In this document: piece after piece, positions 1 through 64,000 of the stretch
Numbering within the stretch: position 1 is the stretch's first letter
How the letters are laid out: each line of letters begins with the position of its first letter
DNA from: Buttiauxella massiliensis
GTDB lineage: Bacteria > Pseudomonadota > Gammaproteobacteria > Enterobacterales > Enterobacteriaceae
DNA: 64,000 nucleotides
NCBI RefSeq assembly: GCF_902500225.1
Contig: NZ_LR722651.1
Location: 124,001 to 188,000 of the forward strand
Reading direction: 5' to 3'
Position numbers and translations under genes: made by a program
Notes under the pieces: model-generated
Database searches by the model: none
What the model saw: only the letters and a program-made list of their open reading frames with translations
Told to the model about the DNA's origin: nothing

Positions 1-15
1 CATTGTATTTGGCAT
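1..15 (-). CDS. 5' end of an unidentified gene leaving the window
   Basis: On the minus strand an ATG at 15-13 is preceded by a good ribosome binding site (AGGAG, five bases away) and opens a frame reading M-P-N-T-M before the sequence ends. A plausible sigma-70 promoter lies upstream (see 47-75), and the yiaF terminator separates it from yiaF. Only five codons are visible, so no function can be given. Confidence 0.35.
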
Positions 16-46
16 GAGAACTCCTCATAACGAACAGTTAATGACG

Positions 47-75
47 AGTTTATGAACAGCATCAGGTGGTGTCAA
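47..75 (-). promoter_or_regulatory. candidate sigma-70 promoter for the left-edge gene
   Basis: Read on the minus strand: TTGACA (75-70), 17-base spacer, TAAACT (52-47). The -35 is a perfect consensus and the -10 matches four of six. It points at the ATG at position 15. Inferred from motif and spacing only. Confidence 0.4.
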
Positions 76-142
76 ATTTATGACAAATTTGTACCCTGGG
101 TAGGAATTAAGCGCGGATGTGGAATGCTAAAGCGGGAGAATA

Positions 143-164
143 TTCCCCGTCTTTCGACGGGGAA
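143..164 (-). terminator. hairpin terminator after yiaF
   Basis: Perfect 9-bp inverted repeat (TTCCCCGTC / GACGGGGAA). On the minus strand it has a GAAA tetraloop. It lies just past the yiaF stop codon. The following tract is only moderately T-rich, so termination may be incomplete. Confidence 0.5.
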
Positions 165-172
165 AACAGCAA

Positions 173-883
173 TTACTGCATTGAAGTTTGAGCGGCTGAA
201 TAAGCCTGCATAAACGCCTGATGCTGTGAAGTCAGCGGAGCAATCAGCGAGTTGTACTGGCTTGCCTGCTGTGAGGTTGGGAACTGAATGCCACCTGCAG
301 TAAAGCCAACTTGAGTGCCCTGCTGCTGGATGAAGTTACCCACTTGCACCAGTTGTGCTGTGAAAGTTTGTGCCGCAGGGATCAGTGGAGCCATAGCGTC
401 TGCCGGAGCAGTAACCACTTTCTGATAAACCTTGTCGTAAACAACTTTCAAATCGTCAGGCTGCTTTAAGGTGGAACGAGCGCTGTCTGCCTGCATTTTG
501 GCATTTTGCACTTGTTGGCCTAACACGTTCAGTGAACCGTTAGCCTGGCTCAGAGGTTCGCGCTGAGTCATATAATCTTGTGGTACACGAATGCTGTTTA
601 CGCTGTCAGCGACTGGCTTCATGCCGTCATCCATTGCCTGGTTTACCTGTTGGGCAAAGCCATACAAAATCGCGTAATCAGAAACCAGTGGACCAAATTG
701 CTTTTTCTGATCGGTTGTCAGCGTTGGCAGGCGTTCACCGCTGCGCATCGCTGTGTTTTGTAAGAAATCGATAAACGCTTTACGTTGATCGCCTTCTTTA
801 TCAAAACAGCCACTCAGACTCACCACCATTAAAATTGCCGCAAGCGGCGCAAACCAGCGTGACCAGGAATTACCTGTCGCCAT
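173..883 (-). CDS. yiaF: YiaF family lipoprotein (DUF3053)
   Basis: Predicted lipoprotein of unknown function in the DUF3053/YiaF family. The start was set at 883 because an AAGGAG ribosome binding site precedes that ATG and it gives a clean lipoprotein signal: a hydrophobic stretch followed by the lipobox L-S-G-C with the lipidated cysteine at residue 26. The longer frame from 928 adds 15 residues with no binding site. The mature part is polar, glutamine-rich and probably helical. The residues after the cysteine (FDKE) carry Asp only at +3, so an inner- or outer-membrane destination cannot be called. In E. coli yiaF neighbours ghrB and yiaG; here ghrB lies 23 kb away and the guanidine operon sits between yiaF and yiaG. 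Confidence 0.85.
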   Translation of the reverse strand: MATGNSWSRWFAPLAAILMVVSLSGCFDKEGDQRKAFIDFLQNTAMRSGERLPTLTTDQKKQFGPLVSDYAILYGFAQQVNQAMDDGMKPVADSVNSIRVPQDYMTQREPLSQANGSLNVLGQQVQNAKMQADSARSTLKQPDDLKVVYDKVYQKVVTAPADAMAPLIPAAQTFTAQLVQVGNFIQQQGTQVGFTAGGIQFPTSQQASQYNSLIAPLTSQHQAFMQAYSAAQTSMQ

Positions 884-1003
884 CTTTTCTACTCCTTCAC
901 CATTCAATGCAAATACGCAAATGCGCACCCAATAATGCTGCTAAGGATAGTCCAACCTGACTTTGCAAGATACCCTTTCACAACAATCTCTTTCAGGCAG
1001 ATT

Positions 1004-1020
1004 TGCGCTGAAATGGTGCA
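1004..1020. promoter_or_regulatory. NtrC-like enhancer site 1
   Basis: The 17-mer TGCGCTGAAATGGTGCA matches the NtrC consensus TGCACY-N4-TGGTGCA with one mismatch. Its centre is about 146 bp upstream of the start expected from the sigma-54 promoter at 1132. It is 33 bp (about three helical turns) from site 2, a layout like the two enhancer sites of glnAp2. Inference from motif and spacing. Confidence 0.6.
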
Positions 1021-1036
1021 TTTTCATACGCTAATC

Positions 1037-1053
1037 TGCACCTTATTGGCACA
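1037..1053. promoter_or_regulatory. NtrC-like enhancer site 2
   Basis: TGCACCTTATTGGCACA matches the NtrC palindrome with two mismatches in the right arm. It is centred about 113 bp upstream of the predicted sigma-54 start, on the same helical face as site 1. Confidence 0.5.
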
Positions 1054-1131
1054 TTTCCCTTCAATTGTGCACACCTCTAAATGTAGGTTAATCCTCTGTA
1101 ATAAATAGATAAATTATCTATTTTTCACACC

Positions 1132-1147
1132 TGGCATTCATCTTGCT
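1132..1147 (+). promoter_or_regulatory. sigma-54 promoter of the guanidine operon
   Basis: TGGCAT-N5-TTGCT with the invariant GG (1133-1134) and GC (1145-1146) separated by exactly ten bases, as sigma-54 promoters require. The predicted start near 1158 puts the whole ykkC aptamer in the 5' leader. With the upstream NtrC-like sites this indicates nitrogen-limitation control. Confidence 0.65.
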
Positions 1148-1203
1148 GATATCTGGATGCAGGGGTGATACGGGCAACCGATGTCGCTATACAATTTGGT
1201 AAT

Positions 1204-1293
1204 GGATCACTAGGGTTCCGGTCGAAAGATGCTGGTCCGAGAGTGATCGACCGCCCTCTGGCGGTTACACGGCGGGACAAAAGCCCGGGAGGA
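1204..1293 (+). ncRNA. guanidine-I riboswitch (ykkC class)
   Basis: The conserved ykkC blocks are present in order: CTAGGGTTCCGG (1210-1221), CTGGTCCGAGAG (1232-1243), then ACACGGCGGGACAAAAGCCC (1267-1286) followed by GGGAGGA. The helix GATCAC (1205-1210) / GTGATC (1243-1248) closes the first domain, and ACCGCC/GGCGGT forms a second hairpin. It sits in the leader of genes typical of guanidine metabolism. Known members of this class bind guanidinium and switch expression on. Confidence 0.9.
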
Positions 1294-1330
1294 TAAGCGA
1301 CCATTGCGCGCCGCCCTCCTGCACCTTTTT
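1286..1330 (+). terminator. riboswitch-controlled terminator (expression platform)
   Basis: CGGGAGG (1286-1292) can pair with CCTCCTG (1315-1321, one G-U), followed by CACCTTTTT. The 5' arm overlaps the conserved 3' end of the aptamer. Ligand-bound aptamer and terminator are therefore mutually exclusive, which fits an ON switch acting on transcription. Folding was done by eye. Confidence 0.6.
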
Positions 1331-1353
1331 CCGCAACCGTCAGAGGAACCACC

Positions 1354-2409
1354 ATGCTTAAAGCTTGCCACCGTGGAATCTTGTTTGCCGCACTCGCGCT
1401 GTTTAGTGTCAGCAGCTTTGCCGCAAAACCCTCATTTAAACTCTGCTGGTCTATCTACGCAGGCTGGATGCCGTGGGATTACGCCCAGCAAAGCGGCATC
1501 GTCAAAAAATGGGCCGATAAATACGGCATTGATATTAAGTTCGTGCAGGTTAACGACTATATCGAATCGGTGAACCAATACACCGCCGGTGGATTTGACG
1601 GCTGCACCATGACCAACATGGACGCGCTGACCATTCCCGCAGCCGGCGGCGTCGACAGCACCGCGCTGATTATTGGCGACTACTCCAACGGCAACGACGG
1701 CATTCTTTCCAAATCCGCCAAATCTATCGCTGAGCTAAAAGGCCAGCCGATTAACCTCGTCGAGCTTTCGGTTTCCCACTATTTACTCGCTCGTGCGCTG
1801 GAAAAATCGGGCCTCAGCGAGCGTGATGTGAAAGTCGTAAACACCGCCGATGCGGATTTGGTCGCGGCATTTACCACGCCGGACGTGAAATCCATCGTCA
1901 CCTGGAACCCGCTGTTAGCCGAAGCGCAGAAACAGCCCAACGCCAAACTCTTGTTCTCTTCTGCCCAAATCCCCGGCGAAATTCTCGACCTGTTAGTGGT
2001 GAACACCGAAACCCTGAAAGCCCACCCGGAACTTGGCAAAGCCTTGACCGGCGCGTGGTTTGAAACGCTGAAAGTGATGCAGGGGGAATCGGAAACCGCC
2101 AAAACCGCTCGCACGCAAATGGGCCAGGCCGCAGGCACCGATTTAGCCGGGTTCGACGCCCAGCTCGCCGCCACGCATTTATTCAGCGATCCGAAACTGG
2201 CGCTCGATTTCACCGACAGCCCGCAACTGAAAGCCACCATGCAGATGGTCGCAGAATTCTCCTTTAAACACGGTTTATTGGGCGAGGCCGCGCCGTCAGC
2301 CGATGTGGTCGGCGTAGCGACACCAGCCGGAAACTGGGGCGATACCAACAACACCAAACTGCGCTTCACCGACGAGTTTCTTCGCCTCGTCGTCAGCAAC
2401 GCGCTGTAA
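1354..2409 (+). CDS. ABC transporter substrate-binding protein, urea/guanidine carboxylase locus
   Basis: Periplasmic binding component of the importer encoded with the carboxylase. The first 24 or so residues form a Sec signal peptide ending around S-S-F-A-A. The mature part resembles the NMT1/TauA-like binding proteins found next to urea carboxylases (family 'ABC transporter periplasmic binding protein, urea carboxylase region'). It is the first gene behind the ykkC riboswitch, so its ligand is most likely guanidine or a close derivative rather than urea; this is inferred from context. A GAGG ribosome binding site precedes the ATG. The permease gene follows after 14 bases. Confidence 0.85.
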   Translation: MLKACHRGILFAALALFSVSSFAAKPSFKLCWSIYAGWMPWDYAQQSGIVKKWADKYGIDIKFVQVNDYIESVNQYTAGGFDGCTMTNMDALTIPAAGGVDSTALIIGDYSNGNDGILSKSAKSIAELKGQPINLVELSVSHYLLARALEKSGLSERDVKVVNTADADLVAAFTTPDVKSIVTWNPLLAEAQKQPNAKLLFSSAQIPGEILDLLVVNTETLKAHPELGKALTGAWFETLKVMQGESETAKTARTQMGQAAGTDLAGFDAQLAATHLFSDPKLALDFTDSPQLKATMQMVAEFSFKHGLLGEAAPSADVVGVATPAGNWGDTNNTKLRFTDEFLRLVVSNAL

Positions 2410-2423
2410 ACCGGAGGTGCCCG

Positions 2424-3236
2424 ATGCGCAAAATCATTAACTACCACCCTCAGCCAATGACCCGTGTGCTGATGGGCGCCTTGCCATTAGTCGCGGTGAT
2501 TTTCTTTTACCTGGTGTCTTCTGATGCCCGCCTTGCGGCGAACAGCTACGACAAACTGCTGCCGGGATTTGATGCGATGTGGGCGGCTATTGACCGCATG
2601 GCGTTCACGCCAAGCCCGCGTACGGGCGAGTATCTGTTCTGGACAGACAGCGCCGCAAGTCTGCTGCGTTTGCTGACAGGCGTTGGGCTGAGTGCCTTTC
2701 TGGCGCTGGTTTTCGGCCTGTTTTGCGGCGCACTCCCGGTGGTTCGCTCGGTGCTTTCCCCGCTGATCACCTTGATTGCGCTAATCCCGCCGCTGGCGAT
2801 TTTACCGATTTTATTCATCACCTTTGGGTTAGGTGAAGTCTCGAAAGTGGTGCTGATTGTCATCGGTATTACGCCGTTTATCGTGCGCGATTTGCAGCTT
2901 CAGGTGCAGGCGATTCCCCACGAGCAAATGGTAAAAGCCCAGACGCTGGGCGGCCACAGCGCGCAAATTCTCTGGCGCGTGGTGCTGCCGCAACTGTTGC
3001 CGCGCCTGATTGATGCGGTGCGTCTGTCGCTGTGTTCCGCCTGGCTGTTCCTGATTGCCGCCGAAGCCATCGCCGCCACCGAAGGGTTGGGTTATCGCAT
3101 CTTCCTGATGCGCCGCTACATGGCGATGGACGTGATTCTGCCTTACGTGGCGTGGATTACGCTGCTCGCTTTCACCCTCGACCTGCTGCTGCGCGTGGTT
3201 AATCGCCGCTGCTTCCCGTGGTACTACGCAAAATAA
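2424..3236 (+). CDS. ABC transporter permease, guanidine/urea carboxylase locus
   Basis: Inner-membrane permease of 270 residues in the BPD (TauC/SsuC-like) family. One membrane segment lies near residues 13-28, followed by a cluster of hydrophobic segments from about residue 75 on. The EAA-type cytoplasmic loop that docks the ATPase is visible near residues 165-190 (T-L-G-G-H-S ... V-L-P-Q-L-L-P-R). A GGAGG ribosome binding site precedes the ATG. The gene lies between the binding protein and ATPase genes with 14- and 9-base gaps, so the three are translated as one unit. Substrate inferred from context: guanidinium. Confidence 0.85.
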   Translation: MRKIINYHPQPMTRVLMGALPLVAVIFFYLVSSDARLAANSYDKLLPGFDAMWAAIDRMAFTPSPRTGEYLFWTDSAASLLRLLTGVGLSAFLALVFGLFCGALPVVRSVLSPLITLIALIPPLAILPILFITFGLGEVSKVVLIVIGITPFIVRDLQLQVQAIPHEQMVKAQTLGGHSAQILWRVVLPQLLPRLIDAVRLSLCSAWLFLIAAEAIAATEGLGYRIFLMRRYMAMDVILPYVAWITLLAFTLDLLLRVVNRRCFPWYYAK

Positions 3237-3245
3237 GGAGGCGCT

Positions 3246-4010
3246 ATGGCGTTGCTCGAACTGAAAAATATCGAAAAGCACTACGGCGACCAGGTAGTGC
3301 TGGAACGGCTGAATGTCAGCGTTGAAGAAGGGGAATTTGTCTCGATTGTTGGCGCGTCAGGCTGCGGGAAAACCACCTTTCTGAAGATGCTGCTCGGGAC
3401 GGAATCCGCCACCAAAGGCCAATTTTTACTTGATGGCAAACCTATCTCGCAAGAACCGGATGCCCAGCGTGGCGTGGTTTTCCAGCGCTACTCGGTGTTT
3501 CCGCACCTCACGGTAATTGGCAATGTGATGCTGGCCGAGGAGTTCAGCACCGCCCGCTGGCTGGGGCGCGTGTGGGGCAAGAAGCGCCAGGAAATTCGTG
3601 AACGCGCCCGCGCTATGCTCGACCAGGTTGGCCTGTTGCCCGCACAAAACAAATACCCGCACCAGCTTTCCGGCGGCATGCAGCAACGCCTGGCGCTGGC
3701 TCAGGCACTGATGAAACAACCACGCATTCTGCTGCTTGATGAACCTTTTGGCGCACTCGACCCCGGCATTCGCAACGAAATGCATTTGCTGATCAGCGAT
3801 TTGTGGGAGCGCCACCGCCTGACCATTTTCATGATTACGCATGACCTGAAAGAAGGGTTTTCGCTCGGTTCACGTCTGTGGGTGTTCGACAAAGTGCGCC
3901 ACGACCCGCAAGCACCGGACCGCTGGGGTGCGAGCATTACCTACGATATCCCACTTGATAAGAAACCCGCCAGCGCGGTGGATGCCGAACCCGAACGTAA
4001 AGTCGCCTGA
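3246..4010 (+). CDS. ABC transporter ATP-binding protein, guanidine/urea carboxylase locus
   Basis: Nucleotide-binding subunit of the importer, 254 residues. Walker A is GASGCGKT at residues 36-43. The signature LSGGMQQR lies near residue 140, immediately followed by Walker B (ILLLDEP) and the H-loop (M-I-T-H-D). The Q-loop reads VVFQRYSVFPHL. The length and motifs are those of the TauB/SsuB group. A strong AAGGAGG ribosome binding site precedes the ATG. The C-terminal 40 residues are polar and not conserved. Confidence 0.88.
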   Translation: MALLELKNIEKHYGDQVVLERLNVSVEEGEFVSIVGASGCGKTTFLKMLLGTESATKGQFLLDGKPISQEPDAQRGVVFQRYSVFPHLTVIGNVMLAEEFSTARWLGRVWGKKRQEIRERARAMLDQVGLLPAQNKYPHQLSGGMQQRLALAQALMKQPRILLLDEPFGALDPGIRNEMHLLISDLWERHRLTIFMITHDLKEGFSLGSRLWVFDKVRHDPQAPDRWGASITYDIPLDKKPASAVDAEPERKVA

Positions 4011-4025
4011 ACTAAGGAGCCAAAC

Positions 4026-4739
4026 ATGACCTACCAAACCGAACTCCCCGCGGGCAGCCACTGGTCGCTGATCATGCGCCGTGGCACCGCGCTCACGCTC
4101 ACCGACATCAGCGGTGGTGTGAACGCTGCCGCCCTGTTTTACAACCCGGAAAACCTGCTGGAGCGCTATAACGCGCCGGACACCCTGAAATGCCAGCACA
4201 CCTTCCGCCTCACCACCGGGCACTGCCTGTATTCCGATATGGGGCGCATTTTCTGCGGCATCGAACAAGACAGTTTCGGCTGGCATGAGACCGTCTGCGG
4301 CAGCAGCAACGCAACGCAAATCGCACAGCAATTCGGCGCACTGGATTACCAACAGGCCCACAACGAACGCCACCAAAACGGCTACGACAGCTTCCTGATT
4401 GAATTGGCGAAATATGGTCTCGGCAAACGCGACATGGCGGCCAATATCAACTTTTTCGCCAGAGTCACCGCCAGCGACGATGGCGATTTAAAACTGGAAC
4501 AGCAGGGCCTTGCGGGCGCATCCGTCACGCTGCGTTTTGCGATGGACACCTTAGTGATTCTGCATACCTGCCCGCATCCGCTGAACGAGGCAATGACTTA
4601 CCCGCGCCAGGCGCTCGGCATTCAACTGGATTCCACCCGCCAACCGCTGCCAGAAATTTGCCTGCAACGTGAAGAAAACTGCCGTGGCCTGCATAACAAC
4701 GAACTTTATATCCTGACTGAAGGAGCCTGCGGATGCTGA
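4026..4739 (+). CDS. carboxyguanidine deiminase-type subunit (urea carboxylase-associated protein, DUF1989)
   Basis: DUF1989 protein of the urea-amidolyase-associated pair (UAAP1/UAAP2). Such pairs form carboxyguanidine deiminase (CgdAB), which removes ammonia from the product of guanidine carboxylase to give allophanate. The metal-site region reads [11 protein letters not shown] near residues 81-91. Compared with its partner (D-T-C-G-R-H-D-T), the first cysteine is replaced by phenylalanine, so this may be the non-catalytic or less active subunit; that is an inference. The stop codon overlaps the next start by seven bases, suggesting coupled translation and a 1:1 complex. Which subunit is CgdA and which CgdB was not decided. 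Confidence 0.82.
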
Positions 4740-5368
4740 CTGAAAGCCCACGCCATACAGAAACCGCAAACCTGCGCACCACGGTACACGCCGGAGATTA
4801 CTGGGTTTATCGCCTGCAAGAAGGCCAGACACTGCGCATTACCGATCTGGAAGGCAACCAGGCGGCGGATACGCTGTTTTATAACGCCGACGACACCGCC
4901 GAACGCTATAGCGTAACCGACACACTGCGCGGCCAGCGCAACGTTTTCCTCACCAGTGGCAGCGTTTTACGCTCGAACGAAGACCGCCCTATGCTGGACA
5001 TTGTGGCCGATACCTGTGGCCGCCACGACACCCTCGGCGGGGCCTGCGCCACCGAAAGCAACACCGTGCGTTACTCATTAGAAAAACGCTATATGCACGC
5101 CTGCCGCGACAGCTGGCTGCTCGCCGTGGCGCAGCACCCGGAATATGGCCTGACGCGCCGCGATATCACCCACAATATCAATTTCTTTATGAACGTTCCG
5201 GTCACTAAAGAAGGCGGGTTGCAGTTTGCCGATGGCATTTCAGCACCGGGAAAATACGTCGAACTGGTGGCGAAAATGAACGTTCTGGTGCTGATCTCCA
5301 ACTGCCCGCAGCTCAACAACCCTTGCAACGGTTACAACCCAACGCCGATTGAAGTCGCCGTCTGGTAA
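4733..5368 (+). CDS. carboxyguanidine deiminase-type subunit, second DUF1989 protein
   Basis: Second DUF1989 protein, 211 residues, partner of the preceding gene. It keeps a full candidate metal-binding cluster, [13 protein letters not shown] near residues 91-103, with two cysteines and a histidine, and so is the better candidate for the catalytic subunit. The ATG at 4733 is preceded by GGAGCC inside the upstream gene. The two proteins share a motif order ([21 protein letters not shown], then the metal cluster, then N-I-N-F-F-M-N-V) typical of the family. Previously annotated as urea carboxylase-associated; the guanidine role follows from published work on the family and from the riboswitches here. 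Confidence 0.83.
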
Positions 5369-5379
5369 TCATTTAGCGC

Positions 5380-5429
5380 TGCGGGACGGCCCGCACTCCA
5401 GCGCCCGAATTGACAGCAGGACGACCTGC
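5380..5429 (+). ncRNA. guanidine-II riboswitch (mini-ykkC class) inside the operon
   Basis: Two short hairpins with the diagnostic ACGR loops stand in the 79-base gap before the carboxylase gene. Hairpin 1 is GCGGG-ACGG-CCCGC (5381-5394, plus a closing T-A). Hairpin 2 is GCAGG-ACGA-CCTGC (5416-5429). The 21-base linker and the position 18 bases before the ATG fit the mini-ykkC architecture, in which guanidine drives a kissing interaction of the two loops and frees the ribosome binding site. Found by eye; no covariance search was run. Confidence 0.85.
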
Positions 5430-5447
5430 GAGCCTGAGAAACCGGTT

Positions 5448-8400
5448 ATGTTTAAACGAGTCTTGATTGCCAACCGTGGCGCGATTGCGGTGCGTATCAT
5501 CCGCACTTTGCAGCAAATGGGCATCACCGCGATTGCGGTTTATGCCGAAGCCGACAAACACTCCCAACACGTGCGCCAGGCCGATCTCGCCTTCTCATTA
5601 GGCGACGGCAACGTGCGCGAAACGTACCTCAACCAGGACAAACTGTTTGCGATCCTCAAGGAAAGCGGCGCGGAAGCGGTGCATCCGGGTTACGGTTTTC
5701 TGAGTGAAAATGCCAGTTTTGTCGAGCGCTGCGACAGTGGAAACATCGTGTTCCTTGGCCCGAGCGTTGAACAAATGGCGGCTTTCGGCCTTAAACATCG
5801 CGCCCGTGAACTGGCAGAGTTGAACCATGTTCCGCTGCTTTCTGGCAGTGGCCTGCTGACTTCGCTGGATGTCGCGCTGGAAGAAGCAAACCGCATTGGC
5901 TATCCGGTGATGCTGAAAAGCACTGCGGGCGGCGGCGGAATTGGCATGCAGTGTTGCGATAACGCATTGGCATTGAACGAAGCGTTTACCCGTGTAAAAC
6001 GCCTCGCAGGCAACAACTTCTCCGACGATGGCGTCTTTTTAGAGAAATTTATCGCTCACGCTCGCCACATCGAAGTGCAAGTTTTTGGCGACGGGGCGGG
6101 CAACGTTATCGCACTGGGCGAACGTGATTGCTCGGCACAGCGCCGCAACCAAAAAGTGATTGAAGAAACTCCCGCGCCGCGATTATCTGACGCGACCCGC
6201 AGCGCCCTGCACCGCACGGCGGTCGAGCTTTGCAGCGCGGTAAATTATCGCAGCGCCGGAACGGTGGAATACGTTTACGACGACATCAGCGAGCAATTCT
6301 GGTTCCTTGAAGTGAACACGCGTTTGCAGGTAGAACATGGCGTGACCGAGATGGTTTACGGCGTGGATATTGTGAGCTGGATGGTGGCGCTGGGTGCAAA
6401 TCAGCTGCCCACATTAGAATCTTTGCGCACCTCGCCGCAAGGCCATGCGATTCAGGTGCGCGTGTATGCCGAAGATCCGGCGAAGAACTTCCAGCCGGTG
6501 GCTGGGCTGTTAAGCGAAGTGATATTCCCGCAAGCGGTCGACGGCGCAAGGCTTCGCGTCGATCACTGGCTGGCGACGGGCTGTGAAGTCTCGCCGTTTT
6601 ATGACCCGATGCTGGCAAAAGTGATCGTTCATGCCGATTCGCGTGAGCAGGCGCTAAGCTCACTTTCAAACGCTTTGCAGCAAACATCGCTGTATGGCAT
6701 TGAAACCAACCTCAACTGGCTGCGATATTTACTGACTTTGCCAGAAGTGCAGCAAGGGCGAGTGATTACCGCCACGCTCGGAAAAGTGAACTGGCAACCT
6801 GCGACGCTGGATGTATTAACCGGCGGCACCATGACCACGATACAAGACGCGCCAGGGCGCAGCGGTTACTGGCATGTCGGCGTGCCTCCTTCCGGCCCGT
6901 TCGACAACCGTGCCTTTAACGTCGGCAATAAATTGTTGGGCAACGACGCACAAGCCGCTGGCCTGGAAATCACCTTACGCGGCCCGACGCTGCGCTTTAA
7001 TCAACCGTGTGCATTCGTACTAACCGGTGCTGAAATTGCCGCAAAGCTGGATGATAAAACGGTTTCAACGGGTGTGGTCGTCAATGCCAACGCGGGGCAA
7101 GTTTTAACGCTCGGCGATATTATCGGCGCGGGTTGCCGCAGCTATTTGCTGCTGGCGGGTGGGCTGAATTGCCCGCAATATCTCGGCAGCCGCAGCACCT
7201 TTACGCTGGGTAAATTTGGCGGCCATGCCGGGCGCGCTTTACGTGCCGGAGATGTGCTGCATCTTGCCGCCGCCGAGCACCGCACCGCCGCGTCGCTTGC
7301 CGCAGAAGAGTACCCAGTGCTCAGCAATAACTGGCAACTGCGCGTGGTTTACGGCCCGCACGGCGCACCGGAGTTTTTCACCGCGCAAGATATTGAGGAG
7401 TTCTTTGCCGCCCGCTGGCAGGTACATTACAACTCAAGCCGCACCGGTATTCGCCTGATTGGCCCAAAACCGACCTGGGCACGCAGCGATGGCGGTGAAG
7501 CAGGAATGCACCCATCGAATATTCATGACAATGCATATGCTTTTGGCACCGTGGATTTCACCGGCGACATGCCGGTGATCCTTGGCCCGGACGGCCCATC
7601 GCTCGGCGGCTTTGTTTGCCCGGCAACAGTAATTAGCGATGATTTGTGGAAGCTCGGGCAGCTTAAAGCCGGGGACACAATTGAGTTTGTGGCAGTGAGT
7701 CTGGATGACCGCCCAGCTCAATCGCCAATCCTCTATCACGATCCCGCCAACAACGGCATGCCGTCCGTCACCATCCGCGCGGCGGGGGATCGCTTTTTAC
7801 TGGTGGAATACGGCGAACAAGTGCTGGATATCGCGCTGCGTTTTCGCGTCCACGCGCTGATGCAGCGGCTGGAAACACATCCGCAGGAAGGCCGTCTGGA
7901 ACTGACGCCGGGCATCCGTTCGCTACAAATTCATTTCGACAATCACCTTTGCCCGCGCCAGCAATTACTGGAAACGATTATCACCGCCGATCACGCGCTG
8001 GCCGATTTGCAGAACGCCAAAGTGCCATCGCGTACCGTCTGGCTGCCGCTAAGCTGGGACGATGCCGCCTGCCGCGAAGCCATCACCCGCTACACTCAGT
8101 CGGTTCGCCCCGGAGCGCCGTGGTGCCCGAGCAACATCGAATTTATTCGCCGTATTAATGGGTTGGACTCCATTGAAGAGGTGAAAAAAATCGTCTTTGA
8201 CGCCAGCTATTTAGTGATGGGTTTGGGGGATGTTTACCTGGGCGCACCCGTCGCCACGCCGCTTGATCCGCGCCACCGCCTGGTCACCACCAAATACAAC
8301 CCGGCGCGCACCTGGACTGCGGAAAACTCAGTCGGCATTGGCGGCGCATATATGTGCGTTTACGGCATGGAAGGGCCAGGCGGATATCAGTTTATCGGGC

Positions 8401-8972
8401 GAACCCTGCAAATGTGGAACCGCGACCGCCATACCGAAGTGTTCACCAAACCGTGGCTGCTGCGCTTCTTTGACCAGATTCGCTTTTACGAAGTCAGTGC
8501 CGAAGAGTTGCTGGAAATCCGCGAGCGTTTCCCGTGGGGCGACTATCCGCTGCGCATTGAGGACGGGGAATTTAGCCTCGATGCGTATCAGCAAATGCTT
8601 GAGCAAGAAGCCGAAACTATCGACACCTTCCAGCAGCAACGCCAACACGCGTTTGATGGGGAACTGGCGCGCTGGCGGGCGGAGGGGCAATTCACATTTG
8701 ACAGCGCACTTGATGAAACTCCGACCAACGACGAGTTCATTCCCGACTCCTGTTGCGGAGTGGAAAGCCAGGTCGCCGGAAGCGTGTGGCAATGGCTGGT
8801 TGAGCCAGGCGAGCAGGTGAAAGCCGGGCAAACCATTGGCATTCTGGAGTCGATGAAAATGGAAATCCCGATTACCTCGCCGGTTGATGGCGTTATTCGC
8901 ACCTTCCAGCGCCAGCAGGGCCACCAGGTTCATGCCGGGCAATTGTTAATGGTGATTGAAACCGCAGCATAA
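5448..8972 (+). CDS. uca: urea/guanidine carboxylase (biotin-dependent)
   Basis: ATP-dependent carboxylase of 1174 residues. Domains in order: biotin carboxylase (about 1-450; G-G-G-G-I-G-M-Q ATP-grasp loop; E-V-N-T-R-L-Q-V-E-H), KipA/AHS2-like carboxyltransferase half (from about residue 465), KipI/AHS1-like half, a linker region, and a C-terminal biotin carrier domain with E-S-M-K-M-E, the biotinyl lysine at about residue 1137. It lacks the allophanate hydrolase domain of fungal urea amidolyase. Between two guanidine riboswitches and beside DUF1989 partners, guanidine is the likely substrate. The start was set at 5448: the frame is open back to 5349, but that stretch is the mini-ykkC element, and the BC domain begins M-F-K-R-V-L-I-A-N-R-G. 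The ribosome binding site is weak, consistent with regulation. Confidence 0.9.
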   Translation: MFKRVLIANRGAIAVRIIRTLQQMGITAIAVYAEADKHSQHVRQADLAFSLGDGNVRETYLNQDKLFAILKESGAEAVHPGYGFLSENASFVERCDSGNIVFLGPSVEQMAAFGLKHRARELAELNHVPLLSGSGLLTSLDVALEEANRIGYPVMLKSTAGGGGIGMQCCDNALALNEAFTRVKRLAGNNFSDDGVFLEKFIAHARHIEVQVFGDGAGNVIALGERDCSAQRRNQKVIEETPAPRLSDATRSALHRTAVELCSAVNYRSAGTVEYVYDDISEQFWFLEVNTRLQVEHGVTEMVYGVDIVSWMVALGANQLPTLESLRTSPQGHAIQVRVYAEDPAKNFQPVAGLLSEVIFPQAVDGARLRVDHWLATGCEVSPFYDPMLAKVIVHADSREQALSSLSNALQQTSLYGIETNLNWLRYLLTLPEVQQGRVITATLGKVNWQPATLDVLTGGTMTTIQDAPGRSGYWHVGVPPSGPFDNRAFNVGNKLLGNDAQAAGLEITLRGPTLRFNQPCAFVLTGAEIAAKLDDKTVSTGVVVNANAGQVLTLGDIIGAGCRSYLLLAGGLNCPQYLGSRSTFTLGKFGGHAGRALRAGDVLHLAAAEHRTAASLAAEEYPVLSNNWQLRVVYGPHGAPEFFTAQDIEEFFAARWQVHYNSSRTGIRLIGPKPTWARSDGGEAGMHPSNIHDNAYAFGTVDFTGDMPVILGPDGPSLGGFVCPATVISDDLWKLGQLKAGDTIEFVAVSLDDRPAQSPILYHDPANNGMPSVTIRAAGDRFLLVEYGEQVLDIALRFRVHALMQRLETHPQEGRLELTPGIRSLQIHFDNHLCPRQQLLETIITADHALADLQNAKVPSRTVWLPLSWDDAACREAITRYTQSVRPGAPWCPSNIEFIRRINGLDSIEEVKKIVFDASYLVMGLGDVYLGAPVATPLDPRHRLVTTKYNPARTWTAENSVGIGGAYMCVYGMEGPGGYQFIGRTLQMWNRDRHTEVFTKPWLLRFFDQIRFYEVSAEELLEIRERFPWGDYPLRIEDGEFSLDAYQQMLEQEAETIDTFQQQRQHAFDGELARWRAEGQFTFDSALDETPTNDEFIPDSCCGVESQVAGSVWQWLVEPGEQVKAGQTIGILESMKMEIPITSPVDGVIRTFQRQQGHQVHAGQLLMVIETAA

Positions 8973-9098
8973 AAGTAAATGTTGCTTGATTGTTAAGCCC
9001 CTCACAAATCCGGTGACATCCTGTCGCCGGAAAGCCAATCTCAACCTATTAATATTTAACGGTTAAATTCATTGTCGCTACTGATACCCGCTTAATCA

Positions 9099-9113
9099 GT
9101 ACGATAATCGCAC
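9099..9113. promoter_or_regulatory. PcaR-like operator 1
   Basis: GTACGATAATCGCAC differs by one base from the 15-bp PcaR operator I recall for Pseudomonas putida (GTTCGATAATCGCAC). It lies 115 bp before the transporter start. Recognition is from memory of the IclR-family PcaR site. Confidence 0.5.
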
Positions 9114-9184
9114 ACAAACACCTGACGATTGATTGCCCAAACGCTTGCTGAGTGGTTTGATTTAACGAACGATTAACGAATCAT

Positions 9185-9201
9185 TGTTCGATAATCGAAC
9201 A
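9185..9201. promoter_or_regulatory. PcaR-like operator 2 (perfect palindrome)
   Basis: TGTTCGA-TAA-TCGAACA is a perfect inverted repeat with the same core (GTTCGATAATCG) as operator 1, 87 bp further on and 27 bp before the transporter ATG. The spacing of about eight helical turns would allow a regulator to bind both on the same face. Confidence 0.6.
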
Positions 9202-9227
9202 CCTCAGCATCCTTCAGGACGTGCCTT

Positions 9228-10610
9228 ATGACAAAGACAACAACGACAGATATTCAGGCATTTATTAACAATAATAAGTTTTCCAGATATCAGTGGATGA
9301 TCCTTATCCTCTGTTTCATTACGGTGGCGTTGGACGGCTTCGATACCGCGATTATTGGTTTTATCGCCTCTGATCTGGTGCAGGAATGGGGCGTGCAGAA
9401 ATCTGACCTTGGCCCGGTGATGAGTGCGGCATTGGTCGGATTGGCGGTGGGTGCGTTAACCGCCGGGCCAATGGCTGACCGCATCGGGCGAAAAAAAGTG
9501 TTGGTGTTGTCGATTCTGGTATTCGGTGGTTTTAGCCTGCTGACAGCATTTGCTACCAGTCTGACATCACTCGCTCTCCTGCGTTTCCTCACCGGGCTTG
9601 GTCTGGGTGCGGCAATGCCAAACGCAGCAACGCTGATGTCAGAATATGCACCGGAACGTAAACGCGCACTGCTGGTGAACCTGATGTTTGTCGGCTTCCC
9701 GATTGGTTCTTCAATGGGTGGCTTTGTCTCCGCATGGATGATCCCGCATTACGGCTGGCAGAGCGTACTGGTGCTGGGCGGCGTGATGCCACTCATTCTT
9801 TCAGTGGTGCTGATGATTTGGCTACCTGAATCCGCACGTTATCTGGTGGTAAAAAACAAGCAGCAGAAAGATATCGCCACGATTTTAAAACGCATTGCCC
9901 CGCTGCCATCAGGCGAAAACCTGCGCTTCGTGCTTAACGAAGTCGGCGGTCATATCAAAGATAAAACCGCGCTGGGCGTGATTTTCTCGCCACGATATCT
10001 GGTGGGAACCTTAATGCTGTGCCTGACCTATTTTATGGGCCTGCTGATTTTCTATCTCCTGACCAGCTGGCTGCCGCTGCTGATTCGTGAAACCGGCGCA
10101 ACGCTCAGTCAGGCGTCGATTATCACCGCGCTGTTCCCGCTCGGCGGCGGCATTGGCGTGCTGATTATTGGTGCGCTGATGGACAAGCTGAACCCAAATA
10201 AAGTCGTCGCGGTGGGATATTTGCTGACTGGGCTGTTCGTCTGCCTGGTCGGTTTCTCCACCTCTAGCCTGGTGCTGATGGGCGTGATGGTGTTTATCGC
10301 AGGCACTATTATGAATGGCGCACAATCGTCGATGCCTGCGCTAGCGGCAGGTTTTTACCCCACGCAAGGGCGTGCGACTGGCGTGGCGTGGATGTTAGGG
10401 CTGGGACGTTTCGGCGGAATTCTTGGGGCGTTTAGTGGCGCATTCCTGATGCAAGCTGAACTGTCGTTCAAAACTATTTTCATGCTACTGGCAATTCCGG
10501 CACTACTTTCCGCCACCGCGTTGATGGTGAAATCCTGGGCGGGCCAGCGCACATTGGCAGAGAACCGCGCCAATAACCACGAGCTGGATAAAGTTACGCA
10601 AAAAGCATGA
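9228..10610 (+). CDS. MFS transporter, aromatic acid:H+ symporter family (PcaK/BenK-like)
   Basis: Twelve-span major facilitator protein, 460 residues. The hallmark AAHS motif D-G-F-D-T-A near residues 36-41 in the first membrane segment and the loop motif G-P-M-A-D-R-I-G-R-K mark the aromatic acid/proton symporter family (PcaK, BenK, GenK). The likely substrate is an aromatic carboxylate such as 4-hydroxybenzoate or protocatechuate; the exact one cannot be read from sequence. The ribosome binding site is AGGA in CAGGACGTGCCTT. It stands alone: 255 bases from the carboxylase gene, with its own upstream operators and a strong terminator behind it. No catabolic pca or gentisate genes and no IclR regulator are in the window. 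Confidence 0.82.
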   Translation: MTKTTTTDIQAFINNNKFSRYQWMILILCFITVALDGFDTAIIGFIASDLVQEWGVQKSDLGPVMSAALVGLAVGALTAGPMADRIGRKKVLVLSILVFGGFSLLTAFATSLTSLALLRFLTGLGLGAAMPNAATLMSEYAPERKRALLVNLMFVGFPIGSSMGGFVSAWMIPHYGWQSVLVLGGVMPLILSVVLMIWLPESARYLVVKNKQQKDIATILKRIAPLPSGENLRFVLNEVGGHIKDKTALGVIFSPRYLVGTLMLCLTYFMGLLIFYLLTSWLPLLIRETGATLSQASIITALFPLGGGIGVLIIGALMDKLNPNKVVAVGYLLTGLFVCLVGFSTSSLVLMGVMVFIAGTIMNGAQSSMPALAAGFYPTQGRATGVAWMLGLGRFGGILGAFSGAFLMQAELSFKTIFMLLAIPALLSATALMVKSWAGQRTLAENRANNHELDKVTQKA

Positions 10611-10628
10611 TGGAAAAATCTATAAGCA

Positions 10629-10651
10629 CGGCGGGCCAGTCCCGCCGTTTT
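10629..10651 (+). terminator. rho-independent terminator after the MFS gene
   Basis: CGGCGGG (10629-10635), loop CCAGT, CCCGCCG (10641-10647), then TTTT. Perfect 7-bp GC-rich stem 18 bases after the stop codon. Confidence 0.85.
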
Positions 10652-10868
10652 GCGTAAAATGCATAACCATTTACAAATTTATACTCAAGCCCGCTCATCA
10701 CAGGCTTTTCAATTCGTTATGCCGCTTAGTTTTTTTGCTGAAACGCATAAGCCTGACGCAGCAAGAAAATAGTTAGCCTGAAAACCATCGGCACGCTTTT
10801 TTTCCAACTACTCTTAATAGGCTTCTTACCGTTCACGAGGTCGATGTGTGATTTATGAGGAGTTCTCG

Positions 10869-11159
10869 ATGGAATATAAAGATCCAATGTTTGAGCTGCT
10901 AAGTAACCTTGAGCAGATTGTTTTTAAAGATAAGCATCAAACGATGGCACTTAATGATAAGCCCAATGCATTTTCTGAATTTGAACAACTTAGAAAAAGT
11001 ACCGGGCTTAAGATTGATGATTTCGCCCGCGCAATGGGTGTGAGTGTTTCAATGGTACAGGAGTGGGAATCAAAACGACTCAGACCCTCCAATACCGAGC
11101 TGAAGTTGATGCGCTTAATGCAAGCGAATCCAACGATCAGTAAGCAGTTGATGGAATGA
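10869..11159 (+). CDS. yiaG: YiaG family helix-turn-helix transcriptional regulator
   Basis: 96-residue XRE-type regulator, same length as E. coli YiaG and highly similar throughout (starts M-E-Y-K-D-P-M, ends K-Q-L-M-E). The C-terminal half carries the helix-turn-helix: T-G-L-K-I-D-D-F-A-R-A-M-G-V-S-V-S-M-V-Q-E-W. The start at 10869 has a GAGGAG ribosome binding site; the frame is open seven codons further upstream but without support. Target genes are not known. In E. coli cspA follows; here that gene is absent and a usp gene follows instead. Confidence 0.9.
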   Translation: MEYKDPMFELLSNLEQIVFKDKHQTMALNDKPNAFSEFEQLRKSTGLKIDDFARAMGVSVSMVQEWESKRLRPSNTELKLMRLMQANPTISKQLME

Positions 11160-11205
11160 TTTTGTACTTTGTACCCTGATTGCCTTGTCCCAAAATTGTT
11201 AACCA

Positions 11206-11227
11206 AAACCCCGCCTGAGCGGGGTTT
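11206..11227 (+). terminator. terminator after yiaG
   Basis: AAACCCCGC / GCGGGGTTT perfect 9-bp stem with CTGA loop. The T-run is short (TTTGTCGTTT). Lies 47 bases after the yiaG stop. Confidence 0.75.
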
Positions 11228-11364
11228 GTCGTTTCTGAAGGCTACGTAAATAGTATGAAACGAAACGGCAATGCTCGAAAATCTGACCTGTGTCACTCCC
11301 GTAATCACAAATCTAATCCATAACTTAAAGAGGGTTATTAACACGTAAAGCAAAAGGAGGTTGT

Positions 11365-11799
11365 ATGTCTAAGAAAATCCTGGTTCCCATCGATATTTCC
11401 GAAACTGAGCTGACACAGCAGGTTATCCCTCATGTAGAAGGGTATGCAAAGCAGGACGATGCCACGATCCACTTCCTGGCCGTCATCCCTGACTATACCT
11501 ATTTTGCCGCTTACGGCCTGGGCTATACCTCGATTGCACCCGATGCCAGGGAAAGGGAAGCTGCCGCCATGGAATCGCTGAGCGAAATAGTGGCTAAATT
11601 TAACCTGCCTGAAGATCGGATTGAAAAGCATGTTCTGAGCGGTTCGCCGAAAGATCATATTCTCCAACTGGCCGATGACATTGACGCCGATGTGATTATT
11701 CTGGCCTCCCACCGCCCAAGCATGTCTACCTATCTTCTTGGCTCAAACGCCGCCGCCGTAGTTCGCCATGCAAAATGCTCAGTACTCGTGGTTCGCTGA
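11365..11799 (+). CDS. uspF: universal stress protein, UspF-like
   Basis: 144-residue single-domain universal stress protein. It begins K-K-I-L-V-P-I-D-I-S and ends with the ATP-binding stretch S-H-R-P-S-M-S-T-Y-L-L-G-S-N-A-A-A-V-V-R-H-A, nearly the same as the end of E. coli UspF (YnaF), the closest relative I recognise. UspF/G types bind ATP and are linked to fimbriation, motility and stress survival. A strong AAGGAGG site precedes the ATG. E. coli uspF lies elsewhere, so this is either a relocated uspF or a paralogue. Confidence 0.82.
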   Translation: MSKKILVPIDISETELTQQVIPHVEGYAKQDDATIHFLAVIPDYTYFAAYGLGYTSIAPDAREREAAAMESLSEIVAKFNLPEDRIEKHVLSGSPKDHILQLADDIDADVIILASHRPSMSTYLLGSNAAAVVRHAKCSVLVVR

Positions 11800-11804
11800 A
11801 TCAT

Positions 11805-11822
11805 AAAAAAACCCGTATAGGG
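11805..11822 (-). terminator. candidate terminator for the chemoreceptor gene
   Basis: On the minus strand a short CCC/GGG hairpin (11822-11812) is followed by seven T residues. The stem is only three base pairs long, so this is weak on its own; it lies 123 bases past the receptor stop, beyond the larger structure at 11862-11900. Confidence 0.35.
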
Positions 11823-11861
11823 CTAGCACCATTAGTTTAAGAGCAAGATATCCGGGGCGAC

Positions 11862-11900
11862 CACCGGGTTTGGCATCCCTTCGGGAACCAACTCCCGGTG
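11862..11900. other. three-tier stem-loop between convergent genes
   Basis: Nested inverted repeats: CACCGGG (11862-11868) with CCCGGTG (11894-11900), TTGG (11870-11873) with CCAA (11888-11891), and TCCC (11876-11879) with GGGA (11883-11886). It lies between the uspF-like gene and the convergent chemoreceptor gene and probably helps end or protect both transcripts. No known RNA family recognised. Confidence 0.5.
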
Positions 11901-11944
11901 TTTCCCCTAATTCATTGGCCTGGGTTTGTCGTTTATAGTGCGAC

Positions 11945-13603
11945 TCAGAACGTTTCCCAATTTGCATCAGAGCTTGCAGGTTGCTGCTTCAACGATGTTG
12001 GTTTTATACGTGGTGCTCGGGCTGGAGGTATAATTTCTTGCCTGGAATTTTGCTCTATTCGGAACACGGCAACAGCCTGACGCAACTGGCTGGCCTGGTC
12101 TTCCAGTGCAGACGCGGCGGCAGCCGATTCCTCCACCAGCGAGGCGTTTTGCTGAGTCACACTATCCATTTCTGAAACCGCCTGCGCCACCTGTTCGATA
12201 CCCTTGCTCTGCTCATCAGATGCCGATGAAATCTCGCTCATAATGTCAGTAACACGGGTCACAGCCGAGACAATTTCCTTCATCGTATCGCCAGCCTCAC
12301 GAACCTGATTTGAACCTGTATCAATTCGGGAAACCGAGTTCTCAATCAGCACCTTAATCTCTTTTGCGGCCTGGGCACTACGGCTGGCAAGCGTTCGGAC
12401 TTCCCCTGCCACCACGGCAAAACCACGTCCCTGCTCACCCGCACGAGCCGCTTCTACTGCCGCATTTAGCGCCAGAATATTGGTCTGGAACGCAATACCA
12501 TCGATAACGCTGGTGATATCAACAATCTTCTCAGAGCTTTCAGCAATTTCGTTCATGGTGTTAACCACGCTGTCCACCACTCGACCACCTTTTAACGCAG
12601 TATCCGAGGCGTTCTTCGCAAGATGTGTCGCCTGGCGTGCGTTGTCGGTGTTCTGTTTCACCGTAGCGGTAAGCTGTTCCATACTGGCGGCAGTCTCTTC
12701 CAAAGAGGCTGCTTGCTGTTCAGTTCGGGATGACAGATCGCTGCTGCCAGCCGAGATTTCACTCGCCCCAGTGTAGATAGAATCAGCGTTGTCACGCACT
12801 GTGCTTACGGTACGAACCAGAGATTGCTGCATAGCATTCAGACCAGCCGCAAGTTTGCTCATCTCACTACGCCCTTCGGCATCAATGCGACGAGTCAGAT
12901 CGCCTTCCGAAATGGCGCTAATATGCTCCATCACGCCTTGTAATGGGCGCAGCAGTACACGTTGTAAACCCAACCAAATCAATACGATTACCGCAATCAC
13001 AATCAGCAGAATCGTCCCAAGCGTCCACTGCATATTGGTGAAGCTGCTCTGGTTTTCTTCACTCGCCGCCTGTAGCAGCGCAGTGTTCTGTGTCAGCCAT
13101 TGGTCATAAACCGCTTTCATGTCGTCCTGCGCCTGCTGTGCTTCGAGGTTTCCGTAGGCTTCGTAGTTATCCGCACGCAAGAACTCGATAGATTGTTTCA
13201 GCACCTCGTACATTTTCTGGTAACGCACCTCGGCCTGGTTGTCGATGGACTCATCCTGGCCATCAACATGCGGTGATTCTTTATAATTTCTAAAGTATTT
13301 CTCTGCGTCACTAAGTGAGAGCGTCGCACCTGCCAGTAGCTTATTCATTGCTTCCAGTGCCGCAGGATCACGCTGATTTTTCAGCATCCGAATGGCAACC
13401 CGGTTGATGGTGACACGCGTTTGCACCAGCGTCTGGAAACTGCCGCCTAATTGCTGTTGTTGATAGTTTAGAAGCCCGGTGTTCTGGAAGTTCTGCCGGT
13501 CGTTACTAACAGAGGAGTAATACAGCGAGCCGGTGACCAGCAATAACACGCTGAAAATGCTCAGCGTGATGATGATCCCCGTGATGACTTTGATATTTTT
13601 CAT
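11945..13603 (-). CDS. methyl-accepting chemotaxis protein (Tsr/Tar type)
   Basis: Transmembrane chemoreceptor, 552 residues. Order: membrane segment near residues 7-28; periplasmic four-helix sensor domain to about 185; second membrane segment about 190-212; HAMP domain; cytoplasmic signalling coiled coil containing the invariant hairpin tip (I-D-G-I-A-F-Q-T-N-I-L-A-L-N-A-A-V-E-A-A-R). The C terminus ends N-W-E-T-F, the pentapeptide that tethers CheR and CheB, so this is a high-abundance-type receptor. Its ligand is unknown. The start was set at 13603: the sigma-28 promoter at 13645-13671 would begin transcription near 13638, leaving the upstream in-frame ATG (13645) outside the message, and M-K-N-I-K-V matches Tsr-like N-termini. 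Confidence 0.92.
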   Translation of the reverse strand: MKNIKVITGIIITLSIFSVLLLVTGSLYYSSVSNDRQNFQNTGLLNYQQQQLGGSFQTLVQTRVTINRVAIRMLKNQRDPAALEAMNKLLAGATLSLSDAEKYFRNYKESPHVDGQDESIDNQAEVRYQKMYEVLKQSIEFLRADNYEAYGNLEAQQAQDDMKAVYDQWLTQNTALLQAASEENQSSFTNMQWTLGTILLIVIAVIVLIWLGLQRVLLRPLQGVMEHISAISEGDLTRRIDAEGRSEMSKLAAGLNAMQQSLVRTVSTVRDNADSIYTGASEISAGSSDLSSRTEQQAASLEETAASMEQLTATVKQNTDNARQATHLAKNASDTALKGGRVVDSVVNTMNEIAESSEKIVDITSVIDGIAFQTNILALNAAVEAARAGEQGRGFAVVAGEVRTLASRSAQAAKEIKVLIENSVSRIDTGSNQVREAGDTMKEIVSAVTRVTDIMSEISSASDEQSKGIEQVAQAVSEMDSVTQQNASLVEESAAAASALEDQASQLRQAVAVFRIEQNSRQEIIPPARAPRIKPTSLKQQPASSDANWETF

Positions 13604-13644
13604 TATGTGTAGCGCGCCTGTAGGAATGAATGTTCTTTTATTCA

Positions 13645-13671
13645 TTATCGGTTTTGCTAATTTTTACTTTA
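13645..13671 (-). promoter_or_regulatory. sigma-28 (FliA) promoter of the chemoreceptor gene
   Basis: On the minus strand TAAAGTAA - 11 bases - ACCGATAA against the consensus TAAAGTTT-N11-GCCGATAA: 13 of 16 positions with exact spacing. Ties the receptor to the late flagellar regulon. Confidence 0.75.
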
Positions 13672-13729
13672 GACACCCAGACGTGGGTCGGCTGCTAGTG
13701 CATTGATAAGAAAGAGTAAATAGTTGGCG

Positions 13730-13753
13730 AAAAAAAACCCGCCGGAGCGGGTT
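13730..13753 (-). terminator. rho-independent terminator after glyS
   Basis: On the minus strand AACCCGC-TCCG-GCGGGTT followed by a run of T (13737-13730). Lies 20 bases past the glyS stop. Confidence 0.85.
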
Positions 13754-13772
13754 CGTTAAAACAGCAGAGAAC

Positions 13773-15842
13773 TTATTGCAGCAGAGAAATATCCGCAACC
13801 TGCAAGAACAGCTCACGCAGTTTGGAAAGCAGCGTCAGGCGGTTAATACGCAGCTCTTTGTCTTCTGCGTTAACCATCACTTTGTCGAAGAATTTATCGA
13901 CCGGTTCACGCAGCGCAGCCAGTTCTACTAACGCTTCCTGGTAGCGGCCTTCAGCGAAGAATGGCTCCAGTTTATCGCGCAGGATAACCAACTGACGGGC
14001 GAGATCCATTTCTTCCGCTTCTTTCAGAACCGAAGCACGCACGTGGTCTTGCAGCGTTTCGTCTGACTTCGCCAGAATGTTGGAAACACGCTTGTTCGCA
14101 GCGGCCAAAGCTGACGCCGCTTCCAGGGTACGGAAGTGCGAAACGGCTTTCATGCGCGCATCGAAATCTGCTGGTTTGGTTGGACGGCGAGCCAACACGG
14201 CCTGGATGGTATCCACGCTGTGGCCCTCTTCCTGATACCAGGCGCGGAAACGGCCCAGCATAAAGTCGATGACTTCGTCGACAACCTTCTGGTTGGTCAG
14301 CTTATCACCGTAAAGACGCACGGCCTCTTCGGTCAGAGTTTGCAGATCAAGCGGCAGGTTTTTCTCAACGATGATACGCAGAACACCAAGGGCTGCACGA
14401 CGCAGAGCAAACGGGTCTTTGTCGCCTTTCGGATGCTGGCCAATGCCGAAGATGCCCGCGAGGGTATCCATTTTATCGGCGATTGCCACAGCACAGGCCA
14501 CCAGGTTAGACGGCAGTGCATCACCCGCAAAGCGCGGCTGATACTGCTCGTTGAGCGCAACCGCGACGTCTTCGGCTTCGCCGTCGTGACGCGCATAGTG
14601 CATGCCCATCACGCCCTGGGTGTCGGTAAACTCGAACACCATGTTGGTCATCAGGTCGCATTTAGACAGTAAACCGGCGCGCGTTGCGTGGTTCACGTCT
14701 GCGCCAATCTGGCCAGCAATCCAGCCTGAAAGGGCTTCGATGCGGTTGGTTTTGTCGCGCAGCGTACCGAGCTGTTGCTGGAACAGAACGGTTTCCAGAC
14801 GCGGCAAGTTGTCTTCGAGACGCTTTTTACGGTCGCTGTTGAAGAAGAACTCGGCATCGGCCAGACGTGGACGCACAACTTTCTCGTTACCAGAGATAAT
14901 CTGAATCGGGTCTTTCGACTCGATGTTGGCAACAAAGATAAAGTTCGGCAGCAATTTGCCGTCGTTGTCGTAAACCGGGAAGTACTTCTGGTCACCTTTC
15001 ATGGTGTGAACCAGCGCTTCCGCAGGAACGGCGAGGAATTTCTCTTCGAATTTCGCGGTCAGAACCACCGGCCATTCAACCAGAGAAGTCACTTCTTCAA
15101 GCAGGCTTTCGCTCAGGTCAGCGTTGCCGCCAATTTTGCGAGCCGCTTCTTCAGCGCCTTCTTTGATAACCGCTTTACGCTGCTCGTAGTCGGCAATGAC
15201 TTTGCCGCGGGTGAACAGAATTTCAGGGTATTGATCGGCATTGTCGATGGTGAATTCTGGCTCGCCCATAAAGCGGTGGCCACGAATCACACGGTCAGAT
15301 GCGATACCCAGAATGTTCGCTGGAATCACTTCGTCACCCAACAGCAGGGTCACAGTGTGAACCGGACGCACGAATTGTGTGTTGTTATCGCCCCAACGCA
15401 TCAGTTTTGGAATCGGCAATTTGGTCAGCGCGGTGGCAATCATCGCAGGCAGAAGGGCTTGCGCGCTTTCACCTTTAACGTGCGCACGGTACAGCAGCCA
15501 TTCGCCTTTGTCGGTCGCCAGACGTTCAGCCTGATCAACCGTGATGCCACAACCACGAGCCCAGCCTTCAGCGGCTTTGCTTGGTTTGCCTTCTGCGTCA
15601 AATGCCGCAGAGATAGCCGGGCCACGTTTTTCAACTTCACGGTCAGGCTGAGACTCCGCCAGATTAGAAATTTTCAGGGCCAGACGGCGTGGGGCTGCAA
15701 ACCATTTTACTTCGCCGTGAGCGAGGTTAGCCGCATCCAGTTCCGCAGTAACGTTTGCAGCAAAGGATTCAGCCAGGCTGCGCAGGGCTTTTGGTGGCAG
15801 CTCTTCAGTGCCAATCTCCACCAGGAAAGTTTTTTCAGACAT
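13773..15842 (-). CDS. glyS: glycine--tRNA ligase beta subunit
   Basis: Beta chain of the alpha2-beta2 bacterial glycyl-tRNA synthetase, 689 residues, the same length as E. coli GlyS. The N-terminus [14 protein letters not shown] is the family signature; the C-terminal part carries the DALR-type anticodon-binding region. The beta subunit binds tRNA-Gly and supports charging by the alpha subunit. It starts nine bases after glyQ, so both are translated from one message, and a terminator follows directly. The gene order glyQ-glyS and the wecH/ysaB neighbours match E. coli. Confidence 0.97.
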
Positions 15843-15851
15843 GGCAGCCTC

Positions 15852-16763
15852 TTATTTGTTCTTATTGCACATCGGGAAGCCAAGCGCTTCACGAGAAGCG
15901 TAATAGGCTTCGGCCACGGCTTTAGTCAGAGTACGAATACGCAGAATGTAGCGCTGGCGCTCGGTAACCGAGATGGCCTTACGGGCATCAAGCAGGTTAA
16001 AGCTGTGCGCAGCTTTCAGAATGCGTTCGTAAGCAGGCAGTGGCAGTGGACTTTCCAGCGCCAGCAGGTTCTGCGCTTCTTTCTCATACTGCTCGAAGCA
16101 GGAGAACAGGAAGTCCACATCGGCGTGTTCGAAGTTGTAAGTTGATTGCTCAACTTCGTTCTGGTGGAACACGTCGCCATAAGTGGTTTTACCCAGCGGG
16201 CCGTCGCTCCAGACCAGATCGTAAACGCTGTCTACGCCCTGGATGTACATAGCCAGACGCTCTAAACCGTAGGTGATTTCACCGGTAACCGGTTTGCATT
16301 CAAGGCCGCCAACTTGCTGGAAGTAGGTGAACTGAGTCACTTCCATGCCGTTGAGCCACACTTCCCAGCCCAGACCCCAGGCACCCAGCGTTGGGTTTTC
16401 CCAGTTGTCTTCTACGAAGCGAATGTCATGAATAGTTGGGTCCATACCCAGCTCTTTAAGCGACCCAAGGTACAGCTCCTGAATGTTGTCAGGAGAAGGC
16501 TTGATCACCACCTGGAACTGATAGTAGTGCTGTAAGCGGTTCGGGTTTTCACCGTAACGTCCATCGGTAGGACGGCGAGATGGCTGCACATATGCAGTCG
16601 CCATCGGCTCTGGCCCTAAAGCCCGTAGGCAGGTCATTGGGTGAGAGGTGCCGGCGCCGACTTCCATGTCCAAAGGTTGAACAATGGTGCAGCCCTGGCG
16701 CGCCCAGTAGTCCTGTAAAGTCAGGATCAGGCCTTGAAAGGTCTTGGTATCAAACTTTTGCAT
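15852..16763 (-). CDS. glyQ: glycine--tRNA ligase alpha subunit
   Basis: Catalytic alpha subunit of glycyl-tRNA synthetase, 303 residues, identical in length to E. coli GlyQ. The start at 16763 gives [12 protein letters not shown], the conserved N-terminus; the frame is open 28 codons further but that stretch is untranslated leader. Class II motifs are recognisable, for example [14 protein letters not shown] and C-L-R-A-L-G-P-E-P. Forms an operon with glyS. Confidence 0.97.
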
Positions 16764-16882
16764 GTTGATTTCGCACGCGTTCGAGAGGGTTAAAAAGGGA
16801 AGCGGCCAGTATACCTGTTGAGTGCAAGATATACAGCCTGAATACACGCGTAATATCCGGCTGTTTGCCTTGTGTTGCGGCT

Positions 16883-17200
16883 TTATGTCGTCGAAAGGTG
16901 TAAGAATTGACCACTTTCGTCGAATGAGCAGGTAAACCCTTCTCGGCGAACAGTGCTGCCTTGAATCTCATAACTACCCTGATACTGCTTAAAATCGACA
17001 ACGCTAATCTGTTGCTCGCGGGTGTTATAACGATATGCAGCTTCCTGCCGACAGGTTTCAATCATCGCATCACCTTCAACAATAGGGTGTTGTGCGACTT
17101 GCGCGTATTGCGGTTGTTGCTCTGGTGTACTGCAAGCGCTCAATAACAGAACGCAAAAAACGAGAGCCCAGCGGCTATTTTTTATTTTTGGCATCATCAT
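16883..17200 (-). CDS. ysaB: YsaB-like small lipoprotein
   Basis: 105-residue predicted lipoprotein with lipobox L-L-S-A-C, lipid-accepting cysteine at residue 23. Position between glyQ and wecH is that of E. coli ysaB (about 99 residues, unknown function), and the mature part has the same layout: a Q/P-rich linker (P-E-Q-Q-P-Q-Y-A-Q) then a compact domain with two cysteines (T-C-R-Q and F-T-C-S). Three ATGs in a row (17200, 17197, 17194) make the exact start uncertain, and no strong ribosome binding site is seen. Confidence 0.75.
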
Positions 17201-17337
17201 TAGTTATCTGTAAGTTAAAATCTTTTCTGTTATTCAATAATTAACAGGTATTGAGCATTCTGCAAACCCGCATGACACCTTACAAGGGTGTTTACGCAAA
17301 CTCAGATTAATACCCGCTTAAAACACCAGAGGAACGA

Positions 17338-18333
17338 ATGCAGCAGAAAATTAACTGGATTGATAATTTACGCGGGATTGCGTGCCTTATGGTGGTCATG
17401 ATCCACACCACAACCTGGTACATCACTAACGCAAATATTGTCACGCCATTTAGTTGGGATTTGTCGAACGTACTCAATTCGGCTTCTCGCGTCAGCGTTC
17501 CACTGTTCTTCATGATTTCAGGTTATCTGTTTTTTGGTGAGCGCAGCGCACAACAACGCCACTTTTTGCGCATCGTCACATGCTTACTGTTTTACAGCGT
17601 GATTGCGCTTATCTACATCAAACTCTTCACGCCAATTAACGCCGGGCTTTCCCTGCGCTACATCCTGCAAAAACCGGTGTTTTATCACTTATGGTTTTTC
17701 TTTGCGATCATGGTGATTTACCTGCTTTCGCCGTTGATTCAAGTGAAGAAAGTCAACGCGACGGTGATCCTCGGGCTGATGGTTTTGCTGGGCGTAATCG
17801 CCAACCCGAATACCGTGCCGCAGACGCTGGGCGGGGTGAAATGGCTGCCGATTAATTTATATATTCGCGGCGACACGTTTTATTACGTGCTGTATGGCTT
17901 ACTGGGCCGAGCAATTGGCATGCTGGAAACGGATAAGCGCTGGATTAGCGGGCTGGCAGCAGGCTTGTTTGCGCTGTGTATCTTTTCAATTTCTACCGGT
18001 ACCCGCCACCAGTTAGAAGTGAACGGTAATTTTGCCGATACTTTCTATGTTTATTGCGGGCCTCTGGTGTTTATCGCGGCGATTAGTTTATTGGTCGTGG
18101 TAAAAAACTGCCTTAATAACAGTCCATTGCCGGGTTTGGCTTTAATTTCTCAGCATTCGCTAGGGATTTACGGCTTCCATGCGTTAATTATTCACTTCTT
18201 GCGCACTCACGGTTACCAGCTAACCAGCTCGCCGGTCCTCGATATTTTGTGGATTTTCGGCGCAACACTCGCTGGAAGTTTGCTGCTGTCCATGGGATTA
18301 CAGCGGCTGGATACGCGAAAATGGGTGAGCTAA
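17338..18333 (+). CDS. wecH: WecH O-acetyltransferase
   Basis: 331-residue membrane acyltransferase of the acyltransferase-3 family, same length as E. coli WecH (YiaH) and closely similar from the N-terminal [16 protein letters not shown] on. WecH O-acetylates GlcNAc residues of enterobacterial common antigen. About ten hydrophobic segments; the conserved early histidine and arginine (L-R-G, I-H-T) are present. The ATG follows AGAGGAACG. A WecA paralogue is encoded at 46.4 kb, but no other wec genes are in the window. Confidence 0.92.
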
Positions 18334-19247
18334 GCATTCCTGGCACGGGCACGGTGCAACTGGCGGGGCGAAGAAAAACCAGCAGCTATGGCCGCCTGCT
18401 CCATGCGTTGCCCTTGCAATAAGCGCTGTTCGGCGACTGCCAGGCGCAACTGCTCGAGATAATCCCGCACTGAAATCCCCAAATGCTGTTGAAAAAGCCG
18501 TGATAAATGGCGTGAGCTAACGTGAACTTTGTCGGCAATTTCCTGCACATCCCACGCCGATTCCGGTGCGGCTGACAACAAATCCTGCGCTCGATGCACG
18601 GCCGGGTGGATATGGTTGCGATAACGCAGCCAGGGCGATAATTGCGGGTCATCACCCGAACGGCGAAACCACACCACCATTTCACGCGCCACGTCGAGTG
18701 CGGCTTTCGGGCCGCAATAGCGGTTAATCAGATGCAGCGAGAGATCAATCCCGGAGGTAATTCCGGCGCTGGTCCAGATGCCCCGGTCTTCGACAAAAAT
18801 GCGGTTTTCTTTTACCTGCGCGGTGGGCGCTGCTGCGCGCAATCTTGCCAGCACATCGTGGTGGGTGGTGCATTGCACGCCATTTATCAGCCCCGCTTTC
18901 GCAGCCAGCAGCGAGCCGGAACAGACGCACATTAAATTGAGTTGCTGGCTATGAATTTGCGGTTGTAGGCGCGTCAGCCAACGGCGCACCGCTTCAGCCT
19001 GTGGCGTATCAAAATAGCGATTTGAATCGCAAACGCCCGGCAACACTAGCAAACTGCCTGCCGGGAAACTTTCCGGCAGCGGTTCGATACCCGAAAAATT
19101 GAGTCCAATGGAGGTAGAAACTTGTGGGTCCGGGCCGATGAAATGCAGATGAAACGCGTCGCCTGCCAACACCAGCGTTTCCGCAGGGCCGGTTAAGTCG
19201 AGTGACAAAACACCAGGCAATACAACGAACCAGACCCCAATACTCAC
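18330..19247 (-). CDS. GlxA-type transcriptional regulator (DJ-1/PfpI domain + AraC HTH)
   Basis: 305 residues. N-terminal DJ-1/PfpI-like amidase fold (about 1-170) with the nucleophile-elbow region [12 protein letters not shown]-terminal AraC helix-turn-helix pair (about 215-305; [15 protein letters not shown], then [13 protein letters not shown]). The start is GTG at 19247, in the GTGA overlap with the upstream hydrolase stop, with a GGAG site upstream. Translational coupling implies it regulates, or works with, that hydrolase. Target and effector unknown. Confidence 0.85.
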
Positions 19248-19786
19248 GATAAAGACTCCAGGCACTCGGCAACGGTTTGAATTTGCGCAAAACGCCCTGC
19301 CAGCACGGTTTCCGTGCGATGGCGCAGAGTTTGCGTATCCAGCGTAATCCCTTTCCAGCTCATCGGGAAGGTGAGCATCGCTTCGCTAACAAATGAAACG
19401 CGATAACCCAAATCAGACGCCACCCGCGTGGTGGTTTCGCAACATTGTTCGGTACGAATACCGCAGATAATCAGGTGGTTAATGTCACGTTGGCGCAGCC
19501 AAAGATCGAGGCCAGTATCGGTAAATGCGTTGTGCACGTGTTTCTGGAACGCCACATCGGCATGATGTTGCAAGAAAGGCATCGCTTTTACATAGCCGGA
19601 AGCCAGTGAGAACGGGCCTTCGTCGTCAACATGGAAGATATCCACCACCGGTATTTTCAAATCCTGACAGCCTGAAATTAACTGTGAAATGGCTTGCTGG
19701 AATGCCGGAAAGTCATCTTCTTGCCAGTAGTCACGATGGAAAAATGATTGCTGCGTGTCGATATTAATCAGAGCGGAACGGGACAT
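19244..19786 (-). CDS. isochorismatase-family cysteine hydrolase
   Basis: 180-residue hydrolase of the isochorismatase/nicotinamidase superfamily. The candidate catalytic triad is Asp in I-N-I-D-T-Q-Q, Lys in F-Q-K-H, and Cys in T-E-Q-C-C-E-T. The cis-peptide-type stretch C-G-I-R-T-E-Q-C precedes the nucleophile. The true start is 19786 with AAGGAG; the longer frame runs through the promoter region. First gene of a two-gene operon with the GlxA-type regulator. The substrate cannot be inferred. Confidence 0.85.
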   Translation of the reverse strand: MSRSALINIDTQQSFFHRDYWQEDDFPAFQQAISQLISGCQDLKIPVVDIFHVDDEGPFSLASGYVKAMPFLQHHADVAFQKHVHNAFTDTGLDLWLRQRDINHLIICGIRTEQCCETTTRVASDLGYRVSFVSEAMLTFPMSWKGITLDTQTLRHRTETVLAGRFAQIQTVAECLESLS

Positions 19787-19962
19787 TTTCGGACTCCTTA
19801 TCACTGGGTGTGAACCCATTGTGACAAGGGTTAGCGTAGTTGCTAATACCAAAAACGGACAGTATGAGGGTGATACAGGACAATCTTTTGCTTACCGTGC
19901 ACACAGCCAGATTCAGCTGCAAAATGTGTTACTCTCCAGCCTGAAACCTTTCGGAGAAAACC

Positions 19963-20982
19963 ATGATCAGCAAGGCAGCGCGCCCAACGATAAGCGACGT
20001 CGCAAGAGCGGCAAAGACCGGTAAAACCAGTGTTTCCCGCTATCTTAACGGCGAGCAAAATGTCCTGTCTGACGACTTACGTTTGCGTATCGAAACCGCC
20101 ATTGCTGAACTCGATTACCGTCCAAGCCAGATGGCTCGCGGCCTGAAACGTGGGCGCACACGCTTAATTGGCCTGATCATCGCCGATATCACCAACCCCT
20201 ACTCTGTCGATGTTCTAAGCGGCATAGAAGCGGCCTGCCGTGAAAAAGGCTTTACGCCGCTGGTCTGTAACACCAATAACGAAGTGGATCAGGAGCTACA
20301 TTACCTGGATTTGCTGCATAGCTATCAGGTGGAAGGCATCGTAGTGAACGCCGTGGGTATGCGCGAAGAAGGGTTAAATCGCCTGCAACAATCCGCGCTA
20401 CCGATGGTGCTGATTGACCGCAAAATCCCTGATTTTGCCTGCGATGTGGTCGGGCTGGATAACACGCAAGCCGCCACCACCGCCACGGAACACCTTGTGG
20501 AACAAGGCTTTGAAGCGATTATGTTTCTCAGCGAACCGCTCGGCACCGTCAACACTCGCCGCGAGCGCCTGAACGCTTTCCACGCCACGCTGAAACGCTA
20601 TCCTGGGATTGTCGCCGAAAACGCCGAAGTGCCGCTGCACGAAGCGGATTTGATGGATAACACGCTGCGCCAGTTCCATTCCACCCATCGAGGTATGCGC
20701 AAAGCGGTGATTTCCGCAAACGGCGCGCTGACGCTTCAAGTCGCCCGTTCTCTGCGCCGCATCGGCCTGCACTGGGGCTCCGATATTGGCCTACTGGGGT
20801 TTGATGAACTCGAATGGGCAGAGCTTGCAGGCGTTGGTATCACCACGCTTAAACAGCCAACCTGGCAGATTGGTTACGCTGCTCTCGAGCAAGTCGTAAA
20901 GCGTATCGAAGGCGGTAATGACACCGTTTATGAGCAGGTCTTTTCTGGCGAATTAATCGTTCGCGGCTCCACCACCCGTTAA
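19963..20982 (+). CDS. ptxS: LacI-family repressor, PtxS-like
   Basis: 339-residue LacI/GalR regulator: N-terminal helix-turn-helix (T-I-S-D-V-A-R-A-A-K-T-G-K-T-S-V-S-R-Y-L-N-G), hinge, and a periplasmic-binding-protein-like effector domain from about residue 68. It precedes kguE/K/T and ghrB, and a 14-bp palindrome matching the PtxS operator class stands before kguE. In Pseudomonas PtxS represses the kgu genes and is released by 2-ketogluconate; the same role is inferred here. The ribosome binding site is GGAG seven bases before the ATG. Divergent from the hydrolase operon. Confidence 0.8.
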   Translation: MISKAARPTISDVARAAKTGKTSVSRYLNGEQNVLSDDLRLRIETAIAELDYRPSQMARGLKRGRTRLIGLIIADITNPYSVDVLSGIEAACREKGFTPLVCNTNNEVDQELHYLDLLHSYQVEGIVVNAVGMREEGLNRLQQSALPMVLIDRKIPDFACDVVGLDNTQAATTATEHLVEQGFEAIMFLSEPLGTVNTRRERLNAFHATLKRYPGIVAENAEVPLHEADLMDNTLRQFHSTHRGMRKAVISANGALTLQVARSLRRIGLHWGSDIGLLGFDELEWAELAGVGITTLKQPTWQIGYAALEQVVKRIEGGNDTVYEQVFSGELIVRGSTTR

Positions 20983-21030
20983 TCAATGTTCGTGATAGCG
21001 ATCATAAATTAGACACTGCTGGCTTTTCTT

Positions 21031-21044
21031 TGGAACCGGTTCCA
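21031..21044. promoter_or_regulatory. PtxS-type operator before kguE
   Basis: Perfect 14-bp palindrome TGGAACCGGTTCCA, two symmetric changes from the Pseudomonas PtxS operator TGAAACCGGTTTCA as I recall it. Central CG typical of LacI-family sites. 49 bases before the kguE ATG. Confidence 0.75.
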
Positions 21045-21092
21045 TCTAGCGTAATAGTTATATTAGTTAGATGAGCCAGACCAGAGAATTTT

Positions 21093-21842
21093 ATGCCGAG
21101 AAAAATTATTGTCGTCACTGCCGCTTACGGGCATGACCGCATCGCAGCACTAGGCGGGCAACACGCCCTGCTGCCAATTATCGCCAATGCCGGAGCTGAC
21201 GGCGTGGAAATCCGTCGCGAATTGTTCAATCACGCGCAACTGGATGTCCTGCCAGAGCTGGCGCAGCAAATTGCCGAACATCAACTAGAAGCCTGTTATT
21301 CCGCGCCGGAACCGCTGTTTGTGGAAGACGGCAAACTCAATCCGCTGATCCCTTCTTTGCTACTTGAAGCCCACCAACTCAACGCAAGCTGGCTGAAACT
21401 TTCACTCGGCCATTTTCGCGGCAGCCAGCAGTTTTCTGTTTTGCAGCAGTGGCTGGCACAAAGCGACGTGGCTTTGGTGGTGGAAAATGACCAAACCAGC
21501 AGCGGCAAACTTGCTCCAATGCAACGCTTCCAGGCCGCCTGCAATGTGCTAAACCTTCCTGTGACGCTCACTTTTGATATGGCCAATTGGCTATGGGTTG
21601 AAGAATCGCCAGAAGCTGCGGCACGCGTACTTGCACCGTCGGTCAGTTATATCCACGTGAAAGCCGCCATTGCGCACCATTATCACTACCGGGCGATTGC
21701 GCTCGATGATGCCGAACCTCGCTGGCTGGAACTGCTTAATAGTCTGCCAGCAGATGCACCACGTGGGATTGAGTTCCCGCTTGAAGGCCGTGATTTGACG
21801 GCTGTAACCCGTCATTACGTCAATTTATTACGCGAGGAGTAA
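21093..21842 (+). CDS. kguE: KguE-like sugar phosphate isomerase/epimerase (TIM barrel)
   Basis: 249-residue xylose-isomerase-like TIM barrel protein. In Pseudomonas kguE is the first gene of the 2-ketogluconate operon and its biochemical step is not settled. Barrel-type metal and substrate positions can be seen in G-V-E-I-R-R-E-L-F, V-V-E-N-D-Q-T, L-T-F-D-M-A-N-W and Y-I-H-V-K. Followed three bases later by kguK. Expression is expected under the palindromic operator 49 bases upstream. Confidence 0.78.
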   Translation: MPRKIIVVTAAYGHDRIAALGGQHALLPIIANAGADGVEIRRELFNHAQLDVLPELAQQIAEHQLEACYSAPEPLFVEDGKLNPLIPSLLLEAHQLNASWLKLSLGHFRGSQQFSVLQQWLAQSDVALVVENDQTSSGKLAPMQRFQAACNVLNLPVTLTFDMANWLWVEESPEAAARVLAPSVSYIHVKAAIAHHYHYRAIALDDAEPRWLELLNSLPADAPRGIEFPLEGRDLTAVTRHYVNLLREE

Positions 21843-21845
21843 GCG

Positions 21846-22784
21846 ATGTCGACCCAACTGGATGTGATCACCATTGGTGAAGCAATGGCGATGTTTGTCG
21901 CAAAGGAAACCGGCGATTTAGCCGCCGCAGAGTCTTTTGTTAAACGGGTCGCGGGCGCAGAACTGAACGTCGCCACCGGGCTTGCGCGCCTTGGGCTGAA
22001 CGTGGGCTGGGTCAGCCGTGTGGGCAATGACTCTTTTGGCCGCTACGTACTACAACAACTGGCAAAAGAGCGGATCAATAGCCACGGCGTGACTACCGAT
22101 GAGCGCTACGCAACAGGCTTCCAGCTTAAATCTAAAGCAGAAAATGGAACCGATCCCATTGTGGAATACTTCCGTAAGGGGTCCGCCGCCAGCCATCTTT
22201 CTGTTGCTAATTTCAACGAAGAGTACTTTTGTTCGGCACGCCATCTGCATTTGAGCGGCGTGGCGGCAGCGCTTTCTGCCAGCTCATTAGAACTGCTCAA
22301 TCACGCAGCGAAAGTGATGAAAGAAAAAGGCAAAACGATTTCGTTCGACCCGAATCTGCGTCCGGTATTGTGGAAAAGCGAAGCGGAAATGGTGAAGCAG
22401 TTGAATAAACTCGCTTTCCAGGCCGACTGGGTTCTGCCGGGCCTGAGCGAAGGCGCAATCCTGACAGGCCACAAAACCCCGGAAGCGATTGCCGATTTCT
22501 ATCTCGACCACGGCGTGAAAACCGTGGTGCTGAAAACCGGTGCTGACGGAGCGTGGTTTAAAACTGCCACTGGCGAGAAAGGCGCAGTAAATGCGGTGAA
22601 GGTCGAGAATGTTGTCGACACCGTTGGTGCTGGCGACGGCTTTGCCGTAGGGGTGATAAGCGCCCTGCTCGAAGGAAAATCCTTACCACAAGCAGTTAGC
22701 CGCGGTAATAAAATCGGCTCACTGGCGATACAAGTCATCGGCGATAGCGAAGGGTTACCCACCCGAGCAGCGCTTGGCGAATAA
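21846..22784 (+). CDS. kguK: 2-ketogluconate kinase (PfkB family)
   Basis: 312-residue PfkB/ribokinase-fold sugar kinase. Signature 1 (G-A-E-L-N-V-A-T-G-L-A-R-L-G) and the catalytic signature 2 (D-T-V-G-A-G-D-G-F-A-V-G-V, with the base Asp in G-A-G-D) are intact. Placement between kguE and kguT makes 2-keto-D-gluconate the likely substrate, giving 2-keto-6-phosphogluconate; 2-keto-3-deoxygluconate (KdgK-type) is the main alternative. GAGG site in the preceding gene's end. Confidence 0.82.
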   Translation: MSTQLDVITIGEAMAMFVAKETGDLAAAESFVKRVAGAELNVATGLARLGLNVGWVSRVGNDSFGRYVLQQLAKERINSHGVTTDERYATGFQLKSKAENGTDPIVEYFRKGSAASHLSVANFNEEYFCSARHLHLSGVAAALSASSLELLNHAAKVMKEKGKTISFDPNLRPVLWKSEAEMVKQLNKLAFQADWVLPGLSEGAILTGHKTPEAIADFYLDHGVKTVVLKTGADGAWFKTATGEKGAVNAVKVENVVDTVGAGDGFAVGVISALLEGKSLPQAVSRGNKIGSLAIQVIGDSEGLPTRAALGE

Positions 22785-22852
22785 ACTAAGATTGCGTCAG
22801 CTGTGCCCTACACTCGGCATGATGCGTCTCTCCTCAACATAGAGGCTTGCCT

Positions 22853-24151
22853 ATGAAAACCCAGTCCCTTTCATCAAAGATAATCGCGCCAAAACGTTGG
22901 TGGTACATCATGCCAATCGTGTTTATCACCTACAGCCTGGCGTACCTTGATCGTGCCAACTTTAGTTTCGCTTCCGCCGCAGGCATTAACGAAGACCTCG
23001 GTATCACTAAAGGTATTTCGTCGCTGCTGGGAGCACTATTCTTCCTCGGTTATTTCTTCTTCCAGATCCCAGGGGCGATGTACGCCGAGCGCCGCAGCGT
23101 ACGCAAACTGATCTTTGTCTGCCTGATTTTATGGGGCGCCTGTGCCTCATTAACCGGGATGGTCAGCAACATTCCAGCGCTGGCGGCGATTCGTTTTATC
23201 CTCGGCGTAGTTGAAGCCGCCGTGATGCCAGCAATGCTGATTTACATCAGCAACTGGTTTACTAAATCTGAACGTTCGCGGGCTAACACCTTCTTAATTC
23301 TTGGTAATCCGGTGACGGTGCTGTGGATGTCTGTCGTTTCTGGCTACCTGATTCAGGCATTCGGCTGGCGCGAAATGTTTATCTTTGAAGGTATTCCGGC
23401 GGTCATCTGGGCATTCGCCTGGTGGGTGTTGGTAAAAGATAAACCGACCCAGGTTGGCTGGTTATCTGATGCTGAAAAAGCGGCGTTGCAGGCGCAACTT
23501 GAGAAAGAACAAGAAGGGATTAAAGCGGTACGTAATTACAGCGAAGCCTTCCGCTCGCGTAATGTTGTGCTGCTTTGCATGCAGTATTTCTGCTGGAGCA
23601 TTGGCGTATATGGCTTCGTGCTGTGGCTGCCGTCAATTATTCGTGGCGCAGGCACCGCGGGTATGGGAATGGTGGAAGTCGGCTGGCTGTCATCGGTTCC
23701 TTATCTGGCGGCGACAATTGCCATGATTGTTGTCTCCTGGGCCTCTGACAAAATGCAAAACCGTAAGCTTTTTGTCTGGCCATTACTGCTTATTGGCGCG
23801 TTTGCATTCCTCGGCTCCTGGTTGGTAGGTGCCGATCACTTCTGGGTTTCCTACACTCTGCTGGTGATTGCTGGTGCTGCAATGTATGCACCTTATGGCC
23901 CATTCTTCGCGATTATTCCGGAAATGCTGCCGCGCAACGTTGCCGGTGGCGCGATGGCATTAATTAATAGCATGGGCGCTCTCGGTTCGTTTGTTGGCTC
24001 CTGGTTTGTTGGTTACCTTAATGGCGCAACCGGCAGCCCGGCCGCCTCCTATGTATTTATGGGGGTAGCATTGCTTGCCTCGGTATGGCTAACTCTGATA
24101 GTGAAACCGGCGATAAACCAACAAGTTCCGGTGAGAGCACACCACGCCTAA
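22853..24151 (+). CDS. kguT: 2-ketogluconate MFS transporter (KguT-like)
   Basis: 432-residue major facilitator of the anion:cation symporter (ACS) family. Typical ACS features: [13 protein letters not shown] in the first span and Y-A-E-R-R-S-V-R-K in the loop after the second. In the context of PtxS, KguE, KguK and GhrB it most likely imports 2-ketogluconate by proton symport. The start was set at ATG 22853 with AGAGG upstream; an in-frame TTG two codons earlier is less likely. A hairpin follows the gene. Confidence 0.83.
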
Positions 24152-24160
24152 TTTCAAGTC

Positions 24161-24190
24161 GGGCGGTCGTTATACCGCCCGGCGATTTTT
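24161..24190 (+). terminator. hairpin between kguT and ghrB
   Basis: GGGCGGT (24161-24167) / ACCGCCC (24174-24180) perfect 7-bp stem, then GGCGATTTTT. The T-run starts five bases late, so it may act as a partial terminator that lowers ghrB expression relative to kguEKT. Confidence 0.5.
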
Positions 24191-24212
24191 AAACTGTTCA
24201 ACGGAGAACGCC

Positions 24213-25187
24213 ATGAAGCCGTCCGTCATCCTCTACAAAAAGTTACCTGACGACCTGCTTGCCCGTCTTGAAAGTCACTTTACCGTCACTCAAGTCAGTT
24301 CACTGAGTGCTGAAAATCTCCAAAAAAACGCGGATGTTTTCGCTAATGCGGAAGGGATTTTGGGTTCCAGTGAAACGGTCGGAAAAGAGTTTCTGTCCCA
24401 CACTCCTAAGCTGCGTGCGGCTTCAACGGTGTCCGTGGGCTATGACAATTTTGATGTCGATGCCCTGAATGCGCGTGGAATTGTACTGATGCACACGCCA
24501 ACGGTGCTCACCGAAACCGTTGCGGACACCATGATGACGCTGGTGCTAGCGACGGCTCGCCGCGCGGTGGAAGTGGCTGAACGCGTGAAAGCCGGTGAGT
24601 GGAAAGGCGGTATTGGCGCGGATTGGTTTGGCATCGACGTGCACCATAAAACGCTGGGGATTCTCGGCATGGGCCGCATTGGCCTGGCGCTGGCACAACG
24701 GGCGCATTTCGGCTTCAACATGCCGATTTTGTATAACGCACGTCGCCATCATCAGGAAGCGGAAGAGCGCTTTAACGCCCGTTATTGCGACCTCGACACC
24801 CTGCTGGCCGAATCCGATTTCGTCTGTATTTCCCTGCCGCTGACCGATGAAACGTATCATCTGATTGGTGCGGAACAGCTGGCGAAAATGAAATCTTCAG
24901 CGATTTTGATTAACGCCGGACGCGGGCCAGTGGTCGATGAAAAAGCATTAATTCAGGCACTGAAAGACGGCAAAATTCACGCCGCCGGTCTGGATGTGTT
25001 CGAGCAAGAACCGCTGCCAGTGGACTCGCCACTTCTCAGCCTGCCGAACGTTGTGGCGCTACCGCATATCGGTTCCGCAACGCATGAAACTCGATACAAC
25101 ATGGCGGCTTGCGCGGTGGATAATTTAATTGCGGCGTTGAGTGGCAATGTGAAAGAGAACTGCGTGAACCCGCAGGTATTGAAGTAG
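24213..25187 (+). CDS. ghrB: glyoxylate/2-ketogluconate reductase (KguD role)
   Basis: 324-residue D-2-hydroxyacid dehydrogenase, matching E. coli GhrB (YiaE/TiaE) from M-K-P-S-V-I-L-Y-K to the C-terminal N-C-V-N-P. NAD(P)-binding motif [10 protein letters not shown] near residues 150-159; catalytic Arg in N-A-G-R-G-P-V, Glu in F-E-Q-E-P, His in L-P-H-I-G-S-A. E. coli GhrB reduces glyoxylate, hydroxypyruvate and 2-ketogluconate. As last gene of the kgu set it fills the KguD slot, reducing 2-keto-6-phosphogluconate to 6-phosphogluconate (inference). Confidence 0.92.
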
Positions 25188-25195
25188 AAACTAAA

Positions 25196-25230
25196 AAGCC
25201 AGTAGGCAACTGCTGGCTTATCGCCTTTTT
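25196..25230 (+). terminator. terminator after ghrB
   Basis: AAGCCAG (25196-25202) / CTGGCTT (25213-25219), then ATCGCCTTTTT. The 3' arm overlaps the stop codon of the convergent toxin gene. Confidence 0.7.
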
Positions 25231-25520
25231 AACAGCAACCCCGGCATTCGACTCTGATGAATGATACCGATAACGATAATCCCTGCTTCGGCTTTTTGGT
25301 AATAGAGCATATGGCTCATATAGGGAAAGCTCCATACACCAGGAAATAAATCGTCAGATTCATCCATTCCCATCCCCGGCATTTTTGCCAAATGCTGTAG
25401 CGTAACGCGCATACCAACCAGATATTCACGAGTCATAAGATTACCAAATTGCTTCAGTGAAAATCCCTTTAGCCCGCGCAAATCCTCTCGTGCCTCTTCC
25501 GTCAGCTTATATCCAGCCAT
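25218..25520 (-). CDS. ParE/RelE-family toxin
   Basis: 100-residue toxin of the ParE/RelE superfamily: starts with K-L-T-E-E-A-R-E-D-L-R-G-L-K, a central R-V-T-L-Q-H-L-A-K-M-P-G-M-G, then a hydrophobic strand pair (Y-M-S-H-M-L-Y-Y, I-I-V-I-G-I-I-H) and a conserved H-Q-S-R-M-P end. ParE members poison gyrase while RelE members cut mRNA; the C-terminal H-x-S-R-M-P fits ParE better. Its start overlaps the antitoxin stop by one base. The two-gene unit is inserted between ghrB and yibL. Confidence 0.85.
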   Translation of the reverse strand: MAGYKLTEEAREDLRGLKGFSLKQFGNLMTREYLVGMRVTLQHLAKMPGMGMDESDDLFPGVWSFPYMSHMLYYQKAEAGIIVIGIIHQSRMPGLLLKRR

Positions 25521-25774
25521 TAAAGATCCTTCAGTAACTCATCAAACGCATCGTCACCGTCACAGACATTGCCTGTTTCAATCTGAGCAACGGAACGTGC
25601 AAGCTTATCGCGCAGATTCTGCAACTTGAGTTCTTCGATAGCGTTGTAATCGGCAATAGACATCACGACAACAGAAGGTTTGCCATTTTTGGTGATGCTC
25701 ACTGGTTCACGCTGCGCTTTAGCAATCATTTCCCCAAACTGAGTTTTTGCCTGGTTGGCAGTAAAACTGATCAT
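25520..25774 (-). CDS. Phd/YefM-family antitoxin
   Basis: 84-residue antitoxin. N-terminal Phd/YefM DNA-binding domain: F-T-A-N-Q-A-K-T-Q-F-G-E-M-I, E-P-V-S-I-T-K-N-G-K-P-S-V-V-V-M-S-I. The acidic C-terminal tail (D-G-D-D-A-F-D-E-L-L-K-D-L) would wrap the toxin. It is the upstream gene of the pair, so the antitoxin is made first. It is expected to repress its own promoter through the palindrome at 25799-25824. Confidence 0.85.
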   Translation of the reverse strand: MISFTANQAKTQFGEMIAKAQREPVSITKNGKPSVVVMSIADYNAIEELKLQNLRDKLARSVAQIETGNVCDGDDAFDELLKDL

Positions 25775-25798
25775 GCCTCATCCTCATTTCGATTGAAT

Positions 25799-25824
25799 AG
25801 GTATAAATCGTTCGATTTGTATCT
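25799..25824. promoter_or_regulatory. palindromic operator of the parE/phd pair
   Basis: AGGTATAAATCG-TT-CGATTTGTATCT, 12-bp arms with 10 matches, 25 bases before the antitoxin ATG. Likely autoregulatory site for the antitoxin/toxin complex. Confidence 0.6.
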
Positions 25825-25981
25825 ATTTTAAACTACGTAGAGAACAGGAGCGAGTCTTTGTCGCCTGGTATCGGCTAGTTCATACACAAGTGTCAGAGAA
25901 TAGATGCTGTGAGAATTTAATCCAATGGGGAGGGAATAAGTTATGAATAAGCTTCGCAAAACAGGAATTTTAAGCAAAATA

Positions 25982-26015
25982 AAAGGGATGAACCTTAAAG
26001 GATCATCCCTTTTTA
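25982..26015. terminator. bidirectional terminator downstream of yibL
   Basis: AAAGGGATGA (25982-25991) / TCATCCCTTT (26003-26012), perfect 10-bp stem. T-runs follow on both strands (TTTT on plus; CCCTTTTATTTT on minus). Ends the mtlR-yibL side on the minus strand. Confidence 0.8.
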
Positions 26016-26030
26016 AAATCGAGTGTTAAC

Positions 26031-26393
26031 TTAGAAATCGGTATTAGAAAAACCGGTCATTTCTTCGAGGCCCATCTCACGGCCTAACGCCGTCATTGGA
26101 TGCACGATAACCAGGCCGCGTACCGCTTTTTTCAGAGCGCCCATGTTGGCTTGTTCTTTCTTAGTGATGGGACGCTTGTACGGCAACGCCATCAGTTTTT
26201 GTGCTTCTTTGCTCAGCTTCTGGTTACGCACCGCTTGCAGGCGAACGATCTCAATTTCCAGTTTCGCTTTCTCTTTTTCCATCTCAGCGTACTTTTCAGC
26301 ATCGTTGATCAGATGCAGTTCTGGCATCTCGTGACGGATAAGATCGAGGCGATCGCTCAGGCGTTTGATTTCTGCTTTTTCGATTTCTTTCAT
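26031..26393 (-). CDS. yibL: YibL family ribosome-associated protein (DUF2810)
   Basis: 120 residues, same length as E. coli YibL. Strongly charged N-terminal coiled coil (about residues 1-70, rich in K/E with heptad leucines and isoleucines), then the conserved block A-I-T-K-K-E-Q-type (here P-I-T-K-K-E-Q) and [15 protein letters not shown]. coli YibL is reported to associate with ribosomes; the precise role is unknown. Located next to mtlR, as in E. coli, though the yibT gene found between them there is absent. Confidence 0.92.
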
Positions 26394-26456
26394 TTTTGAT
26401 TAACCGTGAATAAAGTTCATTGTTGGCAAGGATACACCATTCGGCGTGAGAGGGAC

Positions 26457-26984
26457 TTACTTCTGGAAGGCTTTTTTTAAGCTGATCCGGGAGATCAGCT
26501 CGGTCAAAGAGAGCACCATCGTCGATCGAACAATTTGTTGATAGCGCTGTTTTTGCATGGCAAACAGCTCAGGGTCGCTGCCATCAACAAACTTTGGCGT
26601 CGGCGGTAGAGCAGAAACACAATGCAGTTCACCGAATGGGCCGAGCATTTCATCGTCGGTAAAATTATATTCGCTACCGTCGTGATTCAACTCTTCGCGC
26701 AGCGCCATAAGCAGCTCGCAATCTTCGTACTCTGGGCGATTAAGCACGCCGAGGCCGTAGATAAGTTTGAGACGCACGGAAAGATCCCCTAACGGGCCAT
26801 CGCCATCCAATAACGGTTCAACCGCGTATTTCACCGCATAATCGTCTTTACGGAAGACCTGCAACACCAGGATATTCACCGCTTCGGTAAGAAGCTCAAC
26901 CGCGGTGATCAGCAGGCTGCGTACGGTTTTACCGGCATTAAGACGCTCAAGCACACGGTTTTCAAAGGCCTGGGTTTCTTCCAT
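26457..26984 (-). CDS. mtlR: mannitol operon repressor MtlR
   Basis: 175-residue MtlR/DUF4145-type repressor, slightly shorter than the E. coli protein (about 195). It lacks a recognisable helix-turn-helix, as is normal for this family, and is all-helical (L-L-I-T-A-V-E-L-L-T-E-A-V-N-I-L). It lowers expression of the mannitol operon. Third gene of mtlADR, 65 bases after mtlD. Confidence 0.92.
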   Translation of the reverse strand: MEETQAFENRVLERLNAGKTVRSLLITAVELLTEAVNILVLQVFRKDDYAVKYAVEPLLDGDGPLGDLSVRLKLIYGLGVLNRPEYEDCELLMALREELNHDGSEYNFTDDEMLGPFGELHCVSALPPTPKFVDGSDPELFAMQKQRYQQIVRSTMVLSLTELISRISLKKAFQK

Positions 26985-27049
26985 CTTTGCCTACATCACT
27001 AAAAGTATTATTGGGTGCAGCCACTTCTTGCCGCACCCGCTTTCCATCA

Positions 27050-28195
27050 CTATTTGCCGTTGTATGCGCTCACCGCTTCTGCCACAACATCGCTATTGGC
27101 ATCGAGGCCAGAGATTTCAGCAAGCGTCGCCTGCGGGCCTTTTTCTGCCAGCAATTTCTCAAGCTCTTGCGCTTGCGGGTCTTCCGCACTGCGGTAATGC
27201 ATCGCCGCAGCAATACCTTTGATCAGGTATTGGCGTGGCAAGCCGTATTCGATGGTGCCAAGCAATGGCTTAATCAGACGGTCGCCCGCACTCAATTTAC
27301 GCAGCGGCTGGCGGCCAACGCGCTCCACATCATCTTTCAGATAAGGGTTCTCGAAACGACCAAGGATTTTCTGGATGTAGGCTGCGTGCTTGTCTGCATC
27401 AAAACCGTAGCGCTTGATCAGCACCGCACCACTTTCGTCCATTGCACCTTTCACGACGCTACGGACTTTTTCATCCAGAATCGCATCGCGAATGGTCTGA
27501 TGACCGGCCAGTTGGCCAAGGTATGCGGTTATAGCATGCCCGGTATTCAGCGTGAAGAGTTTGCGCTCAACAAACGCCATCAGATTATCAGTAAGTTCCA
27601 TGCCAGGAATGTTCGGGAGATCACCTTTGAACTGGGTTTTATCAACAATCCATTCGCTGAATGTTTCAACCGTGACTTCAAGCGGGTCATTAGTGGCAGA
27701 TTCTGACGGTGGAACAATACGGTCAACGGCGGAATCAACAAAGCCAACGTGCTGCTCAACCCACGCTTGATCATCTTCTGAAAGCGCCTTCATGACATGA
27801 GCTTTAAGCTGGCTGGTGCCGCGCACCATATTCTCGCAAGCGATGATGTTCAGCGGTTTCTCATTACCGTTGGTACGACGCAGAACCAGACCTTTCGCCA
27901 CGGCTGGTGCAATGCGTTCAAGCACGACCGGGCCGACTGCCGTGGTCACCAGGTCCACATCGGCAATCAGGGTAATAACTTCATCGCCAATGCTGCTAAC
28001 AGCATTAACATTGGAAACGGTATCGATTTGCTTTTGCTCGCCAACAACGTGAACCTGGTAGCTATGGCGCGCATTCAGCGCGTCCAGCACAGTCTGGTTC
28101 ACATCGGCAAAGGTCAGTTGAATACCAGCGTCTGCCAGCAGTTTTCCGATAAAGCCACGTCCGATATTACCTGCACCAAAATGTAATGCTTTCAT
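27050..28195 (-). CDS. mtlD: mannitol-1-phosphate 5-dehydrogenase
   Basis: 382 residues, same length as E. coli MtlD. N-terminal NAD-binding motif [11 protein letters not shown] at residues 4-14; the long-chain mannitol dehydrogenase signature region near residue 213 ([10 protein letters not shown]) is intact. Oxidises mannitol-1-phosphate to fructose-6-phosphate. The start was set at 28195, with AAGGTG upstream; an in-frame ATG three codons earlier lies inside the binding site. Confidence 0.96.
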
Positions 28196-28222
28196 GTCGT
28201 TCACCTTCTTAAATTTGAATTA

Positions 28223-28296
28223 CCCGAGAGGGTTCGGGTGAGGAGGTTTGTGGTATTGACCAACCTCACCGGAACCCTCTCCCATTCGGGAGAGGG
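28223..28296. repeat. nested hairpins between mtlA and mtlD
   Basis: Three inverted repeats in 74 bases: CCCGA/TCGGG (28223-28238), GGTGAGG (28237-28243) with CCTCACC (28264-28270), and the perfect 9-bp CCCTCTCCC-ATTC-GGGAGAGGG (28275-28296). The last belongs to the common enterobacterial intergenic repeat type with CCCTCTCCC/GGGAGAGGG arms. Likely tunes mRNA stability between mtlA and mtlD. Confidence 0.6.
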
Positions 28297-28306
28297 AAGT
28301 GGAGAC

Positions 28307-30226
28307 TTACTTCTTACCTGCCAGCAGGTCGAGAACCTCCTGAACACTGGTGGTATTCGCCAGGCGATCAATCACTGAATCATCATCCAGCGCGTTGGTC
28401 AGGCTGGTGATAACCTGGATGTGTTCGTTATTGCGAGCGGCAATACCGATAACCAGGCGGGCAATATCATCAGTTTCTTCACCGAAGTGAACACCGTGTG
28501 GATACTGGCAGAACACAACGCCGGTTTTCAGTACGCGGTCTTTCGCTTCAACTGTACCGTGCGGAACTGCGATACCTTCGCCCAGATAAGTTGGGGTCAG
28601 TTTTTCACGTTCAAACATCGCATCAACATATTCAGGCTGGACGTAACCACCGTTCACCAGTTGCTCACCTGCAAAGCGAATGGCTTCTTCTTTGTTGGTA
28701 GCAGTCAGGCCGAGGAACACGTTGCCAGCACCCAGGCGGAACAGCCCTTCTTCGCTTGGTACGAAGCTGTCTTCCAGGCTGCTCATTACCTTCACTTCTT
28801 TCTCGCTCAGGTTATGAGAGGCCACCAGACGCTCGGTCAGGTTGGAGTACAAGCTGCTGTCGAGGAAGTTGGTCAGGGAAATATGCTGTGCCTGTGGAAC
28901 CTGGCGCATAGCGCGTTCGGTCAGGTCACGGTGGGTAATCACCAGGTCAACGTCGTCCGGCAAGCTGTTGATTGCACAGTTAGTCACGGAGATATTTTTC
29001 AGGCCTGCATCGCTGACTTTCTTACGCAGCACGCCAGCACCCATAGCACTTGAACCCATGCCTGCATCACACGCTACGATGATTTTACGTACGTGGCTCA
29101 GGTCGTTAGACAGACCAGCACCTACCGCCAATGGCGCAGTTGCACCTTTGGATTCAGCTTTCATTTCTGCCATGCGGCGAGCGGCTGCTTCGATATCGTC
29201 TTCTTCTTTAACTTTGCTGGTTTTCAGCAAGATTGCTGATACCACGAAGGAGACTGCAGTTGCTGCAACGATTGCTGCGATGTTCGCGAAGTACGCACCT
29301 TTTGGAGTCATCGCCAGAACCGCCAGGATAGAACCCGGAGATGCCGGTGAAACAAGGCCGCCGTTCAGGATAGTCAGAGTGAACACGCCAGTCATACCGC
29401 CGAGGATAACGGCCAGAATCAGACGTGGGTTCATCAGCACATACGGGAAGTAAATTTCGTGGATACCGCCCAGGAAGTGGATGATTGCCGCGCCGCCCGC
29501 AGACTGCTTAGCATTACCACGACCGAAGAACATGTACGCCAGCAATACGCCCATACCCGGACCTGGGTTTGCTTCAATCAGGAAGAAGATTGATTTGCCC
29601 AGTTCGTGGGACTGCTGAATACCCAACGGCGAGAAGATACCGTGGTTGATTGCGTTGTTCAGGAACAGGATTTTCGCTGGTTCTACGAAGATAGAAGCCA
29701 GTGGCAGCATGTCATGAACAACCATGAAGTTAACGCCCGCTGCCAGTACTTTGGACAGGACTTCAACCGCAGGGCCAATACCCATGAACGCCAGAATCGC
29801 CAGAATCATACCGATGATGCCAGCGGAGAAGTTGTTTACCAGCATTTCAAAGCCGGATTTGATTTTGCCGTCTACCCATGCGTCGAAATGTTTAATCGCC
29901 CAGCCACCCAGAGGGCCTGCAATCATCGCGCCGAGGAACATCGGCATATCCGCACCGACGATAACACCCATGGTGGTGATTGCACCCACCACACCACCAC
30001 GGTCACCACCAATCAAACGACCACCGGTATAACCGATGAGCAATGGCAGCAGGTAGGTAATCATTGGGCCTACCAGTTTCGCCAGTGTTTCACTTGGCAA
30101 CCAACCGGTCGGGATAAATAAGGCGGTGATAATACCCCAGGCGATAAACGCGCCGATATTTGGCATTACCATGTTACTCAGGAAACGACCAAAGCTTTGC
30201 ACTCTGATCTTGATATCGGATGACAT
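28307..30226 (-). CDS. mtlA: PTS mannitol transporter subunit IICBA
   Basis: 639-residue fused mannitol phosphotransferase permease. Order: IIC membrane domain (about 1-340, with G-G-I-H-E-I-Y-F-P-Y), IIB domain with phospho-accepting cysteine in V-A-C-D-A-G-M-G-S-S-A-M-G (about residue 385), and IIA domain with the phosphohistidine in I-A-V-P-H-G-T. Takes up and phosphorylates mannitol. The start at 30226 gives M-S-S-D-I-K-I, as in E. coli; a GTG two codons upstream also opens the frame. At least three CRP-type sites lie upstream. Confidence 0.97.
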   Translation of the reverse strand: MSSDIKIRVQSFGRFLSNMVMPNIGAFIAWGIITALFIPTGWLPSETLAKLVGPMITYLLPLLIGYTGGRLIGGDRGGVVGAITTMGVIVGADMPMFLGAMIAGPLGGWAIKHFDAWVDGKIKSGFEMLVNNFSAGIIGMILAILAFMGIGPAVEVLSKVLAAGVNFMVVHDMLPLASIFVEPAKILFLNNAINHGIFSPLGIQQSHELGKSIFFLIEANPGPGMGVLLAYMFFGRGNAKQSAGGAAIIHFLGGIHEIYFPYVLMNPRLILAVILGGMTGVFTLTILNGGLVSPASPGSILAVLAMTPKGAYFANIAAIVAATAVSFVVSAILLKTSKVKEEDDIEAAARRMAEMKAESKGATAPLAVGAGLSNDLSHVRKIIVACDAGMGSSAMGAGVLRKKVSDAGLKNISVTNCAINSLPDDVDLVITHRDLTERAMRQVPQAQHISLTNFLDSSLYSNLTERLVASHNLSEKEVKVMSSLEDSFVPSEEGLFRLGAGNVFLGLTATNKEEAIRFAGEQLVNGGYVQPEYVDAMFEREKLTPTYLGEGIAVPHGTVEAKDRVLKTGVVFCQYPHGVHFGEETDDIARLVIGIAARNNEHIQVITSLTNALDDDSVIDRLANTTSVQEVLDLLAGKK

Positions 30227-30367
30227 ACGCACACCCCTTATTGTGTTTACGCGCTGAAAAGCAGCCCGAGGTTTATTGTTAATGTGGTGGCAAGCAACGC
30301 TGCCAGATGCTCTAAGTGACGCAAATCTGGCACTGAATCGTTAAGGTGTCCAGTGAGCGGAAGTTTA

Positions 30368-30383
30368 TGTGATAAAGATCACC
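30368..30383. promoter_or_regulatory. CRP-type site 1 upstream of mtlA
   Basis: TGTGA-TAAAGA-TCACC, one mismatch from the CRP core TGTGA-N6-TCACA; 142 bp before the mtlA ATG. Confidence 0.6.
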
Positions 30384-30484
30384 AATTTATGGGTGTGACC
30401 AGCTACGATCGGGAGATCTGTGTCACATAATCAGTGTGTAAAAAAAACACAAAAGCTATTTTTTGCGCATAGTTGACACCTAAG

Positions 30485-30500
30485 CGTGATGAAAATCACA
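30485..30500. promoter_or_regulatory. CRP-type site 2 upstream of mtlA
   Basis: CGTGA-TGAAAA-TCACA, one mismatch from the CRP core. Confidence 0.6.
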
Positions 30501-30528
30501 TTTCATGACCGTGCCTTTGTTATTTATA

Positions 30529-30544
30529 TGTGATTAGCATCACA
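30529..30544. promoter_or_regulatory. CRP-type site 3 upstream of mtlA
   Basis: TGTGA-TTAGCA-TCACA, a perfect core match. Multiple upstream CRP sites are known for E. coli mtlA. The 555-base stretch between mtlA and the next gene (30227-30788) holds no ORF I can support apart from these sites and AT-rich leader sequence. Confidence 0.7.
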
Positions 30545-30788
30545 AGAAATTTTAAGTGATTTTTATGGAGTGTGATCCGAGGCAACCCGGCGGTGCCGGT
30601 TGATTTGATTTTGTCAGAAAATTACAGCGCAGCGGCAAAGCACAAAACCATCAGAGTCATCCGATCAAAAACAAAATAATAACTATGGTTGACTATCATC
30701 AACACTACACATCATTGTGGTTTATCTTTTAATCAAAACACGTAAAAACAGTGCTCATATTTCCCCACTGCTTCAAAAGGTCACTAGC

Positions 30789-31058
30789 ATGGATTTATTT
30801 ATCCGCTTCCCCTGGATTGCGTTTGTAGTGATGTTTTTATTCTTTGTATTGTGGCGCACTAAACCACTGCGCTCATCGTTGGTTGCAGCGCTGGCATGGC
30901 TCAGCTATGGCATCTACGAGTTTTCTATTTTCTTTCGTCTGACCTGTAGCACAAACTGCATTCGCGTTGATTTGTTAGTCATCTATCCATTACTGCTGCT
31001 TATCTCGCTGTGGGCGTTCATTTCAGCGCTTCTCCGGTTAAAGTCCCGACATACTTAA
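30789..31058 (+). CDS. small membrane protein of unknown function
   Basis: 89-residue hydrophobic protein with three probable membrane spans (about 8-23, 32-50 and 63-80). Two cysteines (L-T-C-S-T-N-C) fall in the loop between spans two and three and could form a disulfide if that loop is periplasmic. The start is ATG 30789 with AAGG upstream; the frame is open 24 codons further into the mtlA control region without a binding site. Not recognised as a named family. It lies between mtlA and yibF, divergent from mtlA, where E. coli has no equivalent I recall. Confidence 0.6.
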   Translation: MDLFIRFPWIAFVVMFLFFVLWRTKPLRSSLVAALAWLSYGIYEFSIFFRLTCSTNCIRVDLLVIYPLLLLISLWAFISALLRLKSRHT

Positions 31059-31123
31059 AGCGCACTACCTTTTAGTTCATCCTGATCCATACTTAACTTT
31101 TGTCGATTAAAATGGACGATGTA

Positions 31124-31732
31124 ATGAAACTTATCGGTAATTACACCAGCCCGTATGTGCGCAAAATTTCAGTTATCCTGCTGGAAAAGGGCATCACGTT
31201 TGAGTTTGTAAACGACAACCCGTGGATATCAGAAAGCACCACATCACAATACAACCCGCTCGGCAAAGTCCCGGCGCTGGTCACCGGCGATGGGCAATAC
31301 TGGTTCGATTCACCGGTAATTGCCGAATATCTTGAGCTGTTGGATATTGCCCCAGCACTAATCCCACGCGATCCATTAGCTGCACTGCAGATGCGCCAGA
31401 TAGAAGCGCTGGCCGATGGCATTATGGACGCGGCTCTGGTTTCAGTACGCGAACGCCAGCGCCCGCCGGAGCAGCAATCTGAAACGGAACTGCTACGCCA
31501 ACGTGAAAAAATAAGCCGTAGCCTGACTCTGCTCGAACAGTACGTCGCAGATAAAAAACTGGATGCGGAAAGCCTAAGCGTCGCGACCATTGCGGTGGCA
31601 TGCGCTGTGGGCTACCTCAATTTCCGTCGCGTTTCGCCAGGCTGGTGTGTCGACCGCCCACATTTAGTCAAACTGGTGGAGAAACTTTTCGAACGGGAAA
31701 GTTTTGCACGTACTGAACCGCCAACAGCATGA
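31124..31732 (+). CDS. yibF: glutathione S-transferase family protein YibF
   Basis: 202 residues, same length as E. coli YibF. N-terminal thioredoxin-like GST domain with S-P-Y-V-R-K at residues 8-13 and the cis-proline stretch G-K-V-P-A-L; the glutathione-binding E-S-type pair reads F-D-S-P-V-I; C-terminal helical domain with [10 protein letters not shown]. Activity in vivo is unknown. The start at 31124 matches E. coli; the frame is open eight codons upstream from a TTG. It precedes selA, as in E. coli, separated by 70 bases. Confidence 0.92.
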
Positions 31733-31802
31733 TCTCCCGCCATGACAGGGGGGCAACTCCCCCTGTAAACTATCGCAATATTTCACCATTCTGCGGCTTG
31801 CT

Positions 31803-33191
31803 ATGACTACCCATCGCACCTTGTACAGCCAACTTCCAGCAATCGATAAACTGTTACGTGACGCCTCATTCAGCACTTTGCTGCACCATTTCGGCCACAC
31901 TCAGGTGGTGAACACCTTACGAGAGATGCTTGAGGTGGCACGGGAACACATTCGTACTCAGGAGATCCTGCCGCCCTGGAACAGCGATTGGGCAGCTCAT
32001 GCGCAGCTTCAGCTTGAGTCAGGCCAGCGCAGCGCCCTATTACCAGTATTTAACCTGACCGGCACGGTATTGCATACCAACCTGGGTCGCGCATTGCAGG
32101 CAGAAGCCGCAATTGAGGCTGTGACTCAGGCAATGCGCTACCCCGTAACACTGGAATATGATTTACATGGTGCAGAGCGCGGACACCGTGACAGAGCATT
32201 GGCAGGCCTGCTTTGCGAACTGACCGGTGCGGAAGACGCCTGTATCGTTAATAACAACGCGGCAGCCGTATTGCTGATGCTGGCGGCATGTGCCAGCGGC
32301 GAAGAGGTTGTAGTTTCACGTGGCGAGCTGGTGGAAATCGGCGGTGCATTCCGTATTCCCGATGTGATGCGCCAGGCGGGCTGCCAACTTGTGGAAGTTG
32401 GTACGACAAACCGCACGCATTTGAAAGATTACCGCCAGGCGGCGAATGAAAATACGGCGCTATTGATGAAAGTCCACACCAGCAATTACCAGGTTGCGGG
32501 CTTTACTAAAGCGGTCGATGAAGCAGAACTGGTAGCACTCGGTAATGAGCTAAATATCCCTGTTGTTACTGATTTAGGTAGCGGTTCGCTGGTCGACTTA
32601 ACTCAGTGGGGATTGCCAGAAGAGCCTATGCCGCAACAGTTGATCGCCGCAGGCGTAAGCCTTGTGAGTTTCTCTGGTGATAAACTGCTCGGCGGCCCGC
32701 AAGCGGGCATTATCGTCGGCAAAAAAGATCTTATCGCCCGCATTCAAAGCCACCCGCTTAAACGCGCATTACGCGCCGATAAAATGACGCTGGCTGCACT
32801 CGAAGCGACGCTGCGCCTTTATCAACACCCGGAAACATTGGTCGAACGATTGCCGACGCTGCGTTTGCTAACCCGTAACGCCAGTGAAATCACACAGCTT
32901 GCACAACGCCTGTTGCCATCCCTTGAAGCCAAATATGGCAAGCAATTTACCGTTTGCGTAGAACCATGTTTATCGCAAATTGGCAGCGGCTCACTACCGG
33001 TGGATCGTTTGCCAAGTGCCGCGCTAACGTTCACACCAAAAGATGGGCGTGGCGCAACACTTGCCGCGCTCACACAAGCCCTGCGGGAACGACCAAAACC
33101 GATTATTGGCCGCATCAGCGATGGGCGCTTATGGCTGGATTTACGTGGCCTTGAAGATGAAGCTGGTTTCATGGAGAACCTGAACCCATGA
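31803..33191 (+). CDS. selA: L-seryl-tRNA(Sec) selenium transferase
   Basis: 462-residue pyridoxal-phosphate enzyme (E. coli 463). The PLP lysine lies in [14 protein letters not shown] near residue 295. Converts serine on tRNA-Sec to selenocysteine using selenophosphate. The N-terminal helical domain ([11 protein letters not shown]) binds the tRNA. Stop overlaps the selB start (ATGA), so selA and selB are co-translated. tRNA-Sec (selC) is not in the window. Confidence 0.97.
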
Positions 33192-35035
33192 TTATTGCTA
33201 CCGCCGGGCATGTTGACCACGGCAAAACCACCCTGCTGCAAGCCTTAACTGGCGTGAATGCTGACCGTCTGCCCGAAGAGAAAAAGCGCGGCATGACTAT
33301 CGACCTGGGCTATGCATACTGGCCACAACCCGATGGCCGCATTCCCGGTTTTATTGATGTGCCAGGCCATGAAAAATTCCTCGCCAATATGCTGGCAGGC
33401 GTGGGGGGTATCGACCACGCGCTGTTAGTTGTCGCCTGCGATGATGGCGTGATGGCGCAAACTCGCGAACATCTCGCAATCTTGCAATTAACCGGCAAAC
33501 CGTCACTAACCGTGGCCTTGACCAAAGCCGATCGGGTGAGTGATGCGCGAATCGATGAAGTACGCGAAGCGGTGCTGGAAACACTCAGTGAATTTGGCTG
33601 GCAAGAGGCTGCTTTGTTTGTCACAGCAGCCACCAGCGGCACAGGAATTGATGAGCTACGCACACATCTACTCGCTCTGCCGGAACGTGCACACCCTCGC
33701 CAGCATCGTTTCCGTCTCGCTATTGATCGTGCTTTTACCGTCAAAGGTGCCGGTCTGGTCGTGACCGGAACCGCATTAAGTGGCGAAGTAAAAATTGGTG
33801 ACACACTATGGTTAACCGGTGCTGATAAACCGATGCGTGTCCGCGGTTTGCATGCCCAAAATAGTAAAACCGACACCGCTTTTGCCGGGCAACGCATAGC
33901 TGTCAACATTAGCGGCGATGCGGAAAAACTGGATATCAAACGTGGTGACTGGCTGCTGGCGGAACATCCCCTTCAGCCAGTTGAGCGCGTGATCGTTCAA
34001 CTGCAAAGCCATGCACAGTTGCAACAATGGCAGCCGCTGCATATCCACCATGCAGCAAGTCATGTCACCGGGCGCATTTCTCTGCTAGAAGATGATCTCG
34101 CCGAACTGGTTCTGGATACGCCGTTATGGCTTGCAGACAATGACCGCCTGGTTCTGCGTGATATATCCGCTCGCGTCACACTTGCAGGAGCGCGCGCCAT
34201 TCTTCTGCATGCCCCACGCCGCGGTAAACGCCAGCCTGCATTCCTCGCGTGGTTACAACAGCTTAAACAGGCAGAAAATGACCAGCAGGCGCTCGATATC
34301 CATCTACAGCGAAGCGCCGTTACGCTGACTGATTTCGCCTGGGCGCGGCAACTGACCTCTCAGGGCTTGCAAGATTTGCTAAACAGAACCGATTTTCTGC
34401 GCGCGGGCAATAGCCTGCTTAGCGAGGAAATGGCCGCACGCTGGAAGCAAAAACTACTCGATACCCTGGAGCGCTATCACCAACAGCATGACGACCAACC
34501 CGGTCCTGGCCGCGAGCGTCTGCGTCGCATGGCTTTACCAAGTGAAGATGAGCCACTGGTTTTGGCATTGATTGAAAAAATGCGCCAGGAAGGATTACTC
34601 GCAAGCCGACAAGGCTGGCTGCATCTGCCCCATCACAAACCGGGCTTTTCCGCAGAGCAGTTGGCAGTCTGGGAGAAAATTGATGCACTATTTGGTGATG
34701 ACCCTTGGTGGGTACGCGATCTGGCTCGGGAAACACAACAAGATGAACAAGTAGTACGTCAGCTACTGCGTTTTGCCGCGCAACTTGGGCTGGTGACTGC
34801 GATCTTAAAAGATCGTTATTACCGTAACGATCGGATTCAAACCTTTGCTAATTTGATCCGTGAGCTGGATCAAACGCAAGGAGCCACCAGCGCTGCGGAT
34901 TTCCGAGATAGTCTCGGCGTGGGTCGCAAACTGGCGGTGCAAATTCTCGAATACTTTGACCGAATTGGTTTTACCCGCCGCCGAGGGAATGATCATTTAC
35001 TGCGTGATAAGGCGTTGTTTATGGTTGAGAAGTAA
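33188..35035 (+). CDS. selB: selenocysteine-specific elongation factor
   Basis: 615 residues (E. coli 614). GTPase domain with [10 protein letters not shown] at residues 7-16 and D-V-P-G-H-E (switch II); the T-K-A-D motif near residue 115; EF-Tu-like domains II and III; and four C-terminal winged-helix domains (from about residue 375) that bind the SECIS mRNA hairpin. Delivers Sec-tRNA to UGA codons. Formate dehydrogenase H, the partner of the hyc-encoded hydrogenase-3, needs it. Confidence 0.97.
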
Positions 35036-35047
35036 TTATCTCCTATA

Positions 35048-35080
35048 AAACCTCTCATTACACACTGAGAGGTTTTTTTT
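35048..35080 (+). terminator. rho-independent terminator after selB
   Basis: AAACCTCTC (35048-35056) / GAGAGGTTT (35067-35075), perfect 9-bp stem ending in a run of eight T. Twelve bases after the selB stop. Confidence 0.9.
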
Positions 35081-35225
35081 CGCACCGCGGAAAAGGTAAG
35101 TATGAAACAAATACAATTAAAAATTACCTAAACACCTAATCACATTGAACTTTCTGACGCACTTCAAGTTTTTTTTCCTCAATATAAAGGAGTATCGATC
35201 TATTCCCCCCTATGAGGTTTACGCC

Positions 35226-36305
35226 ATGGATTTTATGGAAAAGTTAAATACGCTTTCGGCAAAAATTAAGCAGCAGGCCGCTGCAATCCAAACAGAAGAA
35301 GCAACAAAAACCGCGTTTGTGATGCCATTTATCCATAACGTTTTAGGATACGATGTCTTTGATCCAACTGAGGTTGTTCCAGAGTTCATCTGCGATGTAG
35401 GGACGAAAAAGGGTGAGAAAATAGATTATGCGATTTGCAAAAATGGCGAAGTACAAATCCTGATTGAATGTAAAAAAATTGGTGATGCTCTTAATCTAAA
35501 TCACGCTTCACAGTTATTCAGATATTTTCACGTTACGAATGCTCGTATATCGATACTAACAAATGGTCAGGTTTATAAGTTCTTCACCGATCTTGACTCA
35601 CCCAATAAGATGGATGAAAAACCTTTCCTTGAGTTTGATTTATTAGATATTGATGAATATGTATTACCGGAGTTACGCAAGCTAACAAAATCCGCATTTG
35701 ATGTTGAATCCATTATCAATGCCGCAGGCGAACTGAAATATGTCAGCCAAATTAAGAAATTAATTAGTGCGCAATTCACAGCCCCAGATGAGGATTTCGT
35801 AAAATTCTTCGCATCACGAGTCTATGACGGAATTATTACGCAAAAAGTTCGGGATTCGTTTACTGAGTTAACCCGAAAAGCAGCGAGTCAGTTCCTTAAT
35901 GATCAAATTAATGAAAGATTGAAATCGGCAATGAGCGGTGTACAAGTTCCAGCTATCAACTCAGAAGCCTCAACAGAACCTGATTCAGATACCCATGAAT
36001 CGACTGAAGAAAGTGAAATCCAGACCACCATTGATGAACTTGAGGGCTATCACATCGTGAAAGCGATTGTGCGGACGGTGGTCGATGCAGGCCGAGTGAG
36101 TCAACGAGATACGAAAAGCTACTTTGGTATTCTGCTCGATGATAATAATCGCAAACCTATATGCCGTTTACATTTTAATCGTGCGCAAAAATATATTGGC
36201 ATATTTGATGAGGACAAAACTGAAACAAGACATCCCATTTCCTCGCTGGATGAAATCTACAATCATGCCGAAATATTGAAATCCACGGCATGCTTGTACG
36301 ACTAG
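35226..36305 (+). CDS. HsdR N-terminal domain protein (type I restriction R-like nuclease domain)
   Basis: 359 residues. The first 200 resemble the HSDR_N_2-type restriction endonuclease domain: E-E-A-T-K-T-A-F-V-M-P-F-I near residues 22-34, then the PD-(D/E)xK-like core with Asp in K-I-D-Y-A-I and E-C-K-K about 15 residues later. No helicase motifs, so not a full HsdR. An acidic, Ser/Glu-rich linker (about 240-275) leads to a C-terminal domain of about 85 residues (G-Y-H-I-V-K-A-I-V-R, ... P-I-C-R-L-H-F-N) that I do not recognise. The start at 35226 has GAGG; the longer frame from 35145 has no site. AT-rich compared with its neighbours, between selB and a REP cluster: signs of transfer. May act in defence or be a domesticated nuclease; function unknown. 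Confidence 0.75.
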   Translation: MDFMEKLNTLSAKIKQQAAAIQTEEATKTAFVMPFIHNVLGYDVFDPTEVVPEFICDVGTKKGEKIDYAICKNGEVQILIECKKIGDALNLNHASQLFRYFHVTNARISILTNGQVYKFFTDLDSPNKMDEKPFLEFDLLDIDEYVLPELRKLTKSAFDVESIINAAGELKYVSQIKKLISAQFTAPDEDFVKFFASRVYDGIITQKVRDSFTELTRKAASQFLNDQINERLKSAMSGVQVPAINSEASTEPDSDTHESTEESEIQTTIDELEGYHIVKAIVRTVVDAGRVSQRDTKSYFGILLDDNNRKPICRLHFNRAQKYIGIFDEDKTETRHPISSLDEIYNHAEILKSTACLYD

Positions 36306-36366
36306 GTTTGTCTGTAATACGGAATTTTTAAAACGAACCATATGAGCTAGCTGGAACGCTCCATAA

Positions 36367-36492
36367 GTCGGATAAGCGAAGCGTCATCCGACAGTTTCCG
36401 CAAAAATGGTGGATGACGCTAGCGCTTATCCACCCTACAAAAACAAAGGCTTATGAAACCGAGTAGGCCGGATAAGCGAAGCGTCATCCGGC
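36367..36492. repeat. REP cluster (BIME) with three alternating units
   Basis: Three REP units: GTCGGATAAGCG...CATCCGAC (36367-36392), the inverted GGTGGATGACG...TATCCACC (36408-36434), and GTAGGCCGGATAAGCG...CATCCGGC (36463-36492). All carry the GGATAAGCG/CGTCATCC arms of enterobacterial REP elements; alternating orientation makes it a BIME. It sits between the HsdR_N-type gene and the convergent aldB end. Confidence 0.85.
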
Positions 36493-36513
36493 AAAACCCG
36501 ATTACTGAGCCAC

Positions 36514-38052
36514 TCAGAACAACCCTAACGGCTTATCCGAGTAACTCACCAGCAGGCACTTGGTCTGCTGATAATGGTCCAGCATCATTTTATGGGTTTC
36601 CCGCCCGATACCGGATTGTTTGTAGCCCCCAAATGCCGCATGCGCTGGATAAGCGTGATAACAGTTAGTCCACACGCGCCCCGCCTGAATGCCACGGCCC
36701 ATTTTGTACGCCAGATTACCGTTACGACTCCAGACACCAGCCCCGAGGCCATATTCAGTATCGTTCGCCAGCTCCAGTGCTTCTTCTACAGTTTTGAAGG
36801 TTGTCACGGCGAGCACCGGCCCGAAGATCTCTTCCTGGAAAACGCGCATATTATTTTTGCCGAACAGAATGGTTGGCTCGAGGTAATAACCCGCTTTCAG
36901 GTCACCCTCCAATGCTTTGCGGCGCCCACCAGTCAGGACATCAGCCCCTTCTTTTTTGCCGATATCGATGTAGTTCAGAATGGTTTCCATCTGCCCTTGT
37001 GACACCTGCGCCCCCATTTGGGTACGTGAGTCCAGAGGGTTACCACTGCGGATAGATTCCACACGGCGAATCGCACGCTCCATAAAGCGTTCATAGATGG
37101 ATTCCTGCACCAACGCGCGGCTCGGGCAGGTACACACTTCGCCCTGGTTGAAGGCGAACAGCGCAAAACCTTCCAGTGCCTTGTCGAAAAATGCGTCCTC
37201 TTCGTCCATCACATCAGCAAAGAAAATATTTGGGGATTTACCACCCAACTCCAGCGTGACCGGGATAATGTTTTGAGTCGCATACTGCATTATCTGCTGG
37301 CCCACTTCAGTCGAGCCGGTAAAAGCAACTTTGGCGATACGTTTGGAGGTTGCCAGATATTCACCGATTTCACCGCCAGCACCGTTCACTACGTTGATGA
37401 CACCCGGCGGTAGCAAATCTCCCACCAACTCCATCAACAGCAGAACCGACAGCGGCGTTAAACGCGCAGGTTTGAGCACGATGCAGTTGCCCGCCGCCAG
37501 CGCCGGAGCCATTTTCCAGCTCGCCATCAGCAGCGGGAAGTTCCACGGAATAATTTGTGCTACGACACCCAGCGGTTCATGGAAGTGATACGCCACAGTA
37601 TCGCCATCAACTTCGCTGATCCCGCCTTCCTGAGCGCGAATACAGGACGCAAAATAGCGGAAATGGTCGATAGCCAAAGGCACGTCGGCACCGCTGGTTT
37701 CACGGATTGGTTTGCCATTATCCCAGGTCTCAGCCGCCGCCAGCAGCTCAATATTCTGCTCCATGCGATCGGCTATTTTTAGCAGAATATTGGCACGTTC
37801 CTGAACTGACATACCGCCCCAGCCTGCTTTTGCCTCATGCGCTGCATCTAACGCTAAATCAATATCGCCTTTGCTGGAGCTGGCTATCTCGCATAGAGGT
37901 TGCCCAGTAACTGGGGTAAGGTTTTCGTAGTATTTTCCCTCGACAGGAGCGACCCACTGGCCGCCAATGAAATTGTCGTAACGAGGTTTAAGCTTGAGCG
38001 GGAAACCATACTCGCCCGGGATAATTCGGGTATCGGGAGGATTATTTGTCAT
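36514..38052 (-). CDS. aldB: acetaldehyde dehydrogenase AldB
   Basis: 512 residues, same length as E. coli AldB and nearly identical over long stretches. NADP-dependent aldehyde dehydrogenase acting on acetaldehyde and other short aldehydes. Catalytic cysteine region [13 protein letters not shown]; general base glutamate in T-L-E-L-G-G-K-S; cofactor loop F-T-G-S-T-E-V-G. The start was set at 38052 with AAGGAG upstream; the frame is open 20 codons further without support. In E. coli it is controlled by RpoS, CRP and Fis; no such site was worked out here. Confidence 0.96.
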
Positions 38053-38240
38053 GTGAATCTCCTTGTCGTTTGCACTCTCAAGCGTAGTCGCCAGCGGTGA
38101 ATTCTTCGCCAATGTTTGAGCGCTTTACGACACAGGTCACGGATTGGTTTTTCGCTGATTAAGAGTAATCAGCCTGCAGGTTATTGGTTTTGATACATAC
38201 TTAAAGTTTACCTTTTCCCGTTTCGCTACAAGGATCGCTC

Positions 38241-39110
38241 ATGCGCCTGTTTATTAGTTTCGATGTGGGCGGCACCCACGTTAAGCATGGTTTGTTCACT
38301 GAAGAGGGGGAGGTGCTGATCGCTGAAGAGTATGACACTCACTATGACCGCCAGCAGTTTCTGGATGCCTGGCAAAGTGTGGTGGCGGGCTATCGGCAGC
38401 ATAATGAAATTGCCGGGATTGCCATCAGTTTTCCCGGTTATATCAACCCTCATACCGGCAATGTCCCCAAAGCGGGGGCACTTGAGTTTCTTGACGGCTG
38501 CAATTTGCTGGAGATTTTTGGCGAACTGACAGACCTGCCCATTACAGTTGAAAATGATGCTAACTGTGCAGCCCTCGGTGAGATGTGGTTGGGTGCGGGC
38601 AATGAATATGATTCGCTGGTCTGCGTGACGATTGGTACCGGCATTGGCGGTGGCATTATCGTAAACCGAGAACTTATGCGCGGTTCGCACTTCCGGGCCG
38701 GTGAATTTGGCGTATTGCCGGTAGGAAAATATGGCGAGGATATGCATCAGTTGGCGTCAGCCAAAGGGTTGATGGATGCATGCCGTCGCGAGATGAATAT
38801 CCCGGCAGATGAGAAAATTCGCGGTCAGGATATTTTTGCCCGAGCTGAAACAGATCTGCATATTCAGGGTGTTATCGACAACTGGGTGAAATACCTGGCG
38901 CGTGGGATTTATAGCGTTGTGTCACTATTTGATCCTCAAGCGATTTTGCTGGGCGGCGGCGTCAGTACTCAGCCTATGCTCTACCCGATGCTGGAACGTC
39001 ACCTGGAAGGGTTTAAGTTCTGGGATGTGCTACAAGTGCCGATTCGCCCCTGCAAGCTGGGGAATAAGGCGGGTATGCTTGGCGCGGTTTGGCTGGCAAA
39101 ACAGAAATAA
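38241..39110 (+). CDS. ROK family sugar kinase
   Basis: 289 residues. N-terminal phosphate-1 motif F-D-V-G-G-T-H-V-K-H-G; phosphate-2 and ROK region C-V-T-I-G-T-G-I-G-G-G-I-I-V-N; adenosine motif L-G-G-G-V-S. The catalytic aspartate is in E-N-D-A-N-C-A-A-L-G-E. The Cys-rich zinc motif of ROK repressors and glucokinases is missing (here G-E-F-G-V-L-P-V-G-K-Y-G), as in the BglK/YdhR-like branch. No helix-turn-helix, so it is a kinase and not a repressor. Substrate unknown. Monocistronic, divergent from aldB. Confidence 0.82.
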   Translation: MRLFISFDVGGTHVKHGLFTEEGEVLIAEEYDTHYDRQQFLDAWQSVVAGYRQHNEIAGIAISFPGYINPHTGNVPKAGALEFLDGCNLLEIFGELTDLPITVENDANCAALGEMWLGAGNEYDSLVCVTIGTGIGGGIIVNRELMRGSHFRAGEFGVLPVGKYGEDMHQLASAKGLMDACRREMNIPADEKIRGQDIFARAETDLHIQGVIDNWVKYLARGIYSVVSLFDPQAILLGGGVSTQPMLYPMLERHLEGFKFWDVLQVPIRPCKLGNKAGMLGAVWLAKQK

Positions 39111-39135
39111 AAAAAGCCCGACGAATTTGTCGGGC
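39111..39135 (-). terminator. terminator for the OmpA-like gene
   Basis: Perfect 7-bp stem GCCCGAC/GTCGGGC (39116-39135) with the T-run on the minus strand only. It would stop transcription coming from the OmpA-like gene; on the plus strand no T-run follows the ROK gene. Confidence 0.75.
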
Positions 39136-39176
39136 AACGGACGATTAATGAAATATTTCTTATATACCTCTCATAC

Positions 39177-39238
39177 TTCGTGCCACACAGGAAAAATGCG
39201 CTTACATGCTTCCAGGGAGTGGCACGAAATAATTAAGG
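39177..39238. other. long stem-loop in the 3' region of the OmpA-like transcript
   Basis: TTCGTGCCAC (39177-39186) and GTGGCACGAA (39229-39238) form a perfect 10-bp stem enclosing 42 bases. It lies 51 bases past the OmpA-like stop and before the terminator, so it would be in the 3' UTR. No known RNA family recognised. Confidence 0.5.
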
Positions 39239-39289
39239 TAACTTCTTTCTGCACTTTCGGGATGAATTCACGTTCTCAGGGGTGAATAC

Positions 39290-40336
39290 TTACTGTTCAC
39301 CTGCAATCTCAACCACAACACGGCGGTCTGGAGCCAGGCAATCAATCAGTTGTGACTTAGGCATACCGTCTGCACAGGTGTTGCCGGTCACGGAATCACT
39401 TTCACCACGGCCTTCGGCTCGCACATTTTGAGCAGGCAAACCTTGCGCTATTAGTGCATCAACAACCGCTTGTGCACGCTGAGCAGAAAGCTGCTGATTG
39501 TATTGCTCTGAACCCAGACGATCGCTGTAGCCAACAACTGTTGTTGAGCTGTTTTTCGCAGCTTGCATATCCGGGCTGTTATACAGCTGCTGGATTGCCG
39601 CATGGCCTTCTGAAGTCAGTTCTGCGGAGTTAAAGCCGAACAGCACGTCAGATTTCAGATTGAATTTTTTCACCTCAGGAGCCGCTGGCGCAGGTTCCAC
39701 AACCGGTGCGATCACTGCGTCATCATGCTGGCCGAAGCGATAAACAACACCGGCTGATACAGAGCTTACATCGCTGCTGAGACCAATCTGGTTGGAGTTT
39801 CCGACGTTGCTCACCCATTGGTATTCCAGACGGCCCGCCCAGTTTTTGGTGAAGGCATATTCGGTACCGATTGCAGCCAACGGGCGCACGCCAGTTTCAA
39901 AATTGCTATGACCTGCGTTGTTAACTTCTGCGCGGTAACCCATCGCACCAGCACGGCCATAAATATCCCAGTTATCAGTCAAGCCGTAGCTCGCTTTCAG
40001 AGAAAGTTGCAGGCCCTGGCTTTCCATTTTTCCGCCAGCAACACCGTTATTACCGTTGATACCCATGTTGCCCAGGTAGTCGTATCCACCTTCAACCGCT
40101 AACCATGGAAGAACCTGATAACCTGCAAATACGCCGCCGCTAACGTTGTCTTTGTCGAAATCGAAGTCAGTTGCGTTGCTCACGTTATCGTTGAAATCTT
40201 TGTTGCCGCTGGCATCAAAATAATGCGACCAGCCCATTTTAGCGCCGCCGTACCAGGTATTCGCGTCTGCCGCAGCAAATACGTTAGAAACTGCGCAAGC
40301 GTTCAGCACGATTAAAGCTACAAGAGTCTTTTTCAT
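39290..40336 (-). CDS. OmpA family outer-membrane protein (paralogue)
   Basis: 348 residues. Signal peptide of about 21 residues ending S-N-V-F-A; an eight-strand beta-barrel domain to about residue 195 (begins A-D-A-N-T-W-Y-G-G-A-K-M-G-W-S); a short P/A-rich hinge (V-V-E-P-A-P-A-A-P); then the C-terminal OmpA peptidoglycan-binding domain (F-G-F-N-S-A-E-L-T, V-V-G-Y-S-D-R-L-G-S, L-S-A-Q-R-A-Q-A-V, G-R-G-E-S). It follows the OmpA plan, but its location beside aldB/yibHI shows it is a paralogue and not the ompA of the sulA locus. The start at 40336 gives M-K-K-T. A divergent or co-oriented IprA-like regulator gene lies 224 bases upstream. Confidence 0.88.
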   Translation of the reverse strand: MKKTLVALIVLNACAVSNVFAAADANTWYGGAKMGWSHYFDASGNKDFNDNVSNATDFDFDKDNVSGGVFAGYQVLPWLAVEGGYDYLGNMGINGNNGVAGGKMESQGLQLSLKASYGLTDNWDIYGRAGAMGYRAEVNNAGHSNFETGVRPLAAIGTEYAFTKNWAGRLEYQWVSNVGNSNQIGLSSDVSSVSAGVVYRFGQHDDAVIAPVVEPAPAAPEVKKFNLKSDVLFGFNSAELTSEGHAAIQQLYNSPDMQAAKNSSTTVVGYSDRLGSEQYNQQLSAQRAQAVVDALIAQGLPAQNVRAEGRGESDSVTGNTCADGMPKSQLIDCLAPDRRVVVEIAGEQ

Positions 40337-40560
40337 ATATTCCCTAACATATCCCATTTCTGAGCAAACGACCCAGAATTAAAAAGCCATAAGTTTGTCG
40401 ACACGGATAATAGAGGGAGAGTTCACAGATTTGAAATTATAATAAGTTTATTTTTAAATTTTTTCTTATCAAGAAGAACAATTACCAGGCACCATCACAT
40501 AATGGCTTCTGGTAATTGACATAAAATGCTAAAATCACATTTTAAGTATTCTTGCTTGCG

Positions 40561-41190
40561 TCAAATTTTATCTGGCAATTCATTCATCTGTAATAAATAA
40601 CCGCCTCTTTTGAGCTCGAGATGATTCGTTGCCTTTAAAGCAAACAGGACATTAAGAACACTGCTGCGTGATAAATGTGTTCTTTCTTGTATATATTCAA
40701 GAACTGAAACACGCATTCTCGTCTCCAATGGCAACTGAATAATTTCCTGAAGATGGTTGCAAATAACTGAATAGGTACGCTGCTGAACCACCAAATCATC
40801 TCGATAAAAGAGATAACTATTAAAGTAAGCTAATGTAATAGATACGTCACGCCACAGATTTTGTTGGTCGAATATTTCCATGGCTTTTTTAGCACTGACG
40901 CGCAATATCGTTGAATCAGTATCGACGCGCAGAATATGGCAGCGCAGGGTTTGCAGTGATTCAGCCAGACCAAACAAATGCGGATCGTATGCACCGGCGA
41001 TCACCAGCCCATCGGTAGCGCGCAACACCGACAACTCACCTTGGATAAACAGATAGAGCTGCGCTTCGCCTTTATATTCCCAATGCAATCTTTTACGAGG
41101 CACGACTTTCATTTCTGTGCTGAAAGGCTTCAATGCTTCAAGCAAACGCCCAATGGATTCATCCGGTCTGACGGGTGCAGATAACGGCAT
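40561..41190 (-). CDS. IprA/YaiV-like winged helix-turn-helix regulator
   Basis: 209 residues. N-terminal cyclic-nucleotide-binding-like barrel (L-Y-L-F-I-Q-G-E-L-S-V-L-R near residues 48-60, then F-G-L-A-E-S-L) and C-terminal helix-turn-helix (E-R-T-H-L-S-R-S-S-V-L-N-V-L-F-A-L). Its plan and end (L-Q-M-N-E-L-P) resemble E. coli IprA (YaiV), a regulator linked to oxidative stress, but it looks like a paralogue. The start was set at 41190 with GAGG upstream; the frame is open 54 codons further through AT-rich sequence. Same strand and upstream of the OmpA paralogue, so likely its regulator (inference). Confidence 0.75.
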   Translation of the reverse strand: MPLSAPVRPDESIGRLLEALKPFSTEMKVVPRKRLHWEYKGEAQLYLFIQGELSVLRATDGLVIAGAYDPHLFGLAESLQTLRCHILRVDTDSTILRVSAKKAMEIFDQQNLWRDVSITLAYFNSYLFYRDDLVVQQRTYSVICNHLQEIIQLPLETRMRVSVLEYIQERTHLSRSSVLNVLFALKATNHLELKRGGYLLQMNELPDKI

Positions 41191-41448
41191 AATTTTTCCT
41201 CGGTGAATGAGTTCTTTATGATTATAGGCATCATGCCAGAAGTTTAAAATTAAATAAAAGCCGTATTGAGCAAGATACTTTACCAGGGCATCATCGCAAA
41301 TGTAACAATTGAATATCCAGAAACAATTTATACTTAGTTGAAATAATAACATACGTCATTTAAATTTAAATTTAATTAAATATCCACTCGCAAAATTAAC
41401 ATCTCCCCTCTACCTTTTCCGGTTCCCATCTCACCGGAAATTACTCTT

Positions 41449-41793
41449 ATGTTCTTAGATTATTTCGCACTGGGCTTATTATGCTTTGCCGCTCTAGTCG
41501 TGTTTTACGGAATAATTGTCATTCACGATATTCCCTACGAAATCGCCGTTGAGCGCAACCATCCTCATCAAGACGCTATTCACGCTGCCGGATGGGTCAG
41601 CCTGTTAACGCTGCATGTGTTATGGCCTTTTATCTGGATTTGGGCAATGTTGTACCGTGAAGACCGTGGTTGGGGATTTCGCGCCAAAGAAAATGACAAC
41701 ATGGTACAACTGCAAACCCGCCTCGCTTTGCTTGAAAAAAAACTCGCCGCTCATAGTGCCAATAGCCCGAAAGGCTTGCCCCATTCAGACTAA
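41449..41793 (+). CDS. yibI: YibI family inner-membrane protein (DUF3302)
   Basis: 114 residues (E. coli YibI about 120). Two membrane spans (about 5-25 and 47-65) and a charged C-terminal coiled-coil-like tail (M-V-Q-L-Q-T-R-L-A-L-L-E-K-K-L). The block V-I-H-D-I-P-Y-E-I-A ... R-N-H-P-H-Q-D-A-I-H-A-A-G-W-V-S-L is the DUF3302 signature. Twenty bases before yibH; such pairs are thought to form membrane-fusion type export systems. Confidence 0.9.
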   Translation: MFLDYFALGLLCFAALVVFYGIIVIHDIPYEIAVERNHPHQDAIHAAGWVSLLTLHVLWPFIWIWAMLYREDRGWGFRAKENDNMVQLQTRLALLEKKLAAHSANSPKGLPHSD

Positions 41794-41813
41794 TTAAATG
41801 ACCAGGAAATATC

Positions 41814-42953
41814 GTGGAATTATTACTGATCCTTATTTACGCTGCCATTTGTATTTGTATATTCAAACTATTCAAAATACCCCTGAATAAATGGTCAGTA
41901 CCAACCGCAATATTAGGTGGGGTTATTCTGCTGAGTGGTTTAGTCCTGACGATGAATTACAACCATCCGTACACTGAACGCGCGCAGATGCTGACCGTGA
42001 CGGTGCCGATTATTCCTGAAGTCCAGGGTACGGTCATTGCAGTCACCCCTAACACCAATAAGATGCTGAAAAAAGGTGATTTTCTTTTCAGTATCGACCC
42101 CACGCCTTACCAGTCAAAAGTCGATGTGATTAAAGGCGAAATTGAAACCGCACAGCAAAATGTTGAAGTGCTCAAGGCCCGACTTGCCGCGCAAAACGCC
42201 GATATCGAACAGTACAAAGCTAATCGTGACCTGGCGTTAAAAGACGCCAACCGCTACCGCGAAGGCAGCCGCGACCGCATGAAAAGCCCGTTTACCGATC
42301 AGGAAGTGGTGACGGCGCAAGAAAACTATCTTGCGACTCAGGCACAATGGCGTTCAGCACAATCGAAACGCGACCAAACCAAAGCACAGTTGGCCGCTCT
42401 GGTCGGGGGCGAAAACGCTACGGTATATAAGCTCAAATCCGGCCTGAAAGAGGCGCAATATAACCTCGACAGAACCACCGTTCGCGCTCCAGACGCGGGT
42501 TACGTCACGCAGGTTTTACTCAAACCGGGCATGTTCTTGCGCCCGCTGCCGCTGCGCCCGGCAATGGTATTTGTACCACAGCAAAAAACCGATATTTATG
42601 CGGCATTCCGCCAAAATTCAGCACTGCGTTTACACGCAGGCGACAAAGCCGAAGTGGTGTTTAACGGAATTCCTGGCAAAGTTTTTCCAGGCACGGTGAA
42701 GCAGATTTTGCCGGTGGTTGCCAACAGTAGCTTCCAGGCACAGGGATTCTTGCAGGGATTGAGTCAAAATCCGGGGCTGGATGGTATTTATGCTGACATT
42801 TCCTTAGACCCTAACCCTGAGATTAAAGCGCTACCGAAAGGCACAACCGCCCAGGTGGCGGTGTACACCGACCACGTTGAGCACTTGTCGATTCTGCGCA
42901 AAATCCTGCTGCGCATGACGAGCTGGACGCATTATCTCTATCTTGATCACTAA
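41814..42953 (+). CDS. yibH: HlyD family membrane fusion protein YibH
   Basis: 379 residues (E. coli YibH 378) starting at GTG 41814 with CAGGAAA upstream. One N-terminal membrane anchor pair (about 5-20 and 28-46), a biotinyl-lipoyl-like half motif (P-E-V-Q-G-T-V-I-A-V-T-P-N-T-N), a long coiled-coil hairpin (about 100-215), and a second lipoyl half (R-T-T-V-R-A-P-D-A-G-Y-V-T-Q-V). Ends M-T-S-W-T-H-Y-L-Y-L-D-H as in E. coli. Probably the periplasmic adaptor of an exporter; the partner and substrate are unknown. Confidence 0.92.
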   Translation: MELLLILIYAAICICIFKLFKIPLNKWSVPTAILGGVILLSGLVLTMNYNHPYTERAQMLTVTVPIIPEVQGTVIAVTPNTNKMLKKGDFLFSIDPTPYQSKVDVIKGEIETAQQNVEVLKARLAAQNADIEQYKANRDLALKDANRYREGSRDRMKSPFTDQEVVTAQENYLATQAQWRSAQSKRDQTKAQLAALVGGENATVYKLKSGLKEAQYNLDRTTVRAPDAGYVTQVLLKPGMFLRPLPLRPAMVFVPQQKTDIYAAFRQNSALRLHAGDKAEVVFNGIPGKVFPGTVKQILPVVANSSFQAQGFLQGLSQNPGLDGIYADISLDPNPEIKALPKGTTAQVAVYTDHVEHLSILRKILLRMTSWTHYLYLDH

Positions 42954-42962
42954 CCGATCAAT

Positions 42963-42986
42963 GGGATCTCTGATTGCAGAGATCCC
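42963..42986. terminator. hairpin between yibH and the GH127 remnant
   Basis: GGGATCTCTG-ATTG-CAGAGATCCC, perfect 10-bp stem between two convergent genes. No T-run on either strand, so termination would need help; it may act as an RNA-end stabiliser. Confidence 0.55.
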
Positions 42987-42998
42987 AACGATCCTGCT

Positions 42999-44855
42999 TT
43001 ACTCGCCGTTCACCCAAATGCGCATTTCCCCTTCCCCACGGTTCGCCCAACTAAACCACGGAATAAAGGTCAGCTTTTTGGCCTCGGCTTTTACTGGCGA
43101 TTTATCATAGTGATACAACGCCTGTTGATCGGCTTGCTCGCAAGATTTACGCTCGCCATCCGCCTGAATCAGCACTTTGTGGGCGAAAATCCCTTTGCCT
43201 TCAATCAGGCTGAACGTGCTCTCTTTCGGCAAATAAAGGTTATGCAATTCCGCGCCGTTATCCGCTTCTTCAAGGCAATAAACCAGCGGCCCGCGTTGTA
43301 CTGCCACTTTCCCGGCCACGTGGCGCAGCAGCGGGTTGCCGTAAACACGGCGCACCGGCATCGGTAACGTCAGACTGATGCGGTCGCCCTCCTGCCATTC
43401 ACGGTTAAGATGCAGATAACCTTTGCGAATGTCCCCTTCACAGCTTTCGCCATTCAGCAAAACCTGCGGGTTTTCGCACCAGTCCGGTAAACGCAATGCA
43501 ATCGTATGTTGCAGCGCGTGCGGCGAGGTCACGGTGATCTCGACTTGTTCGTCCCACGGGTAATTGCCACTGACTTTCAGGCGCAGTTCTTTATCGCCCA
43601 CCGGTACCGCCATTTCGTTGCCGACATACAGATGCACATACAAAGCGCCTGGCTGCGGCGTGTAAATGTAATGGCCTAGCGAAGTCAGCACACGCGCGAT
43701 ATTTGGCGGGCAACAGGCGCAGCCAAACCAGCGCTGGCGAACCGGTTTGACGTGGTCGTAAATATGGTTAAACGCCAGGGTTTTCGGGTGAACTTCCAAC
43801 GGATTGACATAGAAGAAATGCTTGCCGTCCAGCGCCATTCCGCCGAGCACCGTGTTGTAGAGCGCGCGTTCCATCACGTCAGCAAAACGGCTGTCGGCTT
43901 CCATTTGCAACATGCGACGGGCGTACATCATCAGGCCAATTGAGGCGCAGCTTTCGGCGTACACCGTGTCATTCGGCAGATCGTAATCAGAGCTAAACGC
44001 TTCGCCGCTGCTTTGCGAGCCAATGCCGCCGGTGATGTACATCTGGCGCTGCACCATGTTGTCCCACAGACGCAGGCAGGTCTGGCGTTTCTCTTCATCT
44101 TTATGCAGCCGCGCCAGGTGCGCCACGCCGGCCATCAGGTAAACAAAACGCACAGCGTGACCGATGGCTGTTTGCTGCAACGCCAGCGGCTCGTGCGCCT
44201 GACTGTAGGCTTTGTCTTTCACCATCCACGCCGTGCCGTGAATATTCCAGTGCGAGGTACGCCCACGTTTTTCATATTCGATATCGTAGAAATGCGGCTG
44301 TGCTCCACGTTCTTCAACAAAGTAATTCACCAGATTCAGATAACACGGGTTGTCGGTGACTTCATATAAACGCATCAGCGCCAGTTCGATTTCCGGGTGG
44401 CCTGGATAACCGTGAAGCTGGTTCTCGCCGGGGCCAAACACGCCATCGATATGGTCAGCAATACGGCAAACCACATCTAACAGGCGGCGCTTTCCGGTGG
44501 CCTGGAAGAACGCCACGCCCGCTTCAATCATGTGCCCGGCGCAGTAAAGTTCGTGGCATTCCGCGAGGTTCGTCCAGCGCAGTTCTGGCGCTTTAACGGT
44601 GAAATAAGTATTCAGATAACCGTCTGCACACTGCGCCGCTTCCACCAGTTCGATGACTTCATCGGCGGTTTTTTCCAGTTCCGCATCTGGCTTCTGGCAC
44701 AGCGACCACGCCACCGCTTCCAGCCATTTCGCCACGTCGCTGTCCTGGAAAACCATGCCGTAAAACTCGCCGTCTTTGCGCCCCGCCGCGATTTCAAAGT
44801 TTTCGATGGCGTGGCTTGGATCAGCCTCGGTAATGCGGTCGTTCAGCGCATCCCA
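42999..44855 (-). pseudogene. GH127 beta-L-arabinofuranosidase, 5'-truncated by deletion
   Basis: Glycoside hydrolase of family GH127 (DUF1680) lacking its true start. The reading frame is intact from about 44855 ([12 protein letters not shown]) to the stop, but the conserved N-terminal residues before that tryptophan are gone and replaced by transporter sequence in another frame, with a TGA just upstream. The first in-frame ATG is 44756 (M-V-F-Q-D-S-D-V), which would give 585 residues without about 70 family residues. Catalytic-region motifs remain: W-F-G-C-A-C-C-P-P-N (nucleophile cysteine) and D-L-P-N-D-T-V-Y-A-E. Product probably inactive or absent. Confidence 0.75.
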
Positions 44856-45258
44856 CTGAAAGAAGGAGATAAGTGCCGAACGCCCAGAGGATTTTCATAT
44901 TGGCACTGAGATCCGGTACCGTGAACGTCAGCACGCCGATTACGCCGATAGGCACTGCGACCCACAATTGCCATGGGCGAAAACGCCCAAAGCGGCTCTG
45001 GGTTCGGTCAGCAAGAATCCCCATTAACGGATCGGAAATAGCGTCAAAGACACGTAAAGCGATAAATAGCGTCCCGACAATAGCTGGAGTTAAACCGAAT
45101 ACATCGGTATAGAAAAAGGTCAGGAAGTTCATGATAAGACAGGTTATTACCGTCCCGCCTGCGTCACCTAATCCGTAGCCTATTTTCTCGCGAACAGATA
45201 ACCTGTCATTTAAATCGGAGATAACAATATCAGTCTTATTTATAGGGGTAGAGGTCAT
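44821..45258 (-). pseudogene. GPH-family sugar:cation symporter, N-terminal remnant
   Basis: First ~120 residues of a melibiose/glucuronide-type (GPH, YicJ-like) transporter: [12 protein letters not shown], then [18 protein letters not shown], the family motif. After [11 protein letters not shown] the frame reads unrelated residues (G-C-A-E-R-P) and stops, because the GH127 sequence has been joined there out of frame. Full members have about 460 residues. The junction lies near 44855-44870. Divergent from an intact AraC regulator at 45499. Confidence 0.78.
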
Positions 45259-45498
45259 GATTTACGCCTCGCATTATCGGGTTAAATACCTGGATTTGTT
45301 ATTTTTGTATTTGCAAAGTACCCGAGTAATTTTGCACTCAATCTTAATACCAACAAGGCGATGGAAAAGTATAAAAAGGTGATAATTCCGACCTATCAAT
45401 AAAACTGTGAAGGAGATCGCCAAATACTGTCAGTAATTCCACCACTGGGTTTATTTTATCTACACCACATCAGGAACATGAACCAGGTGACTTTATAA

Positions 45499-46323
45499 TT
45501 GATTGATTTAAAAATATCTTTACCCATATCAGTGCAAAACGGCGGTCTATTCATTTCACGTGGTGTAGGGAGCCACCCACAACGAGAACTGGACTCATGG
45601 GAGATGATTTTTGTTGAAAAAGGGACACTTACGATCCTAGAGAATGATACGCTATTTAGCGTTAAGGCAGGAGAAAGCTTATTACTTTGCCCACACCGAA
45701 AACATGTCGGGGTAGGTATTTTTCCGGCTGATTTGAAATTCTACTGGCTACACTTTGAACTCAATTCACAATGCAGCACAAAATCAGACTTTCCAGAATC
45801 GTTAATATCGTTGCCACAACATGGGAAAGTCCATAATCCACAATATGTTATTTCTTTATTTCGCCAGTTTTTAAGCGAGCAAGAAGCCATTAACCGCAGC
45901 GGTGCTCTGGAATTAATTTTATTGCTGATCATGCAACAACTATCCGTAGCCGCGAATGATAACCCTCAGCCAGATAATAGCGGAGTTGCATTAGCGTACA
46001 AAGCACAGCAGCTCATTCGTACGCAGTTTCATCTGCCGATTTCCACCTCCACACTCGCCGACAAGTTACATTGCAATGCAGACTATCTCGGCCGTGTTTA
46101 TCGCCAGACGTTCCAGTTAACCATTACCGAAGCCATTCACCGCCAGCGTGTACTAAGTGCAGAGAAAATGCTGATTACTGACTCCTGCTCTCTCAGTGAG
46201 GTCGCCGAACGTTGCGGATTCCATGATGCGGGGTATTTCAGGAAAGTGTTTCGTAAAGCGATGGGATTGACACCAGCAGCATGGAAGCGACGTTACTGTA
46301 AGGTGCATATTAATTCGGATTGA
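45499..46323 (+). CDS. AraC-family regulator of the GPH/GH127 locus
   Basis: 274 residues. N-terminal cupin-like sugar-sensing domain (about 1-150; E-K-G-T-L-T-I-L-E-N-D, F-S-V-K-A-G-E-S-L-L-L-C-P) and C-terminal paired helix-turn-helix (about 170-270; L-A-D-K-L-H-C-N-A-D-Y-L-G-R-V-Y-R-Q, then E-V-A-E-R-C-G-F-H-D-A-G-Y-F-R-K-V-F-R). The start appears to be TTG at 45499 with AGGTGA nine bases before; the next in-frame ATG is residue 36, inside the sensor domain. It is divergent from the transporter remnant, so it most likely activated that now broken pathway. The reading frame itself is intact. Confidence 0.82.
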   Translation: MIDLKISLPISVQNGGLFISRGVGSHPQRELDSWEMIFVEKGTLTILENDTLFSVKAGESLLLCPHRKHVGVGIFPADLKFYWLHFELNSQCSTKSDFPESLISLPQHGKVHNPQYVISLFRQFLSEQEAINRSGALELILLLIMQQLSVAANDNPQPDNSGVALAYKAQQLIRTQFHLPISTSTLADKLHCNADYLGRVYRQTFQLTITEAIHRQRVLSAEKMLITDSCSLSEVAERCGFHDAGYFRKVFRKAMGLTPAAWKRRYCKVHINSD

Positions 46324-46361
46324 GCGTAAATGCTGATAAAGACCGCTCCCTGGTCTAAAAG

Positions 46362-46390
46362 AACAAAACCCAGAATGACTGGGCTTTGTT
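46362..46390. terminator. terminator between the AraC gene and the wecA paralogue
   Basis: AACAAAACCCAG (46362-46373) / CTGGGCTTTGTT (46379-46390), 12-bp stem with one mismatch, between convergent genes. Can serve both directions. Confidence 0.65.
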
Positions 46391-46410
46391 CCTGGACTCA
46401 ATGGGGATTA

Positions 46411-47511
46411 TCAGTTAGCTGTTGGTACATCGGCACTAGCAGCGGCGTTATACTGCCGGCCAATTTTTGCTCTCAAATCTGGATTACGTTTTTGGAGCTT
46501 ATTATTTACCACCAAATAACCGGTAAATAAGCCGAGGAACACAACCAGAGAGAACCACTCCGCAACACCAATTTTGGAAAGCACAATCCCGAAACCAGCA
46601 AATATTGCCGTGAGTAGAGTCATGACTAGCACAGTCTGGCGAGCCGTTAAGCCACTACGCATTAAAATATGATGTAAATGATCGCGGTCAGGATGGAAAG
46701 GGCTATGTCCACGGCGAATGCGACGTACCATGATAGTCACCATATCCATCAGTGGCAGAGCTATTACCCACAGAGCCGTAACGGGAGCCATCACAGCTTC
46801 GCCACCCTGGCTTCCTAGTATCACCAGCCAGAGCATCGTAAAACCAATCACCATACTTCCAGCATCACCCATAAATACTTTGAAGCGTTTATTCCCGATT
46901 AACCCCATGTTGAGCATTAAATAAGGGATTAAGGCAACAATCATCAAGAAACACCACATGGCGCGCAAATGAGCACCCGCCAGCAGGAAGACCACCATCA
47001 AAGCTGCAAAGGTTGCACTCGCAACGGAGCCGAGTAGACCATCTACGCCATCAACCATATTAAAAGCATTGATTGCAGCCCAGGTTGCAAAAAGCGTCAC
47101 CAGATAACCGACTGGGCCGAGTACGAGTTCGTACCCACCCAACACATGGCCAAGTGTCTGAAGGTATAGACCATCAACCATAATCACAACTGCGGACAAT
47201 GCCTGGATAAACACGCGTGGTATCACAGGCAAGTCAAAACGATCATCGGCAATACCGACAAGCAGCAGTAGCGAGATGCTCACTAAGTAGGGAATAAAAT
47301 GTGTTTCTGTGTGTGGTAGAACTTCAGGCCAAAAGAGGAAAAAAATCACTATGGCACAGTAGAAAGATATCCCACCGACTAATGGAATTTCTCCTTTGTG
47401 TTGCTTACGCCCACCGGGCTTGTCAACCAGACCACACTTCAAGGCGAGCTTACGAGCGATAAGGAGGGCGGTCATCGCTGTTAAGAACATAATGATAACT
47501 TCGATACTCAT
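46411..47511 (-). CDS. WecA-like undecaprenyl-phosphate glycosyltransferase (paralogue)
   Basis: 366-residue polyprenyl-phosphate N-acetylhexosamine-1-phosphate transferase of the MraY/WecA family, with about eleven membrane spans. Catalytic-loop motifs: G-I-A-D-D-R-F-D near residue 88, N-A-F-N-M-V-D-G-V-D-G near 150, V-F-M-G-D-A-G-S, and the histidine-rich loop D-R-D-H-L-H-H-I-L-M-R. WecA starts enterobacterial common antigen and O-antigen by loading GlcNAc-1-P onto the lipid carrier. It is only moderately similar to E. coli WecA (from memory) and stands alone without other wec, rff or O-antigen genes, so it looks like a second copy. A 449-base AT-rich region lies upstream. Confidence 0.85.
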   Translation of the reverse strand: MSIEVIIMFLTAMTALLIARKLALKCGLVDKPGGRKQHKGEIPLVGGISFYCAIVIFFLFWPEVLPHTETHFIPYLVSISLLLLVGIADDRFDLPVIPRVFIQALSAVVIMVDGLYLQTLGHVLGGYELVLGPVGYLVTLFATWAAINAFNMVDGVDGLLGSVASATFAALMVVFLLAGAHLRAMWCFLMIVALIPYLMLNMGLIGNKRFKVFMGDAGSMVIGFTMLWLVILGSQGGEAVMAPVTALWVIALPLMDMVTIMVRRIRRGHSPFHPDRDHLHHILMRSGLTARQTVLVMTLLTAIFAGFGIVLSKIGVAEWFSLVVFLGLFTGYLVVNNKLQKRNPDLRAKIGRQYNAAASADVPTAN

Positions 47512-47960
47512 GGCAAGACCTTATTTCTTTTTAGCAAAATTGCCCCTATGGAGAATGTAGTAATTTCCACAAAGTATTAGAGAAATTCATTAGATGTGTA
47601 GGACTGGTACGATAGCCACACATTTTATTAACATAGGATAAATACGAAAGTAGCGCCATTATATTACGTCTAAATTTTCAGGTCAAAATCATAATTCCTG
47701 AAAGGCATTAGCCTGAAATATGTTTAGCTACGTTACTATTTTTCTTGTTATTTTATATTTTTCAAATAAAACAACACGTTAAAAGCAACCTCTTTATTGC
47801 TCATTGTTTTCCCAAATTACCCATATATTAATTTTTTAAAACCATCAAATAATTAACGCAGCTTTTTCTTGTGTTTTTTTCTTCATGCTCGTCAATATAT
47901 CTTAATTATAATGGAAAACTTTAAATCTCTAGCCGTGACCTGGAGTTCCGGGACAAAAAA
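47512..47960. other. AT-rich intergenic region without a recognised gene
   Basis: 449 bases between the divergent wecA paralogue and the Nudix gene, with T- and A-runs in its right half. I see no JUMPstart element, no tRNA and no ORF worth calling. The composition suggests an H-NS-type silencing target and fits transfer of the neighbouring WecA-like gene. Confidence 0.5.
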
Positions 47961-48431
47961 ATGAAGATTCGTACTCGCCCCTCTTCTCGCTTGCTCATCA
48001 TCAACAATAGCGGCGCGGTGCTGTTATTTCGCTTTTCTCATCGTGATGATGCACTGGAAGGAAAGGTTTATTGGGCAACGCCCGGAGGCGGCCTTGAACC
48101 CGGTGAATCATTTGAACAAGCAGCCATTCGCGAGCTACACGAAGAAACTGGACTCGTAAGGCTTGAGTGCGGGCCATCTGTCGCACAACGCACATTCATG
48201 ATGCAACTACCGAGTGGTGAAACCGTACAGGCTGATGAGCGCTTTTATGTCATCAATGCTTCTGAAAGTGAGCTTTCGCAGGCGGGTTGGAGTGAAAACG
48301 AAAAACGGGTGATAAGTCAGCAGAAATGGTGGACGCAATCAGAGTTGCTAGAGACTGGCGAGGTGATATTCCCTGAGGGACTGAATACGATTTTGGCAGA
48401 AATAGTAGATGATGAAGAATCAGAGAGTTAA
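47961..48431 (+). CDS. Nudix hydrolase
   Basis: 156 residues with a complete Nudix box G-G-G-L-E-P-G-E-S-F-E-Q-A-A-I-R-E-L-H plus E-E-T-G-L, residues about 40-62 (pattern G-x5-E-x7-REUxEExGU). Cleaves a nucleoside diphosphate linked to another moiety; the substrate cannot be told. The flanking fold is the MutT-like ADP-ribose/dNTP type. A single gene, convergent with yajD. The ribosome binding site is poor (CCGGGACAAAAAA). Confidence 0.85.
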   Translation: MKIRTRPSSRLLIINNSGAVLLFRFSHRDDALEGKVYWATPGGGLEPGESFEQAAIRELHEETGLVRLECGPSVAQRTFMMQLPSGETVQADERFYVINASESELSQAGWSENEKRVISQQKWWTQSELLETGEVIFPEGLNTILAEIVDDEESES

Positions 48432-48440
48432 AAATATAAA

Positions 48441-48469
48441 AGGTGGGCCACAGTAAAGTTTGCCCACCT
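48441..48469 (-). terminator. terminator after yajD
   Basis: AGGTGGGC/GCCCACCT perfect 8-bp stem; on the minus strand followed by TTTTATATTTTT. Also lies 10 bases past the Nudix gene stop on the other strand. Confidence 0.75.
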
Positions 48470-48474
48470 GATAA

Positions 48475-48822
48475 CTACTTCTTCTTATTGAGCATCGACT
48501 TTAAATCTGCAAACGGATTGTAGGTCGCTTCACCCACGTCTTTCTGTGCATCTTCGCCCGCGACTACGGTTGTGCCGTATTGGTCAGCTTCGGTGTACTT
48601 TGAATGCTCATGATCGTGGCAATACAGACACAGAAGTTCCCAGTTACTGCCATCTTCCGGGTTATTGGTGTGATCATGATCGATATGGTGAACCGTCAGC
48701 TCGCGCAAGTTTGAATACACAAACTCACGCGAACAACGCCCGCATACCCACGGATAAATTTTTAACGCTTTCTCACGATAGCCGCTTTCCAGCCGCGTAT
48801 AGTTTTTTGGGATCAGTGCCAT
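48475..48822 (-). CDS. yajD: YajD family HNH nuclease-like protein
   Basis: 115 residues, same length as E. coli YajD and almost identical. HNH fold with two zinc-type cysteine pairs (C-G-R-C at about residue 27 and C-L-Y-C near 67) and the catalytic-type H-H-I-D-H-D-H ... N-x(8)-H pattern (T-V-H-H-I-D-H-D-H-T-N-N). Function in the cell is unknown. In E. coli it lies near tsx; here it is between a Nudix gene and fhlA, so this is a rearranged position. Confidence 0.93.
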   Translation of the reverse strand: MALIPKNYTRLESGYREKALKIYPWVCGRCSREFVYSNLRELTVHHIDHDHTNNPEDGSNWELLCLYCHDHEHSKYTEADQYGTTVVAGEDAQKDVGEATYNPFADLKSMLNKKK

Positions 48823-48866
48823 GGACGTTAATTACCTGCTTAAAAGTGTAGGGCTATAGAAAGAGT

Positions 48867-50951
48867 TTAAACCCCCTCTTTATCAATCCCCAAACGTTTC
48901 ATACGTGAAAGCAACGTCGTGCGTTTTAATCCCAATCGCTGTGCCGCACCACGTGGGCCTGCTACTACACCGTTGGTTTCTTTCAACACACGCAAAATTC
49001 GCTGCGCTTCATCTTCACCTTCACGAAACTCTTCACTTGCCACCATCTGCGTCGGTTTTTCTTCAGGTTGACGATATTCCATCTCAGGCAAAGAAAGATG
49101 CAGCACATTGCCACGAGTTAATAGCACCGCACGTTCAATCACATTTTCCAGTTCACGCACATTCCCCGGCCAGTCCATACGGCTGAGCGCGCGCAAGGTT
49201 TCGGCCGGAATACTGTCAATATTACGGTTCATGCGATGGGCGATTTTGAAGGTGAAAGATTTCACCAACAGCGGAATATCTTCCGGGCGCTCACGTAGTG
49301 GTGGCAACATAATCGGGAACACATTCAGGCGATAATAGAGATCGCTTCGGAATTCACGCTCACTCACCATCTCTTTCAGATTGCGATTGGTGGCGGCAAT
49401 CAGGCGTACATCGACCTGCTGAACTTTGTTGCTGCCGAGGCGTTCAAATTCCTGCTCCTGTAGCACGCGCAGAAGCTTAGGCTGTAACTCCAGCGGCATA
49501 TCGCCAACTTCATCAAGGAACAGCGAGCTTTTATCTGCCAGTTCAAAACGCCCGATACGCTGAGTGTTTGCACCGGTAAATGCGCCGCGCTCATGACCAA
49601 ACAAATCGCTTTCCAGTAAACCAGCTGGCATCGCCGCACAGTTAATTTTCACCATACGACGGCTGTTGCGTTCGCTTAGATTGTGAATTGCTCGAGCAAT
49701 CAGCTCTTTACCCGTACCTGTTTCTCCTAGAATCAACACGGTACTGTCGCTTTTCGCTACCATCTCGACTTGTTTAAGCACATTCGACATCACGTCGCTG
49801 CGGCCAATAATCTCACCAAAATCACTGGCGACATTATTGATTTGCTCGGTGAGATAGAGGTTCTCGTCGACCAGGTTTTCTTTCAGACGATTGATTTCCT
49901 GATATGCCAGCGCGTTATCTACTGCAATAGCAATACGTTCGGCAATCTGGCGCATCAGCTTGAGGTTTTGCGGAGTAAAGATGCCCGCTTCACATTGCGC
50001 CAGCTTCAGCACACCCACAATGTTATTGCCAAAGGTGAGAGGCAGCAGGCAAAGCGTCTGAATTTGATTGCCCCACATTTCAAACAACATGCGCTCATAT
50101 GGCGCGAGCTGGTCACCGTGATGCAGATTCAATAGCAGCATTTCACCGCTTTTGAATACCCGTTCAGAAAGTGTCCCCCCTAAAGCGACATCACTCTGAT
50201 CGTGGATCGGCGACTGCTCTTTCACGAAATGGGTGGAATAGACAGTAAGCCGATCTTTGCGGTTTCCGCGCAGCACAATACTTATCGAGTCTATCGAGAA
50301 ATAGTGGTGAATCTCGTTGGCGATCTCGCTTATCAGTTCATCAAGATCGAGCTTAGAAAGTACCGCGTTTGTCACTGCCACCAGGATACGGAAATCGTCA
50401 CGTTCGCGGCACAGTTGTTGGTAACCAAGGTTTGAGTCGATACGGTTTTGGATTTGTTCCACAGCCAGAGCCACAACATGGGCCAGGGTATGCATGCGGT
50501 TGAGTTCTTTATCTGTCCAGGCAATGTCGTTGTCGCGAATAAATTCGCAGCCGCCAAAGATTTTCCCTTCTGCGGCCAGCGGCAACAGACAGTAACGACC
50601 AAAGGGGGCGTACAGTTCAAGGTTCATCACCTGTGGCCAAGTGTCATTGAACTCTTCCTGAGTACAAATCAACGCCTCCGGGCGCGAAAGCACACGCCGC
50701 ACCGGCCCATTGGCCAGCACCATTTCATCTTCGTAATGCAGTTCTTTGCCGTGTTTGTCCATGCCATAGAAGGCCACACGCTGATGTAGCGGATGATAAA
50801 GCAGAATATTCACTCTGTTCGCCAGCGCACCTTGCTTTGCCAGTTGGGTCAGGCAATTGGCAAGTGCCGGGAGATCAGGTTGCTGCAACAGGGTACGCGT
50901 AATATCAAATAGGCCCTGCTGCCCGAGATCGCTCATCGGTGTGTATGGCAT
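48867..50951 (-). CDS. fhlA: formate hydrogenlyase transcriptional activator FhlA
   Basis: 694 residues (E. coli 692). Two N-terminal GAF domains (to about residue 340) that sense formate; central AAA+ sigma-54 activation domain with Walker A G-E-T-G-T-G-K-E and the sigma-54 contact loop G-A-F-T-G-A; C-terminal Fis-type helix-turn-helix (A-A-Q-R-L-G-L-K-R-T-T-L-L-S-R-M). Activates hyc and hyp. The N-terminal part differs noticeably from E. coli while the AAA+ part is near identical, as expected of the sensor. Downstream of hypE as in E. coli, but with a terminator-like hairpin between them. Confidence 0.96.
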   Translation of the reverse strand: MPYTPMSDLGQQGLFDITRTLLQQPDLPALANCLTQLAKQGALANRVNILLYHPLHQRVAFYGMDKHGKELHYEDEMVLANGPVRRVLSRPEALICTQEEFNDTWPQVMNLELYAPFGRYCLLPLAAEGKIFGGCEFIRDNDIAWTDKELNRMHTLAHVVALAVEQIQNRIDSNLGYQQLCRERDDFRILVAVTNAVLSKLDLDELISEIANEIHHYFSIDSISIVLRGNRKDRLTVYSTHFVKEQSPIHDQSDVALGGTLSERVFKSGEMLLLNLHHGDQLAPYERMLFEMWGNQIQTLCLLPLTFGNNIVGVLKLAQCEAGIFTPQNLKLMRQIAERIAIAVDNALAYQEINRLKENLVDENLYLTEQINNVASDFGEIIGRSDVMSNVLKQVEMVAKSDSTVLILGETGTGKELIARAIHNLSERNSRRMVKINCAAMPAGLLESDLFGHERGAFTGANTQRIGRFELADKSSLFLDEVGDMPLELQPKLLRVLQEQEFERLGSNKVQQVDVRLIAATNRNLKEMVSEREFRSDLYYRLNVFPIMLPPLRERPEDIPLLVKSFTFKIAHRMNRNIDSIPAETLRALSRMDWPGNVRELENVIERAVLLTRGNVLHLSLPEMEYRQPEEKPTQMVASEEFREGEDEAQRILRVLKETNGVVAGPRGAAQRLGLKRTTLLSRMKRLGIDKEGV

Positions 50952-50962
50952 TTTGCTTATCC

Positions 50963-50990
50963 AAAAAAGAGACCCGGTGAGTTACCGGGT
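50963..50990 (-). terminator. attenuator-like hairpin between hypE and fhlA
   Basis: On the minus strand ACCCGGT-AACTC-ACCGGGT, then CTC and six T residues, directly before the fhlA start. Would cut down read-through from hypABCDE into fhlA. Confidence 0.65.
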
Positions 50991-51067
50991 AGGGAATATA
51001 TTGATCATACAAATAGCGCTCGACGCTTTAGTGTAGCCAGGGCGGCACACAGCGCACTTGGCTTAGG

Positions 51068-52078
51068 TCAACAAATGCGTGGCAGCGGCTCTGAATGCGG
51101 CAAGTCTAATGTCCGTTTTACACCATATAGCCCGGCAACACGTACACCTTTACGTTCAACAACATCACCAATAATTGCCGCATCCTGACCTAAAGGATGA
51201 GCACGCAGTGCCGTAAGTACCGCGTCAGCAGCTTCACGCTCTACTGCGATAACCAGTTTACCTTCGTTGGCAAAATTAAGCGCATCGAGGCCAAGCAACT
51301 CACAAACACCACGCACCGCCGGGTTCAATGGCAGCTGACTTTCAGCCACTTCCATTCCACAACCACACGACGCTGCAAACTCATGCAATACAGCATTCAC
51401 GCCGCCGCGCGTCGCGTCACGCAACGCTTTAACGCCGGGAATATTCAACAGTGGCGCGATTAGAGGTGCCAGCACCGCACAGTCACTGATCAGCGCACCT
51501 TCCAGACCCAGCGATTCTCGCAGATTTAGGATAGTCGCTCCGTGGTCACCCAGAGTTCCACTGACGATCAGCACATCACCCACGCCGATCTGTTGCGTGC
51601 CCCAGTTCAAACCTACGGGAATTGCGCCAATCCCAGCCGTATTGATAAACAGCTTATCTGCCGCTCCACGCTGTACAACTTTGGTATCACCAGTAACCAC
51701 CGCGATACCGGCCGCTTTTGCGGTTGCAGCCATGCTGGTGACCACACTTTCGAGCGTTTCAAGCGGCAAGCCTTCTTCAAGGATAAACCCGCAGGATAAC
51801 CAGCGTGGGGTTGCACCGCTGACAGCAACATCGTTCGCCGTCCCACAAATGGCTAACTTGCCGATATCACCACCGGGGAAAAACAGCGGATCGATAACAT
51901 AGCTGTCGGTTGAAAATGCCAGGCGATCTCCACTCGCAGTGAGTTCAGCCAGCGGTAAACGCGCCTGATCCTCTTGCTCTGCAAGCCAGGGATTATCAAA
52001 CGCCTGCATAAACAAGTCAGCTACCAATTTTTGCATTGCCTGGCCGCCGCTGCCGTGGGCCAATTCAATAGTTTTCAT
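51068..52078 (-). CDS. hypE: hydrogenase maturation factor HypE (carbamoyl dehydratase)
   Basis: 336 residues, PurM-like ATP-dependent dehydratase. N-terminal glycine-rich H-G-S-G-G; the C-terminus ends P-R-I-C, the cysteine that carries the carbamoyl group before conversion to the cyanide ligand of the NiFe centre. Works with HypF (not in the window). Overlaps hypD by four bases (ATGA), indicating coupled translation. Confidence 0.96.
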   Translation of the reverse strand: MKTIELAHGSGGQAMQKLVADLFMQAFDNPWLAEQEDQARLPLAELTASGDRLAFSTDSYVIDPLFFPGGDIGKLAICGTANDVAVSGATPRWLSCGFILEEGLPLETLESVVTSMAATAKAAGIAVVTGDTKVVQRGAADKLFINTAGIGAIPVGLNWGTQQIGVGDVLIVSGTLGDHGATILNLRESLGLEGALISDCAVLAPLIAPLLNIPGVKALRDATRGGVNAVLHEFAASCGCGMEVAESQLPLNPAVRGVCELLGLDALNFANEGKLVIAVEREAADAVLTALRAHPLGQDAAIIGDVVERKGVRVAGLYGVKRTLDLPHSEPLPRIC

Positions 52079-53196
52079 GCTTCACTCTCCTGGCTGCGAT
52101 ATTGATACCAGGCAGCACATGCCCCTTCAGATGACACCATCAGCGCGCCAAAGGCATTTTGTGGATTACAGGTTTTACCAAACATCGGACATTGATGCGG
52201 TTTACAGCGCCCGGTGAGCACATCGCCACAACGGGCAAGCGGGTCGTCGTAAACCTGCTGCGGAGCGGGTTTGAAATGATCTTCCGCATCAAACTGACGA
52301 TACTCGTCAGTCAGTTGAACGCCGGAATCACTAATCGTGCCAAGCCCACGCCATTCGGCATCACCACGTACGGTAAAGACGTCTGCAATAGCTTCCTGCG
52401 CAAGGCTATTACCGGCATCCGGCACCACACGTTTGTATTGGTTTTCCACTTTGCTGTTTTGATGGATTTTTTGCTCAACCAACATCACCACACCTTGCAG
52501 CAAATCCAATGGTTCAAAACCAGCAACCACTAGCGGGCGCTGATGCTCGGTGGCAATAAAGTCATAGGCTTCGGTGCCAATCACCATGCTGACATGGCCG
52601 GGAGCCAGGAAAGCATCAATGCCGTTATCGGGCTGCTCCAACAAACTACGCAGCGTGGGAATAAGCGTAATGTGCTGGCAGAAAAAGTAGAAATTATTGA
52701 TGCCCTGCGCTTTCGCTTGTTTGAGCGTAATCGCGGTGGTCGGCATCGTGGTTTCAAAACCAAGGCCGAAAAATACCACTTTGCGGTCCGGGTTCTGGCT
52801 CGCAATCGCGAGGGCGTCCATTGGCGAGTAAACCACGCGCACATCTGCGCCACGTGCTTTCGCCTGCATCAGCGAACCGTTTTTACCCGGCACACGCATG
52901 GCGTCGCCAAAGGTACAAAAAATCACTTTCGGATGGCTGGCGATTTCAATACACGCATCAATGCGCCCCATCGGTAACACACACACCGGGCAACCCGGTC
53001 CGTGGATAAACTCAATATTTTCTGGCAGCAGTTGGTCGAGGCCAAACTTAAAGATAGCGTGAGTATGGCCGCCACAGACTTCCATAATGCGTAGAGGACG
53101 CTCGGCGGTGTAAGTCAGTTTTGGGGCGCGTTCACGCAGCACATCAATAAGCTGCATGACTTTTTCCGGCGCACGGTATTCGTCAACGAAGTGCAT
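52075..53196 (-). CDS. hypD: hydrogenase maturation protein HypD
   Basis: 373 residues. Iron-sulfur scaffold on which the Fe(CN)2CO group is built with HypC. Conserved cysteine motifs: M-E-V-C-G-G-H-T-H near residue 40, G-P-G-C-P-V-C-V near 70, and the C-terminal cluster ligands (C-G-D-V-L-T-G-R-C-K-P-H-Q-C-P-M-F-G-K-T-C). Two adjacent ATGs (53199 and 53196) are possible starts; 53196 gives M-H-F-V-D-E-Y-R, matching E. coli. Confidence 0.96.
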   Translation of the reverse strand: MHFVDEYRAPEKVMQLIDVLRERAPKLTYTAERPLRIMEVCGGHTHAIFKFGLDQLLPENIEFIHGPGCPVCVLPMGRIDACIEIASHPKVIFCTFGDAMRVPGKNGSLMQAKARGADVRVVYSPMDALAIASQNPDRKVVFFGLGFETTMPTTAITLKQAKAQGINNFYFFCQHITLIPTLRSLLEQPDNGIDAFLAPGHVSMVIGTEAYDFIATEHQRPLVVAGFEPLDLLQGVVMLVEQKIHQNSKVENQYKRVVPDAGNSLAQEAIADVFTVRGDAEWRGLGTISDSGVQLTDEYRQFDAEDHFKPAPQQVYDDPLARCGDVLTGRCKPHQCPMFGKTCNPQNAFGALMVSSEGACAAWYQYRSQESEA

Positions 53197-53456
53197 CATC
53201 CGCGTTCTTCCCCAAACAGCAGACCACCAACATCGGGTTCCACTTCAAACATGTTTTGCAGGGCATCTAAGGTGTCGCGAGCTTCTGCTTCATCAATAAT
53301 CGCCATTGCAAAACCAACATGAACCAGCACCCACTGGCCGATTTGCGCATCGCCCACCAGCATCAGGTTTACATCGCGTTTGATACCACACACATCTACC
53401 TTGGCGCTGCCGTCTGGTAGTTTTTCAACAATCTGGCCCGGAATGCCTATGCACAT
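53196..53456 (-). CDS. hypC: hydrogenase maturation chaperone HypC
   Basis: 86 residues (E. coli 90). Begins M-C-I-G-I-P-G-Q-I, with the essential N-terminal Cys2 that binds the iron group and the precursor of HycE. OB-fold. The start at 53456 was chosen because Cys2 must follow the initiator Met; the frame is open nine codons further. It overlaps the hypB stop by ten bases. Confidence 0.95.
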
Positions 53457-54310
53457 CGTTGCGTCTCCAGCCAATTGAGCCACTCATCCATACCTTCGCC
53501 GCTGGTCGCAGAAACCAACAAGATTTCAATATTCGGATTCACCTGGCGAGCGTAGTCGAGACACTTCTCAACATCGAACTGCAAATACGGCAGCAGGTCG
53601 ATTTTATTGAGCAGCATTAAGGAAGAAGCGGCAAACATATGCGGATACTTAAGCGGTTTGTCTTCGCCTTCGGTCACTGAAAGCACCGCTACTTTGTGGC
53701 GTTCGCCAAGATCAAAACTCGCCGGGCACACCAGGTTGCCAACGTTTTCGATAAACAGAATCCCGTTACGCTCAAGCGGCAACCGCTGCATGGCATCACG
53801 AATCATCTGCGCGTCGAGATGGCAGCCTTTACCGGTATTCACCTGAATGGCTGGCGTACCAGTAGCACGAATGCGTTCGGCATCGTTCACGGTTTGCTGA
53901 TCGCCTTCAATCACGGCACAAGGCACATTCCCGTGCAGGCGCTTCAGGCTTTCCGTCAGCAAAGTGGTTTTGCCAGAGCCAGGGCTTGAAACCAGGTTCA
54001 GTACCAGCTGTTGCTGTTTAGCAAACTGCTCACGGTTATAAACAGCGAGCTGGTTGTTTTTATCCAGCACGTTAAGTTCGATTTCCAGCATACGGCGCTG
54101 GGTCATGCCCGGCGCATGGGTGCCTGCGGCACCGTGGCCATAATGCAGGTCGCCTTGTTCGTCTGCCGTTGGGGCAAATTTAACGCCGGTGATTTGCATT
54201 GTTGCTCGCGCAGCTGGCGCGAAAGGTGCACTACGGAAACCAGAGTGCGGATTGCGCTCGTCGCCTTCTATATACAAGTTGCCTTCAGCGCAACCACAAG
54301 TACTACACAT
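53447..54310 (-). CDS. hypB: hydrogenase nickel incorporation GTPase HypB
   Basis: 287 residues. N-terminal high-affinity nickel motif C-S-T-C-G-C-A at residues 2-8; a short histidine-bearing linker ([11 protein letters not shown]); GTPase domain with P-loop S-S-P-G-S-G-K-T-T, switch residues E-G-D-Q, and N-K-I-D. Inserts nickel into HycE together with HypA. The start was set at 54310 so that the CxxCGC motif is N-terminal; overlaps the hypA stop by eight bases. Confidence 0.96.
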
Positions 54311-54662
54311 GATTCGTCTCCTCCACTTCCAGACGCTTAATCTGCACGCCATCGTCTGCCACTACGCGTAAATTGCTGCCTTCGCACAACGGGCAGCGCC
54401 GTACCAGTTGGGTTAACAAGGTGATGTGTTGCTGACAGTCGTAGCACCAGCATTCCGCTTCTTGTTGATGAATATGAAGCTGGCAGCCTTCAGCTAATGT
54501 GTCGCGGCACACTAATTCGAAACAGAACTCCAGCGCGCTTTGCTCAACGCATGAGAAAGCGCCTACTTCAAGCCAAACACCAGTGACGCGGGTGGCGCCG
54601 TGTTGGCGGGCTTGAGCTTCGATGAGTTCCAGTGCGCGTTGGCAGAGGGTGATTTCGTGCAT
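54303..54662 (-). CDS. hypA: hydrogenase nickel incorporation protein HypA
   Basis: 119 residues. N-terminal M-H-E-I-T nickel site (His2); zinc domain with two cysteine pairs, C-W-C-Y-D-C and C-P-L-C. Partner of HypB. First gene of hypABCDE. GGAGG ribosome binding site six bases before the ATG, and a sigma-54 promoter 31 bases upstream of the start. Confidence 0.96.
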
Positions 54663-54692
54663 ATTGCCTCCGGGGATGTCTGCTGGAGGTAA

Positions 54693-54708
54693 TGCAAGGA
54701 TGATGCCA
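54693..54708 (-). promoter_or_regulatory. sigma-54 promoter of hypABCDE
   Basis: On the minus strand TGGCAT-CATCC-TTGCA, a perfect match to the -24/-12 consensus. Its -24 end lies 42 bases from the left edge of the 552-bp palindrome. Confidence 0.8.
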
Positions 54709-54749
54709 GGAATTATACGCTTGCCGTTGAGGTGGGTTAATTAGGTATG

Positions 54750-55301
54750 GTTGTGTTCCGTTCACCCGGACGTTATTCGATCCCTGGTATATCTGCGAAC
54801 GGTGAACGTCCCAGGAGGATTACGACATCCCCCTGGGGACCCCGTCGCCCGGTTTCAAATTGCCGCTGCGCGGTAAACCCCAGCTTATCCCCAACGTTCA
54901 GGGTCGTTCGCGACTCGCTCCCGGCGATCGCTCTCTTTCGCTGCTCCCGGCAGCTCAACCCTGACTTATGGGGAACACTGGGGCAATTTATACCGGGAAC
55001 AAGGTCAAAACCGGCTCGGTGTCGTCTTTAGGTTTTGACCTTGACCTTGGGTTCCGGCTTCAATCGCCTCCGTTTTGACTCCAGGTGGCCGGGTCCAGCC
55101 GTCGGGAACGGCTGGAGGGCGCGATCGCCGGGAGCGAATCGCAACCGACCCGGACACGGAGGCAAAATGGAGGTTTACCGCTTGCGGCGATTGACTTGCC
55201 GGACGCCTGGATTATCAAGGGGTTGACGTTAACCCCTTGATACGTTCACCGTTCACTAATCTATGTGGGAGCGGATAACTTTCGGGTGAACGGAAAACAA
55301 C
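54750..55301. repeat. 552-bp imperfect palindrome between hyp and hyc
   Basis: The two halves are inverted copies of each other in almost exact register. Outer arms GTTGTGTTCCGTTCACCCG (54750-54768) pair with 55283-55301 with one mismatch. GAACGGTGAACG (54797-54808) pairs with 55243-55254 exactly. GCGGTAAACC (54870-54879) pairs with 55172-55181. TCGCTCCCGGCGATCGC (54915-54931) pairs with 55121-55137. At the centre AAGGTCAAAACC (55001-55012) pairs with 55031-55042. Coordinate sums are constant to within nine bases across the whole element, so it could fold as one huge cruciform or RNA hairpin. It also contains local hairpins (CCAGCCGT-ACGGCTGG, AAGGGGTT-AACCCCTT). No ORF I trust. Origin unknown: a MITE-like element or a tail-to-tail duplicated repeat. 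Confidence 0.85.
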
Positions 55302-55337
55302 GAGGCTGGCATATCCCATGGCGACATTCCCCCGTCA

Positions 55338-55361
55338 AACATGACGAAATGACATGTCATC
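55338..55361. promoter_or_regulatory. candidate FhlA upstream activating site
   Basis: CATGACGAAATGACATGTCAT contains the GAAATG half of the known FhlA site (CATTTCG-TAC-GAAATG) and a perfect TGACATGTCA palindrome. It lies about 70-85 bases upstream of the hyc sigma-54 promoter. Weak evidence. Confidence 0.35.
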
Positions 55362-55420
55362 CCTGTGCCTATTTGTATCCTATTAATACAAAACCCAATA
55401 ATTTCAGCAAAATACAACAT

Positions 55421-55436
55421 TGGCACGAAACGTGCT
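55421..55436 (+). promoter_or_regulatory. sigma-54 promoter of the hyc operon
   Basis: TGGCAC-GAAAC-GTGCT with GG (55422-55423) and GC (55434-55435) ten bases apart. 37 bases before the hycA ATG. Confidence 0.7.
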
Positions 55437-55472
55437 CTGTAGACGCAACAGCAAAAACAGAGTGATTTAATA

Positions 55473-55928
55473 ATGAACATTTGGGAACTGAGCGAAAAAG
55501 CCGAATACATTGCCGACAAGCACCAGCGCTTGCTCACGCAATGGCAACATTACTGCAATAGCTTGATTCAGGGCATCACCCTTTCTAAAGCGAAACTACA
55601 TCACGCCGTAGGGTGCAATCCTGATGATTCCCTGCGCTTCTTCTTATTTGACCATTTCGTCATTCACGTGCGCCTCGCCGAAGGCTTCAACAGCCACACC
55701 ATCGAGTACTACGTTGAGAAGCGTAACGGTGAAGATAGAGTGTTGATTGCTAAAGCAATCCTTGATGACGAAGGCCGCGTAGACAACAGCATCAGTAACC
55801 GTAACCGTGAAAGTGTTCTCGAGCATTACCTCGAAAAAATTCATCCGGTATACGAAAGCCTGTACAGCGCCGTTCACACCGATACTCCGGTATCGATGGG
55901 GCAGCTACAACAAAACGCTCAGGCCTGA
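55473..55928 (+). CDS. hycA: formate hydrogenlyase regulatory protein HycA
   Basis: 151 residues (E. coli 153). Antagonist of FhlA; first gene of the hyc operon, placed directly behind the sigma-54 promoter. No DNA-binding motif; it acts by contact with FhlA. Starts M-N-I-W-E-L-S-E-K-A-E-Y-I-A-D-K-H-Q-R-L, as in E. coli. Confidence 0.94.
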   Translation: MNIWELSEKAEYIADKHQRLLTQWQHYCNSLIQGITLSKAKLHHAVGCNPDDSLRFFLFDHFVIHVRLAEGFNSHTIEYYVEKRNGEDRVLIAKAILDDEGRVDNSISNRNRESVLEHYLEKIHPVYESLYSAVHTDTPVSMGQLQQNAQA

Positions 55929-56015
55929 TAGCCATGTTGGGTGTCGAAAACTGTCGAAACGACAGCCGTCGGCACAGTTTCGTCAAAAATGATGATGTGC
56001 TCTAAGGAAGACCTG

Positions 56016-56621
56016 GTGAATCGCTTTATTATCGCCGACTCCAAACTTTGCATGGGTTGCCATACCTGTGAGGCGGCTTGTTCAGAAACGCACCGCCTGC
56101 ATGGGTTGCAATCCATGCCACGCCTGAAAGTGATGCGCGACGCGAATGATTCCGCGCCGCAAATGTGCCATCAATGCGAAGATGCGCCTTGCGCGGGCGT
56201 CTGCCCGGCTAACGCCATTACCCGTGTCGATGGGGCTGTTCATCTGAATGAAAGCCTGTGCGTCAGTTGCAAACTGTGCGCCATCGCCTGCCCATTCGGT
56301 TCGATTGAATTCTCCGGCAGCCGTCCGATTCATATCCCGGCAAATGCCAACAGCCCGAAAGCACCTCCTGCGCCACCCGCTCCTGCTCGCGTCAGCTCGC
56401 TAATCGACTGGGTGCCTGGCGTTCGTGCCATTGCAGTGAAATGCGACCTGTGCAGCTTCGATGCTGATGGCCCGGCATGTGTTCGCACCTGCCCGACCAA
56501 AGCGTTGCGCGTGGTTGATAACAACGATATTGCCAAATCAAGCAAACGTAAACGTGAACTGACTCTGGGCGCGACGCTTGGCGATCTCACCCTGTTTACC
56601 CAGCCTGAGGTGAAAAAATGA
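56016..56621 (+). CDS. hycB: formate hydrogenlyase electron carrier HycB
   Basis: 201 residues (E. coli 203). Four [4Fe-4S] sites: C-M-G-C-H-T-C-E-A-A-C, C-H-Q-C-E-D-A-P-C, C-V-S-C-K-L-C-A-I-A-C and C-D-L-C ... C-V-R-T-C. Carries electrons from formate dehydrogenase H to hydrogenase-3. The start is GTG at 56016 (V-N-R-F-I-I-A-D), with AAGGA eight bases upstream and alignment to E. coli M-N-R-F-V-I-A-D; the frame is open 25 codons further, but that piece is not conserved. Confidence 0.94.
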   Translation: MNRFIIADSKLCMGCHTCEAACSETHRLHGLQSMPRLKVMRDANDSAPQMCHQCEDAPCAGVCPANAITRVDGAVHLNESLCVSCKLCAIACPFGSIEFSGSRPIHIPANANSPKAPPAPPAPARVSSLIDWVPGVRAIAVKCDLCSFDADGPACVRTCPTKALRVVDNNDIAKSSKRKRELTLGATLGDLTLFTQPEVKK

Positions 56622-58426
56622 GTGCTTTTATCCTGATTCATTGGGCGCTGATGGGATTTGTGCTGAGTGCAGTTCTGGCTGGTATCACGGCATTTAATAA
56701 AACCCTGAGCGGCGTGATTGCTGGCCTGGGTGGCGCGATAAGTTCGGTTCTGGTGCTGATTGCCGGGTTCGATGCGTTAACCGGCTTTACCGGAATGGCG
56801 CAAGTCTGGCAGCTGCATTTACAGCTCAACGCTTTTAATGGCGTGTGGCTGGTGACGCTGGCTCTGCCAGGCCTGTTTATCTCTCTGTTTAATATCGACT
56901 GGCATCGTCATCACGCCGTAAAAGCCAATGGCTTGCTGGTGAACCTGGTGATGGCCGCAGCGGTGGCAGCGGTGGTGGCCGATAATATCGGCATGTTAGT
57001 TGTGCTGGCAGAAATCGTCGCATTGAGCGGCTACTTCCTGACTGGCTGCCAGAAATCCGGGCAGCTTTGGTTTGCATTGGGCCGCCTCGGCACCGTGCTG
57101 CTGGCGGTTGCGTGCTGGTTACTGTGGAAACAGTACGGCACGCTGAGTTATGCCGAATTGCACCTGATGACCAACGGCGCGCCGATTAGCTCTGTTGTCT
57201 GGCTGCTGGGTCTGGTTGGTTTTGGTTTGATGGCGGGGATTATTCCGCTGCACGGTTGGGTACCTCAGGCACATGCCAACGCTTCTGCTCCGGCAGCAGC
57301 GCTGTTCTCAGCTGTCGTATTGAAAATTGGCCTGTACGGCATCATGAGCTTCTCACTGATCAGCAATGTTATGCCGCTGTGGTGGGGCATTCTGGTGGTC
57401 ATTCTGGGGATGATTACTGCGTTTATTGGCGGTCTGTATGCGCTGATGGAACACAATATCAACCGCCTGCTCGCTTACCACTCTCTTGAGAATATCGGCA
57501 TTATTCTGCTCGGTCTGGGCTGCGGCATGATGGGCCTTGCGCTGAATGAATCCACGCTGGTTGCACTCGGTATGATTGGTGGCCTGTATCACCTGTTCAA
57601 CCATAGCGTATTCAAAACTACGTTGTTCCTTGGCGCAGGTGCGGTTTGGTTCCGTACTGGTCATCGCGACATCGAAAAACTCGGTGGTATTGGCAAGCGT
57701 ATGCCGCTGATTTCCATTGCTATGCTGGTGGGTTTAATGGCAATGGCAGCACTGCCTCCGCTCAACGGTTTTGCTGGCGAATGGGTCATTTACCAGTCCT
57801 TCTTCCACCTTGGCACTTTGCCGCTGTTTATCGCTCGCTTCTTAGGCCCATTGTTGGCTGTAGGTCTGGCGATTACTGGCGCACTGGCTGTGATGTGTAT
57901 GGCGAAGGTTTATGGCGTCACCTTCCTGGGTGCACCGCGCACACCAGAAGCTGAAAATGCTACCTCTGCGCCGTTCCTGATGAACCTGAGTGTGGCGGCC
58001 CTTGCCGCATGTTGTGTGATTGCTGGTGTTGCTGCTCCTTGGCTGATTCCTCTGTTGCAGAACGCGATTCCATTGCCGCTGCAAACGGCTAACACCACCG
58101 TTTCACAACCGATGATCACCCTGCTGCTGATTGCCAGCCCACTGCTGCCATTCATTCTGATGGTGATTTTCCGTGGCGACCGTCTGCCAAACCGCTCTCG
58201 CGGCACGGCCTGGGTCTGTGGCTACGACCACGAACAAGCGATGGTGATTACTGCGGGTGGTTTTGCTCAACCAGTCAAAGCGGCGTTCGCGCCACTGTTG
58301 AAACTGCGCAAAACCCTGAACCCGGTGAAATGGGTGCCTGGCTGGCAGTGTGATTGCCTTGCCGGTACGTTCCGTCGCCTGGCGATGATCGAACTGGCCG
58401 TGTTGCTGGTTGCGGTTTGCGCTTAA
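56618..58426 (+). CDS. hycC: formate hydrogenlyase membrane subunit HycC
   Basis: 602 residues (E. coli 608). Large membrane subunit related to NuoL/antiporter proteins, with about fifteen hydrophobic segments. Family motifs include H-G-W-V-P-Q-A-H and the lysine- and histidine-bearing helices (H-S-L-E-N-I-G, L-F-N-H-S-V-F-K). Anchors hydrogenase-3 to the inner membrane and may translocate ions. Overlaps the hycB stop by four bases. Confidence 0.95.
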   Translation: MSAFILIHWALMGFVLSAVLAGITAFNKTLSGVIAGLGGAISSVLVLIAGFDALTGFTGMAQVWQLHLQLNAFNGVWLVTLALPGLFISLFNIDWHRHHAVKANGLLVNLVMAAAVAAVVADNIGMLVVLAEIVALSGYFLTGCQKSGQLWFALGRLGTVLLAVACWLLWKQYGTLSYAELHLMTNGAPISSVVWLLGLVGFGLMAGIIPLHGWVPQAHANASAPAAALFSAVVLKIGLYGIMSFSLISNVMPLWWGILVVILGMITAFIGGLYALMEHNINRLLAYHSLENIGIILLGLGCGMMGLALNESTLVALGMIGGLYHLFNHSVFKTTLFLGAGAVWFRTGHRDIEKLGGIGKRMPLISIAMLVGLMAMAALPPLNGFAGEWVIYQSFFHLGTLPLFIARFLGPLLAVGLAITGALAVMCMAKVYGVTFLGAPRTPEAENATSAPFLMNLSVAALAACCVIAGVAAPWLIPLLQNAIPLPLQTANTTVSQPMITLLLIASPLLPFILMVIFRGDRLPNRSRGTAWVCGYDHEQAMVITAGGFAQPVKAAFAPLLKLRKTLNPVKWVPGWQCDCLAGTFRRLAMIELAVLLVAVCA

Positions 58427-58436
58427 GGAGCCTGAG

Positions 58437-59363
58437 ATGAATACCATTTTCTTTTCGTTGATTCAGGCGCTGGTTCTGTTTGCCGTCGCGCCACTGCTGT
58501 CCGGTATTACCCGTGTCACTCGCGCCCGCATGCACAACCGCCGTGGGCCTGGCGTGATGCAGGAATATCGTGACCTGTTCAAATTGTTCAGCCGCCAGAG
58601 CGTGGCACCAGCCGCCTCCGGCTGGGTGTTCCGTCTGATGCCGTTTGTGATGGTTGGTGTGATGCTGACCATTGCTACTGCGCTGCCAGTCGTCACGCTC
58701 TGGTCACCACTGCCTTCACTGGGTGATTTGATTACCCTTATCTACCTGTTCGCCATCGCGCGTTTCTTCTTTGCCATTGCAGGCCTGGATACCGGTAGCC
58801 CGTTTACCGGCATCGGTGCCAGCCGTGAAGCGATGCTTGGCGTGTTGGTTGAGCCCATCCTGATTCTGGGGCTGTGGGTTGCGGCACAAGTTGCTGGCAG
58901 CACACATATCAGCAATATCGCCTCCACTATCTATCACTGGCCAGCCGCGCAAAGCTTAACGCTGATTCTGGCGCTCGCCGCCTGTGCCTTCGCCACGTTT
59001 ATCGAAATGGGCAAACTGCCATTTGACCTCGCAGAAGCCGAGCAAGAATTGCAGGAAGGCCCATTGACCGAGTACAGCGGAGCGGGTTTTGCAGTGCTGA
59101 AATGGGGTATTTCCCTCAAGCAATTGGTCGTGCTGCAAATGTTCGTCGGCGTGTTCCTGCCGTGGGGCCAGATGAGCGAATTTAGCTGGGGCGGCCTCGT
59201 CATTGCACTGGTTCTGGCGGCAGTAAAACTGGTGCTTGGCGTGCTGATTATCGCGCTGTTTGAAAACAGCATGGCGCGTTTGCGCATGCTGGAAGCCTCA
59301 ACAGTTACCTGGGCCGGTTTTGGCTTTGCCTTTTTAGCCTTCGTCTCCTTGCTGGCGGCGTGA
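58437..59363 (+). CDS. hycD: formate hydrogenlyase membrane subunit HycD
   Basis: 308 residues (E. coli 307), NuoH-like, about eight membrane spans. Conserved loops R-R-G-P-G-V-M-Q-E-Y and E-M-G-K-L-P-F-D-L-A-E-A-E-Q-E-L mark the NuoH/HycD family. The start was set at 58437 with AAGGAG; an earlier ATG in the end of hycC adds nine residues. Confidence 0.95.
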   Translation: MNTIFFSLIQALVLFAVAPLLSGITRVTRARMHNRRGPGVMQEYRDLFKLFSRQSVAPAASGWVFRLMPFVMVGVMLTIATALPVVTLWSPLPSLGDLITLIYLFAIARFFFAIAGLDTGSPFTGIGASREAMLGVLVEPILILGLWVAAQVAGSTHISNIASTIYHWPAAQSLTLILALAACAFATFIEMGKLPFDLAEAEQELQEGPLTEYSGAGFAVLKWGISLKQLVVLQMFVGVFLPWGQMSEFSWGGLVIALVLAAVKLVLGVLIIALFENSMARLRMLEASTVTWAGFGFAFLAFVSLLAA

Positions 59364-59380
59364 TTTAAGAGAATTTATCT

Positions 59381-61090
59381 ATGTCTGAAGAAAAGATTGG
59401 TCAACATTATCTCGCCGCACTGCATAAGCAGTTTCCTCATGCGGTGATCGACGAAGCGTGGCAAACCAAAGACCAAATCACTGTCACCGTAAAGCTCAAC
59501 ATGCTGCCAGAAGTGGTGGAGTGGCTTTACTACCAACAAGGCGGCTGGCTGTCCGTACTGTTCGGTAACGACGAGCGCCAACTGTGCGGCAACTATGCGG
59601 TCTATTACGTGCTTTCGATGGAAAGCGGCGTGAAATGCTGGATTACCGTGCGCGTAGAAGTTGACGCTGACAAACCAGAGTTCCCGTCCGTGACGCCACG
59701 CGTGCCTGCCGCGGTTTGGGGCGAGCGTGAAGTGCGTGATATGTACGGCCTGCAACCTGTTGGCCTGCCGGATGAACGCCGTTTAGTGCTGCCAGATGAT
59801 TGGCCAGATGACCTGTATCCTCTGCGTAAAGACAGCATGGATTACCGTCAGCGCCCTGCCCCAACCAGCGATCAGGAAACGTATCAGTTCATCAATGAGC
59901 TGGGCAGCAAGAAAAACAACGTGGTGCCGATTGGCCCACTGCACGTAACCAGCGATGAGCCAGGCCACTTCCGCCTGTTCGTTGATGGCGAAAACATCAT
60001 TGATGCCGATTACCGCCTGTTCTACGTCCACCGTGGCATGGAAAAACTGGCTGAAACCCGCATGGGTTATAACGAAGTCACCTTCTTGTCTGACCGCGTA
60101 TGTGGCATCTGTGGTTTCGCCCACAGCACCGCGTACACCACGTCAGTTGAGAATGCGATGGGCATCGTGGTGCCAGAGCGCGCCCAGATGATCCGCGCGA
60201 TTTTGCTGGAAGTTGAACGCCTGCACAGCCACCTGCTGAACCTCGGCCTGGCTTGCCACTTTGTCGGCTTCGACTCAGGCTTTATGCAATTCTTCCGCGT
60301 ACGTGAGATGTCCATGAAAATGGCGGAAATCCTCACCGGCGCACGTAAGACTTACGGCCTGAACCTGATCGGCGGGATTCGTCGCGATCTGCTCAAAGAC
60401 GACATGATCCAGACTCGCCAGCTCGCACAGCAGATGCGCCGCGAAGTGAAAGACCTGGTCGATATTCTGATGAGCACGCCAAACATCGAACAGCGTACCG
60501 TCGGCATTGGCCGCCTGGACCCACAAATAGCCCGCGATTTCAGTAACGTCGGCCCAATGGTTCGCGCCAGCGGTCACGCCCGTGACACCCGTGCCGATCA
60601 CCCGTTCGTTGGTTACGGTTTGCTGCCAATGGAAGTTCACAGCGAAACAGGCTGCGATGTGCTGTCCCGTTTGAAAGTGCGTATCAATGAAGTTTATACC
60701 GCGCTGAACATGATTGATTTTGGCCTTGATAACCTGCCTGGCGGCCCGCTGGCTGTAGACGGTTTCACCTACATTCCAAACCGTTTCGCACTTGGCTTCT
60801 CTGAAGCACCACGCGGCGATGACATTCACTGGTCGATGACCGGCGACAACCAGAAGCTGTACCGCTGGCGTTGCCGTGCGGCAACGTATGCCAACTGGCC
60901 GACTCTGCGTTACATGTTGCGTGGCAACACCGTTTCTGATGCGCCACTGATCATCGGTAGCCTGGATCCTTGCTACTCATGTACTGACCGCATGACGATT
61001 GTCGATGTGCGTAAGCGCAAGACCAAAGTGGTGCCGTACAAAGAGCTTGAGCGCTACAGCATTGAGCGCACTAATTCGCCGCTGAAATAA
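59381..61090 (+). CDS. hycE: hydrogenase-3 large subunit HycE
   Basis: 569 residues, same as E. coli. N-terminal NuoC-like domain (about 1-170), then the NiFe large-subunit domain. Active-site cysteines: R-V-C-G-I-C-G-F-A-H-S near residue 240 and D-P-C-Y-S-C near residue 530. The C-terminal tail of 32 residues after D-P-C-Y-S-C-T-D-R is the peptide removed by HycI after nickel insertion. All four nickel ligands are present, so the enzyme should be active. Confidence 0.97.
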   Translation: MSEEKIGQHYLAALHKQFPHAVIDEAWQTKDQITVTVKLNMLPEVVEWLYYQQGGWLSVLFGNDERQLCGNYAVYYVLSMESGVKCWITVRVEVDADKPEFPSVTPRVPAAVWGEREVRDMYGLQPVGLPDERRLVLPDDWPDDLYPLRKDSMDYRQRPAPTSDQETYQFINELGSKKNNVVPIGPLHVTSDEPGHFRLFVDGENIIDADYRLFYVHRGMEKLAETRMGYNEVTFLSDRVCGICGFAHSTAYTTSVENAMGIVVPERAQMIRAILLEVERLHSHLLNLGLACHFVGFDSGFMQFFRVREMSMKMAEILTGARKTYGLNLIGGIRRDLLKDDMIQTRQLAQQMRREVKDLVDILMSTPNIEQRTVGIGRLDPQIARDFSNVGPMVRASGHARDTRADHPFVGYGLLPMEVHSETGCDVLSRLKVRINEVYTALNMIDFGLDNLPGGPLAVDGFTYIPNRFALGFSEAPRGDDIHWSMTGDNQKLYRWRCRAATYANWPTLRYMLRGNTVSDAPLIIGSLDPCYSCTDRMTIVDVRKRKTKVVPYKELERYSIERTNSPLK

Positions 61091-61101
61091 ACGGAGTCAC
61101 A

Positions 61102-61644
61102 ATGTTTAACTTCATCAAAAAAGCCATTAAAGGCGGCGTGGCCACTGAGTCGTATCCGCTACAACCGATAGCCGTGGACCCAAACTTCCGTGGCAAACCG
61201 GAACATAATCCGCAGCAATGCATTGGTTGTGCGGCCTGCGTTAACGCATGCCCATCCAACGCATTAACGGTGGAGACCGATCTGGTTGCAGGGCAACTGG
61301 CATGGACCTTCAATCTGGGGCGCTGCATTTTCTGTGCTCGCTGCGAAGAAGTCTGCCCAACGGCTGCTATCAAGCTTTCTCAGGAGTACGAACTGGCCGT
61401 CTGGAACAAAGCCGACTTCCTGCAACAGGCGCGTTTTGACCTGTGCAACTGCCGCCAGTGCAGCAAGCCTTTCGCAGTGCAAAAAGAGATTGATTACGCG
61501 ATTGCTTTGCTTGAGCACAATGGCGACAAGCTTGCCGAAGCGCATCGTGTCTCGTTTGAAACTTGCCCGGAATGCAAACGCCAGCAAAGCCTGGTATCTT
61601 CCGACCAAATTGACCTTAGCCGCCAAATTAGAGAGGCCAGCTAA
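61102..61644 (+). CDS. hycF: formate hydrogenlyase iron-sulfur subunit HycF
   Basis: 180 residues, NuoI-like. Two [4Fe-4S] motifs, [12 protein letters not shown] and [12 protein letters not shown], plus further cysteines (C-N-C-R-Q-C, C-P-E-C) that may hold another metal. Electron transfer between HycB and HycG. Confidence 0.95.
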
Positions 61645-62408
61645 TGAGTATGTTACTCGGCCCGCGCGACGACAACGGCATGCCAGTGCCAATGACGGTG
61701 GATGAATCCATCGCCGCGATGAAAACGTCGTTGCTCAAAAAGATTAAACGTTCCGCGTATGTATACCGCGTTGACTGCGGTGGTTGTAACGGCTGCGAAA
61801 TTGAAATTTTCGCTACCCTTTCGCCACTTTTCGATGCAGAACGCTTCGGGATTAAAGTTGTTCCATCTCCGCGCCATGCAGATATTTTACTGTTTACCGG
61901 TGCTGTGACTCGCGCCATGCGTTCCCCCGCGCTTCGTGCCTGGGAATCAGCGCCGGACCCTAAAATTTGCATCTCTTACGGCGCGTGTGGTAACAGCGGC
62001 GGTATCTTCCATGACCTGTATTGCGTCTGGGGCGGCACCGACAAAATCGTTCCGGTAGATGTCTATATTCCTGGTTGCCCGCCAACGCCTGCGGCAACGT
62101 TGTACGGTTTTGCCATGGCGCTGGGCCTGCTGGAGCAAAAAATTCACGCGCGCGAAGCCAGCGAAATGGACGCGCAACCGGCGCAAATTCTGCACCCGGA
62201 TATGGTTCAGCCATTGCGTGTGCGTATCGACCGTGAAGCACGCCGCCTGGCGGGTTATCGCTATGGCCGCCAGATTGCTGACAGCTACATGGAAAACCTC
62301 ACCGCCGGAAACGGCAGTGTTAAGCAATGGCTGGCGCACGAGAACGATCCACGCCTGACGGAAATCGTCGGTAATCTCGAAGCACTGGTGAAGCAGGAGC
62401 GCGTGTAA
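61644..62408 (+). CDS. hycG: hydrogenase-3 small subunit HycG
   Basis: 254 residues (E. coli 255), NuoB-like. Proximal cluster motif C-G-G-C-N-G-C-E, with further ligands in Y-G-A-C-G-N-S-G-G and I-P-G-C-P-P-T-P. No Tat signal, as expected for a subunit on the cytoplasmic side. Start shares one base with the hycF stop (TAATG). Confidence 0.95.
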
Positions 62409-62818
62409 TGAGCGAGTCGGTGGTGTTTTGCCAGCTTAGCCGTAAGTTTGTCGATGAAAACGACAACACACCGAGTGATGCGCAACAGGTGGTTTATTAC
62501 AGCCTGGCAATTGGCCACCATCTCGGCGTTATCGACTGCCTGAAAGAAAATTTAGTGTGTTCGTTTGAGCCTTACAAAGCGTGGATTGCCACGCTTGAAG
62601 AGGGCAGTGAGGCGCGGCGTAAAATGGAAGGTGTGCCGCGTTACGGCGAAATCGTTATCGACCAAAGCCATGTCGTTTTACTGGCGAAAGCGTTCGATGC
62701 CGCAAAACCAACTCAAACTGAACAGCAGCAAGAGTGGAGCCAGGAATTGCTCGATATGCTGCAAGCTATTCAACAAGAACCCGCCATCTATTTGATGGTA
62801 CGGAGACGCTATGACTAA
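62408..62818 (+). CDS. hycH: formate hydrogenlyase assembly protein HycH
   Basis: 136 residues, same as E. coli. Needed for assembly of the FHL complex, probably by helping fold or process HycE. No recognised catalytic motif. Start shares one base with the hycG stop; overlaps hycI by eight bases. Confidence 0.93.
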   Translation: MSESVVFCQLSRKFVDENDNTPSDAQQVVYYSLAIGHHLGVIDCLKENLVCSFEPYKAWIATLEEGSEARRKMEGVPRYGEIVIDQSHVVLLAKAFDAAKPTQTEQQQEWSQELLDMLQAIQQEPAIYLMVRRRYD

Positions 62819-63284
62819 CGTTTTACTTTGTGTCGGCAACAGCATGATGGGTGACGATGGCGCAGGCCCATTACTTGCCGAGAAATGCCAGGCCGCCCCA
62901 CAAGGCGACTGGATTGTTATCGACGGCGGCACCGCTCCTGAAAATGATGTGGTGGCGATTCGCGAATTACGCCCGGACAGATTGCTGTTGGTAGATGCGA
63001 CGGATATGGGCCTGAACCCAGGCGAAATCCGTATCATCGACCCGGACGACATCGCTGAAATGTTTATGATGACCACCCACAACATGCCGCTTAACTATTT
63101 AATCGATCAGATTAAAGAAGATGTTGGTGAGGTAATTTTCCTTGGCATTCAGCCTGATATCGTCGGCTTTTACTACCCAATGACTGACGCAATAAAAGCA
63201 GCGGTTGAGACGGTGTATCAAAGCCTGGCAGGTTGGGAAGGAAAAGGCGGTTTCGCGGATTTGGAAGCACCTGAGTTCGAGTAA
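62811..63284 (+). CDS. hycI: hydrogenase-3 maturation protease HycI
   Basis: 157 residues (E. coli 156). Nickel-sensing endopeptidase that trims the HycE C-terminus. Metal ligands of the family are visible: the Asp in N-S-M-M-G-D-D-G, the Asp in L-L-V-D-A-T-D, and the His in M-T-T-H-N-M-P. Last gene of the hyc operon; a REP-like element follows. Confidence 0.95.
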   Translation: MTNVLLCVGNSMMGDDGAGPLLAEKCQAAPQGDWIVIDGGTAPENDVVAIRELRPDRLLLVDATDMGLNPGEIRIIDPDDIAEMFMMTTHNMPLNYLIDQIKEDVGEVIFLGIQPDIVGFYYPMTDAIKAAVETVYQSLAGWEGKGGFADLEAPEFE

Positions 63285-63325
63285 ATTCTGGAGGATGTCG
63301 CGGCGCTAAATCCCCTACGGGTCTT

Positions 63326-63355
63326 GTAGGTCGGATTCGCGCTGTGGCATCCGAC
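63326..63355. repeat. REP-like element after hycI
   Basis: GTAGGTCGGAT ... ATCCGAC, with 7-bp arms (63330-63336 / 63349-63355). Same type as the REP units at 36.4 kb, with a more diverged loop. Lies between convergent hycI and the HigA-like gene. Confidence 0.7.
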
Positions 63356-63364
63356 CATTCGATA

Positions 63365-63649
63365 TCACACGTATCGGATATTGAGTGAGATCCTTGCACC
63401 ACAGGCTGTGGCATAACGCTCAAGCATCTTCATACTGGCGCTAAGTGGGTTCTTCTCAAGACGGCTAATACCTGATGAATTTGTCCCTAGCTTGTTAGCC
63501 AACTCTGTTTTCGAAAGCCCTGCTCTTTCACGCATTTCATAAAGTGCCTGAATCAGCATCAGCTCCTGATCGGCTTCGTTATATGCCTGAACGGACTCAG
63601 CATCAGAAAGCATTTTTGTTTTCAATTCATCAAGAGAGAGTGGTTTCAC
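63365..63649 (-). CDS. HigA-like antitoxin (XRE helix-turn-helix)
   Basis: 94 residues. Helix-turn-helix of the XRE/HTH_3 type: R-E-R-A-G-L-S-K-T-E-L-A-N-K-L-G-T-N-S-S-G-I-S-R-L-E-K-N. Second gene of a toxin-first pair (HigBA order), with the start overlapping the toxin stop by four bases (ATGA). Expected to neutralise the toxin and repress the pair. Confidence 0.85.
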   Translation of the reverse strand: MKPLSLDELKTKMLSDAESVQAYNEADQELMLIQALYEMRERAGLSKTELANKLGTNSSGISRLEKNPLSASMKMLERYATACGARISLNIRYV

Positions 63650-63960
63650 TTCATAAACTCCTTCAGCCTTAAACGGGCAATGTCGATTGCGTTAGCCGGC
63701 GTTTTAGCTGTCTTTTTCGTAAAGGCATGCAAAATATAAATGGTTTGCCCATAACTAAAAGCATAGACCGCTCGAGCAATATCTTTGTCACCGACTCGTA
63801 GTTCGAAAAGCCCATTTCCCAGGACTCGGCTATGAGGCATTTTTAGCTGATTACCTTCAGATGCCAGGCGTTCAATTAAACGAAACATTCGGCCTCGCAG
63901 TTGTGCAGGCAAAGCAACCAATTCTTCAGCCGCAGCTCCATGCGTCAATATTGTATACAT
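63646..63960 (-). CDS. HigB/RelE-family toxin (Gp49-like)
   Basis: 104 residues, type II toxin of the RelE/HigB (phage-derived Gp49-like) family: L-R-G-R-M-F-R-L-I-E-R-L, G-L-F-E-L-R-V-G-D-K-D-I-A-R-A-V-Y-A-F, and I-Y-I-L-H-A-F-T-K-K-T, the typical H-x-F-x-K-K-T end block. Such toxins cut mRNA on the ribosome. Together with the HTH gene it forms a complete higBA unit at the edge of the FHL cluster; 40 bases of upstream sequence remain in the window. Confidence 0.85.
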   Translation of the reverse strand: MYTILTHGAAAEELVALPAQLRGRMFRLIERLASEGNQLKMPHSRVLGNGLFELRVGDKDIARAVYAFSYGQTIYILHAFTKKTAKTPANAIDIARLRLKEFMK

Positions 63961-64000
63961 TCTAACCCCTCCGTTCCCTGAAACATATCAAGAGGGGAAG

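Follow-up and report, generated by a model that had tools for sequence, protein, structure and literature searches.

Two classes of guanidine riboswitch in series in a probable guanidine carboxylase operon of Buttiauxella massiliensis

We analyzed a 64,000-nucleotide stretch of the Buttiauxella massiliensis genome (hereafter, the window) and found an operon carrying two unrelated RNAs of guanidine-sensing classes, one (guanidine-I) at the operon start and the other (guanidine-II) before the carboxylase gene. This operon very probably serves guanidine assimilation, comprising an importer, two deaminase subunits, and a guanidine carboxylase, and being induced by guanidine at two places. The serial arrangement of the two classes, with guanidine-II directly 5′ of the carboxylase gene, is confirmed, both RNAs having been recognized by model and by comparison and their order, their conservation, the gene order, and the predicted folds having been determined. 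Judging from their classes, both riboswitches would be ON switches: the leader element, guanidine-I, would gate the genes for importer and deaminase, and the carboxylase would be gated by guanidine-II, which lies in the cgdB–gca gap. Two classes in series had been proposed in the original prediction for this locus, and Rfam models, gene order, and co-occurrence in relatives bear this out. Its further suggestion, put forward as uncertain, that the arrangement was undescribed does not stand, as the arrangement is already known and published for other bacteria (PMC12186494 and PMC12508155, both drawn on here in excerpts).

The guanidine-I (ykkC) aptamer (RF00442) was matched at 1199–1293 on the forward strand, spanning model positions 1–107 end to end with 81.9 bits (cut-off 63), in agreement with the leader aptamer originally placed at 1204–1293. 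It was the sole match at gathering thresholds within the window, and no second guanidine-I match reached E ≤ 0.001 anywhere in the genome. Detection of guanidine-I throughout this study relied on Rfam searches; a pattern with at least 20 nt between CTAGGG and GGTCC misses the aptamer type of the window. Permissive Rfam matches to HOXA11-AS1, PtaRNA1, and sR3 in 1000–9300 had E values of at least 8 and were taken as chance.

The aptamer sits 5′ of genes for guanidine transport and metabolism (ABC importer, deaminase, and carboxylase), all on the forward strand. The importer consists of a substrate-binding protein (1354–2409, 351 aa; NCBIfam TIGR03427, 524 bits, cut-off 334), a permease (2424–3236, 270 aa; nearest to TauC-type permeases, each of the four models listed being under its cut-off), and an ATP-binding protein (3246–4010, 254 aa; the best 25 of 169 matching models all under cut-off). 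These are followed by urea-amidolyase-associated proteins 1 (4026–4739; TIGR03425, 280 bits, cut-off 206) and 2 (4733–5368; TIGR03424, 331 bits, cut-off 285). Going by the role described in the excerpts of PMC12508155, protein 1 is probably a carboxyguanidine deaminase subunit of the cgdA or cgdB type, and protein 2 is probably the second subunit. The carboxylase gene (gca, 5448–8972, 1174 aa) matched the equivalog model TIGR02712, named urea carboxylase, with 1775 bits (cut-off 1304); the riboswitch context and the published work point to a preference for guanidine over urea. The order of the six genes was identical in 43 of the 44 orthologous loci, the 44th (L146) yielding broken-up matches. 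Allophanate hydrolase is absent directly after gca in the operon of the window, and one is encoded on another contig of the same genome.

The 79-nt cgdB–gca gap is mostly occupied by the guanidine-II (mini-ykkC) aptamer (RF01068; 5378–5429, forward strand). Its P1 is TGCGGG-ACGG-CCCGCA (5380–5395, loop at 5386–5389) and its P2 is GCAGG-ACGA-CCTGC (5416–5429, loop at 5421–5424), with the carboxylase ATG (5448) 18 nt further 3′; hairpins, loops, and spacing are those first proposed for 5380–5429. A scan of both strands for two ACGR-capped hairpins (minimum stem 4 bp, maximum separation 45 nt) gave 5380–5429 as the only such place in the window. In the covariance check, the RF01068 match was full length with a whole-genome E value of 4.6e-4, second in the genome to a 38.5-bit copy elsewhere, but its score of 31.0 bits fell 1 bit short of the Rfam gathering cut-off of 32. 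Among the 43 family-operon copies at the same place, 31 exceed this cut-off and 12, including that of the window, are below it. A gathering threshold is a curation cut-off and not a structural feature. As in RF01068 elements such as that of E. coli sugE, there are two GC-rich hairpins with ACGR caps, whereas the element of the window differs in its 20-nt linker, which has an insert of 4 nt relative to the model, in its P1 loop (ACGG), and in having no predicted pairing between linker and Shine–Dalgarno (SD) sequence.

Two GACGN motifs 22–60 nt apart were present in 113 of 123 orthologous gaps (from 125 loci, two of which had too little upstream DNA) and in all 45 of the family set. Among these 113 gaps, the first loop was ACGR in 109 and the second likewise in 109, so that the loops are conserved, as the original prediction implied. 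The stems covary (78 and 80 unique hairpins), with several pair types at P1 pairs 3–7 and fewer in P2. P1 pair 4, for example, was canonical in 74 of 78 unique sequences (CG, AT, GC, TA, and GT), compared with 17 and 19 of 78 when the partner was slid by one. Conservation in 113 of the 123 gaps suggests that the second sensor is maintained by selection. One could argue instead that guanidine-II is an evolutionary remnant or a spacer and that guanidine-I alone controls the operon, given the RF01068 score under the cut-off, the P1 loop of ACGG instead of ACGA (the available text of PMC9300104 mentions reduced activity of ACGG variants), and the weak SD of gca for which no anti-SD is predicted. 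We consider this quite unlikely in view of the paired motifs with compensatory changes, the orthologous copies at the equivalent position, which reach 45.5 bits, and the guanidine binding reported for the Vreelandella element (PMC12508155, in excerpt). An independent transcript for guanidine-II, from a promoter of its own before gca, is very improbable. The length of the gap might favor such a promoter, but most of it is taken up by the aptamer, a scan covering the sigma-70 type listed no such site near 5369–5447, sigma-70-like sites in the region were no commoner than in shuffles (4 vs. 5.1), and the gene order is identical in the 43 loci mentioned above.

Guanidine-II most likely acts on gca translation. 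The earlier assignment of the second element as a translation switch has a class-based footing; for the window, the folds do not predict the pairing of linker and SD that has been published as the mechanism (P(SD–linker) = 0.01). This model gave mixed results over 45 loci (0.00–0.69), and we did not adopt it. We also considered an outer helix enclosing P1 (GCGC...GCGC, TACG...CGTA, GACGC...GCGTC) for one clade of enterobacteria, where it seemed by eye to covary. It is not claimed here, because the mean helix was as long or longer in 297 of 2000 permutations that swapped flanks between loci; for the other clade, the count was 995 of 2000.

The two RNAs also co-occur in relatives. Searches of 295 genomes of the same GTDB family gave 47 guanidine-I matches in 46 genomes, and 43 of the 47 have a guanidine-II match on the same strand 4.09–4.35 kb downstream. 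For named genomes with related carboxylases, guanidine-II lay 1.5–4.4 kb downstream of guanidine-I on the same strand in 31 of 50 loci, which were hand-picked from 80 for the Rfam searches (30 omitted) and of which 43 had a guanidine-I match. One named locus (L044) is a duplicate of family genome G270 by coordinates, and other named loci may share species with family genomes.

The available part of a 2025 review (PMC12186494) describes the arrangement for Raoultella, Erwinia, and Klebsiella. As in these enterobacterial operons, the importer and deaminase of the window stand under guanidine-I and the carboxylase under guanidine-II, whereas the guanidine-II part in the review includes an allophanate hydrolase and that of the window does not. 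According to the excerpts of PMC12508155 (2025), both RNAs of one Vreelandella operon were in-line probed, which showed guanidine binding of the guanidine-I homologue, and the two riboswitches differ in ligand range (guanidine only vs. guanidine and methylguanidine). The same source holds the idea of combined transcriptional and translational control and calls dual riboswitch-type control interesting for further study. The Vreelandella boliviensis operon described there resembles that of the window: it begins with guanidine-I, carries guanidine-II in the cgdB–gca gap, and shares the ABC importer, cgd, and gca genes, but it has mgdH, mgdL, and atzF after gca, unlike the window.

The guanidine-I P2 is complementary to the SD of the first gene. 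In the window, the P2 loop and 3′ arm (1255–1266, forward strand), a candidate anti-SD, form a 12-bp helix with one G–U in the minimum-energy fold; the predicted OFF-state partner (1335–1346, forward strand; AACCGTCAGAGG) includes the SD. Folding and comparison suggest that the leader, in its 3′ part, would pair with the aptamer in the absence of guanidine, so that P2 would cover the SD, and that P1–P2–P3 would hold in its presence and leave the SD accessible. The same hairpin may also influence transcription, or Rho may act on the untranslated message, adding to this control. We place about even confidence in P2–SD pairing being the main expression platform of the first switch. The complementarity varies by clade in relatives.

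SD sequestration by the aptamer (at least 6 of 12 SD nt paired) was predicted in 71 of 83 leaders, compared with 169 of 473 same-operon controls. By set, the values were 38/44 vs. 94/271 for the family, 27/33 vs. 62/174 for the named loci (24/27 vs. 54/155 without six doubtful rows), and 6/6 vs. 13/28 for six named leaders added later (L043, L044, L059, L083, L099, and L111). The family set used 44 of 45 leaders, L146 being dropped as having no first-gene start. The named set came to 39, with L053, L056, L073, and L074 left out, because their guanidine-I lay on a different contig or beyond the locus. Minimum-energy folds paired P2 itself with the SD in 33 of the 44 family leaders; seven of the other 11 have T runs of at least 5. 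The longest contiguous P2–SD helix averaged 7.6 (52 loci with distinct P2 sequences, including the six doubtful, non-enteric rows with wrong P2 or start windows: L075, L077, L095, L096, L101, and L105), compared with 5.7 for SD windows within the same operons (n = 297; Wilcoxon p = 1.8e-8; observed mean reached in 0 of 5000 permutations), in statistics that ignore relatedness among loci. An earlier duplex-energy test was weaker (family mean −18.0 vs. −14.7 kcal/mol; 23% of 246 controls at or under the family median). Forcing the aptamer costs approximately 24 kcal/mol in the fold model (−40.0 vs. −64.5); therefore, ligand binding could not tip the balance at equilibrium, and switching would need to rely on kinetics.

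The original prediction instead envisaged a two-level gate, with guanidine-I acting through an intrinsic terminator and guanidine-II through translation. The excerpts of PMC12508155 likewise have Gd-I presumably destabilizing an intrinsic terminator. We regard this as possible, if rather doubtful. The leader of the window can form a 7-bp hairpin (CGGGAGG...CCTCCTG; 1286–1321, forward strand; 3′ arm 1315–1321) that overlaps the 3′ end of guanidine-I (P3), forms when transcripts truncated at 1325 and 1331 are folded, and may be terminator-like or anti-P3. The sole T5 run of this leader (1326–1330) begins 4 nt past the 3′ arm. T runs of at least 5 occur in 21 of the 44 family leaders, including that of the window, vs. 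3 of the 39 named leaders; the family count therefore keeps termination a live possibility. However, a consensus scan listed no terminator in the leader of the window, with a loop limit of 8 nt that would miss this hairpin. Moreover, among the 23 family and 36 named leaders that have no T run of 5, the SD is still predicted to pair in 19 (to P2) and 30 (to the aptamer), respectively. A complementary split between T-run and SD-pairing leaders was too weak to retain (P2–SD pairing in 14 of 21 with T runs of at least 5 and 19 of 23 others). Because predicted SD sequestration by the aptamer exceeds controls and T runs are rare in named leaders, translation, and not mainly termination, may be what the first switch controls. 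The platform in the window looks like SD sequestration by P2, whereas guanidine-I usually acts on transcription according to the available text of the review. The literature searched, a partial coverage that does not establish absence from print, gave no description of guanidine-I working by P2–SD pairing, and this mechanism may be the new part.

In this operon, one bacterium would gauge a single small molecule through RNAs of two unrelated kinds. More broadly, across Proteobacteria and Campylobacterota, the guanidine-I of guanidine carboxylase operons may commonly be a translational ON switch in which the aptamer P2 is itself the anti-SD, a proposition that we find evenly balanced. If this is true, both serial switches would control translation, of two cistrons, possibly with Rho-coupled effects, and the presumed division between transcription at the first switch and translation at the second would need correcting.

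The guanidine operon of the window lies on the forward strand at 1199–8972, as delimited by Rfam matches and gene family models. It comprises, in this order, the guanidine-I aptamer, an ABC substrate-binding protein, its permease and ATPase, two urea-amidolyase-associated proteins, the guanidine-II element, and the carboxylase. The aptamer scored 81.9 bits (Rfam cut-off: 63) and the guanidine-II element 31.0 bits (cut-off: 32; whole-genome E = 4.6e-4). These scores, together with conservation in relatives, bear out the original prediction that two guanidine riboswitch classes stand on one operon, and the guanidine-II assignment is safe despite its own score being one bit short. The four named carboxylases closest to that of the window, in a comparison from which its own record may be missing, all come from Buttiauxella species (91–95% identity), so the window is most likely from a genome of this genus. 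The further suggestion that this serial arrangement was undescribed did not hold: it is already known, having been reported for three enterobacteria (PMC12186494) and for Vreelandella boliviensis, "like in several other bacteria" (PMC12508155). The latter report gives guanidine KD values of 44 and 93 µM from in-line probing of both V. boliviensis RNAs, describes methylguanidine as also accepted by guanidine-II, and presumes guanidine-I to act transcriptionally and guanidine-II translationally.

We investigated the co-occurrence of both RNAs in relatives. Guanidine-I was present in 46 of 295 genomes from the window's GTDB family, with 47 Rfam matches in all, and guanidine-II followed 4.09–4.35 kb downstream on the same strand in 43 of the 47. 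Among the four exceptions, one genome (G219) has both guanidine-II hairpins visible, yet absent from the Rfam matches; another (G141, locus L130) carries ACGT in its first guanidine-II loop; and the last two (L160 and L161) are weak guanidine-I matches under the cut-off, without an operon match in 10 kb. Under strict filters, both RNAs occurred in cis within 8 kb in 31 of 50 named genomes, a selection from 80 carboxylase loci that were collected with the window's own carboxylase as query and are biased to its relatives. These included Pantoea, Erwinia, Mangrovibacter, Vibrio, Neptuniibacter, Methylophaga, Pseudomonas, Stutzerimonas, Variovorax, and Sulfurospirillum. In Pseudomonas sp. PDM15 (L108, G337), two guanidine-I aptamers lie ~1.3 kb apart, both upstream of guanidine-II and the carboxylase. 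A MAG labelled Pedobacter (L064, G313) has, besides the usual element, an extra ACGR double hairpin ~1.5 kb before the carboxylase, and an Rfam guanidine-II match on the opposite strand beyond guanidine-I, presumably on the same contig.

In the gaps before the carboxylase, anchored on GACGN plus C/T only with stems not required, two motifs 22–60 nt apart were found in 113 of 123 cases (family 45/45, named 68/78), a set that shares the bias towards relatives of the window. Pairs 3–7 of guanidine-II P1 were canonical in 54–74 of 78 unique hairpins and pairs 3–5 of P2 in 75–80 of 80; conservation was not found at P2 pairs 6 and 7 (29/80 and 19/80). Sliding the partner by one lowered the canonical counts at pairs 3 and 4 of P1 and at pair 4 of P2, and produced no drop at inner positions of the GGG/CCC runs, which therefore carry little information. 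The first loop is ACGG in the window, as in 24 of the 113 first loops; ACGG-loop variants are reported to have reduced activity (PMC9300104). Three first loops were ACGT and one ACGC, and four second loops were ACGC, possibly reflecting variant specificity or decay.

Both window guanidine-II hairpins were predicted to be stable without ligand (0.99 and 0.98), and the Shine–Dalgarno (SD) sequence that follows binds the 16S tail only weakly (−2.7 kcal/mol) and is predicted to be 0.61 unpaired. Since fold prediction gave linker–SD pairing in the window a probability of 0.01, translational ON control by this element is taken from its class and would apply here by analogy.

For guanidine-I, the lowest-energy fold of the window leader pairs 1255–1266 (P2 loop and 3′ arm) with 1335–1346, covering the AGAGG SD. 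When growing transcripts were folded at eight end points, P1 and P2 were kept at 1293, 1315, 1325, 1331, and 1340, the fold ending at 1305 differed from this state, and the SD helix replaced P2 at 1350 and 1368. The P2–SD complementarity varies in form among clades, suggesting a translational platform: one enterobacterial group pairs CCTCTGGCG with CGTCAGAGG and a second GACCTC with GAGGTC, whereas Pseudomonas has CTCCAGTTGA opposite TCAACTGGAG and a Campylobacterales genome has CTCTTGAGTAGA opposite TCTACTCAGGAG. In tests of this pairing, all inflated by relatedness among the sequences, a P2–SD helix of at least 7 occurred at 37 of 52 loci versus 64 of 297 same-operon SD-window controls, the SD was predicted to be covered by the aptamer in 71 of 83 leaders versus 169 of 473 same-operon controls, a permutation test also held when restricted to the second enterobacterial group (0/5000), and a first energy test separated the family more weakly (23% of 246 controls had energies no higher than the family median). 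By fold, 11 of 44 family leaders were without predicted SD pairing, and the exceptions to SD covering among 33 named loci were L052, L060, L075, L095, L105, and L112, some with doubtful windows. Of the 44 family leaders, 21 contain a T run of at least 5, as do 3 of the 39 named leaders. The SD-pairing excess and these T-run counts favour a translational, perhaps dual, guanidine-I platform. In the folding model, the OFF state of the window leader lies ~24 kcal/mol below the state in which the aptamer is enforced; therefore, switching would have to be kinetic.

Allophanate hydrolase is absent directly after the window carboxylase (8973–9227); in this genome it is encoded on another contig (G000:C19:245841-247514, L167), which has no guanidine-I or guanidine-II match among those listed genome-wide. 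Sixteen genomes were checked, and among the 15 of them with guanidine-I it directly follows the carboxylase only in G153. The next gene in the window (9228–10610) encodes an MFS transporter of the aromatic-acid/H+ symport family near PcaK (TIGR00895, over cut-off); among 44 relatives, each covered over 10 kb, 4 have such a gene after the operon. A second guanidine-II copy (G000:C23:225073-225120, 38.5 bits) lies just ahead of an ORF of 109 residues (L162), which, from its sequence, we take to be a putative gdx/sugE-type SMR exporter. The genome therefore combines guanidine assimilation with a likely exporter.
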